A stretch of DNA of 64,000 nucleotides from Marmoricola sp. Leaf446 (lineage in GTDB: Bacteria > Actinomycetota > Actinomycetes > Propionibacteriales > Nocardioidaceae), in NCBI RefSeq assembly GCF_001424755.1, contig NZ_LMRF01000001.1, positions 1,408,544-1,472,543 of the forward strand, in the 5' to 3' direction. Under the pieces are notes generated by a model. That model searched no databases, was not told the DNA's origin, and saw only the letters and a program-made list of their open reading frames with translations. Both the position numbers and the translations under genes were made by a program. Positions 1 through 64,000 of this stretch are shown here, in pieces; the first letter of the stretch is position 1; each line of letters begins with the position of its first letter.

Positions 1-1
1 C

Positions 2-637
2 GACACCGACCCCCTCGACGTACGCCGCGCCCGCGCCGTCGGCGTGCTGGCCGACCCCCAGCACGCCCTGGACCTCCTGTCCGGCCGACCCGACGCCGCA
101 CCCTCGACCGGCGGCACCGGGTCGCTCGACCTGGTCGTCCACCTCACCCCCGCCGACCTCACCGACCAGCACGGCGTCGCGACCGTCGAAGGCCTCGGTG
201 CGGTCTCGGCCGGGCTGCTGGCCGACTGGCTCGGCCGCCACCGCCTCGCGGACGGCCGCATCTCGGTCCGGGCCGTGGTCGACCTGGGCGACACCCGCGC
301 GGTCGACGCCCACGACCCGCCACCCCTGATGCGCGAGCGGGTGGTGCTGCGCGACGGCCACTGCGTGTTCCCCGGCTGCCGGGTCGACTCCCGGCGCTGC
401 GACCTCGACCACGTCGTCCCCTACCTCGCCCCGTCCGAGGGCGGTCCGCCCGGCCAGACGACGGCTGCGAACCTCGCGCCGTTGTGCCGGCGTCACCACA
501 ACGCCAAGACCCACGGCGGCTGGGACTACGAGCGCCGCACCGACGGGTCCTACACCTGGACCTCACCCACCCAGCACCCTTACGACGTCATCCCGGTCCG
601 GCGCGCCCCTCTCGCCGCGCCAGCGCGAAGAGCCTGA
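2..637 (+). CDS. DUF222/HNH endonuclease-like protein (5' end outside window)
   Basis: C-terminal part of a DUF222-type HNH protein; the frame is open to the left edge, so the N-terminal DUF222 region is missing here. The last 90 or so residues hold a readable HNH nuclease fold: CVFPGC (a Cx4C pair), then DLDHVVP with the general-base His, then LCRRHH, whose Cys and His complete a zinc site, followed by NAKTHGGW. The family is very abundant in actinobacteria, often in many copies per genome, and its natural role is not settled; it is often linked to mobile or defence regions. The next gene downstream encodes an AbiEi-like protein on the same strand. The domain call is firm, the biological role unknown. 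Confidence 0.85.
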   Translation, partial: DTDPLDVRRARAVGVLADPQHALDLLSGRPDAAPSTGGTGSLDLVVHLTPADLTDQHGVATVEGLGAVSAGLLADWLGRHRLADGRISVRAVVDLGDTRAVDAHDPPPLMRERVVLRDGHCVFPGCRVDSRRCDLDHVVPYLAPSEGGPPGQTTAANLAPLCRRHHNAKTHGGWDYERRTDGSYTWTSPTQHPYDVIPVRRAPLAAPARRA

Positions 638-738
638 CCGCCCACCACCCGGACCCCATCCCCGGCCCGGGCCACAGGCACGCCCACAGGTGCGGCCGCG
701 CCTGTGGATCGTCGTTCGACGTCGCGGCCGGTCGCGCG

Positions 739-744
739 CAGGCT
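739..744 (+). promoter_or_regulatory. -10-like CAGGCT for the AbiEi-like gene
   Basis: CAGGCT ends 7 bases before the GTG at 752, the leaderless spacing seen repeatedly in this window. The paralogue at 32132 has the same hexamer at 32120-32125, 6 bases before its GTG. Confidence 0.35.
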
Positions 745-751
745 GATCGTC

Positions 752-1708
752 GTGGACCTGCACCCCGATCACCGCCCGGCGGCGGCCCCTCGCGACCAGC
801 CGCTCGACCTGCCCGCCGTGCCCAGCGCGCTGCCGCTCGACCGCCCGTTCACCCGCGAGGCGGCGCGACGGGCGGGGGTGGAGCGGCGCGCTCTCGAACG
901 ACTGCTGGAGCGGGGCGAGCTCGTCCGCCTGGTCCGAGGGGTGTACGCCGCCGCAGCGCTCGTCGACGTGCCCGCGGTGCGGGTGGCGGCCGTCGCGCTG
1001 GCGGCGGGGGACGCGCGGGACGACGTGGTCGCGGTCGACCGGACGGCCGCCTGGCTGCACGGGGTGGACGTCGCGGGGTGGGAGCAGGGGCCGGTGCCGC
1101 TGGACCTGCGCCGCCGTACGCCGACCCCCGGCGCCCGACGCCGGGGCGCGCCGGCGTGGGAGGACCGCGACCTGGTGCGCCTGGGGCCGGTGGTCGCCAC
1201 GTCGGCGCTGCGCACGGCCGTCGACGTCGGGCGGGGCGGACCCGAGGCGTTCGCGGCGGTGGTGCTCGACCGGCTGCTGCGCACCGGGACCCTGCGCCAC
1301 ACCGAGCTGCTCGCCGAGCTGGCCCGCTGGTCGGGGCGGACGGGCGCGGTGCGGCTGCGCGAGCTGGCCGCCGCGGCCGACGGACGGGCGGTGACGGCGG
1401 GGGAGTCGGTGCTGCGGCTCGGCTGGCACCGGGCCGCGCTGCCGACGCCCACGCCGGGGCTGCTGGTGCGGGCCGGTGACCGGCTGGTCCGGCTCGCGCT
1501 CGGGGTGGCAGAACGGCAGTTCGCGGCCGTGCTGTCGGGGCAGCTCGACCGGGGCGAGGTCGCGACCGACGACCTCGCCCGGCTCACCGACGCGGGCTGG
1601 CGGGTGGTCCTGCTGTGCGAGGACCGGGTGCTGCGCGAGGACCCGTCGCTGTGGGGCGCCCACCTGGTGCGGGAGTTCCACCAGCAGCTGCTGGCCCAGG
1701 TGGGCTGA
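752..1708 (+). CDS. AbiEi-like winged-helix protein with degenerate DUF559 nuclease-like C-terminus
   Basis: A 318-residue protein in the family usually annotated as type IV toxin-antitoxin AbiEi or DUF559 protein. The N-terminal part is a winged-helix-like region (FTREAARRAGVERRAL, then LVRLVRGVY) followed by the AVDRTAAWLHGVD block typical of the family. The C-terminal part aligns by eye with the paralogue at 32132-33103, including AGESVLRL against PGESALRL. The acidic residues expected of a restriction-endonuclease-like fold are missing: the paralogue's RLDLADP and AEYDGEEHH correspond to RLALGVA and AAVLSGQLD. It may therefore be a DNA-binding protein only. No AbiEii-like toxin lies beside it. 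GTG 752 is preferred over GTG 704 because of the CAGGCT box and because it matches the paralogue's layout. Confidence 0.6.
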   Translation: MDLHPDHRPAAAPRDQPLDLPAVPSALPLDRPFTREAARRAGVERRALERLLERGELVRLVRGVYAAAALVDVPAVRVAAVALAAGDARDDVVAVDRTAAWLHGVDVAGWEQGPVPLDLRRRTPTPGARRRGAPAWEDRDLVRLGPVVATSALRTAVDVGRGGPEAFAAVVLDRLLRTGTLRHTELLAELARWSGRTGAVRLRELAAAADGRAVTAGESVLRLGWHRAALPTPTPGLLVRAGDRLVRLALGVAERQFAAVLSGQLDRGEVATDDLARLTDAGWRVVLLCEDRVLREDPSLWGAHLVREFHQQLLAQVG

Positions 1709-1713
1709 GGGCC

Positions 1714-2592
1714 TCAGCCCTCGAGGGCCTGGATCGCCTCGTGCATGGTCAGGGTGCGGTTGGCCGACTCGACGTGGAGGTTCTCCACCATCTTGCCGCG
1801 GTAGGTCACCACGCCCGACCCCTTGCCGTCCTCCCACGCCTGCAGCACGCCCCGGGCGTCCTCGACGGCCGACTCGCTGGGGGCGAAGGCGCCGTTGGCG
1901 CCCTCGACCTGGCCGGGGTGGATCAGCGTCTTGCCGTCGAAGCCCATCTCGCGACCCTGGCGGCACTCGGCCAGGAAGCCGTCGGTGTCCTTCACGTCGT
2001 TGTAGACGCCGTCGAGGATCGCCTTGCCGGTCGCGCGGGCGGCGAGCAGGGCGAGCGAGAGGCCGGTCAGCAGGGGGGCGCGGCCGGGCACGTGCTCGGC
2101 GTACAGCTCCTTGACGAGGTCGTTGGTGCCCATCACCAGCACGGTGAGCCGCTCGGAGGCCGCGGCGATCTCCTCGGCGTGCAGCATGGCGTACGGCGTC
2201 TCGACCATCGCCCACAGCGACGTGCGGTCGGGGGCGCCGTGGCGCTCGAGCGCGTCGACGAGCGCGTGGACCGCCCGGGCGGAGCCGACCTTGGGCACCA
2301 CGATCGCGTCGGGGCCGGCCTCGCAGGCGGCGCGCAGGTCGTCGTCGTGCCACTCGGTGTCGGCGCCGTTGACGCGGATGGTGAGCTCGCGTCGGCCGTA
2401 CTCGCCCGAGGCGGCGGCCGCGGCGGCCGCCTCGCGGGCCGACGCCTTGGCGTCGGGGGCCACGGCGTCCTCGAGGTCGAGGATCAGTCCGTCGCAGGGG
2501 ATCGACTTGGCCTTCTCCAGCGCCCGCTCGTTGGAGGAGGGCATGTAGAGCACGGAGCGGCGGGGCCGGAACTGCTCGGTGGCGTCGGTCAT
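1714..2592 (-). CDS. mcl2: CitE-like CoA ester lyase, probable (3S)-malyl-CoA thioesterase
   Basis: A 292-residue HpcH/HpaI-CitE superfamily TIM barrel. Near the N-terminus are [17 protein letters not shown] and the metal-binding LDLEDAV; further on come [23 protein letters not shown] and [10 protein letters not shown]. From memory these agree closely with Rhodobacter Mcl2, which hydrolyses (3S)-malyl-CoA to malate and CoA in the ethylmalonyl-CoA pathway. A citryl-CoA or citramalyl-CoA lyase activity cannot be excluded from sequence. Its ATG overlaps the stop of the upstream malyl-CoA lyase-like gene by 4 bases (ATGA), so the two are coupled and probably act on the same intermediate. It converges with the AbiEi-like gene, with 5 bases between the stops. 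Confidence 0.75.
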
Positions 2593-3683
2593 CGCGAGGA
2601 CTCCGTCCCGGTGGTGCCGATCGCGTCGTACTGCTCCTTGAGCGCGGGGTCGATCGCGGCCAGCTGCTCGGCGAGCTCGACCATCACGAGGCACTGCTTG
2701 AGCGAGGCGTCGTCCTCCATCTTGCCGTCGAGCATCACCGCGCCGGTGCCGTCGCCCATCGCCTCGACGACGCGGCGCGCGTGGGCGACGTCCTCGGGGG
2801 CGGGGGAGAAGACCTTGTTCGCGATGGCGATCTGCTTGGGGTGCAGCGACCAGGTGCCGACGCAGCCGAGCAGGAAGGCGTTGCGGAACTGGTCCTCGCA
2901 CGCCACCACGTCGGTGATGTCGCCGAACGGCCCGTAGTAGGGGTAGATGCCGTGCATCGCGCAGGCGTCGACCATGCGGGCGATCGTGTAGTGCCACAGG
3001 TCCTGCTGGTACGTCGGCCGCGACCCGTCGATGTCGCCGTCGACGGGGTCCTGGCGGACGAGGTAGCCGGGGTGACCGCCACCCACGCGCGTGGTCTTCA
3101 TCCGCCGGTCGGCGGCGAGGTCGGCGGGGCCGAGCGAGAGGCCCTGCATCCGCGGCGAGGCGCCGCAGATCTCCTCGACGTTGACCATGCCGCGGGCGGT
3201 CTCGAGGATGGCGTGCACCAGGATCGGCCGGTCGAGGCCGGCCTTGGCCTCGAGCTGGGCGAGCAGCCGGTCGACGTAGTGGATGTCCTCGGCGCCCTGC
3301 ACCTTCGGCACCATGACGACGTCGAGCCGGTCGCCGATCTCGGTGACCAGCGTGGTCAGGTCGTCCAGGCCCCAGGGGGAGTCCAGCGCGTTGACCCGGG
3401 TCCACAGCTGGGTCGGCCCCTGCCCGCCGCCGAGGTCGGGGGTGGCGCGGGCGATGTCGACCAGGCCCTGGCGGGCGGCGAGCTTGTTGTCGGCCTTGAC
3501 GGCGTCCTCGAGGTTGCCGAGCAGCACGTCGACCGAGCCGACCATGTCGGGGACCTTGGCGGCCATCTTGGGGTTGCTCGGGTCGAAGAAGTGGATGGCC
3601 CGGCTCGGGCGGGCGGGGATCTCGCGCAGCGGCGCCGGGGCACCGACCGCGAGCGGGGCGAAGAAGTCCTTGGCGCTGCGCAT
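2589..3683 (-). CDS. mcl1: Malyl-CoA / beta-methylmalyl-CoA lyase
   Basis: A 364-residue CitE-like lyase of the longer Mcl1 type. Readable blocks are PLAVGAP near residue 10, LLGNLEDAV (metal and CoA region), [65 protein letters not shown] and LDGKMEDDA. These match, from memory, the Chloroflexus and Rhodobacter L-malyl-CoA / beta-methylmalyl-CoA lyases, which reversibly cleave these esters to glyoxylate plus acetyl-CoA or propionyl-CoA. It is the first gene of a two-gene operon with the Mcl2-like gene. Crotonyl-CoA carboxylase/reductase and other ethylmalonyl-CoA pathway genes are not in the window. The ATG follows TAGCGT by 6 bases, so the transcript is probably leaderless. Confidence 0.85.
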
Positions 3684-3689
3684 GCGCGG

Positions 3690-3695
3690 ACGCTA
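3690..3695 (-). promoter_or_regulatory. -10 TAGCGT of the mcl operon
   Basis: TAGCGT on the minus strand ends 6 bases before the ATG at 3683, which fits a leaderless transcript. No clear -35 box. Confidence 0.45.
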
Positions 3696-3738
3696 GCAGC
3701 GCCTCACGGGGCGGTGGGTATGACGAATCCCACGCCGC

Positions 3739-4971
3739 TCAGCCCCGCGGGAGGGCGAAGGGCCCGAGGTGGAGCAGGTCGTCGGCGACGGCGAGCGGGG
3801 TGCTGCCCGGCGGCTCGCCGACCACGTCGAAGGTGTTGCCGCCGAGCCGCTCGAGCGTCAACGGGTCGGCGACGCCGAACGCCTGGGCGTGGAGGCCTAG
3901 GTGGTCGTCGTCGAGTGCCTCGAGGAGCAGCGGTCCGAAGCCGCCGGCCAGCTCGGCGGCAGGACGTGGCGGTGCGTCGTACGACGGGGGAGGGAGCGGC
4001 GGGACGTCGAGCAGGTCGAGCAGGTCGGGCAGCAGCGTGTCGAACAGGGCGCTGCCGCCCGGGGGACCGAAGAGCGGTCCGGCGGCGTTGGCGAGCAGCA
4101 CGAGCGCGGCGTCCTGGTCGGGGAAGCAGCGCAGGAAGGCGCGGTGCCCTCCGGTGTACCCGGCCCAGCCGAATGCTCGGTGCTCGCCCCGGTCCCACGT
4201 GGCCCAGCCCAGCCCCCAGGCGTCGAAGACGGTGCGACCGGGCAGCTCGGCGGTCGGCGTCCGGACCGCGCGGACGTCGTCGGGGTGCAGCCGCCCCTGG
4301 CCGTCGTGCAGGTGCAGCAGGGCGTGGTCGAGGAGCTGGTCGGCGGTCGCCCACCAGCGGGAGCCCGCCGCGGAGGCCGCGGGGGCGTACGTCGCCGGGA
4401 CGGGCCGTGGGTCCGTCCCGGGGCCCACCTCGTGGCCCTCCGCGCCGTGCTCGGGCATGCCGAAGGTGGTGCTCGGGCCGAGCAGCCGCGTGGCCAGGTC
4501 CTCGAAGCTGCTGCCGGTGGTCCGTCGCAGCAGCAGGTCCAGCGCGGACCATCCGGCGTTGCAGTAGGAGAACCGGCCGGGAGGGTGCACGCGGGGCAGG
4601 GCCGCGGCCCGGGAGACGAAGGCGGCGAGCTCCTCGTCGGCCTCGGGGAGCACGTTGGCGCGGCCGCTGGTCTGGGAGAGCAGCGTGCGGGCCGACTCCG
4701 GCCACAGCCCGGGGCCGTGTGCGTCCCCGGGGGCGTCGAGGTCGAGGTGTCCGGCCCGGGCGGCGTCGAGCACCACGAGGCCCGTCAGTGCCTTGGCCAG
4801 GGACCCCGCGTGGAACGACGTCGCGACGGTCACCGGCGGGCCGCCGATGCTCGTCGACCCGCTGCACACCGTCACCCGGTCGTCACCGCGCAGCAGGCCG
4901 AGCTGGGCCCCGGGCACGCCCCAGGTCCGGATCCCCTCGTCGAGGAGCTGGGTGGCGGCGCGCCCGTCCAT
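3739..4971 (-). CDS. Serine hydrolase, class C beta-lactamase / esterase family
   Basis: A 410-residue protein of the beta-lactamase/transpeptidase-like (PF00144) family. The nucleophile motif SxxK is S57-L-A-K60 and the YxN motif is Y136-C-N138; a GYTGGH block later in the chain stands where the third motif (HxG or KTG) is expected. No signal peptide or membrane segment is visible, so it is probably a cytoplasmic esterase or peptidase rather than a secreted beta-lactamase; the substrate is unknown. It is a single-gene unit with its own -10 box. The gap to dps holds the dps control region. Confidence 0.8.
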   Translation of the reverse strand: MDGRAATQLLDEGIRTWGVPGAQLGLLRGDDRVTVCSGSTSIGGPPVTVATSFHAGSLAKALTGLVVLDAARAGHLDLDAPGDAHGPGLWPESARTLLSQTSGRANVLPEADEELAAFVSRAAALPRVHPPGRFSYCNAGWSALDLLLRRTTGSSFEDLATRLLGPSTTFGMPEHGAEGHEVGPGTDPRPVPATYAPAASAAGSRWWATADQLLDHALLHLHDGQGRLHPDDVRAVRTPTAELPGRTVFDAWGLGWATWDRGEHRAFGWAGYTGGHRAFLRCFPDQDAALVLLANAAGPLFGPPGGSALFDTLLPDLLDLLDVPPLPPPSYDAPPRPAAELAGGFGPLLLEALDDDHLGLHAQAFGVADPLTLERLGGNTFDVVGEPPGSTPLAVADDLLHLGPFALPRG

Positions 4972-4977
4972 CGACCC

Positions 4978-4983
4978 AGGCTA
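4978..4983 (-). promoter_or_regulatory. -10 TAGCCT of the serine hydrolase gene
   Basis: TAGCCT on the minus strand ends 6 bases before the ATG at 4971; leaderless spacing. Confidence 0.45.
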
Positions 4984-5021
4984 GTGCGGCCGGACCGGCT
5001 GGGGCAGGGGACGATCCGGAC

Positions 5022-5047
5022 GTTCTTCGGCCGCCGAACCGGAGAAC
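5022..5047 (+). promoter_or_regulatory. Inverted repeat upstream of dps
   Basis: GTTCTTCGG and CCGGAGAAC form 9-base arms with one mismatch around an 8-base spacer, just upstream of the candidate dps promoter. It could be an operator; no regulator can be named. Confidence 0.35.
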
Positions 5048-5052
5048 TGAAC

Positions 5053-5077
5053 GGGTCAAGATTGAACGTCTGGGTAC
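5053..5077 (+). promoter_or_regulatory. Candidate SigB/SigF-type stress promoter of dps
   Basis: GGGT at 5053-5056, a 15-base spacer, then GGGTAC at 5072-5077. This fits the actinobacterial general-stress sigma pattern (GnnT, 14-16 bases, GGGTAC) and suits a stress gene such as dps. The predicted leader is about 30 bases and carries the ribosome binding site GGAAGGAA. Confidence 0.45.
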
Positions 5078-5115
5078 ACAGGGATCTCACCGACGAACGC
5101 GTGGAAGGAACTGTC

Positions 5116-5661
5116 GTGCCCGACATCAGCTACACCACCCCCGGCCTGGACACCGACCAGAGCACCCGGGTCATCGACCTGCTGCAGTACCGCCTGGCGG
5201 CGTACAACGACCTCCACCTGACGCTCAAGCACGTGCACTGGAACGTCGTCGGCCCCAACTTCATCGCCGTCCACGAGATGATCGACCCGCAGGTCGAGCT
5301 CGTCCGCGGCTTCGCCGACGAGGTGGCCGAGCGGATCGCCACCATGGGCGGCTCGCCCGGCGGCACCACCGGCGACATCGCCCGCGTGCGCGACTGGGAC
5401 GACTACGCCCTGCGCCGCGACACGGTGGCCGCGCACCTCGGCGCGCTGGACCTCGTCTACCGCGGCGTGGTGACCTCCAACCGCGACGCGATCGCCGAGC
5501 TCGGCGACCTCGACCCGATCACCGAGGACATGGTGATCGCGCACACCGCCGAGCTGGAGAAGTTCCAGTGGTTCGTGCGGGCGCACCTCGAGAACGCCGC
5601 CGGCGAGATCACCACCACCGGCAGCACGAGCGAGACCGGTGCGGCGGACGCCTCGCGCTAG
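5116..5661 (+). CDS. dps: Dps ferritin-like DNA-binding / iron-storage protein
   Basis: A 181-residue Dps. The dinuclear ferroxidase ligands have canonical spacing: H41 (in HWN), H53 (in HEM), D68 and E72 (in DEVAER). The family forms 12-subunit shells that oxidise Fe(II) with peroxide and store Fe(III), and many members also coat DNA. The C-terminal tail (TTTGSTSETGAAD) is polar but not rich in Lys or Arg, so DNA binding by this tail is not obvious. The start is GTG 5116, set by a strong ribosome binding site (GGAAGGAA) 5 bases upstream. It is a single-gene unit with a stress-type promoter and a strong downstream hairpin. Confidence 0.95.
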   Translation: MPDISYTTPGLDTDQSTRVIDLLQYRLAAYNDLHLTLKHVHWNVVGPNFIAVHEMIDPQVELVRGFADEVAERIATMGGSPGGTTGDIARVRDWDDYALRRDTVAAHLGALDLVYRGVVTSNRDAIAELGDLDPITEDMVIAHTAELEKFQWFVRAHLENAAGEITTTGSTSETGAADASR

Positions 5662-5685
5662 TCCGACCGGGAGCCTGCTCCCCCT

Positions 5686-5725
5686 GACGAGACCCGGTGG
5701 GCCCGGTGGCCCGCCGGGTCTCGTC
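5686..5725 (+). terminator. dps terminator hairpin
   Basis: GACGAGACCCGG (5686-5697) pairs perfectly with CCGGGTCTCGTC (5714-5725). The loop contains an inner GGGCC/GGCCC pair, so the whole folds into one long stem. No T-tract follows, as is common in GC-rich actinobacteria. Confidence 0.75.
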
Positions 5726-5803
5726 GTACGTCCACACCGACGGCCATGGGCGGTCTAGCGTGGCCGCGACGGGGCCACCCGTCGGTCCCCCGAGGAGCCC
5801 GCC

Positions 5804-6679
5804 GTGCCCGTGACCCGCCGTCCTGCCGTGCCACTCCGGCCCGGAGTGATCGCCCTGGTGCTGTCCGCGGTGGTGGCGGCCGTCGTCGCCGGGGTCGCCC
5901 AGCCCGCCGCGGCGGCGAGCACCCCGTCCCGCGCGACCTGGGTCTGGGGCCGGCCCGCGCCGGGACCGCTGGTCACCTGGGCGACCAAGCAGCGTGTCGG
6001 CGAGCTGTTCGTGGCCGTGCCCCGGTCGCTGTCGACCTCGACCGACCTCGGCTGGGTGCGCGACGTGTCGCGCCGGGCCCACAGGGCGGGCATGCGGGTG
6101 GCGGCCCTGGGCTCGGCCACGGAGTGGATCGACCGTCCGGCCGAGGCGGTGGCCTGGCAGCGCGACGCGCTGGCCACCGGGCTCTTCGACGGCGTGCACC
6201 TCGACGTCGAGCCGTGGCTCCACCCGGCGTGGGACAGCGACCGTGCCGGGGTCGTCGCCGGCTACCTGCGGCTGCTGGACGAGCTGGGGTCCGCCACCAC
6301 GTCGCCGCTCGAGGTCGACGTGGCGTTCTGGCTGCACACCGTGCCCACCGCCGAGGGCGTCGCGCTCGACGCCGCGGTCGCGCGACGCGTCGACGGGCTC
6401 ACCGCGATGACCTACCGCGACACGGTCACCGGGCCCGACAGCATCACCGACCTCGGCGGCCAGGTGCTGGCCACCGCGGCCGCCGCGGGCAAGCCGTGCC
6501 GGCTGGCCGTCGAAACACGCTTCCTCGGCACCGACCCCGTGTCCCAGAAGCAGACCTTCTGGGGCCAGGGGTCGGCCGCCCTCGCCGCGGCCCTCGCCGG
6601 GGTGGACGCCGCCCTGGCCGGCCAGCCGGCGTACGCCGGGACCGCGGTCCACGACGAGGCCGGCTGGCGCGCCCTCTAG
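5804..6679 (+). CDS. Secreted TIM-barrel (glycoside hydrolase-like) protein
   Basis: A 291-residue exported protein. Residues 1-38 form a signal peptide: a basic start, a long hydrophobic core, and AAAAS at the likely cleavage site. The mature part resembles a GH18-type or related TIM barrel: DGVHLDVEPW has D134 and E136 at the end of a predicted strand, in the manner of a DxE catalytic pair, and GLTAMTYRD matches a later barrel strand. I cannot name the substrate; a chitinase-like or other polysaccharide-acting role is possible, and so is a non-catalytic barrel. A GAGGAG ribosome binding site precedes the GTG. It converges on gnd with one base between the stops. Confidence 0.6.
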   Translation: MPVTRRPAVPLRPGVIALVLSAVVAAVVAGVAQPAAAASTPSRATWVWGRPAPGPLVTWATKQRVGELFVAVPRSLSTSTDLGWVRDVSRRAHRAGMRVAALGSATEWIDRPAEAVAWQRDALATGLFDGVHLDVEPWLHPAWDSDRAGVVAGYLRLLDELGSATTSPLEVDVAFWLHTVPTAEGVALDAAVARRVDGLTAMTYRDTVTGPDSITDLGGQVLATAAAAGKPCRLAVETRFLGTDPVSQKQTFWGQGSAALAAALAGVDAALAGQPAYAGTAVHDEAGWRAL

Positions 6680-6680
6680 G

Positions 6681-8126
6681 TCAGGCCTCGACCTCGGAGC
6701 GGTCGCCGGCCCACAGCGTGTGGAAGCTGCCCTCGCGGTCGGTGCGGGCGTAGGTGTGGGCGCCGAAGTTGTCGCGCAGGGCCTGGATCAGCGCGGCCGG
6801 CAACCGGTCTCGCCGCAGCGCGTCGAAGTAGGACAGCGACGAGGCGAACGCCGGCACCGGGATGCCGGCCTGGGTGGCGGCCACGACGACCCGGCGCCAG
6901 CCGGCCTCGCCGTCCTTGAGCGCCTGGGCGAAGTACTCCTGGGTCATCAGGGTGGTCAGGTCGGGCTCGGCCTCGTAGGCCTCGCGGATCCGGTCGAGGA
7001 ACTTGGCCCGGATGATGCAGCCGCCGCGCCAGATGGTGGCCAGGTCGCCGGGGGAGACGTCCCAGCCGTGCACGTTGCTGCCCTCGACGATCTGGTCGAA
7101 GCCCTGGGCGTAGGCGACCACCTTGGCGGCGTACAGCGCGGCGCGGACGTCCTCGACGAACCCGGCCTCGTCCTCGACCCCCGGGGTGTCGCTGGTCTGC
7201 GAGAAGACCGCACGGGCGGCCTCGCGCTGCTCCACGTGGCCCGAGACGCTGCGGGCGAAGGTGGCCTCGGCGATGCCGGTGACGGGGACGCCGAGGTCGA
7301 GCGCGCTCTGCACGGTCCAGCGGCCGGTGCCCTTCTGCTCGGCCGCGTCGACGACCACGTCGACGAACGGCTGACCGGTGGCACCGTCGGTGTGCGACAG
7401 CACGTCGGCGGTCATCTCGATCAGGAAGGAGTCGAGGTCGCCCTCGTTCCACTGCGAGAACACCTCGGCGAGCTGGGCGGGCTCCTTGCCGAGCACGTTG
7501 CGCAGCACGTCGTAGGCCTCGGCGATGAGCTGCATGTCGGCGTACTCGATGCCGTTGTGCACCATCTTGACGAAGTGGCCGGCGCCGTCGGGACCGACGT
7601 GGGTGGCGCACGGGGTGCCGTCGACCTGGGCGGCGATGTCCTCGACCACCGGGCCGAGGGACTCGTAGGCGTGGTCGGAGCCGCCGACCATGATCGAGGG
7701 CCCGTTGAGCGCGCCCTCCTCGCCGCCGGAGACGCCCATGCCGACGAAGTGCAGGCCCTTCTCCTCCAGGGCCTGCTGGCGCCGCAGCGTGTCGGCGAAG
7801 TGGGCGTTGCCCCCGTCGACGACGATGTCGCCCTCGTCGAGCAGCGGGACCAGGTCGTCGATGACGGCGTCGGTGGCCTCGCCGGCCTTGACCATGATGA
7901 TGATCGCGCGGGGCTGGCGGATGCTCGCGACGAAGTCCTCCAGCGACTCCGACCCGACGAAGTCGCCGTCGTCGCCGTGCTCCTCCAGGAGCCGCGTCAT
8001 CTTCTCCGTCGACCGGTTGTGCACGGCGATGGTGTGGCCGTGGCGGGCGATGTTGCGGGCCAGGTTGCTGCCCATCACGGCCAGGCCGGTCAGGCCGATC
8101 TCGGCGGTCGGCTCGGGTGTGCTCAC
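6681..8126 (-). CDS. gnd: 6-phosphogluconate dehydrogenase, decarboxylating
   Basis: A 481-residue long-form 6-phosphogluconate dehydrogenase that converts 6-phosphogluconate to ribulose-5-phosphate and CO2 with reduction of NADP+. The N-terminal Rossmann region (GLAVMGSNLARNIARHGH, then VHNRS) suggests NADP specificity. GGNAHF, MGVSGGEEGALNGPSIM, KMVHNGIEYADMQ and WRGGCIIRAKFLD are family hallmarks, and TDREGSFHTLW closes the protein. It sits apart from the main pentose-phosphate operon at 33-41 kb. The GTG start has a GAGGAG ribosome binding site 5 bases upstream. Confidence 0.95.
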   Translation of the reverse strand: MSTPEPTAEIGLTGLAVMGSNLARNIARHGHTIAVHNRSTEKMTRLLEEHGDDGDFVGSESLEDFVASIRQPRAIIIMVKAGEATDAVIDDLVPLLDEGDIVVDGGNAHFADTLRRQQALEEKGLHFVGMGVSGGEEGALNGPSIMVGGSDHAYESLGPVVEDIAAQVDGTPCATHVGPDGAGHFVKMVHNGIEYADMQLIAEAYDVLRNVLGKEPAQLAEVFSQWNEGDLDSFLIEMTADVLSHTDGATGQPFVDVVVDAAEQKGTGRWTVQSALDLGVPVTGIAEATFARSVSGHVEQREAARAVFSQTSDTPGVEDEAGFVEDVRAALYAAKVVAYAQGFDQIVEGSNVHGWDVSPGDLATIWRGGCIIRAKFLDRIREAYEAEPDLTTLMTQEYFAQALKDGEAGWRRVVVAATQAGIPVPAFASSLSYFDALRRDRLPAALIQALRDNFGAHTYARTDREGSFHTLWAGDRSEVEA

Positions 8127-8211
8127 GTCTGCTCCTCGGTGCTGGGGTCGCTGGGTCCGGGGCCTCCCGGACCAGGCCGGTCGACGGGAGGAGGACCGTG
8201 GGCGACGTACC

Positions 8212-8246
8212 CCGGGTGGCGGCGGGTCACACCCGCCGCCACCCGG
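8212..8246 (-). terminator. Perfect 16-bp hairpin after ssuD
   Basis: Bases 8212-8227 pair without mismatch with 8231-8246 around a 3-base loop (CAC). It lies 9 bases past the ssuD stop on the minus strand, before gnd. There is no T-tract. It is the strongest hairpin I found in the window and probably ends the ssu operon. Confidence 0.8.
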
Positions 8247-8255
8247 TCGCCGGGC

Positions 8256-9407
8256 TCAGCCGCGGAGCAGCCCCTCGCGGCGCAGCACGGGCTTGACGCC
8301 CTCGGCGAACCAGTACGCCTCCTCGACGTGCGGGTAGCCGGAGAGCACGAGCTCGTCGATGCCCAGGGCGGCGTACTCCGCGATGGACGAGGCGACCTCC
8401 TCGTGGCTGCCGACGAGCGCGGTGCCCGCCCCGCCGCGCACCAGGCCGACGCCGGCCCACAGGCCGGGGTGGATCTCCAGCTCGTGGGCGTCGGTGAAGC
8501 CGGTGCGCTCGGTCGAGGCGCCGTGCAGCGCCCGCATCCGCTGCTGGCCGACCGACTGGCTGGCGCCCAGCGCCTCCTGGGCCCTGGCCACGTCGGCGGG
8601 GTCGAGCTCGGAGAGCATCTGCTGCGCCACCGCCCACGCGGCCTCACTCGTGTCGCGGGTGATGACGTGCAGCCGGATCCCGAAGCGCAGCGTGCGGCCC
8701 TGCTCCTTGGCGAGGCCGCGGATCCAGTCGAGCTTCTCCGCCACCGCGCTCGGCGGCTCGCCCCAGGTCAGGTAGACGTCGACGTGCTTGGCCGCCACCG
8801 GTCCGGCGGGGGCCGAGGAGCCACCGAAGTAGAGCTGCGGCAGCGGGTCGGGCGCCTGCCGCACGCGGGCGTCGGTGACGTCGTAGAAGTCGCCGGCGAA
8901 GTCGACGCCCTGCTCCTGCCACGCCCCGCGCAGCACGGTGAGGAACTCGTCGGTGCGGGCGTACCGCTCCGCGGAGCCGAACGACGCGGGGTCGCCGAAG
9001 CGGCGCTGCTCCGCGGGCTCGCCGCCCGTGACGATGTTGAGCAGCAGCCGGCCCCCCGAGATCCGCTGGTACGTCGAGGCCATCTGGGCCGCCAACGTCG
9101 GGCTGAGCGAGCCCGGCCGGAACGCGACCAGGAACTTCAGCCGCTCGGTCTCCCGCAGCAGCGCGGCCGTGGTGAGCCACGCGTCCTCGCACCAGGTGCC
9201 GGTCGGGGTGAGCACGCCGTCGAAGTCGAGCAGCTCGGCGGTGCGGGCCACCTGGGCCAGGTAGTCGATGGTCGGCGGTCGGAACTGCGACGCGCTCCCC
9301 GCGGACCCCGGTCCCTGGCCGATGCCGCGGGGCACCGAGTGCCCGCCGCCGACCAGGGACCGGCTGTCGCCGGTCGTGGGCAGGAACCAGTGCAGCTTCA
9401 GGCTCAC
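8256..9407 (-). CDS. ssuD: FMNH2-dependent alkanesulfonate monooxygenase-like LLM protein
   Basis: A 383-residue luciferase-like monooxygenase of the SsuD type, expected to use FMNH2 and O2 to release sulfite from alkanesulfonates. Blocks include LKLHWFLPTTGDSR at the start, GVLTPTGTWCEDAWL, FRPGSLSPTLAAQMA, GRLLLNIVTGGEP, ERYARTDEFL, LYFGGSS and VYLTWGEPP, all typical of SsuD. It is the last gene of the ssu operon; its GTG overlaps the ssuA stop by 4 bases. The flavin reductase partner (SsuE) is not nearby and must come from elsewhere in the genome. A strong hairpin follows the gene. Confidence 0.9.
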   Translation of the reverse strand: MSLKLHWFLPTTGDSRSLVGGGHSVPRGIGQGPGSAGSASQFRPPTIDYLAQVARTAELLDFDGVLTPTGTWCEDAWLTTAALLRETERLKFLVAFRPGSLSPTLAAQMASTYQRISGGRLLLNIVTGGEPAEQRRFGDPASFGSAERYARTDEFLTVLRGAWQEQGVDFAGDFYDVTDARVRQAPDPLPQLYFGGSSAPAGPVAAKHVDVYLTWGEPPSAVAEKLDWIRGLAKEQGRTLRFGIRLHVITRDTSEAAWAVAQQMLSELDPADVARAQEALGASQSVGQQRMRALHGASTERTGFTDAHELEIHPGLWAGVGLVRGGAGTALVGSHEEVASSIAEYAALGIDELVLSGYPHVEEAYWFAEGVKPVLRREGLLRG

Positions 9408-10438
9408 AGCTCCTCCTTCGCCTCGGCGGTGGCCTTCTCGATGACGTCGTTGAAGTCGGGGACGAACCACTCCTGCAGGTCGGGGTCGGCGCTGAGCTGG
9501 CCCTGCGCCTTGAACGCGTCGAACATCTCCTGCTCGCTGCTGACCACGTCCTCGTCGATGGGCAGCGGGGAGTAGGAGCGGCGCTCGACGGCGCTGTCGG
9601 TGACGGCGCGCGGGAGCCCGGTCTCCTCGGCCCAGGTCTTCGACCAGGCTGCCTTGTTGCCGGCGGCCCAGACCTGGGCGCGGGCGAGGCGGCCCAGGAA
9701 GTCCTCGAGGGCGGCGCGGGTCGCCTTGTCGCCCAGCGCCTCGTCGGAAGCGACCTGGAAGGCGAGGCCGTTGACCAGGCCCTGGCCGTCGGAGAGCACC
9801 CGGGCGCCGGTGTCGGCCTCGGCCTGGGAGGTGAAGGGGTCCCAGATCGCCCAGGCGTCCACCGACCCGCCCTTGAAGGCGGCCAGGCCCTCGGACGGCT
9901 GGAGGTAGACCGGCTCGATGTCCTTCCACGACAACCCGGCGTCGTCGAGCTGGGCGAGCAGGTTGTAGTTGGCCGAGCTGCCCTTGGCGACCGCGACCTT
10001 CTTGCCCTTCAGGTCCGCGACGTCCTCCAGCGTGGAGTCCTCCGGCACGATGATCGCGTCGCCGGTGGCGCCCTGGGAGTACGCCGAGACCACCTTGAGC
10101 TTCTTGCCCTGGTCGATGGCGAACAGCGGCGGGGTGTTGCCGACCCCGCCGACGTCGACGGCGCCGCTGCCGACGGCCTCGAGGAGCGGCGGGCCGGAGG
10201 TGAACGGCTTCCACTCCACGTCGTACGGCAGGTCCTCGAGGTCGCCGGCCGCGCTCAGCAGGGCCTCCGAGCCGCCCTTCTGGTCGCCCACGACGAGCGT
10301 CACCTGGGACAGGTCGACGGACCCGTCGTCGCGGACGGCGTCGGCGTTGCCGCTGCCGCCGCAGGCGGAGAGGGTCAGGGCCGCGGCGAGGGCGCCGACG
10401 GCGGCGCGGACGAGGGGGGAGGTGCGGGGGCGTCTCAC
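9404..10438 (-). CDS. ssuA: Aliphatic sulfonate ABC transporter, substrate-binding lipoprotein
   Basis: A 344-residue periplasmic-binding-type lipoprotein of the SsuA/NMT1 family. The signal peptide ends in a lipobox L23-S-A-C26, so the mature protein should be anchored to the outer face of the membrane. VTLVVGDQKGGSEALLSAAG and GGVGNTPPLFA are typical of sulfonate-binding proteins, and YLQPSEGLAAFKGGSVDAWAIWDPF is split across the hinge region. It captures sulfonates for the SsuB/SsuC importer. It lies 39 bases after ssuB and overlaps ssuD. Confidence 0.9.
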   Translation of the reverse strand: MRRPRTSPLVRAAVGALAAALTLSACGGSGNADAVRDDGSVDLSQVTLVVGDQKGGSEALLSAAGDLEDLPYDVEWKPFTSGPPLLEAVGSGAVDVGGVGNTPPLFAIDQGKKLKVVSAYSQGATGDAIIVPEDSTLEDVADLKGKKVAVAKGSSANYNLLAQLDDAGLSWKDIEPVYLQPSEGLAAFKGGSVDAWAIWDPFTSQAEADTGARVLSDGQGLVNGLAFQVASDEALGDKATRAALEDFLGRLARAQVWAAGNKAAWSKTWAEETGLPRAVTDSAVERRSYSPLPIDEDVVSSEQEMFDAFKAQGQLSADPDLQEWFVPDFNDVIEKATAEAKEEL

Positions 10439-10477
10439 GGGATCTCCTGGGGGGATGGTGGGTCGGGCGGGGTGGTG

Positions 10478-11248
10478 TCAGCTCGGGGTGGGGCCCTCGT
10501 GGACCCCCAGGACGGCGAGCAGCTCGGCGCGGAGGTCCTGCAGGCCGGCGAGGTCGCGGGGGCGCTCGGCGGTCACCCGGGTCTCGTGGCGGACGCGGCC
10601 CTCGTCGATGACGAGGACCCGGTCGGCGAGCTTGAGGGCCTCGTCGACGTCGTGGGTCACGAGCAGCACGGCAGGACGGTGCTCGCGCCACAGCGCCAGC
10701 ACGAGGTCGTGCATCTCGATGCGGGTCAGGGCGTCGAGGGCGCTGAACGGCTCGTCGAGGAGCAGCAGCCCCGGCGCGCTGACGAGGGCCCGGGCGAGCG
10801 AGGCGCGCTGGGCCTGGCCGCCGGAGAGGGTGACGGGCCAGACGTCGTGCTTCTCCGCGAGGCCGACCTCCATGAGCGTCTGCCGGGCGCGAGCCCGGCG
10901 CGAGGCCCTGCTGCCGTGGCGCAGCGCCAGTGCGACGTTGTCGCCGACCCGGCGCCAGGGCAGCAGCCGGGGCTCCTGGAAGGCCACCGAGACGGTGCCG
11001 TCGATCTCGGCGGTGCCGTGGGTCACGGGGTCCAGGCCGGCCAGGGTCCGCAGCAGCGTCGACTTCCCCGAGCCGCTGCGGCCGAGCAGCGCGACGAGCT
11101 CGCCCGGCGCGATGTCGAGGTCGAGGTCGTCGAGCACCACGTGGTCGCCGAAGGCGCGGCGCAGGCCGCGCACCCGGACGGTGGGTGCCCCGGTGCCCGG
11201 GACGGGAGCGGTGGTGCGGGTGTCGGGGTGGATCAGCCGTGTCGCCAT
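10478..11248 (-). CDS. ssuB: Aliphatic sulfonate ABC transporter, ATPase
   Basis: A 256-residue ABC ATPase: Walker A GRSGSGKST, signature LSGGQAQR, Walker B LLLLDEPF, then the H-loop THD. The VAFQEPRLLPWRRV block is typical of the nitrate/sulfonate/taurine importer class. It energises sulfonate uptake with SsuC and SsuA. The start is ATG 11248, 16 bases inside the end of ssuC, giving tight coupling. Confidence 0.92.
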   Translation of the reverse strand: MATRLIHPDTRTTAPVPGTGAPTVRVRGLRRAFGDHVVLDDLDLDIAPGELVALLGRSGSGKSTLLRTLAGLDPVTHGTAEIDGTVSVAFQEPRLLPWRRVGDNVALALRHGSRASRRARARQTLMEVGLAEKHDVWPVTLSGGQAQRASLARALVSAPGLLLLDEPFSALDALTRIEMHDLVLALWREHRPAVLLVTHDVDEALKLADRVLVIDEGRVRHETRVTAERPRDLAGLQDLRAELLAVLGVHEGPTPS

Positions 11249-12048
11249 GCGAGGGCCTTCCTCTCGAGGGAGCGGACGAGGGCGTCGGTGGCCAGGCCGA
11301 GCAGGCTGTAGACCACGAGGCCGCCGACCACGACGTCGGTGCGGCCGAACGAGGCGGCGTCGGAGACCAGGTAGCCGATGCCGCTGGTGGCGTTGATCTG
11401 CTCGGCCACGATGAGCGAGAGCCAGGCGACGCCGAGGCTGAGCCGCAGGCCCACGAGCGCCGACGGCAGCGCACCGGGGGCGATGACGTGGCGCAGCCGC
11501 TCGGTCCACGAGAGCCGCATCGCGCGGGCCGCGTCCAGCATCTTGGGGTCGACCCCCCGGATGCCGGCCACGGTGTTGACGTAGAGCGGGAACGCCACGC
11601 CCAGGGCGATGAGCGCGACCTTGGGCGACTCGTCGATGCCGAGCCACAGCACCAGCAGCGGCAGCAACCCGAAGTGCGGCACCGTGCGCAGCATCTGCAT
11701 CGGCGGGTCGACGGCGTCCTCACCGATCCGGGACAGGCCGGCCACGGTGGCCAGCACCAGCGCGACCGCGGCGCCGATGGCGAAGCCGATGGCCACGCGC
11801 TGCACCGAGATCACGGTGGCGTCCTGCAGCGTGCCCTTGCGCCACTCCTCGGTCATCGCCTCGAGGATCTGCAGCGGCGGGGCCAGCTTGTCCTCGGGCA
11901 GCACGCCGGTGGCGGAGGCCGCCTGCCACAGCGCGAGCAGCGCCAGCGGGCTGATCGCGCGGCGCAGGGCGGCAGCACCGCGGCGGGGTCGGGACCGGCG
12001 GGGGCCGGTCGTGATCACGGCTCCTGCGGCCGGTGCGGTGGAGGTCAT
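11233..12048 (-). CDS. ssuC: Aliphatic sulfonate ABC transporter, permease
   Basis: A 271-residue inner-membrane permease of the SsuC/TauC family with about six hydrophobic segments and the cytoplasmic EAA-type coupling loop (ARAMRLSWTERLRHVIAPGALP). It is the first gene of the ssu operon. ATG 12048 is chosen because an upstream in-frame start would lie inside the AT-rich promoter. The substrate is inferred from the neighbouring ssuD. Confidence 0.9.
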   Translation of the reverse strand: MTSTAPAAGAVITTGPRRSRPRRGAAALRRAISPLALLALWQAASATGVLPEDKLAPPLQILEAMTEEWRKGTLQDATVISVQRVAIGFAIGAAVALVLATVAGLSRIGEDAVDPPMQMLRTVPHFGLLPLLVLWLGIDESPKVALIALGVAFPLYVNTVAGIRGVDPKMLDAARAMRLSWTERLRHVIAPGALPSALVGLRLSLGVAWLSLIVAEQINATSGIGYLVSDAASFGRTDVVVGGLVVYSLLGLATDALVRSLERKALAWRHG

Positions 12049-12069
12049 GCCCCCAGCCTGCCTCAAAGT

Positions 12070-12097
12070 CTTGTAAAAACACCAACTGACTACACAA
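12070..12097 (-). promoter_or_regulatory. Candidate ssu operon promoter
   Basis: A rare AT-rich patch upstream of ssuC. On the minus strand TTGTGT (12092-12097), a 16-base spacer and TACAAG (12070-12075) resemble -35 and -10 boxes, with a TTTTT run between. It probably includes binding sites for a sulfur-status regulator, not identified. Confidence 0.4.
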
Positions 12098-12146
12098 TGA
12101 GACGGACGCAACACTCCCGTCGCGGGCTGCTACCGGGTCGCGGGGG

Positions 12147-12557
12147 TCAGGGCGCGACGAGGCGGCCGAGCGCCAGCCGCGCCAGCGGGGCGTACGCCGC
12201 CACGACGGGCAGCGCGCCGGTGACCACCAGCCAGGTCGCCGAGCCCGCGGCGGTGCCCTCGACCCCGTGCACGAGGTGCAGCCGCGGCAGGCCGGGCAGC
12301 GGGCCGAGGCGGACCTCCCAGGCCCAGGTGCGCGCGGCCTCGTCCACCTCCAGCACCGTGAAGGGGATCCCGACGGTGGGGTGGGGGAGCAGCCCGGCGC
12401 GGACGGTGCCGGTCGCCCCGGTGACCAGCCGCGGCACGTCGACGTCGACGCGCTGGATCTGGGGCGACCAGGTCGACCAGAGGGCCGGGTCGGCGTACCG
12501 CTCCCACGCGAGGTCGGCGGGGGCGGTTCCCGAGGCACGCAGCGTCACCGTGGTCAT
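12147..12557 (-). CDS. SRPBCC (polyketide cyclase-like) family protein
   Basis: A 136-residue START/SRPBCC-fold protein, probably binding a hydrophobic ligand. VTLRASGTAPADLAWERYADPALWSTWSPQI is the typical start of the fold, and EVDEAARTWAWEVRLGP marks the central strands. No ligand or pathway can be assigned. It is transcribed divergently from a second SRPBCC gene at 12651, with which it shares the fold but little sequence. TAGCGT 6 bases before the ATG supports this start. Confidence 0.7.
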   Translation of the reverse strand: MTTVTLRASGTAPADLAWERYADPALWSTWSPQIQRVDVDVPRLVTGATGTVRAGLLPHPTVGIPFTVLEVDEAARTWAWEVRLGPLPGLPRLHLVHGVEGTAAGSATWLVVTGALPVVAAYAPLARLALGRLVAP

Positions 12558-12563
12558 GTCCCG

Positions 12564-12600
12564 ACGCTAGCCGTGGGTGCCTCCGGGGCCCGGCTAGGTT
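12564..12600. promoter_or_regulatory. Divergent promoter region between two SRPBCC genes
   Basis: Minus strand: TAGCGT at 12564-12569, 6 bases from the ATG at 12557 (leaderless). Plus strand: TAGGTT at 12595-12600, about 45 bases before the ribosome binding site GAGGAG and the ATG at 12651. Confidence 0.4.
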
Positions 12601-12650
12601 GGGGCGGACGGTCCGGTCGTCCGACCCCGCCGCCGACGACGAGGAGCACG

Positions 12651-13115
12651 ATGACCCGCTTCACCGCCAGCAAGCAGTCCGCCGCCACGGTGCGGTCCTC
12701 CCCGAAGGAGGTCTGGGCGGCGCTGACCGACCCCGAGCTGCTGCCGCGCCTGACGCCGTACCTCCAGCGCATCGACGCCGACGGCGACACCTGGACCTGG
12801 CACGTGACCCGGGTCCCGGTGCTCGGCAAGTCGATCGGGTCGACCTTCGTGGAGCGGATGCACTTCGACGAGCCCGACCGGATCGCCTACGCGCCGCACC
12901 CGGACCACCCCGACCAGCAGACCCAGGTCCGCGGCGAGTACCACCTCGAGGGCCGCGACGGCGGCACCCGCCTGTCGATCGACATCGAGGTCAGCGTCGA
13001 GCTGCCGTTCCCGCGGGTGGCCCGCGTCCCGGTCGAGGGCGCGATGGTCACGGTGATGAGCGGCATGGGCGTGGCCTTCTCCCGCAACCTGCTGCGCCAC
13101 CTGGGCGAGCGCTGA
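12651..13115 (+). CDS. SRPBCC / DUF2505-like protein
   Basis: A 154-residue START-like protein: SSPKEVWAALTDPELLPRLTPYLQRID at the start, then DTWTWHVTRVPVLGKSIGS, and a C-terminal amphipathic helix (AFSRNLLRHLGER). It probably binds a lipid or other hydrophobic ligand; function unknown. It has a good ribosome binding site (GAGGAG) and its stop overlaps the ATG of the next gene by one base, so it is in an operon with the epimerase-like gene. Confidence 0.7.
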   Translation: MTRFTASKQSAATVRSSPKEVWAALTDPELLPRLTPYLQRIDADGDTWTWHVTRVPVLGKSIGSTFVERMHFDEPDRIAYAPHPDHPDQQTQVRGEYHLEGRDGGTRLSIDIEVSVELPFPRVARVPVEGAMVTVMSGMGVAFSRNLLRHLGER

Positions 13116-14179
13116 TGCGCCTCCTGGTGATCGGTGCCTCCGGGTACGTCGGGTCGCGGCTCGTCCCCGCCTTCCTCGACGCCGGCCACGAGGTCGTGGC
13201 CGCGTCCTCCTCCGAGCCCCGCCCCGACCGCTTCGCCTGGGGCCACGACGTGGAGTGGCGGCGCTGCGACGTCACCGACGCCTACCAGGTCTCCGACGCG
13301 CTGGAGGGCGTCGACGGGGTCTGCTACCTGGTGCACTCCCTGGACCGCCGCTCCTTCGAGGACCGCGACCGGGTCGGTGCCGAGACGGTGCGCGACGCCG
13401 TCCTCGCGAGCGACGTCGTCACCCGCGTGGTCTATCTCTCCGGCCTGGTCCCCGACGTGCCCACCCAGGACCTGTCGGGCCACATCTCCTCGCGCCTGGA
13501 GGTCGAGGAGATCCTCGCCGAGGCCGCCTCCGCGACCTGCTCGGTGGTCTCGCTGCGCGCCGGCGTCGTGGTCGGCGCCGGGTCGACGTCCTTCGAGGTG
13601 ATCCGTCAGCTCGCCACGCTGCTCGTGGTGCAGCCGGTGCCGACCTGGCTGGAGCACCGGGTGCAGCCCATCGCCGTCACCGACGTGCTCCGGGCGATGG
13701 TGGAGGCCTTCGAGGACGACCGGCTCACCGGTGCGGTCGACATCGGCGGCCCGAGCGTGCTGCCCTACGCCCGGCTGCTGGCCGAGTGCTCCCGCGCCGC
13801 CGGGCTGCTGCGGATCCGGATCCCGGTCGTCTCGGTGCCGTCCTCGCTGGTCAGCCTGGGCGCGGCCGCGATGGTCGCGGCGCCGTTCTGGACGGTCTCC
13901 TCGCTGGTGCAGAGCCTGCGCCACGACATGGTGTGCCGCCCCGGGCACACCTGGGAGCCGCGCGACGGACGACCGCTGCTGGGCGTACGCGAGTCGATGG
14001 CGCGGGCCTTCGGCGAACCGGGCAGCACCCCCGAGGCGCCGCTGCCCAGCGACGCCGACTGGACGCGCTCCCGCGCGCCCCTCCTGGACGAGCTGCACGC
14101 CCCGGCGACCGTGCGGGCCGGTGCCAGCCTGGTGCTCAAGCGCGCCCGGTCGGCGCTGTCGGTGCTGCCCGGCTTCTAG
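13115..14179 (+). CDS. NAD(P)-binding epimerase/NmrA-like protein
   Basis: A 354-residue extended/atypical short-chain dehydrogenase. The N-terminal nucleotide motif GASGYVGSRLVPAF is clear, followed by a typical DV block (RRCDVTD) and GVDGVCYLVHSLD. The usual YxxxK catalytic pair is not evident: the corresponding segment reads VVYLSGLVPD...SRLEVEEIL, so it may be a binding protein or use other residues. The C-terminal third (residues 245-354) carries a hydrophobic stretch and a basic tail. It is coupled to the SRPBCC gene upstream; that pairing suggests lipid or hydrophobic substrates (inference). Confidence 0.75.
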   Translation: MRLLVIGASGYVGSRLVPAFLDAGHEVVAASSSEPRPDRFAWGHDVEWRRCDVTDAYQVSDALEGVDGVCYLVHSLDRRSFEDRDRVGAETVRDAVLASDVVTRVVYLSGLVPDVPTQDLSGHISSRLEVEEILAEAASATCSVVSLRAGVVVGAGSTSFEVIRQLATLLVVQPVPTWLEHRVQPIAVTDVLRAMVEAFEDDRLTGAVDIGGPSVLPYARLLAECSRAAGLLRIRIPVVSVPSSLVSLGAAAMVAAPFWTVSSLVQSLRHDMVCRPGHTWEPRDGRPLLGVRESMARAFGEPGSTPEAPLPSDADWTRSRAPLLDELHAPATVRAGASLVLKRARSALSVLPGF

Positions 14180-14185
14180 CCCTGG

Positions 14186-14191
14186 CAGGGT
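14186..14191 (+). promoter_or_regulatory. -10-like CAGGGT of the LLM oxidoreductase gene
   Basis: CAGGGT ends 6 bases before the ATG at 14198; leaderless spacing. Confidence 0.35.
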
Positions 14192-14197
14192 GGGGCC

Positions 14198-15232
14198 ATG
14201 GACCTCGGACTGCAGCTGGGCTACTGGGGCGCGCAGCCCCCGACCGGGACGGCCGAGCTCGTCACCGCCGCCGAGGACGCGGGCTTCGACGCGCTGTTCA
14301 CCGCCGAGGCGTGGGGCTCGGACGCCCTGACCCCACTGGCGTGGTGGGGCCGCGAGACGCAGCGGCTGCGGCTCGGCACCAGCATCGTGCAGCTCTCGGG
14401 ACGCACCCCGACGAGCATCGCGATGCACGCCCTGACCCTCGACCACCTCTCCGGCGGCCGGGTGGTGCTGGGCATGGGCGTCAGCGGCCCCCAGGTCGTC
14501 GAGGGTTGGTACGGCGCGCCCTTCGCCAAGCCGCTCGCCCGCACCCGCGAGGTGGTCGACATCGTGCGGCAGGTGCTCGCCCGCGAGGCCCCGGTCACGA
14601 GCGACGGCCCCCACCACCCGCTGCCGTACGCCGGTGAGGGGTCGACCGGGCTGGGCAAGCCGCTGCGCTCCATCGTGCACCCGCTCCGCGCCGACCTGCC
14701 GATCTGGCTGGGGGCCGAGGGGCCGAGGAACGTCGCCCTCGCCGCCGAGATCGCCGACGGCTGGCTGCCGCTGTTCTTCTCGCCCGCCTCCGCGGACCTC
14801 TACCGCCCCTGGCTGGCCGAGGGGTTCGCCCGCCCCGGGGCGCGGCGTACGGCCGAGACGTTCGAGATCGCCGCGACCTGCCACCTCGAGGTCACCGACG
14901 ACCCGGGCCCGGTGTACGCCGCCCTCAAGCCGTCCGTGGCGCTCTACATGGGCGGCATGGGCGCCAAGGGGCAGAACTTCCACCACGAGGTCTTCGTGCG
15001 GATGGGTCACGCCGACCTGGCCCGCGACGTGCAGGAGCTCTACCTCGACGGACGCAGGGACGAGGCGGCCGCGCTGGTGCCCGACGAGCTCGTCGACCAG
15101 CTGCACATCGTCGGCGACGCCGCCAAGGTGCGCGAGCGCGTCGCGGAGTGGGAGGCGGCCGGCGTCACGATGCTGCTGCTCAGCCTGACCTCGCCCGACG
15201 ACGTGCGGCGGGTGGCCGAGACCCTGGCCTGA
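14198..15232 (+). CDS. LLM-class F420-dependent oxidoreductase, Rv3520c-like
   Basis: A 344-residue luciferase-like protein. GLQLGYWGAQPPTGTAEL and FTAEAWGSDALTPLAWWG agree, from memory, with the Rv3520c family of mycobacteria, which is thought to use coenzyme F420 rather than FMN. LGTSIVQLSGRTPTSIAMHALTLDHLSGGR and LGAEGPRNVALAAEIADGWLPLFFSP are characteristic. The substrate is unknown. It is probably expressed from its own leaderless promoter and converges with the DUF1707 gene. Confidence 0.85.
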   Translation: MDLGLQLGYWGAQPPTGTAELVTAAEDAGFDALFTAEAWGSDALTPLAWWGRETQRLRLGTSIVQLSGRTPTSIAMHALTLDHLSGGRVVLGMGVSGPQVVEGWYGAPFAKPLARTREVVDIVRQVLAREAPVTSDGPHHPLPYAGEGSTGLGKPLRSIVHPLRADLPIWLGAEGPRNVALAAEIADGWLPLFFSPASADLYRPWLAEGFARPGARRTAETFEIAATCHLEVTDDPGPVYAALKPSVALYMGGMGAKGQNFHHEVFVRMGHADLARDVQELYLDGRRDEAAALVPDELVDQLHIVGDAAKVRERVAEWEAAGVTMLLLSLTSPDDVRRVAETLA

Positions 15233-15241
15233 GGCCCGGTC

Positions 15242-15799
15242 TCAGTCGTCCCGGTCGTCCCGGTCGTCGGCGGGCGGCAGGCCGCGCTCCTCGCGGCGGG
15301 CCTTCTCCTCGAGCTGACGCTCGATCTGCCCGACCTGCCGCTCCCTGCCGTTGGCCAGCACGCCGATGGGTCCCATCGCGGTGCCCAGGGTGACGAACAG
15401 CGGCCACGGGAAACCTCCGCCCGCGAAGAACCACACGGCCCAGCAGATCAGCGTGGGGATCAGGAAGCTCGTCATGGCCCCCACCACCCGCTGCCGGTAC
15501 GCCGCCTCGGCGTCGGCGCGGAACCGGCCCTCCACGGCGCCGCCGCCGGGCACCGCGGGGACGGCGTCGGAGACCAGGTCGGCCACCAACGGGGTCAGGT
15601 CGCCCAGCGTGCGGCCGGCCCGCAGCCGGTCCTGGCGCTCGTCGAGCTCCTCGCGGTCGAGCCGGCCGTCGGCGAAGGCCTCGGAGAGCACGTCGGTGAC
15701 GACGTCGCGGTCGCGGTCGGAGGCCCGGAGGTGCTGGTGCTCGGGGACCCGTGGGTCGTGCCCGAACCGCTGCCACACGCTGAGCCCGTCCCCCGACAT
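15242..15799 (-). CDS. DUF1707 membrane protein
   Basis: A 185-residue protein. Residues about 24-70 form a DUF1707 domain (LRASDRDRDVV, then AFADGRLDREELDER), a short domain common in actinobacteria and often joined to membrane segments. Two hydrophobic segments follow (about residues 106-125 and 130-150), then a charged C-terminal helix ending in DDRDDRDD. Function unknown. TAGGGT 6 bases before the ATG supports the start. Confidence 0.8.
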   Translation of the reverse strand: MSGDGLSVWQRFGHDPRVPEHQHLRASDRDRDVVTDVLSEAFADGRLDREELDERQDRLRAGRTLGDLTPLVADLVSDAVPAVPGGGAVEGRFRADAEAAYRQRVVGAMTSFLIPTLICWAVWFFAGGGFPWPLFVTLGTAMGPIGVLANGRERQVGQIERQLEEKARREERGLPPADDRDDRDD

Positions 15800-15805
15800 G
15801 GGGCC

Positions 15806-15811
15806 ACCCTA
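15806..15811 (-). promoter_or_regulatory. -10 TAGGGT of the DUF1707 gene
   Basis: TAGGGT on the minus strand ends 6 bases before the ATG at 15799. It overlaps the stop codon of the upstream GNAT gene. Confidence 0.45.
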
Positions 15812-16318
15812 GGTCGGGGGCAGCTCGTGGGGCAGCAGCGACCAGCACTCCAGGTCGACCCGCTCGTCGTCGCGGTGGTGCACCGAGCGCAGCACGCCCT
15901 CCCGGGTGAACCCGGCCCGGCGGGCGACGGCCGACGAGGCCGGGTTGCCCGTCGAGACCAGCGCGGTCACCCGCTGCAGGCCGGCCTCCTCGAAGGCCCA
16001 GCGGGCCATCGCTCGCAGCGCCGCCGTGGCCACTCCCCGGCGGCGGGCCGATGGCGCCACGGCGTACCCCAGCTCGGCCTCGCCGCCCTCGTGGTCGACG
16101 GGGCCGGTCACGGCGTACCCGAGGAAGGCGTCGTCGGGGTCGACCACGGCCCACGCCACCCGGTCGTGGCCGTCGAAGCGCTCGACCCAGCCGCGCACCC
16201 ACTCCTCGGTGACCACGCGCGGCGTGCGGGTGAAGCGCAGCACGTCCGGGTCGGCCATCGCCGCCAGGAGGTCGGGCACGTGCGCGTCCGTCAGCGGCAC
16301 CAGGCGGACGTCGACCAC
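15809..16318 (-). CDS. GNAT family N-acetyltransferase (RimJ/RimL-like)
   Basis: A 169-residue acetyltransferase. The acetyl-CoA motif is YAVAPSARRRGVATAAL, followed by LQRVTALVSTGNPASSAVARRAGF and CWSLLPHEL, the pattern of RimJ/RimL or spermidine-type GNATs. The acceptor is unknown. GTG 16318 is chosen because CATCAT ends exactly 6 bases upstream; a longer in-frame start further upstream would reach into the promoter of the divergent GS-like gene. Confidence 0.8.
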   Translation of the reverse strand: MVDVRLVPLTDAHVPDLLAAMADPDVLRFTRTPRVVTEEWVRGWVERFDGHDRVAWAVVDPDDAFLGYAVTGPVDHEGGEAELGYAVAPSARRRGVATAALRAMARWAFEEAGLQRVTALVSTGNPASSAVARRAGFTREGVLRSVHHRDDERVDLECWSLLPHELPPT

Positions 16319-16354
16319 GTCGCGATGATGCCCCACGCCGGCGGGGCCGGGCGG

Positions 16355-16360
16355 TAGTTT
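16355..16360 (+). promoter_or_regulatory. -10 TAGTTT of the glutamine-synthetase-like gene
   Basis: TAGTTT ends 7 bases before the ATG at 16368. Confidence 0.4.
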
Positions 16361-16367
16361 CCCCCGC

Positions 16368-17774
16368 ATGAGCCCGACCCCCGACCGTCCCGTCCCGCCC
16401 GCGGCGCCCACGCCCGTCGACCCGGAGGCCCTCGCATCGCGGCTGCGCGAGCAGGGCGTCCACGGCGTGCAGGTCGGCTGGGTCGACAACAACGGCATCG
16501 TCCGCTCCCGGATCGTGCCGGTGACCGACCTGGCGGGCGCCCTGCACCGCGGCGTCGGGGTCACCGCGGTGTTCGCGGTCTTCGACAGCCACGACGGCAT
16601 CACCTTCGCCCACGAGGCGCTGGGCACCCCGTCCGGCGACGTGCGGCTGGTGCCCGACCTCGCCGCGGCCGACGACGTCGTCGCCCTCGCCGGCGAGCCG
16701 GGGCTGGCCTGGGCGCACGGCCGCCAGGTGGCGGCGGACGGCTCGCCGTGGCCCTACTGCCAGCGCAGCGTGCTGCGCCGTCAGGTGGAGCGGCTGGCCG
16801 AGGCGGGGTTCGAGGCGCGGGCCGGCTTCGAGGTCGAGCTGTTCCTCTCGCGGGAGGACCCCGACGGTGCCCTGGTGCCGGCCCACCGCGGCCCGGCGTA
16901 CTCCGCCAACGCGGTGCGCGACGTCCACGAGTTCGTGGTGCGGCTGCTGGCCGACGTCGAGGGCAACGGGCTGCGCGTGGGCCAGGTGCACGCGGAGTAC
17001 GGCGGCGCGCAGGTCGAGCTCGCCCTCGACGCCCGCGACCCGCTGGCCGCCGCCGACGCCCAGGTGCTCGTGCGCCAGACCGTGCACGCCGCCGCCCGGG
17101 CCCACGGCCTGCGCGCCAGCCTGGCGCCGCTGCCCTCGGCCGAGGTCGCGGGCAACGGCTGGCACCTGCACTCCTCGCTGGTGCGCGACGGGCGCAACGC
17201 CCTGACCGGCGACGACGAGCACGGCCTGTCCGGGGTGGGTCGGGGCTACCTCGCGGGCCTGCTGCGCGAGCTGCCCGGCGTGGTCGCCGTGACCGCACCC
17301 AGCACGGGCTCGCTGCTGCGCCGGCGTCCGCACTACTGGGCCGGGGCCTACGGCTTCTGGGGCGTGGAGAACCGCGAGGCGGCGCTGCGGCTGGTGCCGG
17401 GGTCGCCGCTCCTCGGGACCGAGCACACCAACGTCGAGCTCAAGGCCTGCGACGCCTCGGCCAACCCCTACCTCGCCCTGGCGGTGACGCTGGCGGCCGG
17501 GCTCTCCGGCGTCCAGGAGGGACTCGAGCCGCCGGCGCCGGTGCAGGAGGACGTCGGCGGCTGGGACGACGCGCGCCGGGCGGAGGCGGGGATCCAGGCG
17601 CTCGCGACCACCCACGAGGAGCAGCGCGAGCACCTGCTCGGCAGCCCGCTGGTGCGCGAGGTGCTGGGCGAGGACCTGCTCGGGGCCTTCGTGGCCTGCC
17701 GCGACGCCGACGCCGCCTGGGCGGCCGACCACACGTCCGACGAGGTGCTGGCGTCGCTGCGATGGATCTACTGA
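16368..17774 (+). CDS. Glutamine synthetase family ligase (gamma-glutamyl-amine type)
   Basis: A 468-residue GS-fold protein. Family residues are visible: VGWVDNNGIVRSR at the N-terminus, FEVELFL and AEYGGAQVEL with metal-binding Glu, GNGWHLHSSL with the His of the active site, and GFWGVENREAALRL with the Arg that positions the acceptor carboxylate. It differs from housekeeping GlnA in lacking the tyrosine-adenylylation loop and resembles PuuA-type enzymes that join glutamate to an amine. The acceptor is unknown. Its last 13 bases overlap the next gene, a C39-like protein, so the two products probably act in one pathway. Confidence 0.75.
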   Translation: MSPTPDRPVPPAAPTPVDPEALASRLREQGVHGVQVGWVDNNGIVRSRIVPVTDLAGALHRGVGVTAVFAVFDSHDGITFAHEALGTPSGDVRLVPDLAAADDVVALAGEPGLAWAHGRQVAADGSPWPYCQRSVLRRQVERLAEAGFEARAGFEVELFLSREDPDGALVPAHRGPAYSANAVRDVHEFVVRLLADVEGNGLRVGQVHAEYGGAQVELALDARDPLAAADAQVLVRQTVHAAARAHGLRASLAPLPSAEVAGNGWHLHSSLVRDGRNALTGDDEHGLSGVGRGYLAGLLRELPGVVAVTAPSTGSLLRRRPHYWAGAYGFWGVENREAALRLVPGSPLLGTEHTNVELKACDASANPYLALAVTLAAGLSGVQEGLEPPAPVQEDVGGWDDARRAEAGIQALATTHEEQREHLLGSPLVREVLGEDLLGAFVACRDADAAWAADHTSDEVLASLRWIY

Positions 17775-18469
17775 GGTTCCCGGGGGCCGACCGGGTCCTG
17801 GCGCGGCACCGCGGGGTGCTGCCCCAGCCCGACCAGCTCTGCGGCCCGTTCGCGGCGCACGTCGGGCTGCACGCGGTGCTCGACGCACCCCCGGGGGTCA
17901 CCGACCTGGCGGTGGCCGCCGGCACCCGGGTGTGGCCCGAGGACGTCGCCGCGTGGCGCCCCGCCGGCGCCCCGCTGCTGCGCACCGGGTGGGACCGCCT
18001 GCCCGCGGCGTCGTCGGTGGACGCCAGCGGCACCGACGCGGCCGGGGTCGCGGCCGCCGTGCGCTCGACGACCGACGTCGACGTCGTCGGGGTGCCCGGG
18101 GACGGGCTGACGGTCGCGTCCCTGTCCGCCCTGCTGGTCTCGCTGCTCGCGGGCCCGCACGTCGGGGTCCTGGCCAACGTGCGCACCGGCGCGCTCGACC
18201 CGCGGGCGGGCTTCGACGTCGGTCACTTCGTGGTGCTGTTCGGGACGTCGGCGGACGGCTCGCTCGTGGGGGTGGGTGACACCTACGCCGAGCTCGGGGC
18301 CCCCGGTCAGCCACCGGGCTGCCGCGTGGTCGGCGTCGACGCCCTGCTCGCCGGCCTGACGGCCCCGCCCGGGCGGGGGCTGCTGCTGCTCGTCGACCGC
18401 CGCGACGGCGCGATCGTCCGCGACCTGCTGGCCGGGCTCGGCGTGGTGACGGGGGAGTGGGCGACCTAG
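17762..18469 (+). CDS. C39-like (papain-fold) protein coupled to the GS-like ligase
   Basis: A 235-residue protein that I do not recognise as a named family. It has a possible cysteine-protease/transferase layout: Q25-L-C27-G-P near the N-terminus, then GHFVVLFG with H155 and VGDTY with D173, close to the Q, C, H, D arrangement of peptidase C39-like domains. No signal peptide and no membrane segment are seen, so it would be cytoplasmic. The ATG lies 13 bases inside the GS-like gene, implying coupled translation. A hydrolase or transferase acting on a gamma-glutamyl or peptide product is a reasonable guess, not shown. Confidence 0.5.
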   Translation: MDLLRFPGADRVLARHRGVLPQPDQLCGPFAAHVGLHAVLDAPPGVTDLAVAAGTRVWPEDVAAWRPAGAPLLRTGWDRLPAASSVDASGTDAAGVAAAVRSTTDVDVVGVPGDGLTVASLSALLVSLLAGPHVGVLANVRTGALDPRAGFDVGHFVVLFGTSADGSLVGVGDTYAELGAPGQPPGCRVVGVDALLAGLTAPPGRGLLLLVDRRDGAIVRDLLAGLGVVTGEWAT

Positions 18470-18482
18470 GTCGGACGCGGGG

Positions 18483-19178
18483 TCACCAGCCGCGCTCGCG
18501 CCACTCCGCGAGGTGGGGCCGCTCGTCGCCGAGCGTGCCGTCGCTGCCGTGGCCGGGGTAGAACCACGTCTCGTCGGGGAGCCGGTCGAAGACCTTGGTC
18601 GTGACCTCGTCGAGGAGGGTGCGGAACGCGTCGGCGTCGCCGAAGGTGTTGCCCACACCACCCGGGAACAGGCTGTCGCCGGTCCACAGGTGGGGGGTGC
18701 CCTGCGGGTCGTCGTAGAGCAGCGCGATCGAGCCGGGGGTGTGCCCCACGAGGTGGATGACCTCGAGGCGGGCCTCGCCCACCTCGATGGTGTCGCCGTG
18801 GCGGACGCGGTCGTCGACGGTGACGCCCGTCTGCTCGGTGACGGCGTCGGCGTCGGGCTCGCCCGCCACCGTCACCGCCCCGGTCGCGGCCACGACGTCA
18901 GCCAGGGCCCGGTGGTGGTCCCAGTGCTGGTGGGTGGTGACCACCCGGGTGACCCCGGTGGTGCCGATCAGCTCGAGCAGCCGCTCGGGCTCCGCCGCGG
19001 CGTCGACGAGGAGCTGCTCGTCGGTGGCGCGGCAGCGCAGCAGGTAGCAGTTGTTGGACATCTTCTCGTCGACGGCCAGCTTGGTGACCACCAGGCCGGC
19101 CAGCTCCCGGGTGTCCGGCGGACCGCCGGGGGAGACGTCGCCGGAGTAGGGACCGCTGTCGCCGATGCTGCTCGCCAT
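18483..19178 (-). CDS. MBL-fold metallo-hydrolase (glyoxalase II-like)
   Basis: A 231-residue metallo-beta-lactamase-fold protein. The metal motif T-H83-Q-H85-W-D87-H88 is complete; GHTPGSIAL supplies the next His, WTGDSLFPGG the bridging Asp, and FYPGHG the last His. The length and the final motif resemble glyoxalase-II-like thioesterases or mycothiol-linked hydrolases rather than beta-lactamases. The substrate is unknown. TAGGCT 7 bases before the ATG supports a leaderless start. It is divergent from uvrA. Confidence 0.8.
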   Translation of the reverse strand: MASSIGDSGPYSGDVSPGGPPDTRELAGLVVTKLAVDEKMSNNCYLLRCRATDEQLLVDAAAEPERLLELIGTTGVTRVVTTHQHWDHHRALADVVAATGAVTVAGEPDADAVTEQTGVTVDDRVRHGDTIEVGEARLEVIHLVGHTPGSIALLYDDPQGTPHLWTGDSLFPGGVGNTFGDADAFRTLLDEVTTKVFDRLPDETWFYPGHGSDGTLGDERPHLAEWRERGW

Positions 19179-19185
19179 GACGCCC

Positions 19186-19191
19186 AGCCTA
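19186..19191 (-). promoter_or_regulatory. -10 TAGGCT of the MBL hydrolase gene
   Basis: TAGGCT on the minus strand ends 7 bases before the ATG at 19178. Confidence 0.4.
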
Positions 19192-19270
19192 GGGGGCGGC
19201 CGCGGACCTCGGTGGGGGCTGTCGGTGGTGCGACGTACGGTGCTCGGGTGGCCGTGTTGAAGATGTCCGA

Positions 19271-19292
19271 TAAGATCGCGAACACGTGTTCG
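19271..19292 (+). promoter_or_regulatory. LexA (SOS) box and -10 upstream of uvrA
   Basis: CGAACACGTGTTCG at 19279-19292 is a perfect palindrome matching the actinobacterial/Gram-positive LexA box (CGAAC, four bases, GTTCG). The -10-like TAAGAT at 19271-19276 lies directly beside it, so LexA bound here would block the promoter. uvrA is a classic SOS gene. Confidence 0.88.
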
Positions 19293-19359
19293 AAGGCGTC
19301 CAGCTCACCGGCACGCACCGTCGCAGAGCCGTTTCCGAGTGTGAGCAGGGGTCTAGTTC

Positions 19360-22221
<2,862 letters not shown>

Positions 22222-22271
22222 GCGGGTCCCAGCCGCCGCAGGGCCGATCCACAGCGCCGTGGGTCACCTTG

Positions 22272-22300
22272 GTCCCGTCCGTATCTTGTGCGGACGGGAC
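22272..22300 (+). promoter_or_regulatory. Perfect 10-bp inverted repeat between uvrA and the Rieske gene
   Basis: GTCCCGTCCG and CGGACGGGAC flank the 9-base TATCTTGTG. Two readings are possible: a uvrA terminator, or an operator around a -10 box (TATCTT) for the Rieske gene, whose ribosome binding site GGAGG and ATG follow 24 bases later. Confidence 0.5.
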
Positions 22301-22324
22301 ACGCCCCCACCCCTGGAGGACCTG

Positions 22325-22840
22325 ATGACGCCGCAGACCCCGACCGACGCCCTCGGCTCCGACGAGGCCGCCACCGCGCTGCCCCCGGGGTGCCCCCGGT
22401 CCGCGTCACGGCGCGCCCTGGTCGGGGGTGTCCTCGGCATCGGCGTCGGGGTCCCGCTCGTCGCCGCCTGTGGGTCGGGTGCCGACTCCGGCTCGTCGGG
22501 CTCCGACGAGGCCTCGGACAGCGCCTCGGGCGGAGGTGGCTCCACCACCAGCTCGGGTCCGATCACGACCACCGGCAAGGTGCCTGTCGGCGGCGGCCTC
22601 ATCTTCGCGGGCGAGAAGGTCGTGGTGACCCAGCCGACCGAGGGCGAGTTCAAGGCGTTCACGGCCGTGTGCACCCACGCGCAGTGCGTGGTCACCTCGG
22701 TCGAGGACGACGAGATCGACTGCTCCTGCCACGGCAGCCGATTCTCGATCACCGACGGCTCGGTCGTCACCGGACCGGCCGACGAGCCGCTCTCCGAGCT
22801 GCAGGTCAGCGTCGAGGGCGAGGACATCAGCGTCAGCTGA
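22325..22840 (+). CDS. Rieske [2Fe-2S] lipoprotein, Tat-type signal
   Basis: A 171-residue exported Rieske protein. The signal holds a twin Arg (R29-R30), a hydrophobic core and a lipobox V-A-A-C49, so it is probably a Tat-exported lipoprotein. A Ser/Gly linker follows. Cluster ligands are C116/H118 and C133/H136, and C121 and C135 are placed to form the disulfide seen in bc1-type Rieske proteins. The fold suits electron transfer at the outer membrane face; the partner is unknown, as no oxidase or dehydrogenase lies beside it. ATG 22325 follows GGAGG by 6 bases. Confidence 0.88.
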   Translation: MTPQTPTDALGSDEAATALPPGCPRSASRRALVGGVLGIGVGVPLVAACGSGADSGSSGSDEASDSASGGGGSTTSSGPITTTGKVPVGGGLIFAGEKVVVTQPTEGEFKAFTAVCTHAQCVVTSVEDDEIDCSCHGSRFSITDGSVVTGPADEPLSELQVSVEGEDISVS

Positions 22841-22858
22841 CGTGCCTCGGCTGCGTGC

Positions 22859-23278
22859 TCAGTCGGCCTTGACGGCGAGCACGGGGCAGGGAGCCTCGAA
22901 GAGGACCTCCTGCGCGGTGCTGCCGGTGATCATCTTGCCGACCGACGTGCGGCGGCGCAGACCGATGACGACCACGTCGGCCTGGTGGCGCACCGCGGCG
23001 GCGATGATCGCCTCGGCCGCGGAGCCGCCGTCGGTGGGCTGCTCCACCTCGTGGGCCACCCCGAGCTCGGCGAGCCGGGACGCGATCGCGTCGAGCTCCT
23101 GGGCCGGGGCGAAGTGCGGGTGGTTGTAGTTGCCGAAGTGGCCGGTGTTCACCACCACCAGGCGGGCACCGGCGGACGTCGCCCACGCCTCCGCCCGGGC
23201 CAGGGCCGCGAGGCCCTCCGGGGAGGGCAGGTAGCCCACGACGACGGTCTGGACGCTCGGGTCTGTCAGCTCGGCCAC
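22859..23278 (-). CDS. Universal stress protein
   Basis: A 139-residue single UspA domain. TVVVGYLPSPEGLAALARA opens the fold and VVIGLRRRTSVGKMITGSTAQEVL contains the C-terminal nucleotide-binding loop in slightly modified form. The role is a general stress response; the ligand is not known. It is divergent from uvrC, with both promoters in the 53-base gap. Confidence 0.85.
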   Translation of the reverse strand: MAELTDPSVQTVVVGYLPSPEGLAALARAEAWATSAGARLVVVNTGHFGNYNHPHFAPAQELDAIASRLAELGVAHEVEQPTDGGSAAEAIIAAAVRHQADVVVIGLRRRTSVGKMITGSTAQEVLFEAPCPVLAVKAD

Positions 23279-23284
23279 GGACCC

Positions 23285-23325
23285 ACCCTAGGCCGGATCG
23301 GGTCGTCGGTGGTGGCTCGTAGGGT
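23285..23325. promoter_or_regulatory. Divergent leaderless promoters of usp and uvrC
   Basis: Minus strand TAGGGT (23285-23290) ends 6 bases before the GTG at 23278. Plus strand TAGGGT (23320-23325) ends 6 bases before the GTG of uvrC at 23332. Both the hexamer and the spacing are the same. Confidence 0.5.
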
Positions 23326-23331
23326 TGTCGC

Positions 23332-25305
23332 GTGGCCCACCCGTCGACCTACCGACCCCGCGCGGGGTCGATCCCCACCCAGCCGGGCGTCTACCGCTTC
23401 CGCGACAAGGACGGCCGGGTCGTCTACGTCGGCAAGGCCAAGAGCCTGCGGGCCCGGCTCTCGTCGTACTTCCAGGACATCACCGCCCTCCACCCGCGCA
23501 CGGCCACGATGGTGACCACGGCCGCGTCGGTGGAGTGGACGGTGGTCGCGACCGAGGTCGAGGCGCTGCAGCTGGAGTACTCCTGGATCAAGGAGTTCGA
23601 CCCGCGCTTCAACGTGAAGTACCGCGACGACAAGTCCTACCCGTGGCTCGCGATCACCATGGACGAGGAGTTCCCCCGGGTGATGGTGGGGCGTGGCGCC
23701 AAGCGCAAGGGCGTGAAGTACTTCGGCCCCTACAGCCACGCCTGGGCGATCCGCGAGACCGTCGACCTGCTGCTGCGCGTGTTCCCAATGCGCTCGTGCA
23801 GCAACGGCGTGTTCAAGCGCTCGGAGCAGATCGGCCGTCCCTGCCTGCTCGGCTACATCGAGAAGTGCTCGGCGCCGTGCGTGGGCCGGGTCGACGCCGA
23901 GGAGCACCGCGGCATCGCCGAGGACCTCGCCGACTTCATGGGCGGGCGCACCGACGCCTTCGTCAAGCGCGTCCAGACCCAGATGTACGCCGCCTCGGCC
24001 GAGCAGGACTACGAGCGCGCCGCCCGGCTGCGCGACGACCTGGGTGCCCTGACCAAGGCGCTGGAGAAGCAGGCGGTGGTCTTCGGCGACGGCACCGACG
24101 CCGACGTCATCGCGCTCGCCGAGGACCCCCTCGAGGTGGCGGTGCAGATCTTCCACGTCCGCGCCGGACGGATCCGCGGGCAGCGCGGCTGGGTCGCCGA
24201 CCGGGTCGAGGACCTCGACACCGCCGGCCTGGTGGGCGAGTTCCTGCTCCAGCTCTACGCCGGCGAGGAGGGCGACGCGATCCCGCGCGAGGTGCTGGTG
24301 CCGGCCCTGCCGGAGGACGCCGAGACCTTCGAGCAGCTGCTGGGGGAGACCCGCGGCAGCAAGGTGCGGATCCGGGTGCCGCAGCGCGGCGACAAGCGGA
24401 CTCTGCAGGAGACCGTCGCGCAGAACGCCAAACAGTCCCTGATGCTGCACAAGACCAAGCGCGCGAGCGACCTGACCGTGCGCAGCAAGGCGCTGGAGGA
24501 GATCCAGCAGGCGCTCGACCTGCCCGACGCCCCGCTGCGTATCGAGTGCTACGACATCTCCAACCTCCAGGGCACCGAGGTGGTGGCCTCGATGGTGGTC
24601 TTCGAGGACGGTCTGGCCCGCAAGGGCGAGTACCGCCGCTTCGTGATCCGCGGCGTGGACGGCCAGAACGACGTCGCCTCGATGCACGAGGTGATCACGC
24701 GTCGGTTCCGACGCCTGCTCGACGAGCGGATCGAGCACGGCGACCTCGCCGGGGGCGAGGTCGACCCCGAGGCCGGCCCGATGCTCGTCGACCCCGACAC
24801 CGGCCGACCGCGCAAGTTCGCCTACACGCCCGGGCTGGTGGTCGTCGACGGCGGCCCGCCGCAGGTCGCCGCGGCGCAGCGGGCGCTCGACGAGCTCGGC
24901 ATCGACGACGTCCCGCTCTGCGGGCTGGCCAAGCGCCTCGAGGAGGTGTGGGTGCCGGGCGAGCAGGACCCCGTGATCCTGCCGCGCTCCAGCGAGGGCC
25001 TCTACCTCCTCCAACGCATCCGGGACGAGGCCCACCGGTTCGCGATCTCCCACCACCGGTCGCGCCGGTCCAAGACCATGGTCGAGAGCCTGCTCGACGA
25101 CGTGCCCGGCCTCGGCGAGGTCCGTCGCAAGACCCTGATCAAGCACTTCGGGTCGCTGAAGAAGCTCCGCACCGCCTCGGTCGAGGAGATCGCCCAGGTG
25201 CCCGGCATCGGCACCCGCACCGCGACCGCGATCAGCGAGGCCGTCACCACCGCGCCCCGCACGGTCGGGGTCAACACCGCCACCGGCGAGATCGAGGAGG
25301 GCTGA
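23332..25305 (+). CDS. uvrC: Excinuclease ABC subunit C
   Basis: A 657-residue UvrC, the dual-incision nuclease of excision repair. Domains in order: GIY-YIG nuclease near residues 19-45 ([21 protein letters not shown]), a Cys-rich loop ([15 protein letters not shown]), a UVR motif ([14 protein letters not shown]), the RNase H-like second nuclease ([10 protein letters not shown] and VVVDGGPPQ), and two C-terminal helix-hairpin-helix motifs ([20 protein letters not shown] and [14 protein letters not shown]). Its stop overlaps the ATG of rapZ by one base. The uvrC-rapZ-yvcK-whiA order is widely conserved in actinobacteria. Confidence 0.98.
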
Positions 25306-26204
25306 TGACCCAGCCGACGCAGCCCGCGGATCCGAGCCGCCCCGAGCAGCAGGGCGAGCTGGTCGTCGTCACCGGCATGACCGGAGCGGGCCGCAGCACG
25401 GCCGCCAAGGAGCTCGAGGACCTCGGCTACTTCGTGGTCGACAACCTGCCGCCCGAGCTCGTGGGCGACGTGGTGCGGCTCGTCGACTCGCGCCAGGGCG
25501 TCTCGCAGCCCGTCGCTGCCGTGGTCGACGTCCGCGCCGGGGTGTTCTTCGACGCCCTGCGCGAGCAGCTGGCCGAGGACTTCCCCACCCGGCGGACCAC
25601 GCTGCTCTACCTCGATGCCGACGACGACATCCTGGTCCGCAGGCAGGAGGCGGCCCGGCGGCCGCACCCGCTGCAGGCGGGCGGCCGTCTGCTCGAGGGC
25701 ATCGTCGCCGAGCGGGCGGTGATGGCCGACCTGCGCAGCGAGGCCGACCTGGTCATCGACACCACGCCGCTCAACGTCCACCAGCTCAAGGCCCGGGTGG
25801 CACGCGACCTCGGCACCCCCGACACGGTGCGGCTGCGCGTCACCGTGGTCAGCTTCGGCTTCAAGTACGGCGTGCCGGTCGACGCCGACCTGCTGGCCGA
25901 CATGCGCTTCATCCCCAACCCGTTCTGGGTGCCCGAGCTGCGGCCGCTGACCGGTCGCGACGCCCCCGTCGCGGCCTACGTCAAGGACCGGGACGACGCG
26001 CAGGAGTTCCTGGAGCGCTACCTGCCGGTCGTCGAGACCGTGGGACGCGGCTACCTGCGCGAGGGCAAGCGGTTCATGACGATCGCGATCGGCTGCACCG
26101 GCGGCAAGCACCGCAGCGTGGCGATGTCGGAGGAGATCGCCGCCCGGCTGCGGGAGCAGGGCCTCGAGGCCGAGGCCGTGCACCGCGACCTCGGACGGGA
26201 GTGA
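25305..26204 (+). CDS. rapZ: RNase adapter / nucleotide-binding protein RapZ
   Basis: A 299-residue RapZ/YvcJ family protein. The P-loop reads GMTGAGRST with Arg in place of the usual Lys, which I recall as normal in actinobacterial members. RRPHPLQ, VSFGFKYGVP, DMRFIPNPFW and GCTGGKHRSV are family signatures. In enterobacteria RapZ controls GlmS through RNase E and small RNAs; that role is not established in actinobacteria. It sits in the conserved uvrC-rapZ-yvcK-whiA operon, 1 base before the yvcK start. Confidence 0.95.
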   Translation: MTQPTQPADPSRPEQQGELVVVTGMTGAGRSTAAKELEDLGYFVVDNLPPELVGDVVRLVDSRQGVSQPVAAVVDVRAGVFFDALREQLAEDFPTRRTTLLYLDADDDILVRRQEAARRPHPLQAGGRLLEGIVAERAVMADLRSEADLVIDTTPLNVHQLKARVARDLGTPDTVRLRVTVVSFGFKYGVPVDADLLADMRFIPNPFWVPELRPLTGRDAPVAAYVKDRDDAQEFLERYLPVVETVGRGYLREGKRFMTIAIGCTGGKHRSVAMSEEIAARLREQGLEAEAVHRDLGRE

Positions 26205-26205
26205 C

Positions 26206-27195
26206 GTGACGACCGACCCCGGCCCGGGGCCCGTCGGCTGGGCGGCCGAGCCGGCCGTGGTGGCCCTCGGCGGCGGGCACGGCCTCGCGGCCTCCCTCAC
26301 CGCGCTCCGGCAGCTGACCACCGACCTGACCGCGGTCGTCACGGTGGCCGACAACGGCGGCTCCTCGGGCCGGCTGCGCGAGGAGTTCGGGGTGCTGCCG
26401 CCGGGTGACCTCAGGATGGCGCTGGCGGCGCTGTGCGGCGACGACCGCTGGGGCCGGACCTGGGCGAGGGTGCTGCAGCACCGCTTCGACTCCGAGGGCG
26501 ACATGGCCGGTCACTCCATGGGCAACCTGCTGATCGTCACGCTGTGGGAGCTGCTGCACGACCACGTCGACGGGCTCGACTGGGTCGCGGGCCTGCTCGG
26601 CGCCCGTGGCCGGGTGCTCCCGATGGCGCTGGCGCCGCTCGACATCACCGCCGAGGTCCGGACCGGGCAGGGGCCGGGTGGGCCGGGTGAGCCGGGTGAG
26701 GTGGTGACGGTGCGCGGCCAGGTCGCGGTCGCGACCGCCCCCGGCGAGGTCCTCTCCGTCAGCCTGGTGCCCGACGACGCCGCCGCCTGCCCGGAGGCGC
26801 TGGCCGCGATCACCGAGGCCGACTGGGTGGTGCTGGGGCCCGGGTCGTGGTTCTCCAGCGTCGTCCCGCACCTGCTGGTGCCCGAGCTGTGCGCGGCGTT
26901 GTGCACCACCCGGGCTCGGGTCGTGGTGGCGACCAACCTCGAGCCGCAGTCCGACGAGACCCGGGGCTACGACCTGGCCGACCACCTCGACGTGCTCGCC
27001 CGGCACGCCCCCGACCTGCGGGTCCACACCGTCCTGGTCGACCGCGGCGCGGTCCGTGACCGCGACCGTCTGGAGCAGGCCGCAGCGGCCCTCGGCGCGC
27101 GTGTCGCGGCCCACGACGTAGCCTCCGACACGCCGGGTGTCCACGACGCCCGCAAACTGGCCGCCGCGTATGCAGCGGTCTTCGACGCGAACTAG
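26206..27195 (+). CDS. yvcK: Gluconeogenesis factor YvcK / CuvA
   Basis: A 329-residue protein of the YvcK family (CuvA in mycobacteria), which binds UDP-sugars and affects cell-wall synthesis and carbon use. The N-terminal GGGHGLAASL and VTVADNGGSSGRLR are diagnostic, with GHSMGNLLIVTLWEL and VLGPGSWFSSVVPHLLVPEL further on. The gene starts with GTG one base after the rapZ stop. Its last codons contain the -10 box of whiA. Confidence 0.95.
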   Translation: MTTDPGPGPVGWAAEPAVVALGGGHGLAASLTALRQLTTDLTAVVTVADNGGSSGRLREEFGVLPPGDLRMALAALCGDDRWGRTWARVLQHRFDSEGDMAGHSMGNLLIVTLWELLHDHVDGLDWVAGLLGARGRVLPMALAPLDITAEVRTGQGPGGPGEPGEVVTVRGQVAVATAPGEVLSVSLVPDDAAACPEALAAITEADWVVLGPGSWFSSVVPHLLVPELCAALCTTRARVVVATNLEPQSDETRGYDLADHLDVLARHAPDLRVHTVLVDRGAVRDRDRLEQAAAALGARVAAHDVASDTPGVHDARKLAAAYAAVFDAN

Positions 27196-27198
27196 GGT
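27193..27198 (+). promoter_or_regulatory. -10 TAGGGT of whiA
   Basis: TAGGGT overlaps the yvcK stop codon and ends 6 bases before the whiA ATG at 27205, so whiA can probably also be transcribed on its own as a leaderless message. Confidence 0.45.
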
Positions 27199-27204
27199 GA
27201 ACGC

Positions 27205-28191
27205 ATGGCGATGACGGCGCAGGTGAAGGCAGAGCTGGCCAGCACGACGGTGACCAAGACCTGCTGCCGCAAGGCCGAGGTCTCCTCGATGCTCCGCTTC
27301 GCCGACGCCCTCCACCTCGTCAACGGCGGCATCGTGGTCGAGGTCGAGCTGGACACCGGTGCCGCGGCCCGCCGGGTGCGCCGCGACATCGCCGAGGTGT
27401 TCGGCCACCAGCCCGAGGTGGTCCTGCTCAAGGGGGCGGGCATCCGTCGCGGCTCGCGCTACATCGTCCGGGTCTCCCGCGAGGGAGAGTCGCTGGCCCG
27501 ACAGGCCGGGCTGATCGACCAGCGCAACCGCCCCGTCCGCGGGCTGCCGCCCGTCGTCGTCAACGGTGCGGGATGCGACGCGGTCGCCGCTTGGCGCGGG
27601 GCGTTCCTGGCCCACGGCTCCCTCACCGAGCCGGGCCGCTCCAGCTCGCTCGAGGTCACCTGCCCCGGCCCCGAGGCCGCGCTCGCGCTCGTCGGCTCCG
27701 CCCGGCGCCTCGGCATCTCGGCCAAGGCCCGCGAGGTCCGCGGCGTGGACCGCGTCGTGATCCGCGACGGCGACGCCATCGGCCAGCTGCTCACCCGCCT
27801 CGGCGCCCACGAGTCGCTGCTGGCCTGGGAGGAGCGTCGGATGCGCCGCGAGGTGCGGGCCACGGCCAACCGTCTCGCCAACTTCGACGACGCCAACCTC
27901 CGCCGCTCGGCCCGCGCGGCCGTCGCCGCGGGTGCGCGCGTGGAGCGTGCCCTGGAGATCCTGGGCGAGGACATCCCCGACCACCTCTCGCAGGCCGGTC
28001 GGCTGCGGCTGGAGCACAAGCAGGCCTCGCTCGAGGAGCTCGGCCAGCTCAGCGAGCCGGTGCTGACCAAGGACGCGATCGCCGGCCGGATCCGGCGGCT
28101 GCTGGCGATGGCCGACAAGCGCGCCGAGGAGCTGGGCATCCCCGACACGGAGTCCTCGCTGACCCCGGAGATGCTGGCCGAGGAGGCCTGA
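27205..28191 (+). CDS. whiA: WhiA developmental regulator / cell-division protein
   Basis: A 328-residue WhiA: an N-terminal LAGLIDADG-like domain ([20 protein letters not shown]) joined to a C-terminal helix-turn-helix domain ([22 protein letters not shown]). In Streptomyces it switches aerial hyphae to sporulation with WhiB; in non-sporulating actinobacteria and Firmicutes it influences division and chromosome segregation. It is the last gene of the uvrC cluster. Confidence 0.96.
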
Positions 28192-28270
28192 AGCGGTCGC
28201 GTGGCGGGGGAGCGACCGGGTTACCGGTAGGTACTCCGGGCACGTGTTCCCGGTGGTCGGCGCGCCCCGA

Positions 28271-29310
<1,040 letters not shown>

Positions 29311-29311
<1 letters not shown>

Positions 29312-30501
29312 TGGGGCAGTACGCCGCGCTGGGCGACGTCGCCGGCAAGCGCGTCCTGGTCCGCTCGGACCTCAACGTCCCGCTCGACGGCGACCGGATC
29401 ACCGACGACGGCCGCATCCGGGCCAGCGTGCCGACGATCCGCGAGCTGAGCGAGGCCGGGGCCCGGGTCGTCGTGACGGCCCACCTGGGCCGTCCGAAGG
29501 GCGAGCCCGACGCGGCGTACTCCCTGCGGCCGGTGGCCGCCCGCCTCGGCGAGCTGCTCGAGCGCGAGGTGGCCTTCGCCGAGGACACCGTGGGCGAGTC
29601 CGCCCGCGCCGTGGTCGACGGCCTGGCCGACGGCGACGTCGCCGTGCTGGAGAACGTCCGCTTCAACGCGGGCGAGACCAGCAAGGACGACGCCGAACGC
29701 GGCGCCTTCGCCGACCAGCTCGCGGGCCTGGCCGACGCGTTCGTCAGCGACGGCTTCGGCGTGGTGCACCGCAAGCAGGCGAGCGTCTACGACGTGGCCC
29801 AGCGGCTGCCCCACGCCATGGGCGGCCTGGTCTCGACCGAGATCGAGGTGCTGCAGCGACTGACCCGGGACGTGCAGCGGCCCTACGTCGTCGTGCTCGG
29901 CGGCTCGAAGGTCAGCGACAAGCTGGCCGTCATCGACAACCTGCTCGGCAAGGCCGACACCCTGCTGATCGGGGGCGGGATGGTGTTCACCTTCCTGGCC
30001 GCCGAGGGGCACGAGGTGGGCAAGAGCCTGCTGGAGCAGGACCAGGTCGAGACCTGCCGCGACTACCTGCGGCGCTCGCGGGAGTCGGGCGTGGAGATCG
30101 TGCTGCCCACCGACGTCGTGGTGGCGCCGGAGTTCAAGGCCGACGCCCCGCCCACCACGGTCGTGGTCGACGCGATCCCCGCCGACCAGATCGGCCTCGA
30201 CATCGGGCCCGACTCCGCGACCGCGTTCGCCGAGCGCATCGCGGGCGCCACGACGGTGTTCTGGAACGGCCCGATGGGCGTCTTCGAGTTCGACGCCTTC
30301 GCCGGCGGCACCCGCGCCGTCGCCCAGGCGCTGACCGAGGTCGACGGGCTCTCCGTCGTCGGCGGTGGCGACTCGGCCGCGGCCGTGCGCCGGCTCGGCT
30401 TCGCCGACGACGCGTTCGGGCACATCTCGACCGGGGGAGGGGCCAGCCTGGAGTACCTCGAGGGCAAGGAGCTCCCCGGCATCACCGTCCTGGAGGACTG
30501 A
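29311..30501 (+). CDS. pgk: Phosphoglycerate kinase
   Basis: A 396-residue PGK forming ATP from 1,3-bisphosphoglycerate. [27 protein letters not shown] and GGSKVSDKL mark the N-domain; NGPMGVFE and [14 protein letters not shown] bind nucleotide in the C-domain. Immediately before tpiA in the same operon. Confidence 0.98.
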
Positions 30502-30502
30502 C

Positions 30503-31318
<816 letters not shown>

Positions 31319-31336
31319 ACCGCGCGCCTCATCGGT

Positions 31337-31342
31337 TAGGGT
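31337..31342 (+). promoter_or_regulatory. -10 TAGGGT of secG
   Basis: TAGGGT ends 7 bases before the GTG at 31350. Confidence 0.45.
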
Positions 31343-31349
31343 CGCGCTC

Positions 31350-31586
31350 GTGGTTATCGTCTTCGAGGTCTTGCTCGTCATCACGAGCCTGCTCCTGATC
31401 CTGCTGGTGCTCCTCCACAAGGGGCGCGGCGGCGGGATGTCGGACATGTTCGGCGGCGGCATGTCGAGTGGCCTGGGTGGCTCCTCGGTGGCCGAGCGAA
31501 ACCTCGACCGGATCACCGTCGGCCTGCTGCTGGTGTGGTTCGCGTGCGTGGTCGGGCTCGGGCTGCTGCTCAAGACCAGCAACTGA
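31350..31586 (+). CDS. secG: Preprotein translocase subunit SecG
   Basis: A 78-residue SecG with two hydrophobic segments (about residues 2-22 and 54-74) and the central conserved loop HKGRGGGMSDMFGGG. It is the small, non-essential part of the SecYEG channel that aids protein export. The gap-pgk-tpi-secG order is conserved in actinobacteria. Confidence 0.95.
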   Translation: MVIVFEVLLVITSLLLILLVLLHKGRGGGMSDMFGGGMSSGLGGSSVAERNLDRITVGLLLVWFACVVGLGLLLKTSN

Positions 31587-31611
31587 CCCAACCTCGACGA
31601 AGGAGACCAGC

Positions 31612-31971
31612 GTGGCAGGCGGAGGAAGCGCGATCCGGGGCAGCCGTATCGGCGCCGGACCCATGGGTGAGGCCGAGCGCGGCGAGGCCGCCCCCCGGCA
31701 GAACATCACCTACTTCTGCTCCCACGAGCACCGGACCCTGATCGCGTTCGCGATCGAGGCCGTGGTCCCCGAGTCCTGGGACTGCCCCCGCTGCGGGCTC
31801 CCGGCCAGCATGGACTCCGACAACCCGCCGCCGGCGCCCAAGATCGAGCCCTACAAGACGCACCTCGCCTACGTGAAGGAGCGCCGCTCCGACGCCGAGG
31901 CCAAGGACATCCTCAACGAGGCCCTGTCCACGCTGCGCCAGCGCCGCAAGTCCGGCGACCTGATCTTCTAG
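31612..31971 (+). CDS. rbpA: RNA polymerase-binding protein RbpA
   Basis: A 119-residue actinobacterial RbpA, which binds RNA polymerase and the principal sigma factor and stabilises the open complex. The N-terminal tail (SAIRGSRIGAGPMGE) contacts the polymerase, the core has C36, H40, C58 and C61 (CSHEH ... CPRC), which could hold zinc as in Streptomyces RbpA, and the C-terminal sigma-interaction helices contain KTHLAYVKERRS. A GAAGGAG ribosome binding site precedes the GTG. Its end abuts the left array of 32-bp repeats. Confidence 0.95.
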   Translation: MAGGGSAIRGSRIGAGPMGEAERGEAAPRQNITYFCSHEHRTLIAFAIEAVVPESWDCPRCGLPASMDSDNPPPAPKIEPYKTHLAYVKERRSDAEAKDILNEALSTLRQRRKSGDLIF

Positions 31972-31972
31972 C

Positions 31973-32060
31973 GCGACCGGGCACTCGGCGTACGCCGGAG
32001 CGCGCCGAGTGGGCGTTCCGCGTCCGCCTGGGGGGACCGAGCGGGCACTCCGCGTACGGC
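31973..32060 (-). repeat. Left array of 32-bp repeats (inverted relative to right array)
   Basis: Read on the minus strand, two complete 32-base units (32016-32047 and 31984-32015) start TGCCCGCTCGG and CGCCCACTCGG and end GCGGAA and GCCGAG. A partial unit precedes them (about 32048-32060, ending GTACGCGGAG) and a terminal stub TGCCCGGTCGC (31973-31983) follows. The stub begins one base after the rbpA stop. There are no spacers between units, so this is not CRISPR. Confidence 0.75.
31982..32011 (+). terminator. Hairpin after rbpA (within the repeat array)
   Basis: CACTCGGCG (31982-31990) pairs with CGCCGAGTG (32003-32011) around 12 bases. It may serve as the rbpA terminator, and it is a property of one 32-bp unit plus its neighbour. 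Confidence 0.5.
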
Positions 32061-32119
32061 GCGGGACGCGGTTCCCTGACCGCCTGTGGACGACGCCAGC
32101 GGTACGCGACCGGCTCGGG

Positions 32120-32125
32120 CAGGCT
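32120..32125 (+). promoter_or_regulatory. -10-like CAGGCT of the repeat-flanked AbiEi/DUF559 gene
   Basis: CAGGCT ends 6 bases before GTG 32132. The same hexamer is found before the paralogue at 752. Confidence 0.35.
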
Positions 32126-32131
32126 GCCCCG

Positions 32132-33103
32132 GTGCGCTCCGACTGGCTCGACGACACCGGCAGTCTCCTCGGGCCGCGCTGCCCGCTCCCGCTGTCGTGG
32201 CCCTTCACCCGGGGCCAGGCCGCGGGGTGGGGCGTGTCCCGCCGCCACTTCGACGCCCTGGTGCGCGACGGGCTCGTGCGTCCGGTCGTCCGTGGGGCGT
32301 ACGTCGCGTCGCAGGCGCCGGACGACGTCGCGGTGCGTGCTGCGGCGCTCGCGCTCGTCGTGCCCGACCATGCGGTCGTGGCGGACCGCACCGCAGCCTG
32401 GCTGCACGGCGTCGACATCCTGCCCCGCTCGGCGGTGCACGCTCCACCGCCCTTGCAGGTCGTCAGTGACCTCGACACCCGGGTCAGGCGCCCGGAGACC
32501 GACGGGCATCGGCGCGGACTGGCGGCCCGCGACGTCGATACCGTGCACGGCGTCCGAGTGACCTCGCCCGCCCGCACGGCTCTCGACCTGGGCCGGCTGC
32601 TGTGGCGCTTCGACGCGCTCGCTGCGCTCGACGGCTTCCTGCGCGTCGGCGTACGTCGTGAGGAGCTGGTCGCCGAGTGTGCCAGGTTCCGAGGCTTCCG
32701 CGGGGTCCGGCAGCTGCGCGCGCTGGTGCCGCTGGCGGACGGACTCTCCGAGTCACCGGGCGAGTCGGCGCTGCGCCTGTGGTGGTACGACGCAGGCCTG
32801 GCCACCCCGGTGCCGCAGCACTGGCTGCAGGACGACCGGGGTGTGGACCGCTGCCGCCTCGACCTCGCCGACCCGCCGAGCCGCTTCGGCGCAGAGTACG
32901 ACGGGGAGGAGCACCACACGAGCGAGGACGACCGTGCGCACGACCAGACGAGGAGGGACTGGGCGGCAGCGCGACACTGGCGCGTCGAGGTGTTCACCAA
33001 GCAGGACGTGTACGGCAGCGGCGCCGACCCGGTCCCGCGCCTGCAGGAGGCCCACGCCGCGGCCCGCCGCTCGATCAGCCGGTGGACCCCACGCCTGCGT
33101 TGA
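32132..33103 (+). CDS. AbiEi-like winged-helix protein with intact DUF559 (PD-(D/E)XK) nuclease domain
   Basis: A 323-residue protein. The N-terminal half is a winged-helix/AbiEi-type domain (WPFTRGQAAGWGVSRRHF, LVRPVVRGAYVA, VADRTAAWLHGVDI). The C-terminal half has the restriction-endonuclease-like DUF559/Vsr pattern: PGESALRL with the first Glu, RLDLADP with Asp, AEYDGEEHH, then RAHDQTRRDW and WRVEVF. These residues look intact, unlike in the paralogue at 752-1708. No toxin partner is adjacent. The gene sits alone between rbpA and pgl, flanked on both sides by inverted arrays of a 32-bp repeat. Function unknown; a defence or mobile-element role is inference. Confidence 0.65.
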   Translation: MRSDWLDDTGSLLGPRCPLPLSWPFTRGQAAGWGVSRRHFDALVRDGLVRPVVRGAYVASQAPDDVAVRAAALALVVPDHAVVADRTAAWLHGVDILPRSAVHAPPPLQVVSDLDTRVRRPETDGHRRGLAARDVDTVHGVRVTSPARTALDLGRLLWRFDALAALDGFLRVGVRREELVAECARFRGFRGVRQLRALVPLADGLSESPGESALRLWWYDAGLATPVPQHWLQDDRGVDRCRLDLADPPSRFGAEYDGEEHHTSEDDRAHDQTRRDWAAARHWRVEVFTKQDVYGSGADPVPRLQEAHAAARRSISRWTPRLR

Positions 33104-33123
33104 CCCAGGTCGGTGTCCGTCGA

Positions 33124-33231
33124 ACGCCCGGTGGGCCGTCTGCGGCGTACACAGAACGCCGGCTCGGCGGGCTCCGGCGCGCACCGAGTGCCCGGTCGGC
33201 GGGCTGGGGCGTGCGAGAAGTGCCCGGTCGC
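33124..33231 (+). repeat. Right array of 32-bp repeats
   Basis: Units at 33124-33155, 33156-33188 (33 bases) and 33189-33220 start ACGCCCGGTGG, ACGCCGGCTCGG and TGCCCGGTCGG and end CACAGA, ACCGAG and GAGAAG. A stub TGCCCGGTCGC (33221-33231) touches the pgl stop codon. The same unit family as 31973-32060 in opposite orientation; the 15-base CCGAGTGCCCGGTCG at 33184-33198 is the exact reverse complement of 31975-31989 apart from any boundary base. Confidence 0.75.
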
Positions 33232-33950
33232 TAGAGCTTGCTGGCTGCTGGCTCGTCGAGCCACCAGGTCCGATCGGTCGCGGTGATGCCGCGGGCGGGG
33301 GTCTCGTGGACGGAGCCCTCGTCGGCCAGGGCGCGGGCCACGGCGTCGGCCTTGCCCTCGCCGCTGACCAGGAACCACACCGCGCGGGTGCGGTTGAGGG
33401 CGGGGAAGGTGAGGGTGATCCGCTCCGGCGGCGGCTTGGGGGAGTCGGTGACGCCCAGTGCGACCTCGTCGTCGCGGTCGAGCTGGGGGTGTCCGGGGAA
33501 CAGGGAGGCGACGTGTCCGTCGGGGCCGAGCCCGAGCAGCACGAGGTCGAAGGCCCCGCCGCCGGTCGACCGGACCGCCTCGCCGTAGGCGGCGGCCGCC
33601 GCGTGGACGTCGGCGTGCGACTCGTCGGCGGCCGGCATGGCGTGCACGCGCAGGGCGTCGACGCCGACGACGTCGAGCAGGTCGCGCCCCACGCCCCGGT
33701 CGTTGCGGTCGGAGGAGTCGGCGGCGACGTAGCGCTCGTCGCCCCACCAGAAGTCGACCTGGGTCCAGTCGACGGCCGAGGAGTCGAGCGCTGCGACGGC
33801 GCGGTAGATCTCGTCGGCGATGGTGCCGCCGGTGAGCGCGACCGAGGGCACGCGGCCCTCGGCCTGCACCTCGGCCAGCCGGGCGACGAACGCCTCGGCG
33901 ACGGCCGAGACCAGTCCGGCGGCGTCGGGGTAGCGCTTGAGGTCGGTCAT
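33231..33950 (-). CDS. pgl: 6-phosphogluconolactonase
   Basis: A 239-residue DevB-type lactonase that hydrolyses 6-phosphogluconolactone. SVALTGGTIADEIYRAV, DFWWGDERYVAADSSDRN and LLGLGPDGHVASLFPG are the family signatures. It is the last gene of the tkt-tal-pgi-zwf-opcA-pgl operon; its ATG overlaps the opcA stop by one base. Its stop codon abuts the right repeat array. Confidence 0.95.
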   Translation of the reverse strand: MTDLKRYPDAAGLVSAVAEAFVARLAEVQAEGRVPSVALTGGTIADEIYRAVAALDSSAVDWTQVDFWWGDERYVAADSSDRNDRGVGRDLLDVVGVDALRVHAMPAADESHADVHAAAAAYGEAVRSTGGGAFDLVLLGLGPDGHVASLFPGHPQLDRDDEVALGVTDSPKPPPERITLTFPALNRTRAVWFLVSGEGKADAVARALADEGSVHETPARGITATDRTWWLDEPAASKL

Positions 33951-34852
33951 CAGGACTCCTTCGTCAGGTGCCGCGCGACGGCGGCGTAGGTGTCGTCCTC
34001 GTCGAGCCGGCGCAGCTCCTCGGCCAGCAGCTCCGGGACCGTACGACGCTTCAGCGCGACGGGGCGGTCGGGCTGGCCGGGGGAGCGGAAGCTGGCCAGC
34101 AGGCCGTCGGGACGGGCGATGCTGACGTCGCCCTCGGCGGTGGTCATGGTGACCTCGGTCAGCCCGGGGCCCGCCGAGGTGTGACGGGACACCTCGACGC
34201 GCAAGCACAGCGAGAGCCACGCGACCAGCAGGTCGGCGCTGGGGCTGACCTTCTCGGCGCTGACGGAGGCGGCGGTGACCTTCGCCGGGTGCTGGTCGAG
34301 CGCGGCGGCGAGCAGCGCCCGCCACGGCGTCAGGCGGGTCCAGGCCAGGTCGGTGTTGCCCTTGGCGTACGCCGCGGCCTGGCGTCCGATGGCCTTGGTG
34401 CGCGCCGTGGTGGCACCGGCCGCGTCGGTGATCCGCCGCTGGGCCAGCCCGCCGAGCGGGTCGGCAGCCGGGTCGTGGGGCGCGTCGACGGGCCACCAGA
34501 CGGCCACGGGAGAGTCGGGCAGCAGCAGCGGCAGCACCACCGACTCGGGGTGCTTGACGACCTCGCCGTGGAGCCGGATCAGCGCGGTCTCGCCGCTCCA
34601 GCCGGCGCCGGTGCCGACCTGGGCGTCGACCCGGCCGTGGCCGCGGCCGTCGCCGAGGATGACGCCCAGTACCCGGGCGGGGTGCTCGTGGGACGCCTCG
34701 CGCGCGCACTCCATCGCCTGGGTGGCGTGGTCCTCGTCGACCACCACGACGAGCGTCATGACCATGCCCATCGCCGGCGACCCGGCGCTGGTCCGGGCCT
34801 CGACGAGCGCGGCGGCGATGCCGGCGGCGCTGGTCCCGGTCAGCTCTCTCAC
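33950..34852 (-). CDS. opcA: Glucose-6-phosphate dehydrogenase assembly protein OpcA
   Basis: A 300-residue OpcA, needed for assembly or activation of Zwf in actinobacteria and cyanobacteria. LVVVVDEDHATQAMECAREASHEHPARVLGVI and LPLLLPDSPVAVWWP are typical. Its GTG overlaps the zwf stop by 4 bases. Confidence 0.95.
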   Translation of the reverse strand: MRELTGTSAAGIAAALVEARTSAGSPAMGMVMTLVVVVDEDHATQAMECAREASHEHPARVLGVILGDGRGHGRVDAQVGTGAGWSGETALIRLHGEVVKHPESVVLPLLLPDSPVAVWWPVDAPHDPAADPLGGLAQRRITDAAGATTARTKAIGRQAAAYAKGNTDLAWTRLTPWRALLAAALDQHPAKVTAASVSAEKVSPSADLLVAWLSLCLRVEVSRHTSAGPGLTEVTMTTAEGDVSIARPDGLLASFRSPGQPDRPVALKRRTVPELLAEELRRLDEDDTYAAVARHLTKES

Positions 34853-36414
34853 GGTCGCCTCCAGGTGCGTCCGTCGCGGGCGAGCATCGCGTCGGCGCAC
34901 TCGGGGCCCCACCGACCGGGGGCGTACTGGTCGATGCCGTCGGCCGTTGGGGCGGCGTCGCGACGGGCCCAGTGCTCGATCACGGGGTCGAGGATCTTCC
35001 AGCTCAGCTCCACCTCGGCGTTCTGCGGGAACAGCGGCGGGTCGCCGAGCAGGACGTCGAGGATGAGCCGCTCGTAGGCCTCGGGGCTGGACTCGGTGAA
35101 CGAGCCGCCGTAGGCGAAGTCCATGTTGACGTCGCGGATCTCCATGGCGCCGCCGGGCACCTTGGAGCCGAACCGGATGGTGGCGCCCTCGTCGGGCTGG
35201 ATGCGGAACACGATCGCGTTCTGGGTGAGGTCCTCGGTCGCGGTCTCGGTGAACGGTAGGTGGGGTGCCCGCTTGAGCACCACGGCGATCTCGGTGACGC
35301 GGCGGCCCAGGCGCTTGCCGTGGCGCAGGTAGAACGGCACCCCGGCCCAGCGACGGGTCTCGACGTCGACGCGGATCGCGGCGAACGTCTCGGTCGTCGA
35401 GCTGGCCTCGATGTCGTCCTCGTCGAGGTAGCCGATGACCTTCTCGCCGCCGGCCCAGCCCGCGGCGTACTGGCCCCGGGCGGTGTGCAGGTCGAGCCGC
35501 GAGGGCAGCACCACCGAGGAGAGCACCTTCTCCTTCTCGGCCCGCAGGTTGACGGCGTCGAAGGACAGCGGCTCCTCCATCGCCACCAGCGCCAGCAGCT
35601 GGAGCAGGTGGTTCTGGATCACGTCCCGGGCGGCGCCGATGCCGTCGTAGTAGCCGGCGCGGCCGCCGATGCCGATGTCCTCGGCCATGGTGATCTGCAC
35701 GTGGTCGACGTAGTGGGAGTTCCAGATCGGCTCGAAGAGGTTGTTGGCGAAGCGCATCGCGAGGATGTTCTGCACCGTCTCCTTGCCGAGGTAGTGGTCG
35801 ATCCGGAAGACCGACTCGGGCGGGAAGACGTCGTTGATGACGGCGTTGAGCTCCCGGGCCGAGGCCAGGTCGTGGCCGAAGGGCTTCTCCACCACCACGC
35901 GGCGCCACGAACCCTCGGGTCCCTCGGTCAGGCCGTGCTCCTGCAGCTGGCCGATGACGTCGCCGAAGAACTTCGGCGGGATCGAGAGGTAGAACGCGTG
36001 GTTGCCGCCGGTGCCGCGGGAGACGTCGAGCTCCTCGATCGTGCGGCGCAGCGCGTCGAACTGCACGTCGTCGCCGAAGTCGCCCTGGACGAAGCGGAAG
36101 CCCTCGGCGAGCTGCTTCCACACCTCCTCGCGGAACTCGGTGCGGGCGTGCTGGCGGACCGAGTCGTGCACGATCTGCGCGAAGTCCTGGTCGGCCCACT
36201 CGCGGCGGGCGTACCCGACCAGGCTGAAGCCCGGGGGCAGCAGGCCGCGGTTGGCGAGGTCGTAGACCGCCGGCATCACCTTCTTGCGGGCGAGGTCGCC
36301 GGTCACGCCGAACAGCACCAGGCCGCAGGGGCCGGCGATCCGGGGCAGCCGGCGGTCGGCCGGATCGCGCAGCGGGTTGGTCCAGCCCTCGTCCGTCGAC
36401 GCTGCGGGGCTCAC
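34849..36414 (-). CDS. zwf: Glucose-6-phosphate 1-dehydrogenase
   Basis: A 521-residue G6PDH producing 6-phosphogluconolactone and [19 protein letters not shown] binds the cofactor, [13 protein letters not shown] holds the catalytic His and substrate residues, and VEKPFGHD and [10 protein letters not shown] are conserved. GTG 36414 is the start; it overlaps the pgi stop by 4 bases. Confidence 0.97.
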
Positions 36415-38090
36415 CGGCTGCGGTGCTCGCGGTAGTAGGCGATCAGGGCACGGGTCGACGCGTCCTGGGCCGCCAGGGCCTCCTCGTCGCCGGCGATGGC
36501 GGGGCCGACCTCCTGGGCCAGCTTCTTGCCCAGCTCGACGCCCCACTGGTCGAAGGAGTCGATGCCCCAGACCACGCCCTGGGTGAAGGTGACGTGCTCG
36601 TAGAGCGCGACCAGCTGCCCCAGGACCGACGGGGTCAGCGCCGGCGCCATGATCGAGGCGGTCGGCCGGTTGCCGGTGAACACGCGGGCGGGTACGACGG
36701 ACTCCTCGGTGCCCTCGGCGCGGACCTCCTCGGCCGTCTTGCCGAACGCCAGCGCGCGGGTCTGCGCGAAGAAGTTGGCCAGGAACAGCTCGTGGACGTC
36801 GGTGTCCCCGTCCTTGAGGTCGTACGCCGGGTCGGCGAACGCGATGAAGTCGGCCGGGACGATGCGGGTGCCCTGGTGGATCAGCTGGTAGAAGGCGTGC
36901 TGGCCGTTGGTGCCGGGCTCGCCCCAGAAGATCTCACCGGTCTCGGTGGTGACCGGCGAGCCGTCCCACCGCACCCCCTTGCCGTTGGACTCCATCGTCA
37001 GCTGTTGGAGGTACGCCGGGAAGCGGTGCAGCAGCTGGGAGTAGGGCAGCACCGCGTGGCTCTCCGCGCCCAGGAAGTTGCCGTACCAGACGTTGAGCAG
37101 CCCCATCAGCAGCGGCACGTTGGCGGCCGGCTCGGTGGTGCGGAAGTGCTCGTCCATCGCGTGGAACCCGGCCAGCAGCTCGGCGAACCGCTCGGGACCG
37201 ATGGCGACCACCAGCGAGGTCCCGATCGCGGAGTCCAGCGAGTAGCGGCCCCCGACCCAGTCCCAGAAGCCGAAGGCGTTGTCGGGGTCGATGCCGAAGT
37301 CGGCGACCTTGTCGAGCGCGGTGGAGACGGCCACGAAGTGCTTGGCCACGGCCTCCTCGGCGTCGGCGTCGGCCAGGCCGTCGAGGAGCCAGGCCTTGCA
37401 GAGCCGGGCGTTGGTCAGGGTCTCCAGGGTGCCGAAGGTCTTGCTGGAGACGATGAACAGCGTCGTGGCCGGGTCGAGGCCGGCCAGCGTCGTGGCCGCG
37501 TCGGTGGGGTCGATGTTGCTGATGAACCGGCACTCCAGACCCTCCTGGCGGTACGCCGCGAGGGCCTCGTAGGCCATCACGGGGCCGAGGTCGGACCCGC
37601 CGATGCCGATGTTGACGACCGTGCGGATGCGCTGGCCGGTGACCCCGGTCCACGACCCGTCGCGCACCGAGGTGGCGAACGCGTAGACCCGCTCGAGCAC
37701 CTCGTGGACGTCGCGGACGACGTCCTGGCCGTCCACCGCGAGCCGGGCGTCGGCGGGCAGTCGCAGCGCGGTGTGCAGCACCGCGCGGTCCTCGGTCGCG
37801 TTGACGTGCTCGCCGGCGAGCATCGCGTCGCGACGCCGGGTGACGCCGACCTCCTCGGCCAGCGCGAGCAGCGCCTCGAGCACGTCGTCGTGCACCAGGG
37901 CCTTGGACAGGTCGACCCGCAGGTCGCCCGCCGTGTGGGTGTAGCGCTCGACCCGACCGGGATCGGTGTCGAACCACGTCCGGAGGTCGGGCTCGAGACG
38001 GTCGGCCAGCTCTTGGAGCCGACCCCACGCCCGGGTGGACGTCGGGTCGACGGGAGCGACCGGTGCGTCGTGCCCGGGCGTGGCGCTCAC
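36411..38090 (-). CDS. pgi: Glucose-6-phosphate isomerase
   Basis: A 559-residue PGI interconverting glucose- and fructose-6-phosphate. [35 protein letters not shown] and [19 protein letters not shown] are the classic active-site blocks. Its presence inside the pentose-phosphate operon links sugar-phosphate recycling to NADPH production. Overlaps tal by 4 bases (GTGA). Confidence 0.97.
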
Positions 38091-39193
38091 GCCTGGGTCG
38101 CCCCGTCGAGCTGCCCCTGGACCGTCTTGAGCAGGTCGTTCCAGGCCGACTCGAACTTCTCCACGCCCTCGCGCTCGATGGTGGCGATGACGTCGTCGTA
38201 GTCGACGCCGGCCCCGGCGAGGGCGTCCATCACCTGGCGGGCGTCGTCGTAGAACGGCCGGACCCGGTCGCCGGTGACCTCGGCGTGGTCGCGCGTGGCC
38301 TCGAGCGTCTTGCCCGGCATCGTGTTCACGGTGTTCTCGACGACCAGGTCGACGACGTACATCGTGTCGGAGTACTCCGGGTTCTTGACCCCGGTCGAGG
38401 CCCACAGCGGGCGCTGCTTGCGGGCGCCCTCGGCCTCGAGGGCCTCCCAGCGCTCGCCGGAGAAGAACTCCTCGTAGGCCTGGTAGGCCAGCCGCGCGTT
38501 GGCGACGCCCGCCTTGCCCTTGAGCGAGGTGTCGGCGCCGGACTTCTCGATCCGGTTGTCGATCTCGGTGTCGACACGGGAGACGAAGAAGGACGCCACC
38601 GAGTGGATCTTCGACAGGTCGTGGCCACCTGCCTTGGCCTTCTCGAGACCGGTGACGTAGGCCTCCATCACCGAGCGGTAGCGCTCGAGACCGAAGATCA
38701 GGGTGACGTTGACGCTGATGCCCTCGCCCAGGGTGTCGGAGATGGCGGGCGCGCCCTCGGTGGTGGCAGGGATCTTGATCAGCAGGTTCTCGCGGTCGAC
38801 CTCGGCCCACAGCTCCTTCGCCGAGGCGAAGGTGGCGTCCTGGTCGTGGGCCAGCAGCGGCGAGACCTCGATGGAGACCCGGCCGTCGACGCCGTTGGTG
38901 GCGTCGAAGACCGGCTTGAGCACGTCGCAGGCGTTGCGCACGTCGGTCGTGGTCAGCGCGAACACGGTCTTGTCGACGTCGGCGCCCTCGGCGGCGAGCT
39001 CGCGCACCTGCGGGGTGTACTTCTCGCCCTTGGCGAGCGCGGAGGCGAAGATCGAGGGGTTGGTGGTGACGCCGACGACGTGGTCCTCGTCGATGAGGCG
39101 CTTCAGCTCGCCGTCCTCGATGAGCTCGCGCGAGAGGTCGTCGAGCCAGATGGAGACTCCGGCGTCGCTCAGGTCCTTGAGACGGTCGGTCAT
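38087..39193 (-). CDS. tal: Transaldolase
   Basis: A 368-residue transaldolase of the actinobacterial type. [17 protein letters not shown] opens the protein, and LLIKIPAT contains the Schiff-base Lys. It transfers a dihydroxyacetone unit between sedoheptulose-7-phosphate and glyceraldehyde-3-phosphate. Separated from tkt by 120 bases that hold a hairpin and a short repeat. Confidence 0.96.
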
Positions 39194-39236
39194 GGTGGGT
39201 TCCTCCCCAGTCGGGGCCTCGGGACCGAGACCCGGT

Positions 39237-39269
39237 GTGCGTGGTCGTGCGTGTCGTGCGTGGTCGTGC
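39237..39269 (-). repeat. 14-bp direct repeat in the tkt-tal gap
   Basis: GTGCGTGGTCGTGC occurs at 39237-39250 and again, identical, at 39256-39269 with five bases between. Probably a slippage product; no function evident. Confidence 0.6.
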
Positions 39270-39280
39270 CTGACGTGCAG

Positions 39281-39307
39281 GGCCCGGGCGACGGCGCCGC
39301 CCGGGCC
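39281..39307 (-). terminator. Hairpin directly after tkt
   Basis: GGCCCGGGCG (39281-39290) and CGCCCGGGCC (39298-39307) form a perfect 10-bp stem with a 7-base loop, 6 bases beyond the tkt stop. It may be a partial terminator that lowers expression of the downstream genes. Confidence 0.6.
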
Positions 39308-39313
39308 GGTGGC

Positions 39314-41416
<2,103 letters not shown>

Positions 41417-41452
41417 GGTGTGCGTTTCCTCTCGTCGCGTGGATGCGGTTCG

Positions 41453-41458
41453 AGCCTA
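41453..41458 (-). promoter_or_regulatory. -10 TAGGCT of the tkt operon
   Basis: TAGGCT on the minus strand, giving a leader of about 30 bases that includes the ribosome binding site GAGAGGAAA. Confidence 0.4.
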
Positions 41459-41517
41459 GTGCGGCGCTACGGTGCAGGTCACGTCCGCCGGGTTCGTGGC
41501 AGGCGGGGTGGCACCGA

Positions 41518-41597
41518 TAGACTCGTGACGACCCGGTACCCGAACAGGTGCGACCCACCGTCGCCCCCAGGGGCTCCACCGGTGATAACGGTCACCG
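41518..41597 (+). promoter_or_regulatory. ctaB upstream region: -10 and inverted repeat
   Basis: TAGACT at 41518-41523 is a -10 candidate with a leader of about 138 bases. CGGTGA and TCACCG (41580-41585 and 41592-41597) form 6-base inverted arms around TAACGG, a possible operator. Confidence 0.35.
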
Positions 41598-41667
41598 CTC
41601 CACCCCCGGTGCCCCACCTGCTCGTCGTCCGCTCCCCGTCCCGCACGCCCACCGAAGGCGAGGCCCC

Positions 41668-42609
41668 GTGACCGCCCTCCACTCCGAGGTGTCCGTCGAC
41701 GGACACACCTCGGGACGGGCGACGCTGCGTGACGTGGTCGGCGCCTACGTCGGCCTCACCAAGCCGCGCGTCATCGAGCTGCTGCTCCTCACCACGGTCC
41801 CGGTGATGTTCTTCGCCCAGCGCGGCGTCCCGCCGCTGGGCCTGGTGCTGGCGACCGTCGTCGGCGGCACGCTCTCGGCCGGCGCGGCCAACTCGCTGAA
41901 CTGCGTCTACGACCGCGACATCGACGAGCAGATGCGGCGGACCCGCCGTCGTGCGCTGCCGCGCCACATCGTCACCCCGACCTCGGCCCTGGTCTTCGGG
42001 CTGGTGCTGATGGTGGTCTCGACGCTGGTGCTCGGGTTCCTGGTCAACTGGCTCTCGGCCGGCCTCGCGCTGGCGGCCAACGCGTTCTACCTGTTCGGCT
42101 ACACGATGCTGCTCAAGCGGCGTACGACGCAGAACGTGGTGTGGGGCGGCATCGCCGGGTGCTTCCCGACGCTGATCGGGTGGACCGCCGTCACCGGTGA
42201 GCTGGCGTGGACCCCGGTCGTGCTGTTCCTGGTCGTCTTCTTCTGGACGCCGCCGCACACCTGGGCGCTGGCCATGCGCTACCGCGAGGACTACGCGCGC
42301 GTCGACGTGCCGATGCTCCCGGTCCGCAAGGACGCCGAGGGCGTGGCCCGCCAGGTCGTGGCCTACTCCTGGGTGACCGTGGCCGTCTCGCTGGCGCTGT
42401 GGCCGGTGGCCGGCACCGGGCTGCTCTACCCGGTCGTGGCGCTCGCGCTCGGCACGGTCTTCCTCGTCGAGGCCCACCTGCTCTGGCGCCGGGCCCGCCG
42501 CAGCGACGACCTGACCGAGGTCCGGCCGATGCGGCTGTTCCACTGGTCCAACATGTATCTCTCGCTGCTCTTCGTGGCCGTCGCGCTCGACCCGCTGCTG
42601 CGCCGCTAG
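41668..42609 (+). CDS. ctaB: Protoheme IX farnesyltransferase (heme O synthase)
   Basis: A 313-residue UbiA-type prenyltransferase with about nine membrane segments that adds farnesyl to heme B. N78, D82 and D86 ([12 protein letters not shown]) form the first Asp-rich prenyl-diphosphate motif; the second lies near [15 protein letters not shown]. It makes the substrate for CtaA, encoded 1.6 kb away. Divergent from tkt, as in mycobacteria. Confidence 0.96.
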
Positions 42610-42632
42610 CGTCCAGCGAGCTCGCGGCGCTC

Positions 42633-43166
42633 CTAGCGGCCGGTGTCGATCTCGGCGAGGACGCCCTCGAGCAGCTGGCGCGAGCGCTCCAGCGCGGCCG
42701 GTCCGCCGCGGCTCTCCACCCGGGCGGTGAGCACCTCGCGCCCGCGGCGCACCGCGACGCTGGCGACGTCCTCGCCCCGGGCCTCGCGGCTGCCCGCGCA
42801 GGTCTGCGTGGCGCCCTCGACCGCGAAGCCCTGCGGGTCGTCGAGGCGGCTGCGGTCGATGGCGGCGCACTGGCTGCGGAGCACGACGTCGGCGGGGTTC
42901 TCCTCCTCCAGCTGCAGCCAGGTCACGACCGCACGCACCGCGGGTCCGGACGTGGAGCGCAGCGAGCAGACCGCGCGCGGGTCGCCCCGGTCGTCGCTGC
43001 TGGCACTGCTCTCCAGGCCCGTGGTCACGCCCTCGGGCACCAGGGCGCACAGGTCGGCCGGCGCGGGCGGGGGCACCGACTCGACCGCGGCGGGCGGATC
43101 GTCGGCGCCGCACCCGGCCACCAGGAACAGCGCGGCGAGGGTGAGCGCGGTGGCGCGGACGCCCAT
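42633..43166 (-). CDS. DUF3558-like lipoprotein
   Basis: A 177-residue predicted lipoprotein: signal with lipobox L-V-A-G-C near residue 19, then PADLCALVPEGVTTGL, the opening of the DUF3558 domain. Several Cys (CSL, CAAI, TCAG) could form disulfides outside the cell. Function unknown. A GGAGG ribosome binding site precedes the ATG. It converges with ctaB. Confidence 0.7.
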   Translation of the reverse strand: MGVRATALTLAALFLVAGCGADDPPAAVESVPPPAPADLCALVPEGVTTGLESSASSDDRGDPRAVCSLRSTSGPAVRAVVTWLQLEEENPADVVLRSQCAAIDRSRLDDPQGFAVEGATQTCAGSREARGEDVASVAVRRGREVLTARVESRGGPAALERSRQLLEGVLAEIDTGR

Positions 43167-43237
43167 GGGCGGATACCTCCTGCGGACCGGTCGGACAGGC
43201 CACATCACACCACAGCGCACGCCGCGGCGTGGCCGCA

Positions 43238-44188
43238 TCACGCGTGCTGCGCGTCGCCCTCCAGGACGCTCAGCAGCGCCCAGGTGACGACGGCCGCGAT
43301 CACGGCCGCGCCGAGCAGGTGGATGCCGACCAGGATCTCGGGCAGGTCGGTGAAGTACTGCACGAACCCGACCACCCCCTGGGCCAGCTCGACGCCCAGC
43401 AGCGCGCCCACCGCGCGGCGGGGGCCGCGACCGGCCCCGGTGGCCGAGAGCGCGAGGAGCAGCCCGACCGTGAGACCGACCAGGAGGAAGACGACGTCGG
43501 CGTGCAGCTGGGACAGCTGGAGCGGGTCGAGACCGTTCCTCGGCACGTCGAGGTCGCCGGCGTGGGGGCCCGACCCGGTGACGACGGTGCCGACGTAGAG
43601 CACGACCCAGGACACGGCGTACGTCGTCCAGCCGAGCGCGGCGAGACCCCGTGGCGCCGGCCGCTGCTCCGGCCGGGGTCGGTCGATGCGCCACAGGTAG
43701 AGGACGGCGACGCTGATCATCGCCAGCGAGAGCAGCAGGTGGAGGGAGACCAGCCACGGGTTGAGGTCGGTCAGCACGGTGATGCCGCCGACCACCGCCT
43801 GCCCGGGCACGCCGAGCGCCAGGACCAGCCCGAGGCGGCGCAGCACGCGGCGCCGGGACTGCCAGGCGCTGACCAGGGTGGCGATCGCGATCGCCGCGAG
43901 CACGAAGGTCAGCAGCCGGTTGCCGAACTCGATGGCGCCGTGGAGGCCGAGCTCGCCGTGCGCGCGGAACGACTCCTCGGTGCAGCGCGGCCAGGTGGGG
44001 CAGCCGAGGCCCGAGGCGGTGAGCCTCACGGCGCCGCCGGTGACGACGATGCCGATGTTGGCCACCAGGCTGGCCCAGCCGAGGCGGCGCAGCCAGGCCC
44101 GCTGACCCAGGCGCCGCAGGCCCCGCGCCCCGCCGCCGGGCCCGTCGTCGGTGCGTGTGCGCGTGTCCTGCATCGTCTGCTCCGTCAC
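43238..44188 (-). CDS. ctaA: Heme A synthase (COX15/CtaA)
   Basis: A 316-residue membrane protein with about eight segments that converts heme O to heme A for cytochrome aa3 oxidase. VTGGAVRLTASGLGCPTWPRCT carries the paired Cys of the first outer loop typical of Gram-positive CtaA; HGAIEFGNRLLTF, LHLLLSLAM, LHADVVFLL and IHLLGAAV supply the heme His residues. Its GTG overlaps the ABC permease stop by 4 bases, so it is coupled to the exporter upstream. Confidence 0.93.
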   Translation of the reverse strand: MTEQTMQDTRTRTDDGPGGGARGLRRLGQRAWLRRLGWASLVANIGIVVTGGAVRLTASGLGCPTWPRCTEESFRAHGELGLHGAIEFGNRLLTFVLAAIAIATLVSAWQSRRRVLRRLGLVLALGVPGQAVVGGITVLTDLNPWLVSLHLLLSLAMISVAVLYLWRIDRPRPEQRPAPRGLAALGWTTYAVSWVVLYVGTVVTGSGPHAGDLDVPRNGLDPLQLSQLHADVVFLLVGLTVGLLLALSATGAGRGPRRAVGALLGVELAQGVVGFVQYFTDLPEILVGIHLLGAAVIAAVVTWALLSVLEGDAQHA

Positions 44189-44949
44189 TCCCACTGGAAG
44201 GTCCTCGCGGTCAGGGCCGCCCCGACGACGGCCCACACGGCCAGCACCAGCCACGCCCCCCAGGCGGCCTCGCCCGACCACAGCGCGCTGCGCAGCGCGT
44301 CGCCGAGGGCGCCCGAGGGCAGCAGCCGGGTGAACCCGCCCGCCGAGCCGTACGCCGAGGAGGGCAGCACGACCGCGCCGCCGGCGAGCAGCAGCAGGTA
44401 GACCAGGTTGGCGGCGGCCAGGGTCGCCTCGGCCCGCAGCACCCCGGCCACGAACAGCCCGAGCGAGGCGAAGGCGGCGGTGCCGAGCACCGTGCTCACC
44501 AGCGCCGCCGGGAGCGAGGCGTCGGGCCGCCACCCGAGGGCGAGCGCGACGGCGGCGATGACCACGACCTGCAGCGCCTCCACGAGCAGCAGGCCCAGCA
44601 CCTTGCCGAGCAGGAGGCCGGTGCGGGGGAGCGGGGAGGCGCCGAGCCGCTTGATCACGCCGTAGCGGCGCTCGAACCCCGTGGCGATGGCCAGCGACGT
44701 GAACGACGTGGACATCACCGCCAGGGCCAGGACGCCGGGCGTGAACTCGTCGACGGCGCGCCGGGACAGGTCGAGGCCGATCCGGTCGGCGCCGAGCACG
44801 GCGCCCACCAGCACGACCACGGGGATCACGACGGCCAGCAGCAGCTGCTCGCCATTGCGCAGCAGCAGCCGGGTCTCCATGCCGGCCTGCGCGAGCACCT
44901 GCGAGCCCAGCGGCGCGCCCCCGGGACGGGGGCTGAGGTCCAGGGTCAC
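44185..44949 (-). CDS. ABC-2 type transporter permease
   Basis: A 254-residue ABC-2 permease with about six hydrophobic segments. ETRLLLRNGEQLLLAVVIPV and FERRYGVIKRLGASPLPRTGLL are typical of the family. It works with the ATPase encoded just upstream (4-base GTGA overlap). The cargo is unknown. The coupling to ctaA, also seen in mycobacteria (Rv1456c-Rv1458c from memory), suggests a link to heme or cytochrome oxidase assembly. Confidence 0.88.
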   Translation of the reverse strand: MTLDLSPRPGGAPLGSQVLAQAGMETRLLLRNGEQLLLAVVIPVVVLVGAVLGADRIGLDLSRRAVDEFTPGVLALAVMSTSFTSLAIATGFERRYGVIKRLGASPLPRTGLLLGKVLGLLLVEALQVVVIAAVALALGWRPDASLPAALVSTVLGTAAFASLGLFVAGVLRAEATLAAANLVYLLLLAGGAVVLPSSAYGSAGGFTRLLPSGALGDALRSALWSGEAAWGAWLVLAVWAVVGAALTARTFQWE

Positions 44950-45884
44950 GACAGGCCCCGCCCGGTCAGCTCCAGGAAGACGTCCTCGAGGGTCCGCTGG
45001 CCCAGGTTGAGCGACTCGGGCAGCACGCGCTGCTCCTCGCACCACGCCGAGACGACGGCCAGCGTCGTGCTGTCGGCGGGACCGGTGATGAGCAGGCTGA
45101 CGTCGCTGATGGTGGTGACCTCCAGGTGGCCGCCCAGGGAGGCCTGCAGCGAGTCGGGGGCACCGGCGGGGAACGGCTTGGTGACGACCAGTCGGATGGT
45201 CGAGGTGCCGCCGCGGGTGAGCTGGAGCGGTGTGCCGCTGGCGATGACGCGCCCCCGGTCGATGATGTGGATCAGGTCGGCCAGCCGCTCGGCCTCGTCC
45301 ATGTGGTGGGTGGTCAGCACGACGGTGACGCCGTCGGCGCGCAGCTGGCGCAGCAGCTCCCACGTCGTACGCCGGGCGGCGGGGTCCATGCCGGCGGTCG
45401 GCTCGTCCACGAAGACCAGCTCGGGCCGTCCGACCAGGGCGAGCGCCAGCTTGAGGCGCTGCTGCTGCCCGCCGGAGAGCCGCCGGTACGGCGTACGACC
45501 GCAGTCGCCGAGGCCCAGCCGGTCGGCCAGGGCGTCGACGTCGAGCGGATGGGCGTGCAGCCGGGCGACGTGGCGCAGCATCTCCAGGGCGCGCACGCCT
45601 GACCACGCGCCGCCGTCCTGCAGCATCACCCCGATGCGGGGGAGCAGGGCGCGACGCTCGCGCTGGGGGTCCAGCCCGAGCACCCGGACGGTGCCCTGCT
45701 GGGGGGCGCGGTAGCCCTCGCAGGTCTCCAGCGTCGTCGTCTTGCCGGCGCCGTTGGGCCCGAGGACGGCGGTGATGGTGCCGCGCTCGACCCGCAGGTC
45801 GAGGTGGTCGACGGCCGTCTTCTCGCCGTACCGCATCACCAGTCTCGTCACCTCCACGGCGGGGGAGGAGGCGGCGTCGGGCAC
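44946..45884 (-). CDS. ABC transporter ATP-binding protein (ABC-2 exporter)
   Basis: A 312-residue ATPase: Walker A GPNGAGKTT, signature LSGGQQQRLKLALAL, Walker B LVFVDEPTAGMD and the H-loop THH. DrrA/CcmA-like exporter class. It is the first gene of the ATPase-permease-ctaA operon. GTG 45884 lies 7 bases after TAGACT and is preferred over longer readings that would run into the DinB-like gene. Confidence 0.92.
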   Translation of the reverse strand: MPDAASSPAVEVTRLVMRYGEKTAVDHLDLRVERGTITAVLGPNGAGKTTTLETCEGYRAPQQGTVRVLGLDPQRERRALLPRIGVMLQDGGAWSGVRALEMLRHVARLHAHPLDVDALADRLGLGDCGRTPYRRLSGGQQQRLKLALALVGRPELVFVDEPTAGMDPAARRTTWELLRQLRADGVTVVLTTHHMDEAERLADLIHIIDRGRVIASGTPLQLTRGGTSTIRLVVTKPFPAGAPDSLQASLGGHLEVTTISDVSLLITGPADSTTLAVVSAWCEEQRVLPESLNLGQRTLEDVFLELTGRGLS

Positions 45885-45891
45885 GGGGAGG

Positions 45892-45897
45892 AGTCTA
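45892..45897 (-). promoter_or_regulatory. -10 TAGACT of the ABC-ctaA operon
   Basis: TAGACT on the minus strand ends 7 bases before the GTG at 45884. Confidence 0.45.
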
Positions 45898-45916
45898 CGA
45901 ACCGGGGTCGTGAGGC

Positions 45917-46429
45917 TCAGAGCAGACCCTTGACGTACGCCGCCTGGCCGAGGTGCTGCAGGCAGTCGCCGATCACGCTCACCAGACGGACGCCGGCCGT
46001 CACCGGCGGGTCCCAGCCCTCGTCGACCACCCGGTCGAGCTCGTCGGGTCCGACCCCGGAGACCGGGTCCAGCCGACGCAGGTAGGACAGCGTCCGCTCG
46101 TGGACGGCCTCGTGGTAGGCCACCAGCAGGTCCAGGTCGGCGACGCGCACGGCCGCGACCTCCTCGGGACCGTGGCCGTAGCCGAAGTCCTCGATGTCGA
46201 GCGGCAGGTCGAACCGCGAGGCCCAGCCCGCCCAGGCCTGCGCGTCGCCGGAGAGGCCGGCGACGTGGTCGTCGAGCACCCGGGAGGTGTGCCACAGCAG
46301 CCACACGACCGGGTTGCCCCGGTCTAGCGGCCGCTGGTGGGCCTGCTCCAGGTCGAGCCCGTCGACGACGGAGACGACCAGCTCGCGGACGCGTCCGACG
46401 TGGTCGACCAGCAGCGCGTGGGGGTCCAT
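45917..46429 (-). CDS. DinB / mycothiol-dependent-isomerase-like protein
   Basis: A 170-residue four-helix protein of the DinB/YfiT superfamily. VVWLLWHTSRVLDDHV carries the first metal-binding His residues, with HEAVHERTL and CLQHLGQAAYVKGLL supplying others. Actinobacterial members are often mycothiol-dependent enzymes; no substrate can be named. It is a single-gene unit with TAGCGT 7 bases before its ATG. Confidence 0.75.
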   Translation of the reverse strand: MDPHALLVDHVGRVRELVVSVVDGLDLEQAHQRPLDRGNPVVWLLWHTSRVLDDHVAGLSGDAQAWAGWASRFDLPLDIEDFGYGHGPEEVAAVRVADLDLLVAYHEAVHERTLSYLRRLDPVSGVGPDELDRVVDEGWDPPVTAGVRLVSVIGDCLQHLGQAAYVKGLL

Positions 46430-46436
46430 GCCACCG

Positions 46437-46442
46437 ACGCTA
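46437..46442 (-). promoter_or_regulatory. -10 TAGCGT of the DinB-like gene
   Basis: TAGCGT on the minus strand ends 7 bases before the ATG at 46429. Confidence 0.4.
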
Positions 46443-46470
46443 CGCCCGGGTGCGTGACCGACCGGTCGGC

Positions 46471-48849
46471 CTACGGGGTGGGTGCGGTGGACGAGGTCGC
46501 CGGGGCGGACCTGCTGTCGGTCGGTGCGCTGCTGTCCGCCGGGGACGACGGCGCCGGCGCCTGCGTCGTGGTGCCGCTGGACGCGGAGGGCTCGGAGGAG
46601 GGCGAGCCGCTCGGAGCCGTGGATCCCGGGGCCTGCGGTGAGGTGCGGGGGGACTCCGGGGCGGCCGTGGCCGAGCTCGCGGAACTGCTCGAGGGGCTGG
46701 GTGAGCTGCTCGCGGTGGCCGACGCCGTCCCGGCCGCCACCGGTGGCGCGCTGCCCAGGATGGCGACGATCTCGGCCTTGAAGCCCTCGAGCCGCGCCGC
46801 GACCTCCGCGAGCGGGTAGGAGGTGATGGTGCGGCCGAGCTCGGTCAGCCGGCCCCAGACCTCGCCCAGGGCGAGCAGCTGCTCCTCGCCCGGCTCGCTC
46901 CCCACCGAGAGGACCAGCTGGTTGGCGATGGCCGCCGTGATGCAGCGGTAGCAGTCGTAGTTGGCGGCGACCGCGAGGTTCTGCGGGACGATCACCCGCG
47001 CGTCGTCCATCACCAGGACGACCTGGAAGGCGACGGCGACGGTCACGCAGTTGGAGCACGACGCGTAGGCGCGAGCCTCGTTGACCTGGAGCACCTCGTC
47101 GCCCTCGGCCCACACCAGGGCGAACGCCACGTCGTAGGACACGCTGTCGTCGCGCGTGTTGACGGCGAGGGCCTGGTTGTCGCCCTGTGACGGGGGGAGC
47201 GGCCGGTCGAAGGGGAACACCCACGGCTGCTCCGCGCCCTCGCCCGCCCCGCTCGCGTCGCCCGCGTCGCCCGTGTCGCTGGGCACGAGCACCATCGCCA
47301 GCCGCGGCTTCGCCTTGGTGGGCAGCCGCTCGCCCGTCCCGAAGGTCGCGGCCAGCGGGTCGGAGCCCGCCAGGCGCCGTTCGGCGGCGGCTCCCGTGAC
47401 CGAGGCCGACGCAGCCGGGGCGGCTTCGACGGCCGGCCCGGTCGCCGCACCGGGCAGGGCGGCGGTCAGGAGGCCCTTCTCGTCGGGCCCGATGGGCCGG
47501 TAGGCGCCCGGGCGCGGGGCCCAGGCGAAGGACAGGAAGATCGCGACGGCGGCCACGAGCGCCACGGCCGCGGCCCGACGGCCGACGGAGCCGCGGCTCC
47601 AGGCCACCAGCCCGGTGCTCCAGCGCAGCACGAGGCGGCCGAGGATCATCCCCCCGGCCACGACGGGCAGGACGACGGCCAGCACCTGGACCACCTGGGC
47701 GGCGACGTCGACGGGGTCGCCCTGGGACCAGGCGGCGCCGACGGCCGAGGAGCTGTCGCCCACCGCGGACCAGGCGGAGCCGACCAGCCGGGGGAAGGCC
47801 TTGACGAGCGTGAACAGCATGAAGGCCATGAGCGGCACGGTCACCAGCACCCAGGCCGTGATGACGACCCGTGCCCAGGGCTTGAGCACGCGGTTCTCGT
47901 CGTCGCGCCAGTGGTGCGGCAGCAGGCCCAGGAGCGTGGGCCGGATGCGCTGGTAGAGGTCGGGGACACCGGTGAGGTCGGCGAGCACGTGGTAGCCGTC
48001 GAAGCGGAGCAGGGGCATCAGCTGCTGCACCATCTGCAGGACCTGCGTGGCCACGAGGAGCAGCAGGGCGTCCCAGCCGGTGGCCCGCCAACCGACGAAC
48101 GTGAGCACCACCACGACCGCGTTGAAGTAGAGCCCCCCCAGGTCCGTGCGCAGCCGTCCTGCGCGGGGGAGGCGATAGCTGTCGGTCACGTCGGTGTAGA
48201 ACGCCGGCCAGACCAGGTAGAGGCCGGCACCGATGACCCCGGGCACGGCACCGCCGTAGCGGGCGGCGGCCGCGTGGCCGAACTCGTGGAACCCGCCCGA
48301 CAGCACGGTCACCACGAAGACCAGGAGCAGCAGGTGGGGCCGTTCGAAGGCGTCGTACGCCGCCGGGCCCAGCCCGTGCCGGAAGAAGACCCACCCGGTG
48401 ACGGCGAGGAAGGCCAGCACCACCGCGCCCATGACGGTCGGGCGGAAGAGGATGCGGAACGGGTCGGTGATGCGGCGCGTGGAGGCAGGGTCGGTGACCT
48501 TGAACCGCATCTTCAGCCCGAGGAGGGGGTCGGAGCGCTTCAGGGCCGGCTCGCTGCCGTCGGCCAGCTTGAGCAGCCCCAGTGGCCGGAGCTGTTGGTC
48601 GACCAGCGTGGCGACGACCTCGGGGGTCACCTCACGTCGGACGCGCTCGCGCACCCGGGCGGCGACCTCCTCCGGGCTGCTGTGGCCGTCGATGGCGTCG
48701 AGGACGGCGTACAGCAGCGGGGTGAGCTGCAGGGTCTGTCCGTCACCACGGCGGACCAGGGCCGGTGGGGTCCGGTAGCCGGACCCCACCATGGTCCCGA
48801 GCAGCTGCAGGCCGTCGGCGCGCGCCGGCGCGTCGACGAGCGCGGTCAC
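46471..48849 (-). CDS. PqqD-domain / M50-type membrane zinc metalloprotease with exported CxxC domain
   Basis: A 792-residue multidomain protein. Residues about 40-95 look like a PqqD-type peptide-binding domain (LTPLLYAVLDAIDGHSSPEEVA). Residues about 135-445 hold roughly eight membrane segments with the site-2-protease/YydH-like signature H188-E-F-G-H192 and, about 90 residues later, L-R-F-D-G-Y-H (281-287), matching the second M50 motif. Residues 445-700 should lie outside the cell and contain two CxxC pairs (C598/C601 and C633/C636) within repeated VAFQVVLV and ANQLVLSV strands. The last 90 residues are low-complexity Ser/Pro/Thr. Such proteins are annotated as putative peptide zinc metalloproteases, function unknown. 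Its GTG overlaps the stop of the repeat-protein gene by 4 bases. Confidence 0.8.
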   Translation of the reverse strand: MTALVDAPARADGLQLLGTMVGSGYRTPPALVRRGDGQTLQLTPLLYAVLDAIDGHSSPEEVAARVRERVRREVTPEVVATLVDQQLRPLGLLKLADGSEPALKRSDPLLGLKMRFKVTDPASTRRITDPFRILFRPTVMGAVVLAFLAVTGWVFFRHGLGPAAYDAFERPHLLLLVFVVTVLSGGFHEFGHAAAARYGGAVPGVIGAGLYLVWPAFYTDVTDSYRLPRAGRLRTDLGGLYFNAVVVVLTFVGWRATGWDALLLLVATQVLQMVQQLMPLLRFDGYHVLADLTGVPDLYQRIRPTLLGLLPHHWRDDENRVLKPWARVVITAWVLVTVPLMAFMLFTLVKAFPRLVGSAWSAVGDSSSAVGAAWSQGDPVDVAAQVVQVLAVVLPVVAGGMILGRLVLRWSTGLVAWSRGSVGRRAAAVALVAAVAIFLSFAWAPRPGAYRPIGPDEKGLLTAALPGAATGPAVEAAPAASASVTGAAAERRLAGSDPLAATFGTGERLPTKAKPRLAMVLVPSDTGDAGDASGAGEGAEQPWVFPFDRPLPPSQGDNQALAVNTRDDSVSYDVAFALVWAEGDEVLQVNEARAYASCSNCVTVAVAFQVVLVMDDARVIVPQNLAVAANYDCYRCITAAIANQLVLSVGSEPGEEQLLALGEVWGRLTELGRTITSYPLAEVAARLEGFKAEIVAILGSAPPVAAGTASATASSSPSPSSSSASSATAAPESPRTSPQAPGSTAPSGSPSSEPSASSGTTTQAPAPSSPADSSAPTDSRSAPATSSTAPTP

Positions 48850-50258
48850 GGCGCCGTGGTGGTGGTGCCCTGGTCCGCGCCCCCGGCAGTGCCGTCGGTC
48901 GCGGGGGCGGGCTCAGGCGCGGGCTCGGGAGCCGACGCCACGGCCTCGGTCGTGGTGTCGGTGCCATCGGCCGAGGCGGTGTCGGTGTCCGGCGGCTCGA
49001 TCGAGCCCTGGTCGATGGCCGAGGTCTGCTCCGAGGTGGCCTCGGCGGAACCGGTGATCGACTGGGTGATGATGGCGTCCTGCTGGGCGAGGGCCGTGGC
49101 TTCGGAGTTCTCCGAGAGGATGTTGGCCGCCACAGAGGCGTCGATGGGTGCCGCGACGTTGGCGTTGGCCGCCACCGCGCCGTTGATGGGCGCCGCGAGG
49201 TCGGCGTCGAGGTCGACGTTGACGTCCACGTTGAGCAGGTCGCCCTTGAGCAGGTCGCCGGTGTCGAGACCCTCGAGGGTGTCGGTGACGTCGTCGACCA
49301 CGCCACCCACGGTGCCGACCAGGTTGCCGGCCGCGTCGAGCACCTGGCCGGTCAGCGGGTCGAGCGAGCCCACCACGTTGCCGGCGGAGTCGACGACGTT
49401 GCCGGTGGCGCCGTCGAGGACACCGACCACGTTGCCGGCCGAGTCCAGGACCTGCGTGCCGTCGACCAGCCCGGTCACCGTGCCGAGGACGTCGCCGGCG
49501 ACCCCCGTGACCTGTCCTGTGACGGGGTCCAGCGTGCCGACCACGTTGCCGGCGGAGTCGACGACGTTGCCGGTGGCGCCGTCGAGGACACCGACCACGT
49601 CACCGGTCGGACCGGCGACGGACGCGCCGTCGACGAGCCCCGTGAGCGAGCCGACCACGGCGCCGGTGCTGTCGGTGACGAGCCCCGTGGCCTCGTTCAG
49701 GGTGCCGACGACGGTGCCGTCGGCACCCACCACGTCGCCCGTCGCCTCGTCGAGGGTGCCCAGCAGCTCGCCGGTGGAACCGACCACCAGGGCACCGTCG
49801 ACCGGAGCCGCGGCGGAGGCGGCCTGGTCGGCGTCGGGAGCGGTGGCGTCGTCGACCGAGGTGGTGGCGGCCAGCGCGGGCTCGTCGCCGTCGGCGGTGC
49901 CGGTCTCCCCGGTGGCGGTGCCCGGGGTCGTGGTGTCGGACTGGTCGATGGTGCTGTCCTGGATGCCGGTCGCGGACGCATCGGCGTCGATGGTCTGCGT
50001 GACCTGCACGCCCTGGTCGGCCAGCGCCTGCGACGTCGAGCCGTCGGAGAGCAGGTTGGCGCTCACGGCAGCGTCGATCGGGGCCGCCACGTTCGCGTTC
50101 AGCGCGACGGCGAGGTCGATGGGTGCCGCACCGTCGATGGCGAGGTCGACGTCGGCGGCGAGGTCGAGGATCGAGACGACCTCCTTGTCCGGGAGGGCCG
50201 TCACCCCCTCGGACGCCAGGTCCTCGGCCGTGATGGGTGCGTACTCGTCGGTGCTCAT
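48846..50258 (-). CDS. Acidic repeat protein coupled to the M50-type protease
   Basis: A 470-residue acidic protein, not recognised as a named family. It has no signal peptide or membrane segment, and no Cys. Layout: a leader-like N-terminus (1-35); block A (36-106, with NVAAPIDAAVSANLLS); an Ala/Thr/Asp linker; tandem repeats at about 158-320 built on a unit of roughly 18 residues (DSAGNVVGTLDPVTGQV); block A' (345-417, with NVAAPIDASVAANILS), a duplicate of block A; and a Pro/Thr/Ala tail. Two long copies of about 56 residues lie at 204-260 and 261-316. The 4-base coupling to a PqqD/M50 protein suggests it is that protein's substrate or partner. The ATG follows a 254-base gap shared with sufR. 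Confidence 0.75.
   Translation of the reverse strand: MSTDEYAPITAEDLASEGVTALPDKEVVSILDLAADVDLAIDGAAPIDLAVALNANVAAPIDAAVSANLLSDGSTSQALADQGVQVTQTIDADASATGIQDSTIDQSDTTTPGTATGETGTADGDEPALAATTSVDDATAPDADQAASAAAPVDGALVVGSTGELLGTLDEATGDVVGADGTVVGTLNEATGLVTDSTGAVVGSLTGLVDGASVAGPTGDVVGVLDGATGNVVDSAGNVVGTLDPVTGQVTGVAGDVLGTVTGLVDGTQVLDSAGNVVGVLDGATGNVVDSAGNVVGSLDPLTGQVLDAAGNLVGTVGGVVDDVTDTLEGLDTGDLLKGDLLNVDVNVDLDADLAAPINGAVAANANVAAPIDASVAANILSENSEATALAQQDAIITQSITGSAEATSEQTSAIDQGSIEPPDTDTASADGTDTTTEAVASAPEPAPEPAPATDGTAGGADQGTTTTAP
49372..49600 (-). repeat. Exact 61-bp direct repeat inside the repeat-protein gene
   Basis: Bases 49372-49432 and 49540-49600 are identical (61 bases, 168 apart). They encode the GVLDGATGNVVDSAGNVVG core of the two long protein repeats. 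Exact identity at DNA level, third positions included, points to recent duplication or gene conversion. Confidence 0.85.
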
Positions 50259-50461
50259 GCGGTGTCCCTCTCCCTGGGTCGACCGGTGGGCGTGGACCGG
50301 TCGGACGGTTCTGTGTCGTGGGGACCCGTCCGCAGCCGGCGCGTGGGTCCTCGGTGGGGAGACGCGCCGACCCGTCGGTCGTGACGGCCCCCGGCCCTTC
50401 CTACCCTCGGAGAAGCGGATCCACACCGAGTTCCCGGGATCCCGACGCAGCGGCGACCGGG

Positions 50462-50506
50462 TAAGGGGAGCCTTATTTGAAAGGCCCCCATCATTAAGAG
50501 CACACT
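50462..50506 (+). promoter_or_regulatory. sufR promoter with TAAGG-CCTTA palindrome
   Basis: TAAGG (50462-50466) and CCTTA (50471-50475) are inverted around GGAG. Next come TTGAAA (50477-50482, -35), an 18-base spacer and CACACT (50501-50506, weak -10), 6 bases before the GTG of sufR. The palindrome touches the -35 and is a candidate operator, perhaps for SufR or an iron regulator. It also lies upstream of the divergent repeat-protein gene. Confidence 0.5.
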
Positions 50507-50512
50507 TGCGTT

Positions 50513-51268
50513 GTGGAAATCCCGAGCCAGAGCCTCGCCCCCGGCGCCACCGGCGTCGTGGACGGGCACGACCGGCCGACGCGTGAGCGCGTCGCCCGCT
50601 CGATCCTGGACAACGGGCCCTCCACCGCGGCCGTGCTGGCCCAGCGGCTCGGCCTCACGCCCGCCGCCGTGCGCCGCCACCTCGACCAGCTGATCGAGGA
50701 GGGCACGCTCGAGTCCCGCGAGGCCCGCAACGTCGGTGCCCGCGGCCGTGGCCGTCCCGCCCGGGCCTTCGCCCTGACCGAGACCGGCCGCGACCGGTTC
50801 GACCAGGCCTACGACGACCTCGCCGTCCAGGCGATGCGCTTCCTGGCCGAGACCGGCGGCGACGCGGCCGTGCGTGCCTTCGCCGAGCGACGTGCCTCGC
50901 AGATCGAGCGACGCTTCGCCGACCTCAGCGACGAGCACCCCGAGCTGGTGGCGAGCGAGGCCCTGGCGCGGGTGCTCTCCGAGGACGGCTACGCCGCCGC
51001 GGTCCGCGACGTGCCGGTGGGTGAGCAGCTGTGCCAGCAGCACTGCCCCGTGTCCCACGTCGCCCACGAGTTCCCCCAGCTGTGCGAGGCCGAGACCGAG
51101 GCCATCGGCCGCATGCTCGGCCGCCACGTCCAGCGCCTGGCCACCATCGCCCACGGCGACGGCGTCTGCACCACCTGCATCCCCTCGGCACCCGGCACGA
51201 CCGGCGCCGAGTCCCGCACCACGACCGCATCGACCACCGCTCCCCAAGGCAAGGAGATCGTCACATGA
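50513..51268 (+). CDS. sufR: SUF operon transcriptional regulator SufR
   Basis: A 251-residue regulator with an N-terminal winged helix-turn-helix ([33 protein letters not shown] and a basic wing [12 protein letters not shown]). The C-terminal half has five Cys: C174, C178, C191, C219 and C222, the region that holds an Fe-S cluster in SufR proteins. It is expected to repress the operon when clusters are sufficient. It is the first gene of the SUF operon; its stop overlaps the sufB ATG. Confidence 0.9.
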
Positions 51269-52683
51269 CGTCCATCGAGGAGCTCAACCCCGAGCTCAAG
51301 GGCATCGGCCGCTACGAGTTCGGCTGGTCCGACAAGAACGACGTCGGCGCCAACGCCACGCGCGGCCTCAACGAGGACGTCGTGCGCAACATCTCCGCGC
51401 TCAAGAGCGAGCCGCAGTGGATGCTCGACCTGCGCCTCAAGGGCCTCAAGCTCTTCGGCCGCAAGCCCATGCCGACCTGGGGCTCCGACCTCGACGGCAT
51501 CGACTTCGACAACATCAAGTACTTCGTGCGGTCCACCGAGAAGCAGGCCCAGACCTGGGACGACCTGCCCGAGGACATCAAGAACACCTACGACAAGCTG
51601 GGCATCCCCGAGGCCGAGAAGGCCCGTCTGGTCTCCGGCGTCGCCGCGCAGTACGAGTCCGAGGTCGTCTACCACGCGATCAACGAGGAGCTCGAGGCCC
51701 AGGGAGTGCTGTTCCTGGACACCGACACCGCCCTCAAGGAGCACCCCGAGATCTTCGAGGAGTACTTCGGCACCGTCATCCCCGTCGGTGACAACAAGTT
51801 CTCCGCGCTGAACTCCGCGGTGTGGTCCGGCGGCTCGTTCATCTACGTGCCCAAGGGCGTCCACGTCGAGATCCCGCTGCAGGCCTACTTCCGGATCAAC
51901 ACCGAGAACATGGGCCAGTTCGAGCGCACGCTGATCATCGCCGACGAGGGCTCCTACGTGCACTACGTCGAGGGCTGCACCGCGCCGATCTACTCCTCGG
52001 ACTCGCTGCACTCCGCGGTCGTGGAGATCATCGTCAAGAAGAACGCCCGGGTGCGCTACACGACCATCCAGAACTGGTCCAACAACGTCTACAACCTGGT
52101 GACCAAGCGCGCGACCTGCGAGGCCGGCGCCACCATGGAGTGGGTCGACGGCAACATCGGCTCCAAGGTGACGATGAAGTACCCCGCGGTCTACCTCATG
52201 GGCGAGCACGCCAAGGGCGAGACCCTGTCCATCGCCTTCGCCGGCGAGGGCCAGCACCAGGACGCCGGCGCCAAGATGGTGCACGCCGCGCCCAACACGT
52301 CCAGCTCGATCCTGAGCAAGTCGGTGGCGCGTGGTGGCGGCCGGACGTCCTACCGCGGCCTGATCCAGGTCAACGAGGGCGCCCACGGCTCCAAGAGCAA
52401 CGTGCTGTGCGACGCGCTCCTGGTCGACCAGATCAGCCGCTCCGACACCTACCCCTACGTCGACATCCGCGAGGACGACGTCTCCATGGGCCACGAGGCG
52501 AGCGTCTCGAAGGTCTCCGACGACCAGCTGTTCTACCTGATGTCGCGGGGCATGGAGGAGGACGAGGCCATGGCGATGATCGTGCGCGGCTTCGTCGAGC
52601 CGATCGCCAAGGAGCTCCCCATGGAGTACGCCCTGGAGCTCAACCGCCTCATCGAGCTCCAGATGGAGGGCGCGGTCGGCTGA
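51265..52683 (+). CDS. sufB: Fe-S cluster scaffold SufB
   Basis: A 472-residue SufB, the scaffold subunit of SufBCD on which [Fe-S] clusters are built. [25 protein letters not shown] is the usual start, and the beta-helix core includes [19 protein letters not shown] and SNVLCDALL, with the conserved Cys. No intein is present; the reading frame is continuous, unlike in some mycobacteria. AAGGAGAT precedes the ATG. Confidence 0.97.
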
Positions 52684-52801
52684 GCCGGCGGAGCCGGCAC
52701 AGCCGACCAGCGGGGCTGCTCGTCCTCGCTGGCGCTCGTCCTCGGTGTGGTTGCCGCGCTGCCGGCCCTCACCCCGTCCACAGAACTACCGAAAGAGTCT
52801 C

Positions 52802-54028
52802 GTGACTGTTGCAACCGAATCCGTGCGCGACGCGCTCGAGGTGCCGGAGGGGTCCCAGGTGGTCTCCCACCTGAACCCCCCGGCGTCCTACGACCTGGCC
52901 GACCACCCGGCGCCCACCGGGCGCGAGGAGGTGTGGCGCTTCACCCCGTTGAAGCGGCTCCGCGGCATCCTCGACGGCGAGGCGTCCGACGCCTCGCTGA
53001 CCTGGACGACCTCGCTGCCCGAGGGCGTCACGATGTCGACCATCACCGCGCAGGAGGCACGTGACCTCGGTGAGCTCGGGCCCAACGAGCGGCCCGCCGC
53101 GCTGGCCGTGGCCAACGCGGGCGGGGCCGTGCTCGTCGACGTGCCCGCCGAGCTGGTCGCCGACGAGCCGCTGGTCATCGACCTGTCCGGCACGTCGGCC
53201 GACGACCTCGTGTGGGGTCACCTGGTCTTCCGGGTCGGTCACCACGCCGAGGTGACGATCGTGGTGACCCACACCGGGTCCGCGCGCTACTGCGCCACCA
53301 CGTCCTACCTCGTCGGCGAGGGCGCTCAGGTCGACGTCGTCAGCCTCCAGGACTGGGACGACGACGCGGTCCACCTGGGCCGCGACGCGATCAGCGTCGG
53401 TCGCGACGCGCGCGTCAAGCACACCTCGATCAGCTTCGGGGGCGACCTGGTGCGGATGCACGCCAACGTCTCGTACGCCGGCCCGGGCGGTGAGTCCGAG
53501 CTGCTCGGCCTCTACTTCGCCGACGAGGGCCAGCACCTCGAGCACCGGCTCTTCGTCGACCACGACGCCCCGCGCACCCAGAGCAACGTCCTCTACAAGG
53601 GCGCGCTGCAGGGCAAGGGCGCCCACACGGTGTGGATCGGCAACGTCCTGATCCGCAAGGTGGCCGAGGGCATCGAGACCTACGAGGAGAACCGCAACCT
53701 CGTCCTCACCGACGGCTGCCAGGCCGACTCCGTGCCCAACCTGGAGATCGAGACCGGCGAGATCGAGGGCGCCGGGCACGCCTCGGCGACGGCCCGGTTC
53801 GACGACCAGCAGCTGTTCTACCTCCGCTCGCGCGGGGTCACCGAGCAGGAGGCCCGCCGCCTCGTGCTGCACGGCTTCTTCCACGACCTGATCCGCAAGG
53901 TCGGCGTCCCGTCGCTCGAGGAGCGGCTGACCGCCACCGTCGAGGAGGAGCTGTCGAAGAACGTGTTCCGGGCCGACCACGTCGCGCCCGTGGACCAGCC
54001 GACGGTCGCCGCGGAGGCCGGCGCCTGA
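52802..54028 (+). CDS. sufD: Fe-S cluster assembly protein SufD
   Basis: A 408-residue SufD, partner of SufB and SufC. WRFTPLKRLRG near the start and the beta-helix with KGALQGKGAHTVWIGN and ADSVPNLEIETGEIEGAGHASATARFD are characteristic, ending in helices GFFHDLIRKV. GTG 52802 is chosen as the start at the head of the conserved N-terminus; the ribosome binding site (GAAAGAG) is weak. The 118-base gap after sufB holds only a small GCCGGC hairpin at 52684-52698. Confidence 0.95.
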   Translation: MTVATESVRDALEVPEGSQVVSHLNPPASYDLADHPAPTGREEVWRFTPLKRLRGILDGEASDASLTWTTSLPEGVTMSTITAQEARDLGELGPNERPAALAVANAGGAVLVDVPAELVADEPLVIDLSGTSADDLVWGHLVFRVGHHAEVTIVVTHTGSARYCATTSYLVGEGAQVDVVSLQDWDDDAVHLGRDAISVGRDARVKHTSISFGGDLVRMHANVSYAGPGGESELLGLYFADEGQHLEHRLFVDHDAPRTQSNVLYKGALQGKGAHTVWIGNVLIRKVAEGIETYEENRNLVLTDGCQADSVPNLEIETGEIEGAGHASATARFDDQQLFYLRSRGVTEQEARRLVLHGFFHDLIRKVGVPSLEERLTATVEEELSKNVFRADHVAPVDQPTVAAEAGA

Positions 54029-54354
54029 TGGCCTTCCAGCGCGCCTGCGCCCTCGCGGACCTGACCCCCGACCGGCCCCTGCGGGTCGAGGTCGAGGGCG
54101 TCGACGTCGCCGTGGTGCGCCACGGCGAGGAGGTCTTCGCCATCGAGGACGAGTGCAGCCACGCCGCGGTCGCGCTCTCCGAGGGCGACGTGGAGGACTG
54201 CACCATCGAGTGCTGGCTGCACGGCTCGCGCTTCGACCTCCGCACCGGCAAGCCCACCGGCCTTCCGGCCACCGAACCCGTTCCCGTCTTCGCCGTCCGA
54301 CTCGACGGCGACGACGTCCTCATCGACCCCGACACCACTCTGGGAGACAACTGA
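54028..54354 (+). CDS. Rieske-type ferredoxin in the SUF operon
   Basis: A 108-residue soluble Rieske [2Fe-2S] ferredoxin. Ligands are C43/H45 (CSH) and C62/H65 (CWLH). Proteins of this kind are annotated as non-heme oxygenase ferredoxin subunits, but no oxygenase is nearby. The position between sufD and sufC, with a one-base overlap with sufD, suggests electron supply to Fe-S assembly. This insertion is common in high-GC actinobacteria as I recall. Confidence 0.92.
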   Translation: MAFQRACALADLTPDRPLRVEVEGVDVAVVRHGEEVFAIEDECSHAAVALSEGDVEDCTIECWLHGSRFDLRTGKPTGLPATEPVPVFAVRLDGDDVLIDPDTTLGDN

Positions 54355-54355
54355 C

Positions 54356-55132
54356 ATGGCAACGCTCGAGATCAAGGACCTGCACGTCGCGGTCGCCGCG
54401 TCCGACGAGGACGGGGGCACCGAGGGGTTCAAGCAGATCCTCAAGGGCGTCGACCTCACCATCCGCGACGGTGAGACCCACGCGATCATGGGGCCCAACG
54501 GCTCCGGCAAGTCGACCCTGGCCTACTCCATCGCGGGGCACCCGAAGTACACCGTCACGCAGGGCTCGGTGACCCTCGACGGCGTCGACGTGCTCTCGAT
54601 GAGCGTCGACGAGCGCGCCCGCGCCGGACTGTTCCTCGCGATGCAGTACCCCGTGGAGGTGCCCGGCGTGTCCGTCGCCAACTTCCTGCGCACCGCCAAG
54701 ACGGCCATCGACGGCGAGGCGCCCAAGCTGCGCACGTGGGTCAAGGACGTCAACGCCGCCATGGAGCAGGTCAAGATGGACACCGCCTTCGCGCAGCGCT
54801 CGGTCAACGAGGGCTTCTCCGGCGGCGAGAAGAAGCGTCACGAGATCGTCCAGCTGGAGCTGCTCGACCCCAAGGTCGCGGTGCTCGACGAGACCGACTC
54901 CGGCCTCGACATCGACGCGCTCAAGATCGTCTCCGAGGGCGTGAACCGCTTCAAGGCCAACGCCGACAAGGGCGTGCTGCTGATCACGCACTACACCCGC
55001 ATCCTGCGCTACATCACCCCCGACTTCGTGCACGTCTTCGTCGACGGCCGGATGGTCGAGCAGGGCGGGCCCGAGCTCGCCGACGAGCTCGAGGCGCACG
55101 GCTACGACAAGTACGTCACGGCGAAGGCCTGA
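54356..55132 (+). CDS. sufC: Fe-S cluster assembly ATPase SufC
   Basis: A 258-residue ABC-type ATPase of the SufBCD complex. Walker A GPNGSGKST, the variant signature FSGGEKKRHEI, and VLDETDSGLDIDAL with the conserved D after Walker B are diagnostic of SufC; FLAMQYPVEVPGVSVANFL is also typical. Confidence 0.98.
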   Translation: MATLEIKDLHVAVAASDEDGGTEGFKQILKGVDLTIRDGETHAIMGPNGSGKSTLAYSIAGHPKYTVTQGSVTLDGVDVLSMSVDERARAGLFLAMQYPVEVPGVSVANFLRTAKTAIDGEAPKLRTWVKDVNAAMEQVKMDTAFAQRSVNEGFSGGEKKRHEIVQLELLDPKVAVLDETDSGLDIDALKIVSEGVNRFKANADKGVLLITHYTRILRYITPDFVHVFVDGRMVEQGGPELADELEAHGYDKYVTAKA

Positions 55133-55135
55133 GCC

Positions 55136-56416
55136 ATGACCGCGACCGGCTCGAGCACCCTGCCGGGGCTGCTGCCCGACCTCGAGGTGATCCGCAAGGA
55201 CTTCCCGATCCTCTCGCGGCGGCTGGCCGACGACCGGCCCCTGGTCTACCTCGACAGCGCCAACACCTCGCAGAAGCCGCAGTGCGTGATCGACGCGATG
55301 GTCGACCACCTCGAGCGCCACAACGCCAACGTGGCCCGGGCCATGCACCAGCTGGGCGCGGAGTCCAGCGAGGCCTTCGAGGCGGCGCGCGACAAGGTCG
55401 CGGCGTTCCTCAACGCGCCCTCGCGTGACGAGGTGATCTTCACCAAGAACGCCTCCGAGGCGCTCAACCTGGTGGCCAACACCCTCGCCTGGGCCCGCGG
55501 TCCGCTCGAGGTCGCCGAGGGCGACCGCGTGGTGATCACGCAGATGGAGCACCACTCCAACATCGTGCCGTGGCAGCTGCTGACGCAGCGCACGGGTGCC
55601 GACCTGCGCTGGTTCGGGCTGACCGACGACGGGCAGCTCGACCTGTCCGACATCGACGAGCTGATCACCGAGCGCACCAAGGTGGTCTCGCTGACCTGGG
55701 TGTCCAACATGCTCGGCACCATCAACCCGGTCGCCGAGATCGCCCGCCGGGCCCACGAGGTCGGCGCGATCGTGGTGGTCGACGCCTCGCAGGCGGCGCC
55801 CCAGCTGCCGGTCGACGTGCAGGCGTCGGGAGCCGACGTCGTGGTGTTCACCGGTCACAAGGTGACCGGGCCGACCGGGATCGGCGTGCTCTGGGGCAAG
55901 CGCGAGCTGCTCGACCAGCTGCCGCCCTTCCTCGGCGGCGGCGAGATGATCGAGACGGTCACCATGGAGCGGTCGACGTACGCCGGGATCCCGCACAAGT
56001 TCGAGGCCGGGACCCCGCCGATCGTCGAGGCCGTCGGCCTCGGTGCCGCCGTGGACTACCTCGGCGCGATCGGGCTGGACAACATCCACCGGCACGAGCA
56101 GGCGATCACCGGCTACCTCCTGGAGGGGCTCGCCACCGTCCCGGGCGTGACCGTGCTCGGCCCGCTCGACCCGACGCTGCGCGGGGGAGCGGTGTCCTTC
56201 GAGGTCGACGGGGTCCACCCCCACGACGTCTCGCAGCTGCTCGACAGCTTCGGCATCGCCGTGCGCGCCGGGCACCACTGCGCCAAGCCGGCCCACAAGC
56301 GGTTCGGGGTGCAGAGCTCGACCCGCGCCTCGTCCTACCTCTACACCACGCCGGCCGAGGTCGACGCCTTCGTGGAGGGAATCATCGCCACCCAGAAGTA
56401 CTTCAAGGTGGCATGA
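55136..56416 (+). CDS. sufS: Cysteine desulfurase SufS
   Basis: A 426-residue class II cysteine desulfurase. The PLP lysine is K242 (TGHKVTGPTG), the catalytic Cys is C382 (RAGHHCAKP), and TKNASEALNLVA binds the cofactor phosphate. It supplies sulfur for cluster assembly through SufU. Confidence 0.97.
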   Translation: MTATGSSTLPGLLPDLEVIRKDFPILSRRLADDRPLVYLDSANTSQKPQCVIDAMVDHLERHNANVARAMHQLGAESSEAFEAARDKVAAFLNAPSRDEVIFTKNASEALNLVANTLAWARGPLEVAEGDRVVITQMEHHSNIVPWQLLTQRTGADLRWFGLTDDGQLDLSDIDELITERTKVVSLTWVSNMLGTINPVAEIARRAHEVGAIVVVDASQAAPQLPVDVQASGADVVVFTGHKVTGPTGIGVLWGKRELLDQLPPFLGGGEMIETVTMERSTYAGIPHKFEAGTPPIVEAVGLGAAVDYLGAIGLDNIHRHEQAITGYLLEGLATVPGVTVLGPLDPTLRGGAVSFEVDGVHPHDVSQLLDSFGIAVRAGHHCAKPAHKRFGVQSSTRASSYLYTTPAEVDAFVEGIIATQKYFKVA

Positions 56417-56901
56417 GCGTGGACCTCGACAGCCTCTACCAGGAGATCATCCTGGACCACTACCGCAACCCGCACCACGCGGGCCTGCGGGACCCCTTCG
56501 AGTCCGAGGTCCACCACGTCAACCCGACGTGCGGCGACGAGATCACGCTGCGGGTGCACCTCGACGGCGAGCCCGGCCACGAGACCGTCTCCGACGTGTC
56601 CTACGACGCCGAGGGCTGCTCGATCAGCCAGGCGGCGGCGTCGGTCATGGCCGACCTCGTCATCGGCCAGCAGGTCGACGAGGCGCTGCGCAAGCACCAG
56701 GCCTTCCTGGAGCTGATGCAGTCGCGCGGCACGATCGAGCCCGACGAGGAGGTGCTGGAGGACGGCATCGCCTTCGCCGGCGTCTCCAAGTTCCCGGCCC
56801 GCGTCAAGTGCGCGTTGCTGGGCTGGATGGCCTTCAAGGACGCCACCTCGACCATCCTGGCCGGGACCGCGTCCACCACGACCCCCGAGGAGAACCGATG
56901 A
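56413..56901 (+). CDS. sufU: SufU zinc sulfur-transfer protein
   Basis: A 162-residue SufU. Zinc and sulfur-transfer ligands C40, D42, C69 and C133 are all present (NPTCGDE, AEGCSIS, RVKCALL). The GSRG-like insertion between the second and third Cys separates it from IscU. It takes persulfide from SufS. Overlaps sufS by 4 bases (ATGA). Confidence 0.96.
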   Translation: MSVDLDSLYQEIILDHYRNPHHAGLRDPFESEVHHVNPTCGDEITLRVHLDGEPGHETVSDVSYDAEGCSISQAAASVMADLVIGQQVDEALRKHQAFLELMQSRGTIEPDEEVLEDGIAFAGVSKFPARVKCALLGWMAFKDATSTILAGTASTTTPEENR

Positions 56902-57275
56902 CCGCCGACCACAGCGACCTGCCCGACGTGCCCGAGGCCTCCGGCACCGGTGCCACCGGCACCGCCACGGTGAACCGTGAGGACGTCGTCGAGGCGATGA
57001 AGGACGTCGTCGACCCCGAGCTGGGGATCAACGTCGTCGACCTGGGCCTGGTCTACGACGTCCACATCGACGACGCGTCGGCCGCCGTGCTCGACATGAC
57101 GCTGACGTCCGCGGCCTGCCCGCTCACCGACGTCATCCAGGACCAGACCAACCAGGCGCTCGAGGGCCTGGTCACCGACGTGACGATCAACTGGGTCTGG
57201 ATGCCGCCGTGGGGCCCCGACAAGATCACCGAGGACGGCCGCGAGCAGCTGCGGGCGCTCGGCTTCAACGTCTGA
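56898..57275 (+). CDS. sufT: SufT / MIP18-family Fe-S assembly factor
   Basis: A 125-residue DUF59/MIP18 protein. VVDPELGINVVDLGLVYDV, TSAACPLTDVI with the conserved Cys and VWMPPWGPDKITEDGREQL are family marks. It assists cluster delivery or maturation. Last gene of the operon; its end overlaps the end of the convergent lipoprotein gene by 11 bases. Confidence 0.93.
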   Translation: MTADHSDLPDVPEASGTGATGTATVNREDVVEAMKDVVDPELGINVVDLGLVYDVHIDDASAAVLDMTLTSAACPLTDVIQDQTNQALEGLVTDVTINWVWMPPWGPDKITEDGREQLRALGFNV

Positions 57276-57969
57276 CGCGCTCGCCCGTCTCCCGCTGGCG
57301 GCGCAGGCCGTCGAGGTAGGCGTCGGTGTAGTACTCCCGCTCCAGGTAGACGGAGTACTGCAGGGTCTCGCCCTCGCTCTCCGGCGTGGTCCGCGCGGTG
57401 ATCTCACCGACCAGCCCGGAGCGCGCGAGCCCGGTCCCGAAGCTGGTGCGGTGGGTGCTGTCGGGGTCGGCGAAGGGCCCGCTGGTGGCCAGGTCGACGC
57501 CCCCCTGCCAGTTCGCGACCGTGTTGTCCGGCAGGCCCCAGTGCGCCACCGCACGGGTCAGGGCCGCGTCGCCCTCGGCGCGGGTGTCGTAGGACTCGAA
57601 CCAGGTCACCGAGGTCATCCGGCCACGGCTGCTGTTGAAGAACGGCAGGACCGTCGAGGTCCGCGCCCGCTCGGTGCCGCGGGGGCCCAGCAGCTCGAGC
57701 TCGAGGAGCCGGCCGCGCGGCGAGCCGACCTGCGGACCCAGGCGCCCGGGCTCGACGCCGACCTCCTGGCGGGTGACGCGGAGGTCACGCAGGTCGAACC
57801 TCATCCGGCCGGTCTCCTTGATGTGGTCGACGCCGGCCTCGGTCAGCAGCGAGAACCCGTCCGGGTCGACGCGCGGGCCCTCGGGCTCGGGCTCGGAGAG
57901 ACAGCCCCCGGTCAGCCCCAGCGCCGCGAGGGCAGCCGCGAGGACGAGCGCACGGACCTGGGCTGGCAT
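57265..57969 (-). CDS. Putative lipoprotein, function unknown
   Basis: A 234-residue protein with a lipoprotein signal (LAALGLTGGC, lipobox Cys near residue 23), then an acidic Pro-rich linker. No domain recognised. The ATG is supported by CAAACT 7 bases upstream. It is divergent from the dienelactone hydrolase gene with overlapping -10 boxes. Confidence 0.65.
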   Translation of the reverse strand: MPAQVRALVLAAALAALGLTGGCLSEPEPEGPRVDPDGFSLLTEAGVDHIKETGRMRFDLRDLRVTRQEVGVEPGRLGPQVGSPRGRLLELELLGPRGTERARTSTVLPFFNSSRGRMTSVTWFESYDTRAEGDAALTRAVAHWGLPDNTVANWQGGVDLATSGPFADPDSTHRTSFGTGLARSGLVGEITARTTPESEGETLQYSVYLEREYYTDAYLDGLRRQRETGERVRR

Positions 57970-57975
57970 GCGGGC

Positions 57976-57982
57976 TAGTTTG
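57976..57982. promoter_or_regulatory. Overlapping divergent -10 boxes
   Basis: Plus strand TAGTTT (57976-57981) ends 7 bases before the ATG at 57989. Minus strand CAAACT (57977-57982) ends 7 bases before the ATG at 57969. The two boxes share five base pairs, so only one polymerase could occupy the site at a time. Confidence 0.45.
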
Positions 57983-57988
57983 GCACCC

Positions 57989-58687
57989 ATGACCCGCTCC
58001 ACGACGTACGTCGAGACGCCCGACGGCCAGCTGCCCGCCCACCTCTGGCTGCCCGAGGGCGGGACGGGCCCGGGGCTGCTCCTGCTCCAGGAGATCTTCG
58101 GCATCAGCCGCTACGTGCAGTCCCGCGCCCAGGACCTGGCCGACCTCGGCTACGTCGTGCTCGCCCCCGAGATCTACTGGCGGCTCGGGGTCAGCCGCGT
58201 CGAGGAGGGGCCGCAGGCGATGGACGAGGGGCTGGCGCTGATGGGCCGGGTCGACTGGGACGCCGCCGTGGGTGACGCGGCCAGCGCTCTCGCGGACCTG
58301 CGTGGTCGTCCCGAGGTGGACGCAGGCACCGGCGTCGTGGGCTTCTGCTTCGGCGGCGGCCTGGGCTTCCACCTCGCCGCCCTCGAGCAGCCCGACGCCC
58401 TGGTGGCCTACTACGGCTCCGCGATCCCGCAGCTCCTCGGGCTGGCGCCCCAGGTGACGTGCCCGTCGCTGCACCACCTCGGGCTCGCCGACGCCTACAT
58501 CGCGGGCGACGCCCGGCAGGCCATGCTCGACGCGCCGCGGGCCCAGCCCGCCACCCGCGTCGAGACCTACGAGGGCGCCGACCACGCCTTCGACAACCCC
58601 GACCTGCCGCTGCACCACGCAGAGGCGTCGTCGGCGGCCTGGGAGCACACCGTGGCCTTCCTGGCCGAGCAGCTGCCCACCGCGTGA
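57989..58687 (+). CDS. Dienelactone hydrolase family protein
   Basis: A 232-residue alpha/beta hydrolase of the DLH family. The triad is C120 (GFCFGG), D170 (GLADAYI) and H201 (GADHAFDN), with E35 (LQEIFG) that holds the Cys as in dienelactone hydrolase. No other catechol-pathway genes are near, so the natural substrate is uncertain. Its stop overlaps the acVLRF1 GTG by 4 bases. Confidence 0.88.
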   Translation: MTRSTTYVETPDGQLPAHLWLPEGGTGPGLLLLQEIFGISRYVQSRAQDLADLGYVVLAPEIYWRLGVSRVEEGPQAMDEGLALMGRVDWDAAVGDAASALADLRGRPEVDAGTGVVGFCFGGGLGFHLAALEQPDALVAYYGSAIPQLLGLAPQVTCPSLHHLGLADAYIAGDARQAMLDAPRAQPATRVETYEGADHAFDNPDLPLHHAEASSAAWEHTVAFLAEQLPTA

Positions 58688-59298
58688 GTCCCGGCGGCGA
58701 GGTCCTCGTGCCGGCCGAGCGCCTGGTCCGCTGGACCGAGAACTTCGTCGCGCGCCACGGCGCCACGTCCCTCGTCGTCGACGGCGGGGCGCTGCGCGGC
58801 ACCGCGACCGACGGCTCGGACTTCGTCGCCCGGCTGCCCTTCGACCTGGCGTACGCCGGCCCCGCGGCCGCCGACGCCCTGGTCGACGCCGTGGTGGCGC
58901 CCCCGGCCTGGGGGGTGCTGCTGGTGCGCAAGGGTGGCTTCGCGGTCGCGCACCTGGCCGGTGGCCGACTGGTCGGCTCCAAGACCGGGCAGCGTCACGT
59001 CCAGGGCCGCACCAAGGCGGGCGGGCAGAGCCAGCAGCGGTTCGCCCGCCGCCGCGACAACCAGGCCCGGGCGGCGTACGACGCGGCGGCCGACCACGCG
59101 GCCCGGGTGCTGGACGGCGTCCGGCTGCTCGTGACCGGCGGCGACCGGGACGCCGTCGAGGCCGTGCTCGCCGACCGCCGCCTGGCCGGTGCGAGCGTCG
59201 TCGGACCGTGGCTGGCGGTCCCCGACCCGCGTCGGGGCGTGCTCGAGCAGGCGGTCCGGGACGCGCAGGCGGTCCGGGTCGCGGTCCGCAACGCCTAG
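58684..59298 (+). CDS. acVLRF1-family peptidyl-tRNA hydrolase-like protein
   Basis: A 204-residue protein of the actinobacterial VLRF1 (eRF1-like) family. The middle of the protein contains TGQRHVQGRTKAGGQSQQRF, with GGQ at 113-115 that should reach the peptidyl-transferase site, followed by ARRRDNQA. The family is related to Vms1/ANKZF1 and is thought to release nascent chains from stalled ribosomes. It is coupled to the dienelactone hydrolase gene and overlaps the permease gene tail to tail by 4 bases (CTAG). Confidence 0.88.
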   Translation: MSPGGEVLVPAERLVRWTENFVARHGATSLVVDGGALRGTATDGSDFVARLPFDLAYAGPAAADALVDAVVAPPAWGVLLVRKGGFAVAHLAGGRLVGSKTGQRHVQGRTKAGGQSQQRFARRRDNQARAAYDAAADHAARVLDGVRLLVTGGDRDAVEAVLADRRLAGASVVGPWLAVPDPRRGVLEQAVRDAQAVRVAVRNA

Positions 59299-60686
59299 CG
59301 CCGACCCCCCGTCGAGGCGGGCTGCTCGCTGAGCTCGTCGGGCGAGACCGAGCCGCCGCGGGCCCGGGTGACGAGGTAGAGCACGACCACGACCGCGAAG
59401 GACAGCAGGCTGAGGAGCAGCTGCGAGCGGGTGTCCTTGGTGAGCCCCATCTGCACCAGGATCGCCAGGATCCCGACGATGGCGACGAGGGTCAGCCCGG
59501 GGAACAGCCACATCCTGACCACCAGCTGGTCGTCCGGCGTACGACGTCGGAGCACCAGCTGCGAGAGCGCGATCAGCAGGTAGACGAAGAGGATCACCGC
59601 GCCGGAGGAGTTGAGCAGGAACAGGAAGACGGTGTCGGGGGAGACGTAGGCCGCGATCACGCTCAGGAAGCCGATGACCGTGGAGAACAGGATCGCCCAC
59701 ACCGGGACGCCCCGGGAGCTCAGCGCGACGAGGCGGGCCGGTGCCTCGCGGCGCTCGGCGAGCACGAACAGCATCCGGGAGGCGGTGTAGAGCCCGGAGT
59801 TGAGGCAGGACAGCACGGCGGTCAGCACGACGGCGTTCATGATGTGGTCGGCGTACGGGATGCCCATCCGGCCGAAGGCGAGCACGAAGGGGGAGACCTC
59901 CGGCTCGTTCTCCTTCCAGGGGACGATCAGCACGAGGAGCACTGCGGAGCCCACGAAGAAGGTCGCGACGCGCAGGATCACCGACTGCGTGGCCTTGGCG
60001 ATCGCACGCTCGGGGTCGTCGGACTCCGCGGCGGCGACGGTGGCGATCTCGGCGCCCACCATCGAGAAGACCACCACGACGATGCTCGAGAAGACCGCGC
60101 CGACCCCGAGCGGCAGGAAGCCGTCCTGGCTGGTCATCAGGCTGACGTCGAAGTCCTTGTCGGGCCACAGGCCGACGACGAACAGCGTGCCCAGCACCAG
60201 GAACGCGACGATCGCGACCACCTTGATGCCGGCGAACCAGTACTCGAACTCGCCGTAGGAGCCGACCGAGACCAGGTTGGTGGCGGTCATCAGCAGCATC
60301 AGGCCGAGCGACAGCAGCCACAGCGGGGCGTCGAACCAGAAGGTGAGGATGCCCGCCCCGGCGACGGCCTCGAAGCCGACGACGATGACCCAGAAGTACC
60401 AGTACAGCCAGGCCACCGAGAAGCCCGCCCAGCCGCCCAGCGCCCGCCGCGAGTAGTCGGCGAAGGAGCCCGTGGACGGGTTGGCCGTCGCCATCTCGCC
60501 GAGCATGCGCATCACCAGGATGATCAGCAGGCCGGTCAGCAGGTAGGACAGGAACGCCCCGGGCCCGGTGGTCTTGATGACCGAGCCGGACCCCACGAAC
60601 AGCCCGGCGCCGATCACGCCGCCGATCGCGATCATGGTCAGGTGTCGCTGCTTGAGGCCCTTCTGCAGCTGAGCGGGAGCAGACAT
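59295..60686 (-). CDS. Amino-acid permease (APC superfamily, AroP/GabP-like)
   Basis: A 463-residue APC transporter with about twelve membrane segments. LTMIAIGGVIGAGLFVGSGS opens the first helix and GPGAFLSYLLTGLLIILVMRMLGEMA follows, the signature of amino-acid permeases. Substrate not identifiable. Single gene; its C-terminal codon overlaps the acVLRF1 stop. Confidence 0.92.
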   Translation of the reverse strand: MSAPAQLQKGLKQRHLTMIAIGGVIGAGLFVGSGSVIKTTGPGAFLSYLLTGLLIILVMRMLGEMATANPSTGSFADYSRRALGGWAGFSVAWLYWYFWVIVVGFEAVAGAGILTFWFDAPLWLLSLGLMLLMTATNLVSVGSYGEFEYWFAGIKVVAIVAFLVLGTLFVVGLWPDKDFDVSLMTSQDGFLPLGVGAVFSSIVVVVFSMVGAEIATVAAAESDDPERAIAKATQSVILRVATFFVGSAVLLVLIVPWKENEPEVSPFVLAFGRMGIPYADHIMNAVVLTAVLSCLNSGLYTASRMLFVLAERREAPARLVALSSRGVPVWAILFSTVIGFLSVIAAYVSPDTVFLFLLNSSGAVILFVYLLIALSQLVLRRRTPDDQLVVRMWLFPGLTLVAIVGILAILVQMGLTKDTRSQLLLSLLSFAVVVVLYLVTRARGGSVSPDELSEQPASTGGRR

Positions 60687-60782
60687 CAAACGATCCTCAC
60701 GGCCGGGTGGCCGCACCCGAGCAGGCTCGACCGCTTGCCAGCATGGCACGGCTGGACCGCGGCGAGCGAGGGCCGCGAGCAG

Positions 60783-61466
60783 TTAGACGGTGAGCGAGGC
60801 CACACCCTCGAGCAGTCCCGCGACGGGTTCGCCGACGGCGCGGTCCAGCAGCGTCGCCACCGCGAAGTCGGCAGCGGCGCGCTCGAAGACCGAGCCCCTT
60901 CGCAGCATGGCGTGCTTGCCGTCCTGCACGTCCAGCCAGCCGAACGAGGCCGCGGTGCCCGCCACCTCCTGCCCGAGCCGTCGCGCCCGGCGGGGGTCGG
61001 CGACGCGGTCGGCGGTGCCGTGCACCATCAGCACTCGGCGACCGGCGAGGGTGGCGTGGTCGGCAGGCGCGATCCAGGCGTTCAGCGCGGCCACCCCCAC
61101 GACCGGGGCAGCGGACCCCGCCAGCAGGGCCGCCCGGCCGCCCAGCGAGTGGCCCACCAGGCACGCGGGCAGCTCTCCGTGGCGCCGGGCCACCTCCTCG
61201 AGCGCCCACAGCGCGTCGTCGACCGGGGTGTGGCCGGTGTCCCAGCCGCGGGTGGAGTTGAGCACCCGGTAGACGGCCAGCCCGCGGCCGCCACCGGCCC
61301 GACCGACCCGGGCGATGCGACGTGCCACCGGCACCATCCGCAGCACCGACAGCTGGGCCGGGCTGACCTCGGCCCGGTCGCGGCGGGCGGCACCCCCGTG
61401 CAGCACCAGCACGACGCCCTCGGGACGGCGCGGCGCGCGGACGGGGACGAGGCGGGGCTGCGGCAC
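60783..61466 (-). CDS. Alpha/beta hydrolase
   Basis: A 227-residue alpha/beta hydrolase. The nucleophile elbow is GHSLGG with S107, the oxyanion region is VLHGGAARRD, and a late D/H pair (HGTADRVADP and DGKHAMLRR) completes the triad. GTG 61466 is chosen because a strong AGGAGG lies 5 bases upstream; longer readings would collide with the divergent kinase gene. Substrate unknown. Confidence 0.8.
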   Translation of the reverse strand: MPQPRLVPVRAPRRPEGVVLVLHGGAARRDRAEVSPAQLSVLRMVPVARRIARVGRAGGGRGLAVYRVLNSTRGWDTGHTPVDDALWALEEVARRHGELPACLVGHSLGGRAALLAGSAAPVVGVAALNAWIAPADHATLAGRRVLMVHGTADRVADPRRARRLGQEVAGTAASFGWLDVQDGKHAMLRRGSVFERAAADFAVATLLDRAVGEPVAGLLEGVASLTV

Positions 61467-61545
61467 GTGGGCCTCCTGGGCGTACGACGGGGAGGGTGCT
61501 CGTCGACCGGCGGGTCGACGGCGATCGCGGGGGGCTGCTGCCAGG

Positions 61546-62475
61546 ATGACGGACGTGTGGGAGCCGGACCCCTCGTGGGAGGTGCTGCCCGGCGCGGCCG
61601 GCCCGGCGAGCGCCGGCGTGTGGCGCGCCCGGTCGGGCGGTCGGAGCTGGGTCGTCAAGCGGCTGCGCCCCCCGGCGTACGACGAGCCGGGCTCGCACCT
61701 CGCGCTCGACCCCGCCCACCCCGGCTACTGGCGCCGGGAGGCCGACGCCGCGCTGACCGGCTTCGGTGACGGCCCCGGGCTGGTGCGCGCGGGGGACGGC
61801 CCGGTGGAGGAGGACGACGAGGGCGTGACGCTGTGGAGCCCGGAGTCGGTGGGGGAGCCACCCACCGGGCTCCACGTCGCGCGCGCTCTCGGCAGCTTCG
61901 CCGCGGCGGCGTACGACGCCCCGCCGTGGGCCGCCCGCGACCAGCTGCGGCGGCGGCTCGAGCTGGTGGAGGCCCGGGGCGGGTGGCGCACCCTGGCGCG
62001 CACCACGCTGGCCGACGTCACCAGCCTGCTGTGGGAGCGGCGCGGTCACTGGCTGGCCCGGCTCGACGAGGGCCCCCAGGGGCGCGTCCACGGCGACGCG
62101 GTGCCGTCGAACTTCCTCACCACCGGTCGCGGCGGCGCGGTCGTGGCCGTGGACTGGCAGTGCCTGGGCGTGGGGCCGGTCGGCGCCGACCTCGGCTACT
62201 GGTCGCTGTCGAGCCGCGAGGAGTTCGGGGTGCTGCTCGAGGCGTTCCTCGCCGGGGTCGCGTCCGAGCCGGGGCACGCGCCCGACGCCGAGGCCGTGGC
62301 GCGCGCGGCGCAGGTGCACGCGGCGTACTCCGTGCTGTGCCGGGCCGAGTGGGCGCTGGCCCAGGCCGCCAAGGGCGAGGGGGCGCTCGCCGGCAAGTTC
62401 CGCCACCCGGCCGTGGCGCCCTACCTGCGTGCGGTCGAGCGGCAGTTCCCGCAGCTCGAGGCGCTGCTGCCGTGA
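61546..62475 (+). CDS. Aminoglycoside phosphotransferase-like kinase
   Basis: A 309-residue protein-kinase-like phosphotransferase. Catalytic loop VHGDAVPSNFL (D184, N189), metal-binding D203 in VAVDWQCLG, and K38 (VVKRL) as the ATP lysine. Natural substrates of such APH proteins are often sugars or choline-like compounds rather than antibiotics. Two starts are possible: ATG 61546, or GTG 61555, which lies 7 bases after CAGGAT and would be leaderless. Confidence 0.75.
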   Translation: MTDVWEPDPSWEVLPGAAGPASAGVWRARSGGRSWVVKRLRPPAYDEPGSHLALDPAHPGYWRREADAALTGFGDGPGLVRAGDGPVEEDDEGVTLWSPESVGEPPTGLHVARALGSFAAAAYDAPPWAARDQLRRRLELVEARGGWRTLARTTLADVTSLLWERRGHWLARLDEGPQGRVHGDAVPSNFLTTGRGGAVVAVDWQCLGVGPVGADLGYWSLSSREEFGVLLEAFLAGVASEPGHAPDAEAVARAAQVHAAYSVLCRAEWALAQAAKGEGALAGKFRHPAVAPYLRAVERQFPQLEALLP

Positions 62476-62550
62476 GCCCCTGACCGACTGGTCTGCTCCG
62501 CGTCAGGGCGTGCGTTGACCCCCACGGGGGGCGGGCGGACAGTGCGAGTC

Positions 62551-63222
62551 ATGCGCCGTACGCCGGCACCACCCGCGGTCCTGCTCCTCCTCGTGCTGAC
62601 CCTGGCCCTCGCCGGGTGCGGGGGCGGGGACGGCCGGGCCGGCGCGGACGACGAGCCGTCCGCGTCCGCGCCCTCGGAGTCCGCGACCACCGAGGCGGCG
62701 GAGGGGACGCAGCAGGCGGGGGCGACGTACTTCGTGGAGGCCGACTCCGACGCCGTCAACGCGGTGGTCGCCGCGGCGCAGCGCTCGGGCGCGGCCACCA
62801 CGGCCCCGGAGCGGATGGGCCGCTGCGGACGGATGGGCGAGCAGCAGGGCTACGCCGCGTGGCGCCGGTGCTGGCACGGGCTGCTGGACCCCTTCGTCCG
62901 CGACCTCGACGCGGTGGCGGCGACACTGGGCCGGATGGCCGGGCGGGACCTGCCCGCCGCCTGCACCCGCGAGCTGCGGGCCGGGCAACAGCGGTTCACC
63001 GGCTCCGGGAAGCGGGTCGACGGGCTGCTCACCGGCATCGACTCCGACGACCGGGCCGCGCAGGAACGGTCGATGGACACCTACCGGAAGGTGGTCGGGC
63101 GCGTGGGCGAGGGGTTCGCGCCGTACTTCCGCGCCCTGACCCGGGCCTGCTACTCGCCCAGCGACCTCGAGAGCATCGACGCGGCCGCGAAGGCCGACCC
63201 CAGCGCGTCAGCGGAGGGCTAG
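62551..63222 (+). CDS. Putative lipoprotein
   Basis: A 223-residue predicted lipoprotein: short signal with lipobox L-A-G-C (Cys near residue 23), a Ser/Glu-rich linker, then a helical domain with four Cys (CGRM, RCWH, ACTRE, ACYSP). No family recognised. Single gene between the kinase and the DUF6314 gene. Confidence 0.7.
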   Translation: MRRTPAPPAVLLLLVLTLALAGCGGGDGRAGADDEPSASAPSESATTEAAEGTQQAGATYFVEADSDAVNAVVAAAQRSGAATTAPERMGRCGRMGEQQGYAAWRRCWHGLLDPFVRDLDAVAATLGRMAGRDLPAACTRELRAGQQRFTGSGKRVDGLLTGIDSDDRAAQERSMDTYRKVVGRVGEGFAPYFRALTRACYSPSDLESIDAAAKADPSASAEG

Positions 63223-63230
63223 GCCCGACC

Positions 63231-63236
63231 TAGGCT
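63231..63236 (+). promoter_or_regulatory. -10 TAGGCT of the DUF6314 gene
   Basis: TAGGCT ends 6 bases before the GTG at 63243. Confidence 0.45.
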
Positions 63237-63242
63237 GGCGCG

Positions 63243-63692
63243 GTGAGCGCTGCGCACCCCCTGGCCGACCCGCGGCGGCTGCTCGGCGGCTGGGTGCTGG
63301 AGCGCACCATCGAGGACCGCCGCGGCGACCTGGGCGGGGTGGTGACGGGCCGGCTCGAGCTGGTCGAGGAGGCCCCTGACCGGCTGCGGTGGGAGGAGCG
63401 GGCCACCTGGCAGCGACCCGGCGGCGAGGTGGCGGTGCGACGCACGCTGCGCGTCGTACGCCGCGACGCGGGGTGGTGGGTCCTGTTCGAGGACGGACGC
63501 GACTTCCACCCCTGGCGGACCGGTGTGCAGGTCGTCCACGACTGCCGGCCCGACACCTACCGCGGGCTCGTCACCGGGTCGCCGGACTCGTGGTCGGTGA
63601 CGTGGGAGGTGACCGGGCCGGCGAAGGACTACCTCATGCGGACGCGGCTGCGGCCCGCCGCCCCCGAGGGGACGAGCGGGCCGCAGCCGTGA
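63243..63692 (+). CDS. DUF6314 family protein
   Basis: A 149-residue beta-barrel-like protein with LGGWVLERTIEDRRGDLGG at the start, DGRDFHPWRTG in the middle and WEVTGPAKDYLMRTRL near the end, the pattern I associate with DUF6314 (lipocalin-like). Function unknown. The leaderless promoter directly upstream supports the GTG. Confidence 0.7.
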   Translation: MSAAHPLADPRRLLGGWVLERTIEDRRGDLGGVVTGRLELVEEAPDRLRWEERATWQRPGGEVAVRRTLRVVRRDAGWWVLFEDGRDFHPWRTGVQVVHDCRPDTYRGLVTGSPDSWSVTWEVTGPAKDYLMRTRLRPAAPEGTSGPQP

Positions 63693-63710
63693 CGCGGGCG
63701 AGGGGGACCC

Positions 63711-64000
63711 TCAGCGGTGCAGCTTGTCCACCAGGCGCCAGGCGACGGGCAGGCAGCCGGCGGCGAGCAGGATCTTGAGGCCGTCGCCGAGCAGGTAGTT
63801 CTTCATGCCGATGTCGAAGGCCTCGCCGAGACCGATGCCGAGCGAGGCGGCGAGGTAGGGCAGACCGACCGCGTAGACGACGGCGTTGCCGAGGACCATC
63901 GTGGCGATGGTGCGACCGGGCGAGCGGTCGCCGCCGCGGCTGGCGAGCAGGCCGACCACGCCGGCCGCGAGCACGAAGCCGATCACGTAGCCGAGGGAGG
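63711..64000 (-). CDS. bioY: Biotin transporter BioY (C-terminal part; gene continues outside window)
   Basis: The last 96 residues or so of a BioY-type S-component, the membrane subunit that binds biotin in energy-coupling-factor or stand-alone transport. SLGYVIGFVLAAGVVG, MVLGNAVVYAVGLPYLA and LGDGLKILLAAGCLPVAWRLVD match its last membrane segments. The N-terminal half and any ATPase partners lie beyond the window. Confidence 0.85.
   Translation of the reverse strand, partial: SLGYVIGFVLAAGVVGLLASRGGDRSPGRTIATMVLGNAVVYAVGLPYLAASLGIGLGEAFDIGMKNYLLGDGLKILLAAGCLPVAWRLVDKLHR

Follow-up and report, generated by a model that had tools for sequence, protein, structure and literature searches.

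Two overlapping genes in the window, the 64,000-nucleotide stretch of Marmoricola sp. Leaf446 DNA analyzed here, form what sequence comparison indicates is a dedicated pair recurring in many actinobacteria. One gene encodes an acidic protein with a leader and the other a membrane protease, and we consider it on balance probable that the two make up a maturation unit in which the protease, having caught the leader with its RRE-like domain, sets the hairpin protein free for an outer domain (the exodomain) to bind or template. The genes share 4 bases on the minus strand, an overlap claimed in the first-pass annotation of this DNA and borne out by the reading-frame coordinates. The features of the locus are as follows.

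45917-46429, minus strand: gene that we take to be DinB-like, left border of the insertion
46471-48849, minus strand: RRE/PqqD-like, site-2 protease and outer-domain protein (ORF of 792 aa, GTG start)
46474-46752, minus strand: Ser/Thr/Pro-rich tail of the protease, residues 700-792, variable among relatives
46753-47229, minus strand: exodomain with two CxxC pairs, residues 541-699 (alignment, stand-alone relatives)
46918-46986, minus strand: substrate-like motif P622-x7-N630-x2-C633-x2-C636-x3-A-x-A642-x-Q644 (motif and profile comparison)
47047-47058, minus strand: first CxxC, residues 598-601, starting another motif copy that ends at Q609 (alignment)
47509-48462, minus strand: membrane protease core with seven hydrophobic segments, residues 130-447 (hydropathy, model, NF041824)
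47989-48003, minus strand: FDGYH, residues 283-287 (alignment)
48274-48288, minus strand: HEFGH zinc motif, residues 188-192 (alignment)
48535-48813, minus strand: PqqD/RRE-like domain, residues 13-105 (predicted elements)
48846-50258, minus strand: acidic substrate-like protein (ORF of 470 aa)
48849-49007, minus strand: acidic Pro/Ala/Thr tail, residues 418-470, a lineage addition (relatives' ends)
49008-49226, minus strand: hairpin block B, residues 345-417 (AF2 strands, second profile match)
49308-49790, minus strand: central beta-flower/DUF3659-like repeats, residues 157-317, long lineage only (Pfam, AF2)
49941-50153, minus strand: hairpin block A, residues 36-106 (AF2 strands)
50166-50258, minus strand: leader, residues ~1-31 with an assumed boundary, LPDKE at 50181-50195 (alignment conservation)
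50513-51268, plus strand: sufR (label from the first-pass annotation), right border of the insertion

The search turned up at least 573 protease relatives, and the best 80 of these (the named relatives) were examined. A partner with a near-fixed leader, LPDKEVxSILDL, lies directly upstream in 78 of the 80, 77 identified by script and one (L168) by reading. Locus L196 contains the C-terminal part of the partner only, next to a protease whose zinc motif is altered, and L153 has no partner and a protease cut at its start. Block-bearing relatives occur in 18 of 149 family genomes, the window genome included, and the pairing holds in all 18, with the partner in G145 present as two halves in different frames. 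In a class-level sample of 246 genomes, strong block-protein matches were obtained in 15, of which 14 also contain the exodomain and the 15th stands at a contig end. Among 27 genomes with the exodomain, 14 have a same-strand block protein and in 11 the exodomain locus also encodes short LPxRE precursors, while the remaining two are split over two contig ends (G158) or cut by a contig end (G312). With the short precursors counted, neither the protease without a partner nor the partner without the protease is widespread in these samples, in line with the co-occurrence that had been proposed. Co-inheritance is also seen in a Mantel r of 0.597 over 76 pairs, a value reached in 0 of 2000 permutations, and the six substrates longer than 400 aa pair with the six proteases closest to that of the window. 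No third gene was common to more than 15 of the 80 loci (flanks of up to 6 kb, simple gene caller), and PADLOC returned nothing for the pair at E 0.01.

Judged from the alignments, the conserved core of the substrate is made up of the LPDKE leader and a pair of hairpin blocks. The central repeats and the acidic tail lie outside this core and were gained in a single lineage. Leader residues L22, P23, K25, E26 and V27 are invariant in 54 aligned rows; in the AF2 model this region has a short helix at 11-16 and a pLDDT below 50 for most of 18-56. Duplicated flanking blocks had been described at residues 36-106 and 345-417, and the A7 N-terminal-block profile indeed matches the protein twice, with E values of 3.0e-47 and 8.3e-25. 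AF2 places strands at 52-57, 62-69, 75-91, and 94-105 in block A (block pLDDT 64-72 over 61-110) and at 363-368, 373-380, 386-402, and 405-416 in block B (63-73 over 371-420). The tandem repeats between them, also recognized earlier, are of the DUF3659/beta-flower type (PF12396, E 6e-7, above the Pfam cut-off; PF21785, E 3e-5, below it) and are modeled at a block pLDDT of 69-93. The pTM of the whole model is 0.28, and Foldseek gave no significant match with it. In 70 of 76 named pairs the partner has 400 aa or fewer and keeps the leader and both blocks, and only 6 of the 76 exceed 400 aa, so the central repeats were rejected as the defining feature of the substrate. The proposal of a dedicated system of protease and repetitive substrate thus stands as to the pairing (78/80 named loci, 18/18 family genomes), but not as to the repeats. 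Across 77 relatives the length ranges from 200 to 506 aa and the chain ends in Q or QP in 49, at or near the end of block B; the window protein ends in P. Its 470 residues include 76 D+E, 2 K+R and no Cys. Peak hydropathy is 1.41 and no membrane-strength helix was found in a scan of 19-residue windows; the family search gave no match to a DNA-binding family. Four family genomes (G037, G056, G077, and G106) matched only via the middle region (query residues 134-322); the ORF concerned is a low-complexity GSVV repeat in G037 and G056, and G077 yielded no ORF under the same filter.

Cousins of the protease adjoin much smaller precursors, of ~64-81 residues with an LPxRE leader and in one to three copies, which have room just for the leader and about one hairpin. 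The short precursors queried against Pfam and NCBIfam gave no match above cut-off.

For the protease, alignment A5 comprised 67 rows, the window protein and 66 of the 80 named relatives, with L196 left out for its altered motif. The HEFGH and FDGYH motifs of the first-pass annotation were confirmed at residues 188-192 and 283-287, and H188, E189, G191, H192 and the stretch D284-H287 are invariant. We take FDGYH to be the region of the third zinc ligand, and an HExxH with a downstream DG motif in a helical membrane context of the model agrees with the M50 signature. Family models gave weaker signals. PF02163 (M50) gave no match to the window protease, let alone one above its gathering score, and matched 31 of the 67 rows weakly (best E 0.011); the NCBIfam model of the daptide peptidase, NF041824, scored 98.8 bits over residues 30-349, short of its cut-off of 300, and NF058609 scored 40.3 bits, short of 225. 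Foldseek with the protease model gave no significant match (M. jannaschii S2P, 3b4r: probability 0.72, E 0.52, TM 0.40 by target length), and the best hit of the protease-core profile against PDB sequences had an E of 0.77. The PqqD-like domain claimed previously is tentatively supported: strands predicted at 15-19, 30-33, and 39-42 followed by helices at 44-52, 59-70, and 76-87 would, by eye, suit the winged RRE fold of three strands and three helices, with a block pLDDT of 81-97 over residues 11-100, and the sub-cut-off NF041824 match extends into it, but Pfam PqqD matched 3 of the 67 rows weakly (best E 0.0046) and the window protein not at all. One branch of the proteases is fused to a ParA/MinD-like ATPase.

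The CxxC exodomain seems to be related to the hairpin blocks of the substrate, and it likely carries their motif with Cys in place of Ser, as P-x7-N-x2-C-x2-C-x3-A-x-A-x-Q. Both CxxC pairs reported earlier are present (598-601 and 633-636), and all four Cys are invariant in A5. A substrate profile gave its best exodomain windows at 23.8 and 18.8 bits in one register, compared to a maximum of 7.0 bits among 49,878 windows taken from the rest of the protease, while a third exodomain window, at 18.0 bits, aligns to another register of block B; in a column-shuffle control 1 of 500 exceeded the observed score. This motif and profile evidence is partly post hoc, because the profile window and the motif patterns were chosen after the hhalign register was known, and hhalign of the exodomain against the leader block was itself not significant (E 0.079, probability 0.7%). 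The AF2 model of the exodomain is of low confidence to approximately residue 640 (block pLDDT 43-71). Seven hydrophobic segments precede the domain in the hydropathy plot, pointing to the exported side, a topology count weakened by the stretch 594-622, which also clears the hydropathy cut and is a strand in AF2. Stand-alone relatives of the exodomain in other genomes have starts that resemble signal peptides by eye and, as separate proteins, are probably secreted; those queried against Pfam and NCBIfam gave no match above cut-off. Against PDB sequences, the best E was 0.17 for the exodomain profile and 0.09 for the leader-block profile.

Peptide natural products already provide examples of RRE-guided proteases. 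To our knowledge, daptide MpaP lacks such an exodomain and EpeP, whose partner enzyme is a radical SAM epimerase, lacks both an RRE and an exodomain. As predicted for the window protease, MpaP combines an intramembrane site-2 protease with an RRE at its N-terminus, and short ORFs sharing a conserved leader motif lie next to its gene; it is an RRE-dependent peptidase that removes the leader (PMC10036551). In contrast to daptides, the pair loci have no decarboxylase, aminotransferase or methyltransferase in common (flanks of up to 6 kb, simple gene caller), the window encodes a hairpin protein of two blocks as substrate rather than a short precursor with a C-terminal Thr, and the NF041824 score falls far under the equivalog cut-off. 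EpeP/YydH of the LiaK family, an M50 protease for which a role in both cleaving and exporting its peptide has been suggested (PMC10885120), is also similar, with the NF058609 match remaining under cut-off. In the TMcin system (TmcA, TmcP, TmcE), a site-2-clan protease removes the leader at the membrane, and TmcE, a membrane protein and escort, is predicted to form an extended beta-sheet with the substrate, which it has been proposed to keep from oligomerizing with itself. TMcin differs in having a transmembrane helix, and its system includes a DUF3267 protease, an ABC exporter and, in staphylococci, DsbA (PMC13252029). No such gene is common to more than 15 of the 80 pair loci. Curli, a functional amyloid (CsgA) with its nucleator (CsgB), combines Gln-bearing alternating strands with a membrane-side partner that shares the motif; the likeness is by analogy alone, and a general family search gave no match pointing to a curlin repeat or a CsgG-type pore. 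No description of the pair, of LPxKE/LPxRE precursors beside RRE-proteases, or of the exodomain was found in a literature search that covered mostly papers outside subscription.

The maturation model starts from what is directly supported, namely the insertion, the dedicated coupling of the two genes, the leader, the architecture of two blocks and the existence of relatives with short precursors, and we infer cleavage, export and assembly. The acidic protein would be made with a ~31-residue leader, and the cytoplasmic RRE/PqqD-like domain would bind that leader at its LPDKE core, as the predicted fold, the leader conservation and the gene coupling suggest. By analogy with daptide MpaP and the epipeptide protease EpeP, the fused site-2 protease would then remove the leader at the membrane and let the remainder out. 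The released product would consist of a pair of beta-hairpin blocks with a linker between them that differs in length among relatives and in the window is the beta-flower domain, and outside the cell the exodomain may bind the chain edge-to-edge as a nucleator or escort. Most likely, such a protein would be beta-structured and would self-assemble or stay bound to the surface. The absence of a membrane-strength helix, unusual for a site-2-protease substrate, counts against the model. A more specific version, which we put forward only tentatively as a possibility, is leader-directed surface assembly in which protease, exit route and nucleator reside in one polypeptide that presents a Cys-bearing copy of the substrate hairpin; across actinobacteria, its substrates would run from single-hairpin peptides of 65 residues to double-hairpin proteins of 500.

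The product could instead be a soluble secreted bacteriocin or a signaling peptide or protein, RiPP-like without modification enzymes, from which the protease removes the leader while the exodomain masks the hairpins in the producer as an escort or immunity factor. The small size and multiple copies of the precursors beside the protease, as well as the occurrence of copies on plasmids, are consistent with this, and TmcE offers a precedent for an escort (PMC13252029). The 470-aa window substrate, with two blocks and a folded center, fits poorly, and no transporter or modification gene is common to more than 15 of the 80 loci, making this reading rather improbable. We know of no bacteriocin precursor that resembles such a substrate.

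Site-2 proteases classically act in regulated proteolysis, and the protease might cleave the acidic protein in the cell or at the membrane, freeing a regulator or ending a sensing complex; the exodomain would then serve as the sensor. The ATPase fusion in one branch would suit this role, but the partner has neither a DNA-binding family match nor a membrane-strength segment, the short precursors hold little beyond a leader and a hairpin, and the exodomain also exists as a protein of its own that is probably secreted, so that we find regulation distinctly unlikely. Most improbable of these is that the acidic protein is a true RiPP scaffold with modification enzymes encoded elsewhere, the pair providing leader removal only; the 98.8-bit match to the daptide peptidase model and the frequency of RREs in RiPP pathways (PMC10036551) speak for it, while that score lies under the cut-off of 300 bits and no modification gene recurs in more than 15 of the 80 loci. 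On the favored model of a maturation unit, RRE-protease logic seems to extend to proteins of 200-500 residues without a shared modification enzyme. If correct, it would represent an unrecognized route of protein maturation, perhaps export, in actinobacteria, would link short RiPP-like precursors to large structural proteins, would exemplify a processing enzyme bearing a template of its own substrate, and would give a joint function to probably hundreds of unnamed gene pairs, given the at least 573 protease relatives, the best 80 of which were examined.

The two-gene unit is widespread and relocates as a pair. Its insertion, suspected in the first-pass annotation, is supported by genome comparison, because the DinB-like gene and sufR adjoin without the pair in five congeneric genomes (G087, G004, G066, G113, and G104). 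A functional tie to sufR was rejected, since 0 of 96 other pair loci, among which at least four places occur twice, match sufR, sufB or DinB. A tie to the ABC-ctaA genes was likewise rejected, with only weak ABC-ATPase matches at 30-35% identity in 3 named and 2 family loci; the ABC genes near the pair in the window are part of the ancestral neighborhood. Related copies were found on two Streptomyces plasmids.

The unit consists of two genes that overlap by 4 bases:
48846-50258, minus strand, acidic protein of 470 residues, the putative substrate
46471-48849, minus strand, membrane protein of 792 residues, the protease

The acidic protein (76 acidic and 2 basic residues, no cysteine) has no hydrophobic segment of membrane strength by hydropathy and starts with a leader-like sequence, MSTDEYAPITAEDLASEGVTALPDKEVVSIL, followed by two related blocks, A (residues 36-106) and B (345-417), and a central beta-flower/DUF3659-like stretch. 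In the AF2 model each block is built of a long hairpin (strands 75-91/94-105 and 386-402/405-416) plus two short strands, with block pLDDT of 64-72 and 63-73, the centre reaches a block pLDDT of 69-93, and the relative placement of the parts is not fixed because the overall pTM is only 0.28. In the protease model (mean pLDDT 80, pTM 0.70), three strands and three helices make up an N-terminal domain, probably of the RRE/PqqD type as judged by eye; it is followed by a membrane core carrying HEFGH and FDGYH and by an outer CxxC domain (the exodomain, residues 541-699) of low model confidence up to about residue 640. Seven hydrophobic segments place this domain on the opposite side from the N-terminal domain; an eighth stretch over the cut (594-622) falls within the outer domain, where the model makes it a strand.

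The first-pass annotation had proposed that the two genes are coupled, and the relatives bear this out. Among 149 family genomes, the window's genome included, the acidic-protein query matched 22: the leader or hairpin blocks are present in 18, and four (G037, G056, G077, G106) match in the middle region only. The protease query, sent without its low-complexity tail, matched 21 genomes, including the same 18, and in 18/18 the block protein is the immediate upstream neighbour of the protease, in the same orientation, with two pairs in G024. The three family proteases without a block protein are one with a contig end inside the gene (G059) and two of another branch (G067, G082). At one locus (G145, L066 8573-9516), the leader half and second block of the partner lie in different frames, through a frameshift or an error in the sequence, while the adjoining protease gene is open. 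In named genomes, at least 573 protease relatives were found; at the best 80, chosen by similarity to the window's protease, an LPx[KR]E partner lies directly upstream in 77 by script and likewise at L168, giving 78/80. These loci come from Nocardioides, Mycolicibacterium, Arthrobacter, Pseudarthrobacter, Sinomonas, Geodermatophilus, Blastococcus, Actinokineospora, Terrabacter, Pedococcus, Kribbella and one Chloroflexi MAG, and no gene other than the pair was common to more than 15 of the 80 in flanks of up to 6 kb with a simple gene caller. At L196 (~5740-8292), the partner is cut down to its C-terminal block and the zinc motif of the protease is altered at the same locus; both genes seem to be decaying together, unless this is an assembly error.

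In an independent class sample of 246 genomes, the leader-block profile matched 20, 15 of them strongly and five that have short precursors (peptides beside protease cousins), and the exodomain was matched in 14 of the 15, the fifteenth (G215) being at a contig end. Conversely, among 27 class genomes with an exodomain, 14 have a same-strand block protein and 11 have short precursors at the same locus; of the others, G158 is divided between two contig ends and a contig end truncates G312. Protease and partner distances were correlated over 76 pairs (Mantel r 0.597, reached in 0/2000 permutations), a value to which taxonomy contributes. The six partners longer than 400 residues belong to the six proteases most like the window's (72.8-79.4% identity), and the 70 other partners with the remaining proteases (59.9-69.9%).

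Across relatives, the usual substrate is a leader, a block, a short variable linker and a block. The leader is nearly fixed, with L22, P23, K25, E26 and V27 invariant in 54 aligned rows; a C-terminal Q or QP occurs in 49/77 relatives, cysteine in 1/77, and mycobacterial substrates carry an extra Ser/Gly/Thr-rich tail. The duplicated blocks and leader-like start recognised at first reading are the conserved parts. The central repeats are not a defining feature; in the window's substrate both the centre and the tail were added in one lineage.

The suggestion that the pair was inserted at its present site is supported. sufR was found in 23/24 genomes of the genus, the window's genome included, and within 1.5-kb flanks the pair adjoins it only in the window's genome and G075; in five congeneric genomes (G087, G004, G066, G113, G104) sufR and a DinB-like gene are immediate neighbours, leaving the site empty. 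No sufR, sufB or DinB match was found at the 96 further loci with the pair (a count in which at least four places occur twice), which, together with the empty sites, indicates that the unit seems to move as a pair.

A common motif links the protease to its partner. The substrate blocks carry P-x7-N-x2-[ST]-x2-[SA]-x3-A-x-A-x-Q, and the exodomain, ungapped against it, P622-x7-N630-x2-C633-x2-C636-x3-A-x-A642-x-Q644. Comparison of exodomain and leader block by hhalign (21 and 44 sequences) recovered this register at a non-significant E of 0.079. The window width and patterns below were picked with that register known, so that these figures are supporting rather than blind. With a 29-column window and profiles of 67 and 54 rows, exodomain position 616 matched best on block B, at 23.8 bits, and next, in the same register, on block A (18.8 bits), followed by 615 on position 350, another repeat unit of block B (18.0 bits); the maximum elsewhere was 7.0 bits over 49,878 windows starting before protease residue 500, and the observed score was reached in 1/500 exodomain column shuffles. 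With A/S/T/V accepted at both Ala positions, the motif pattern occurs in 76/77 substrates (at least two copies in 65), 34/35 short precursors and 76/15,400 shuffled substrates, while C-x2-C-x3-A-x-A-x-Q occurs in 78/79 proteases (two copies in 53) and P-x7-N-x2-C-x2-C in 71/79. The exodomain and substrate blocks are likely, though not proven, to be related. An exodomain protein at L256 (5750-6736) has three CxxC-x3-A repeats instead of two, which suggests that the exodomain may itself be a tandem-repeat array.

In the broad sense, the enzyme is an RRE-guided site-2 protease. It matches neither the Pfam PqqD nor the Pfam M50 model and falls below cut-off with the NCBIfam daptide protease (98.8 bits against 300) and LiaK (40.3 against 225) models; it differs from the daptide system in score, neighbouring enzymes and precursor. 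No Pfam or NCBIfam model exceeded its cut-off over the hairpin blocks, short precursors or exodomain in the proteins submitted, and no account of them appeared among the mostly open-access papers listed by the literature searches; that the pair is a genuinely new self-assembly system seems rather unlikely to us. From the observed pairing, leader and architecture of the two-gene unit, we propose that the leader core, LPDKE, would be captured in the cytoplasm by the RRE-like domain, and that the site-2 protease would remove the leader and pass the remainder outside, by analogy with MpaP, which removes daptide leaders (PMC10036551, available text), and EpeP, thought to cleave and export (PMC10885120, available text). 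There the exodomain may pair with the hairpin strands, either nucleating assembly or holding the chain back; for the TMcin escort protein, the available text of PMC13252029 proposes a beta-sheet that prevents self-oligomerisation. The main difficulty for intramembrane cleavage is a substrate without a membrane helix.

Exodomain genomes that lack a block protein have short precursors in its place. In G177, G191, G205, G253, G158 and G176 (second locus) these are 1-3 peptides of ~70-80 residues with leaders like EELPDREAMSLI, matched by the leader-block profile at E 2e-9 to 2e-16 against 1,560 ORFs. In genomes whose copies resemble that of a Streptomyces plasmid (G280, G304, G320, G229), the peptides are 70-80 residues long and carry ELLPGREALGK-type leaders. 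The profile supports these weakly (E 0.03-0.6 when one more round is run), and they are tied to the family by leader, position and motif. In a third branch (G156, G067, G082, G140), the RRE-protease is fused to a ParA/MinD-like ATPase, recognised by motif in the first three, and each genome has two peptides of ~64-80 residues, seven of the eight matching the second-round profile at E 0.001-0.012 and the eighth not matching. The following loci encode RRE-proteases with this C-terminal ATPase and, upstream of each, a pair of short LPxRE precursors:
L065, 9729-12194
L084, 7834-10125
L087, 8483-10861
L256, 3618-5903

In the short-precursor branches the exodomain frequently stands alone as a protein with a signal-peptide-like start, as judged by eye. 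For a stand-alone exodomain gene in G067 (L085 8926-10104), no RRE-protease was recognised among the ORFs listed for the surrounding 20 kb, a ParA-type protease lying elsewhere in that genome. Near the short-precursor arrays at L251, L252, L254 and L263 (two families) there is an ORF judged by eye to encode a RecQ-like helicase. Among 72,556 plasmid records, four matched the protease, two of them from Streptomyces: one encodes peptide, protease and exodomain consecutively, all three annotated as 'hypothetical proteins', and the other a protease and two peptides with a different core. At L266, on a Streptomyces plasmid, an RRE-protease lies near two peptides (1512-1739 and 3410-3670) that are Gly-rich, contain Cys and have an LPER leader; their cores show no apparent relation to the hairpin motif.
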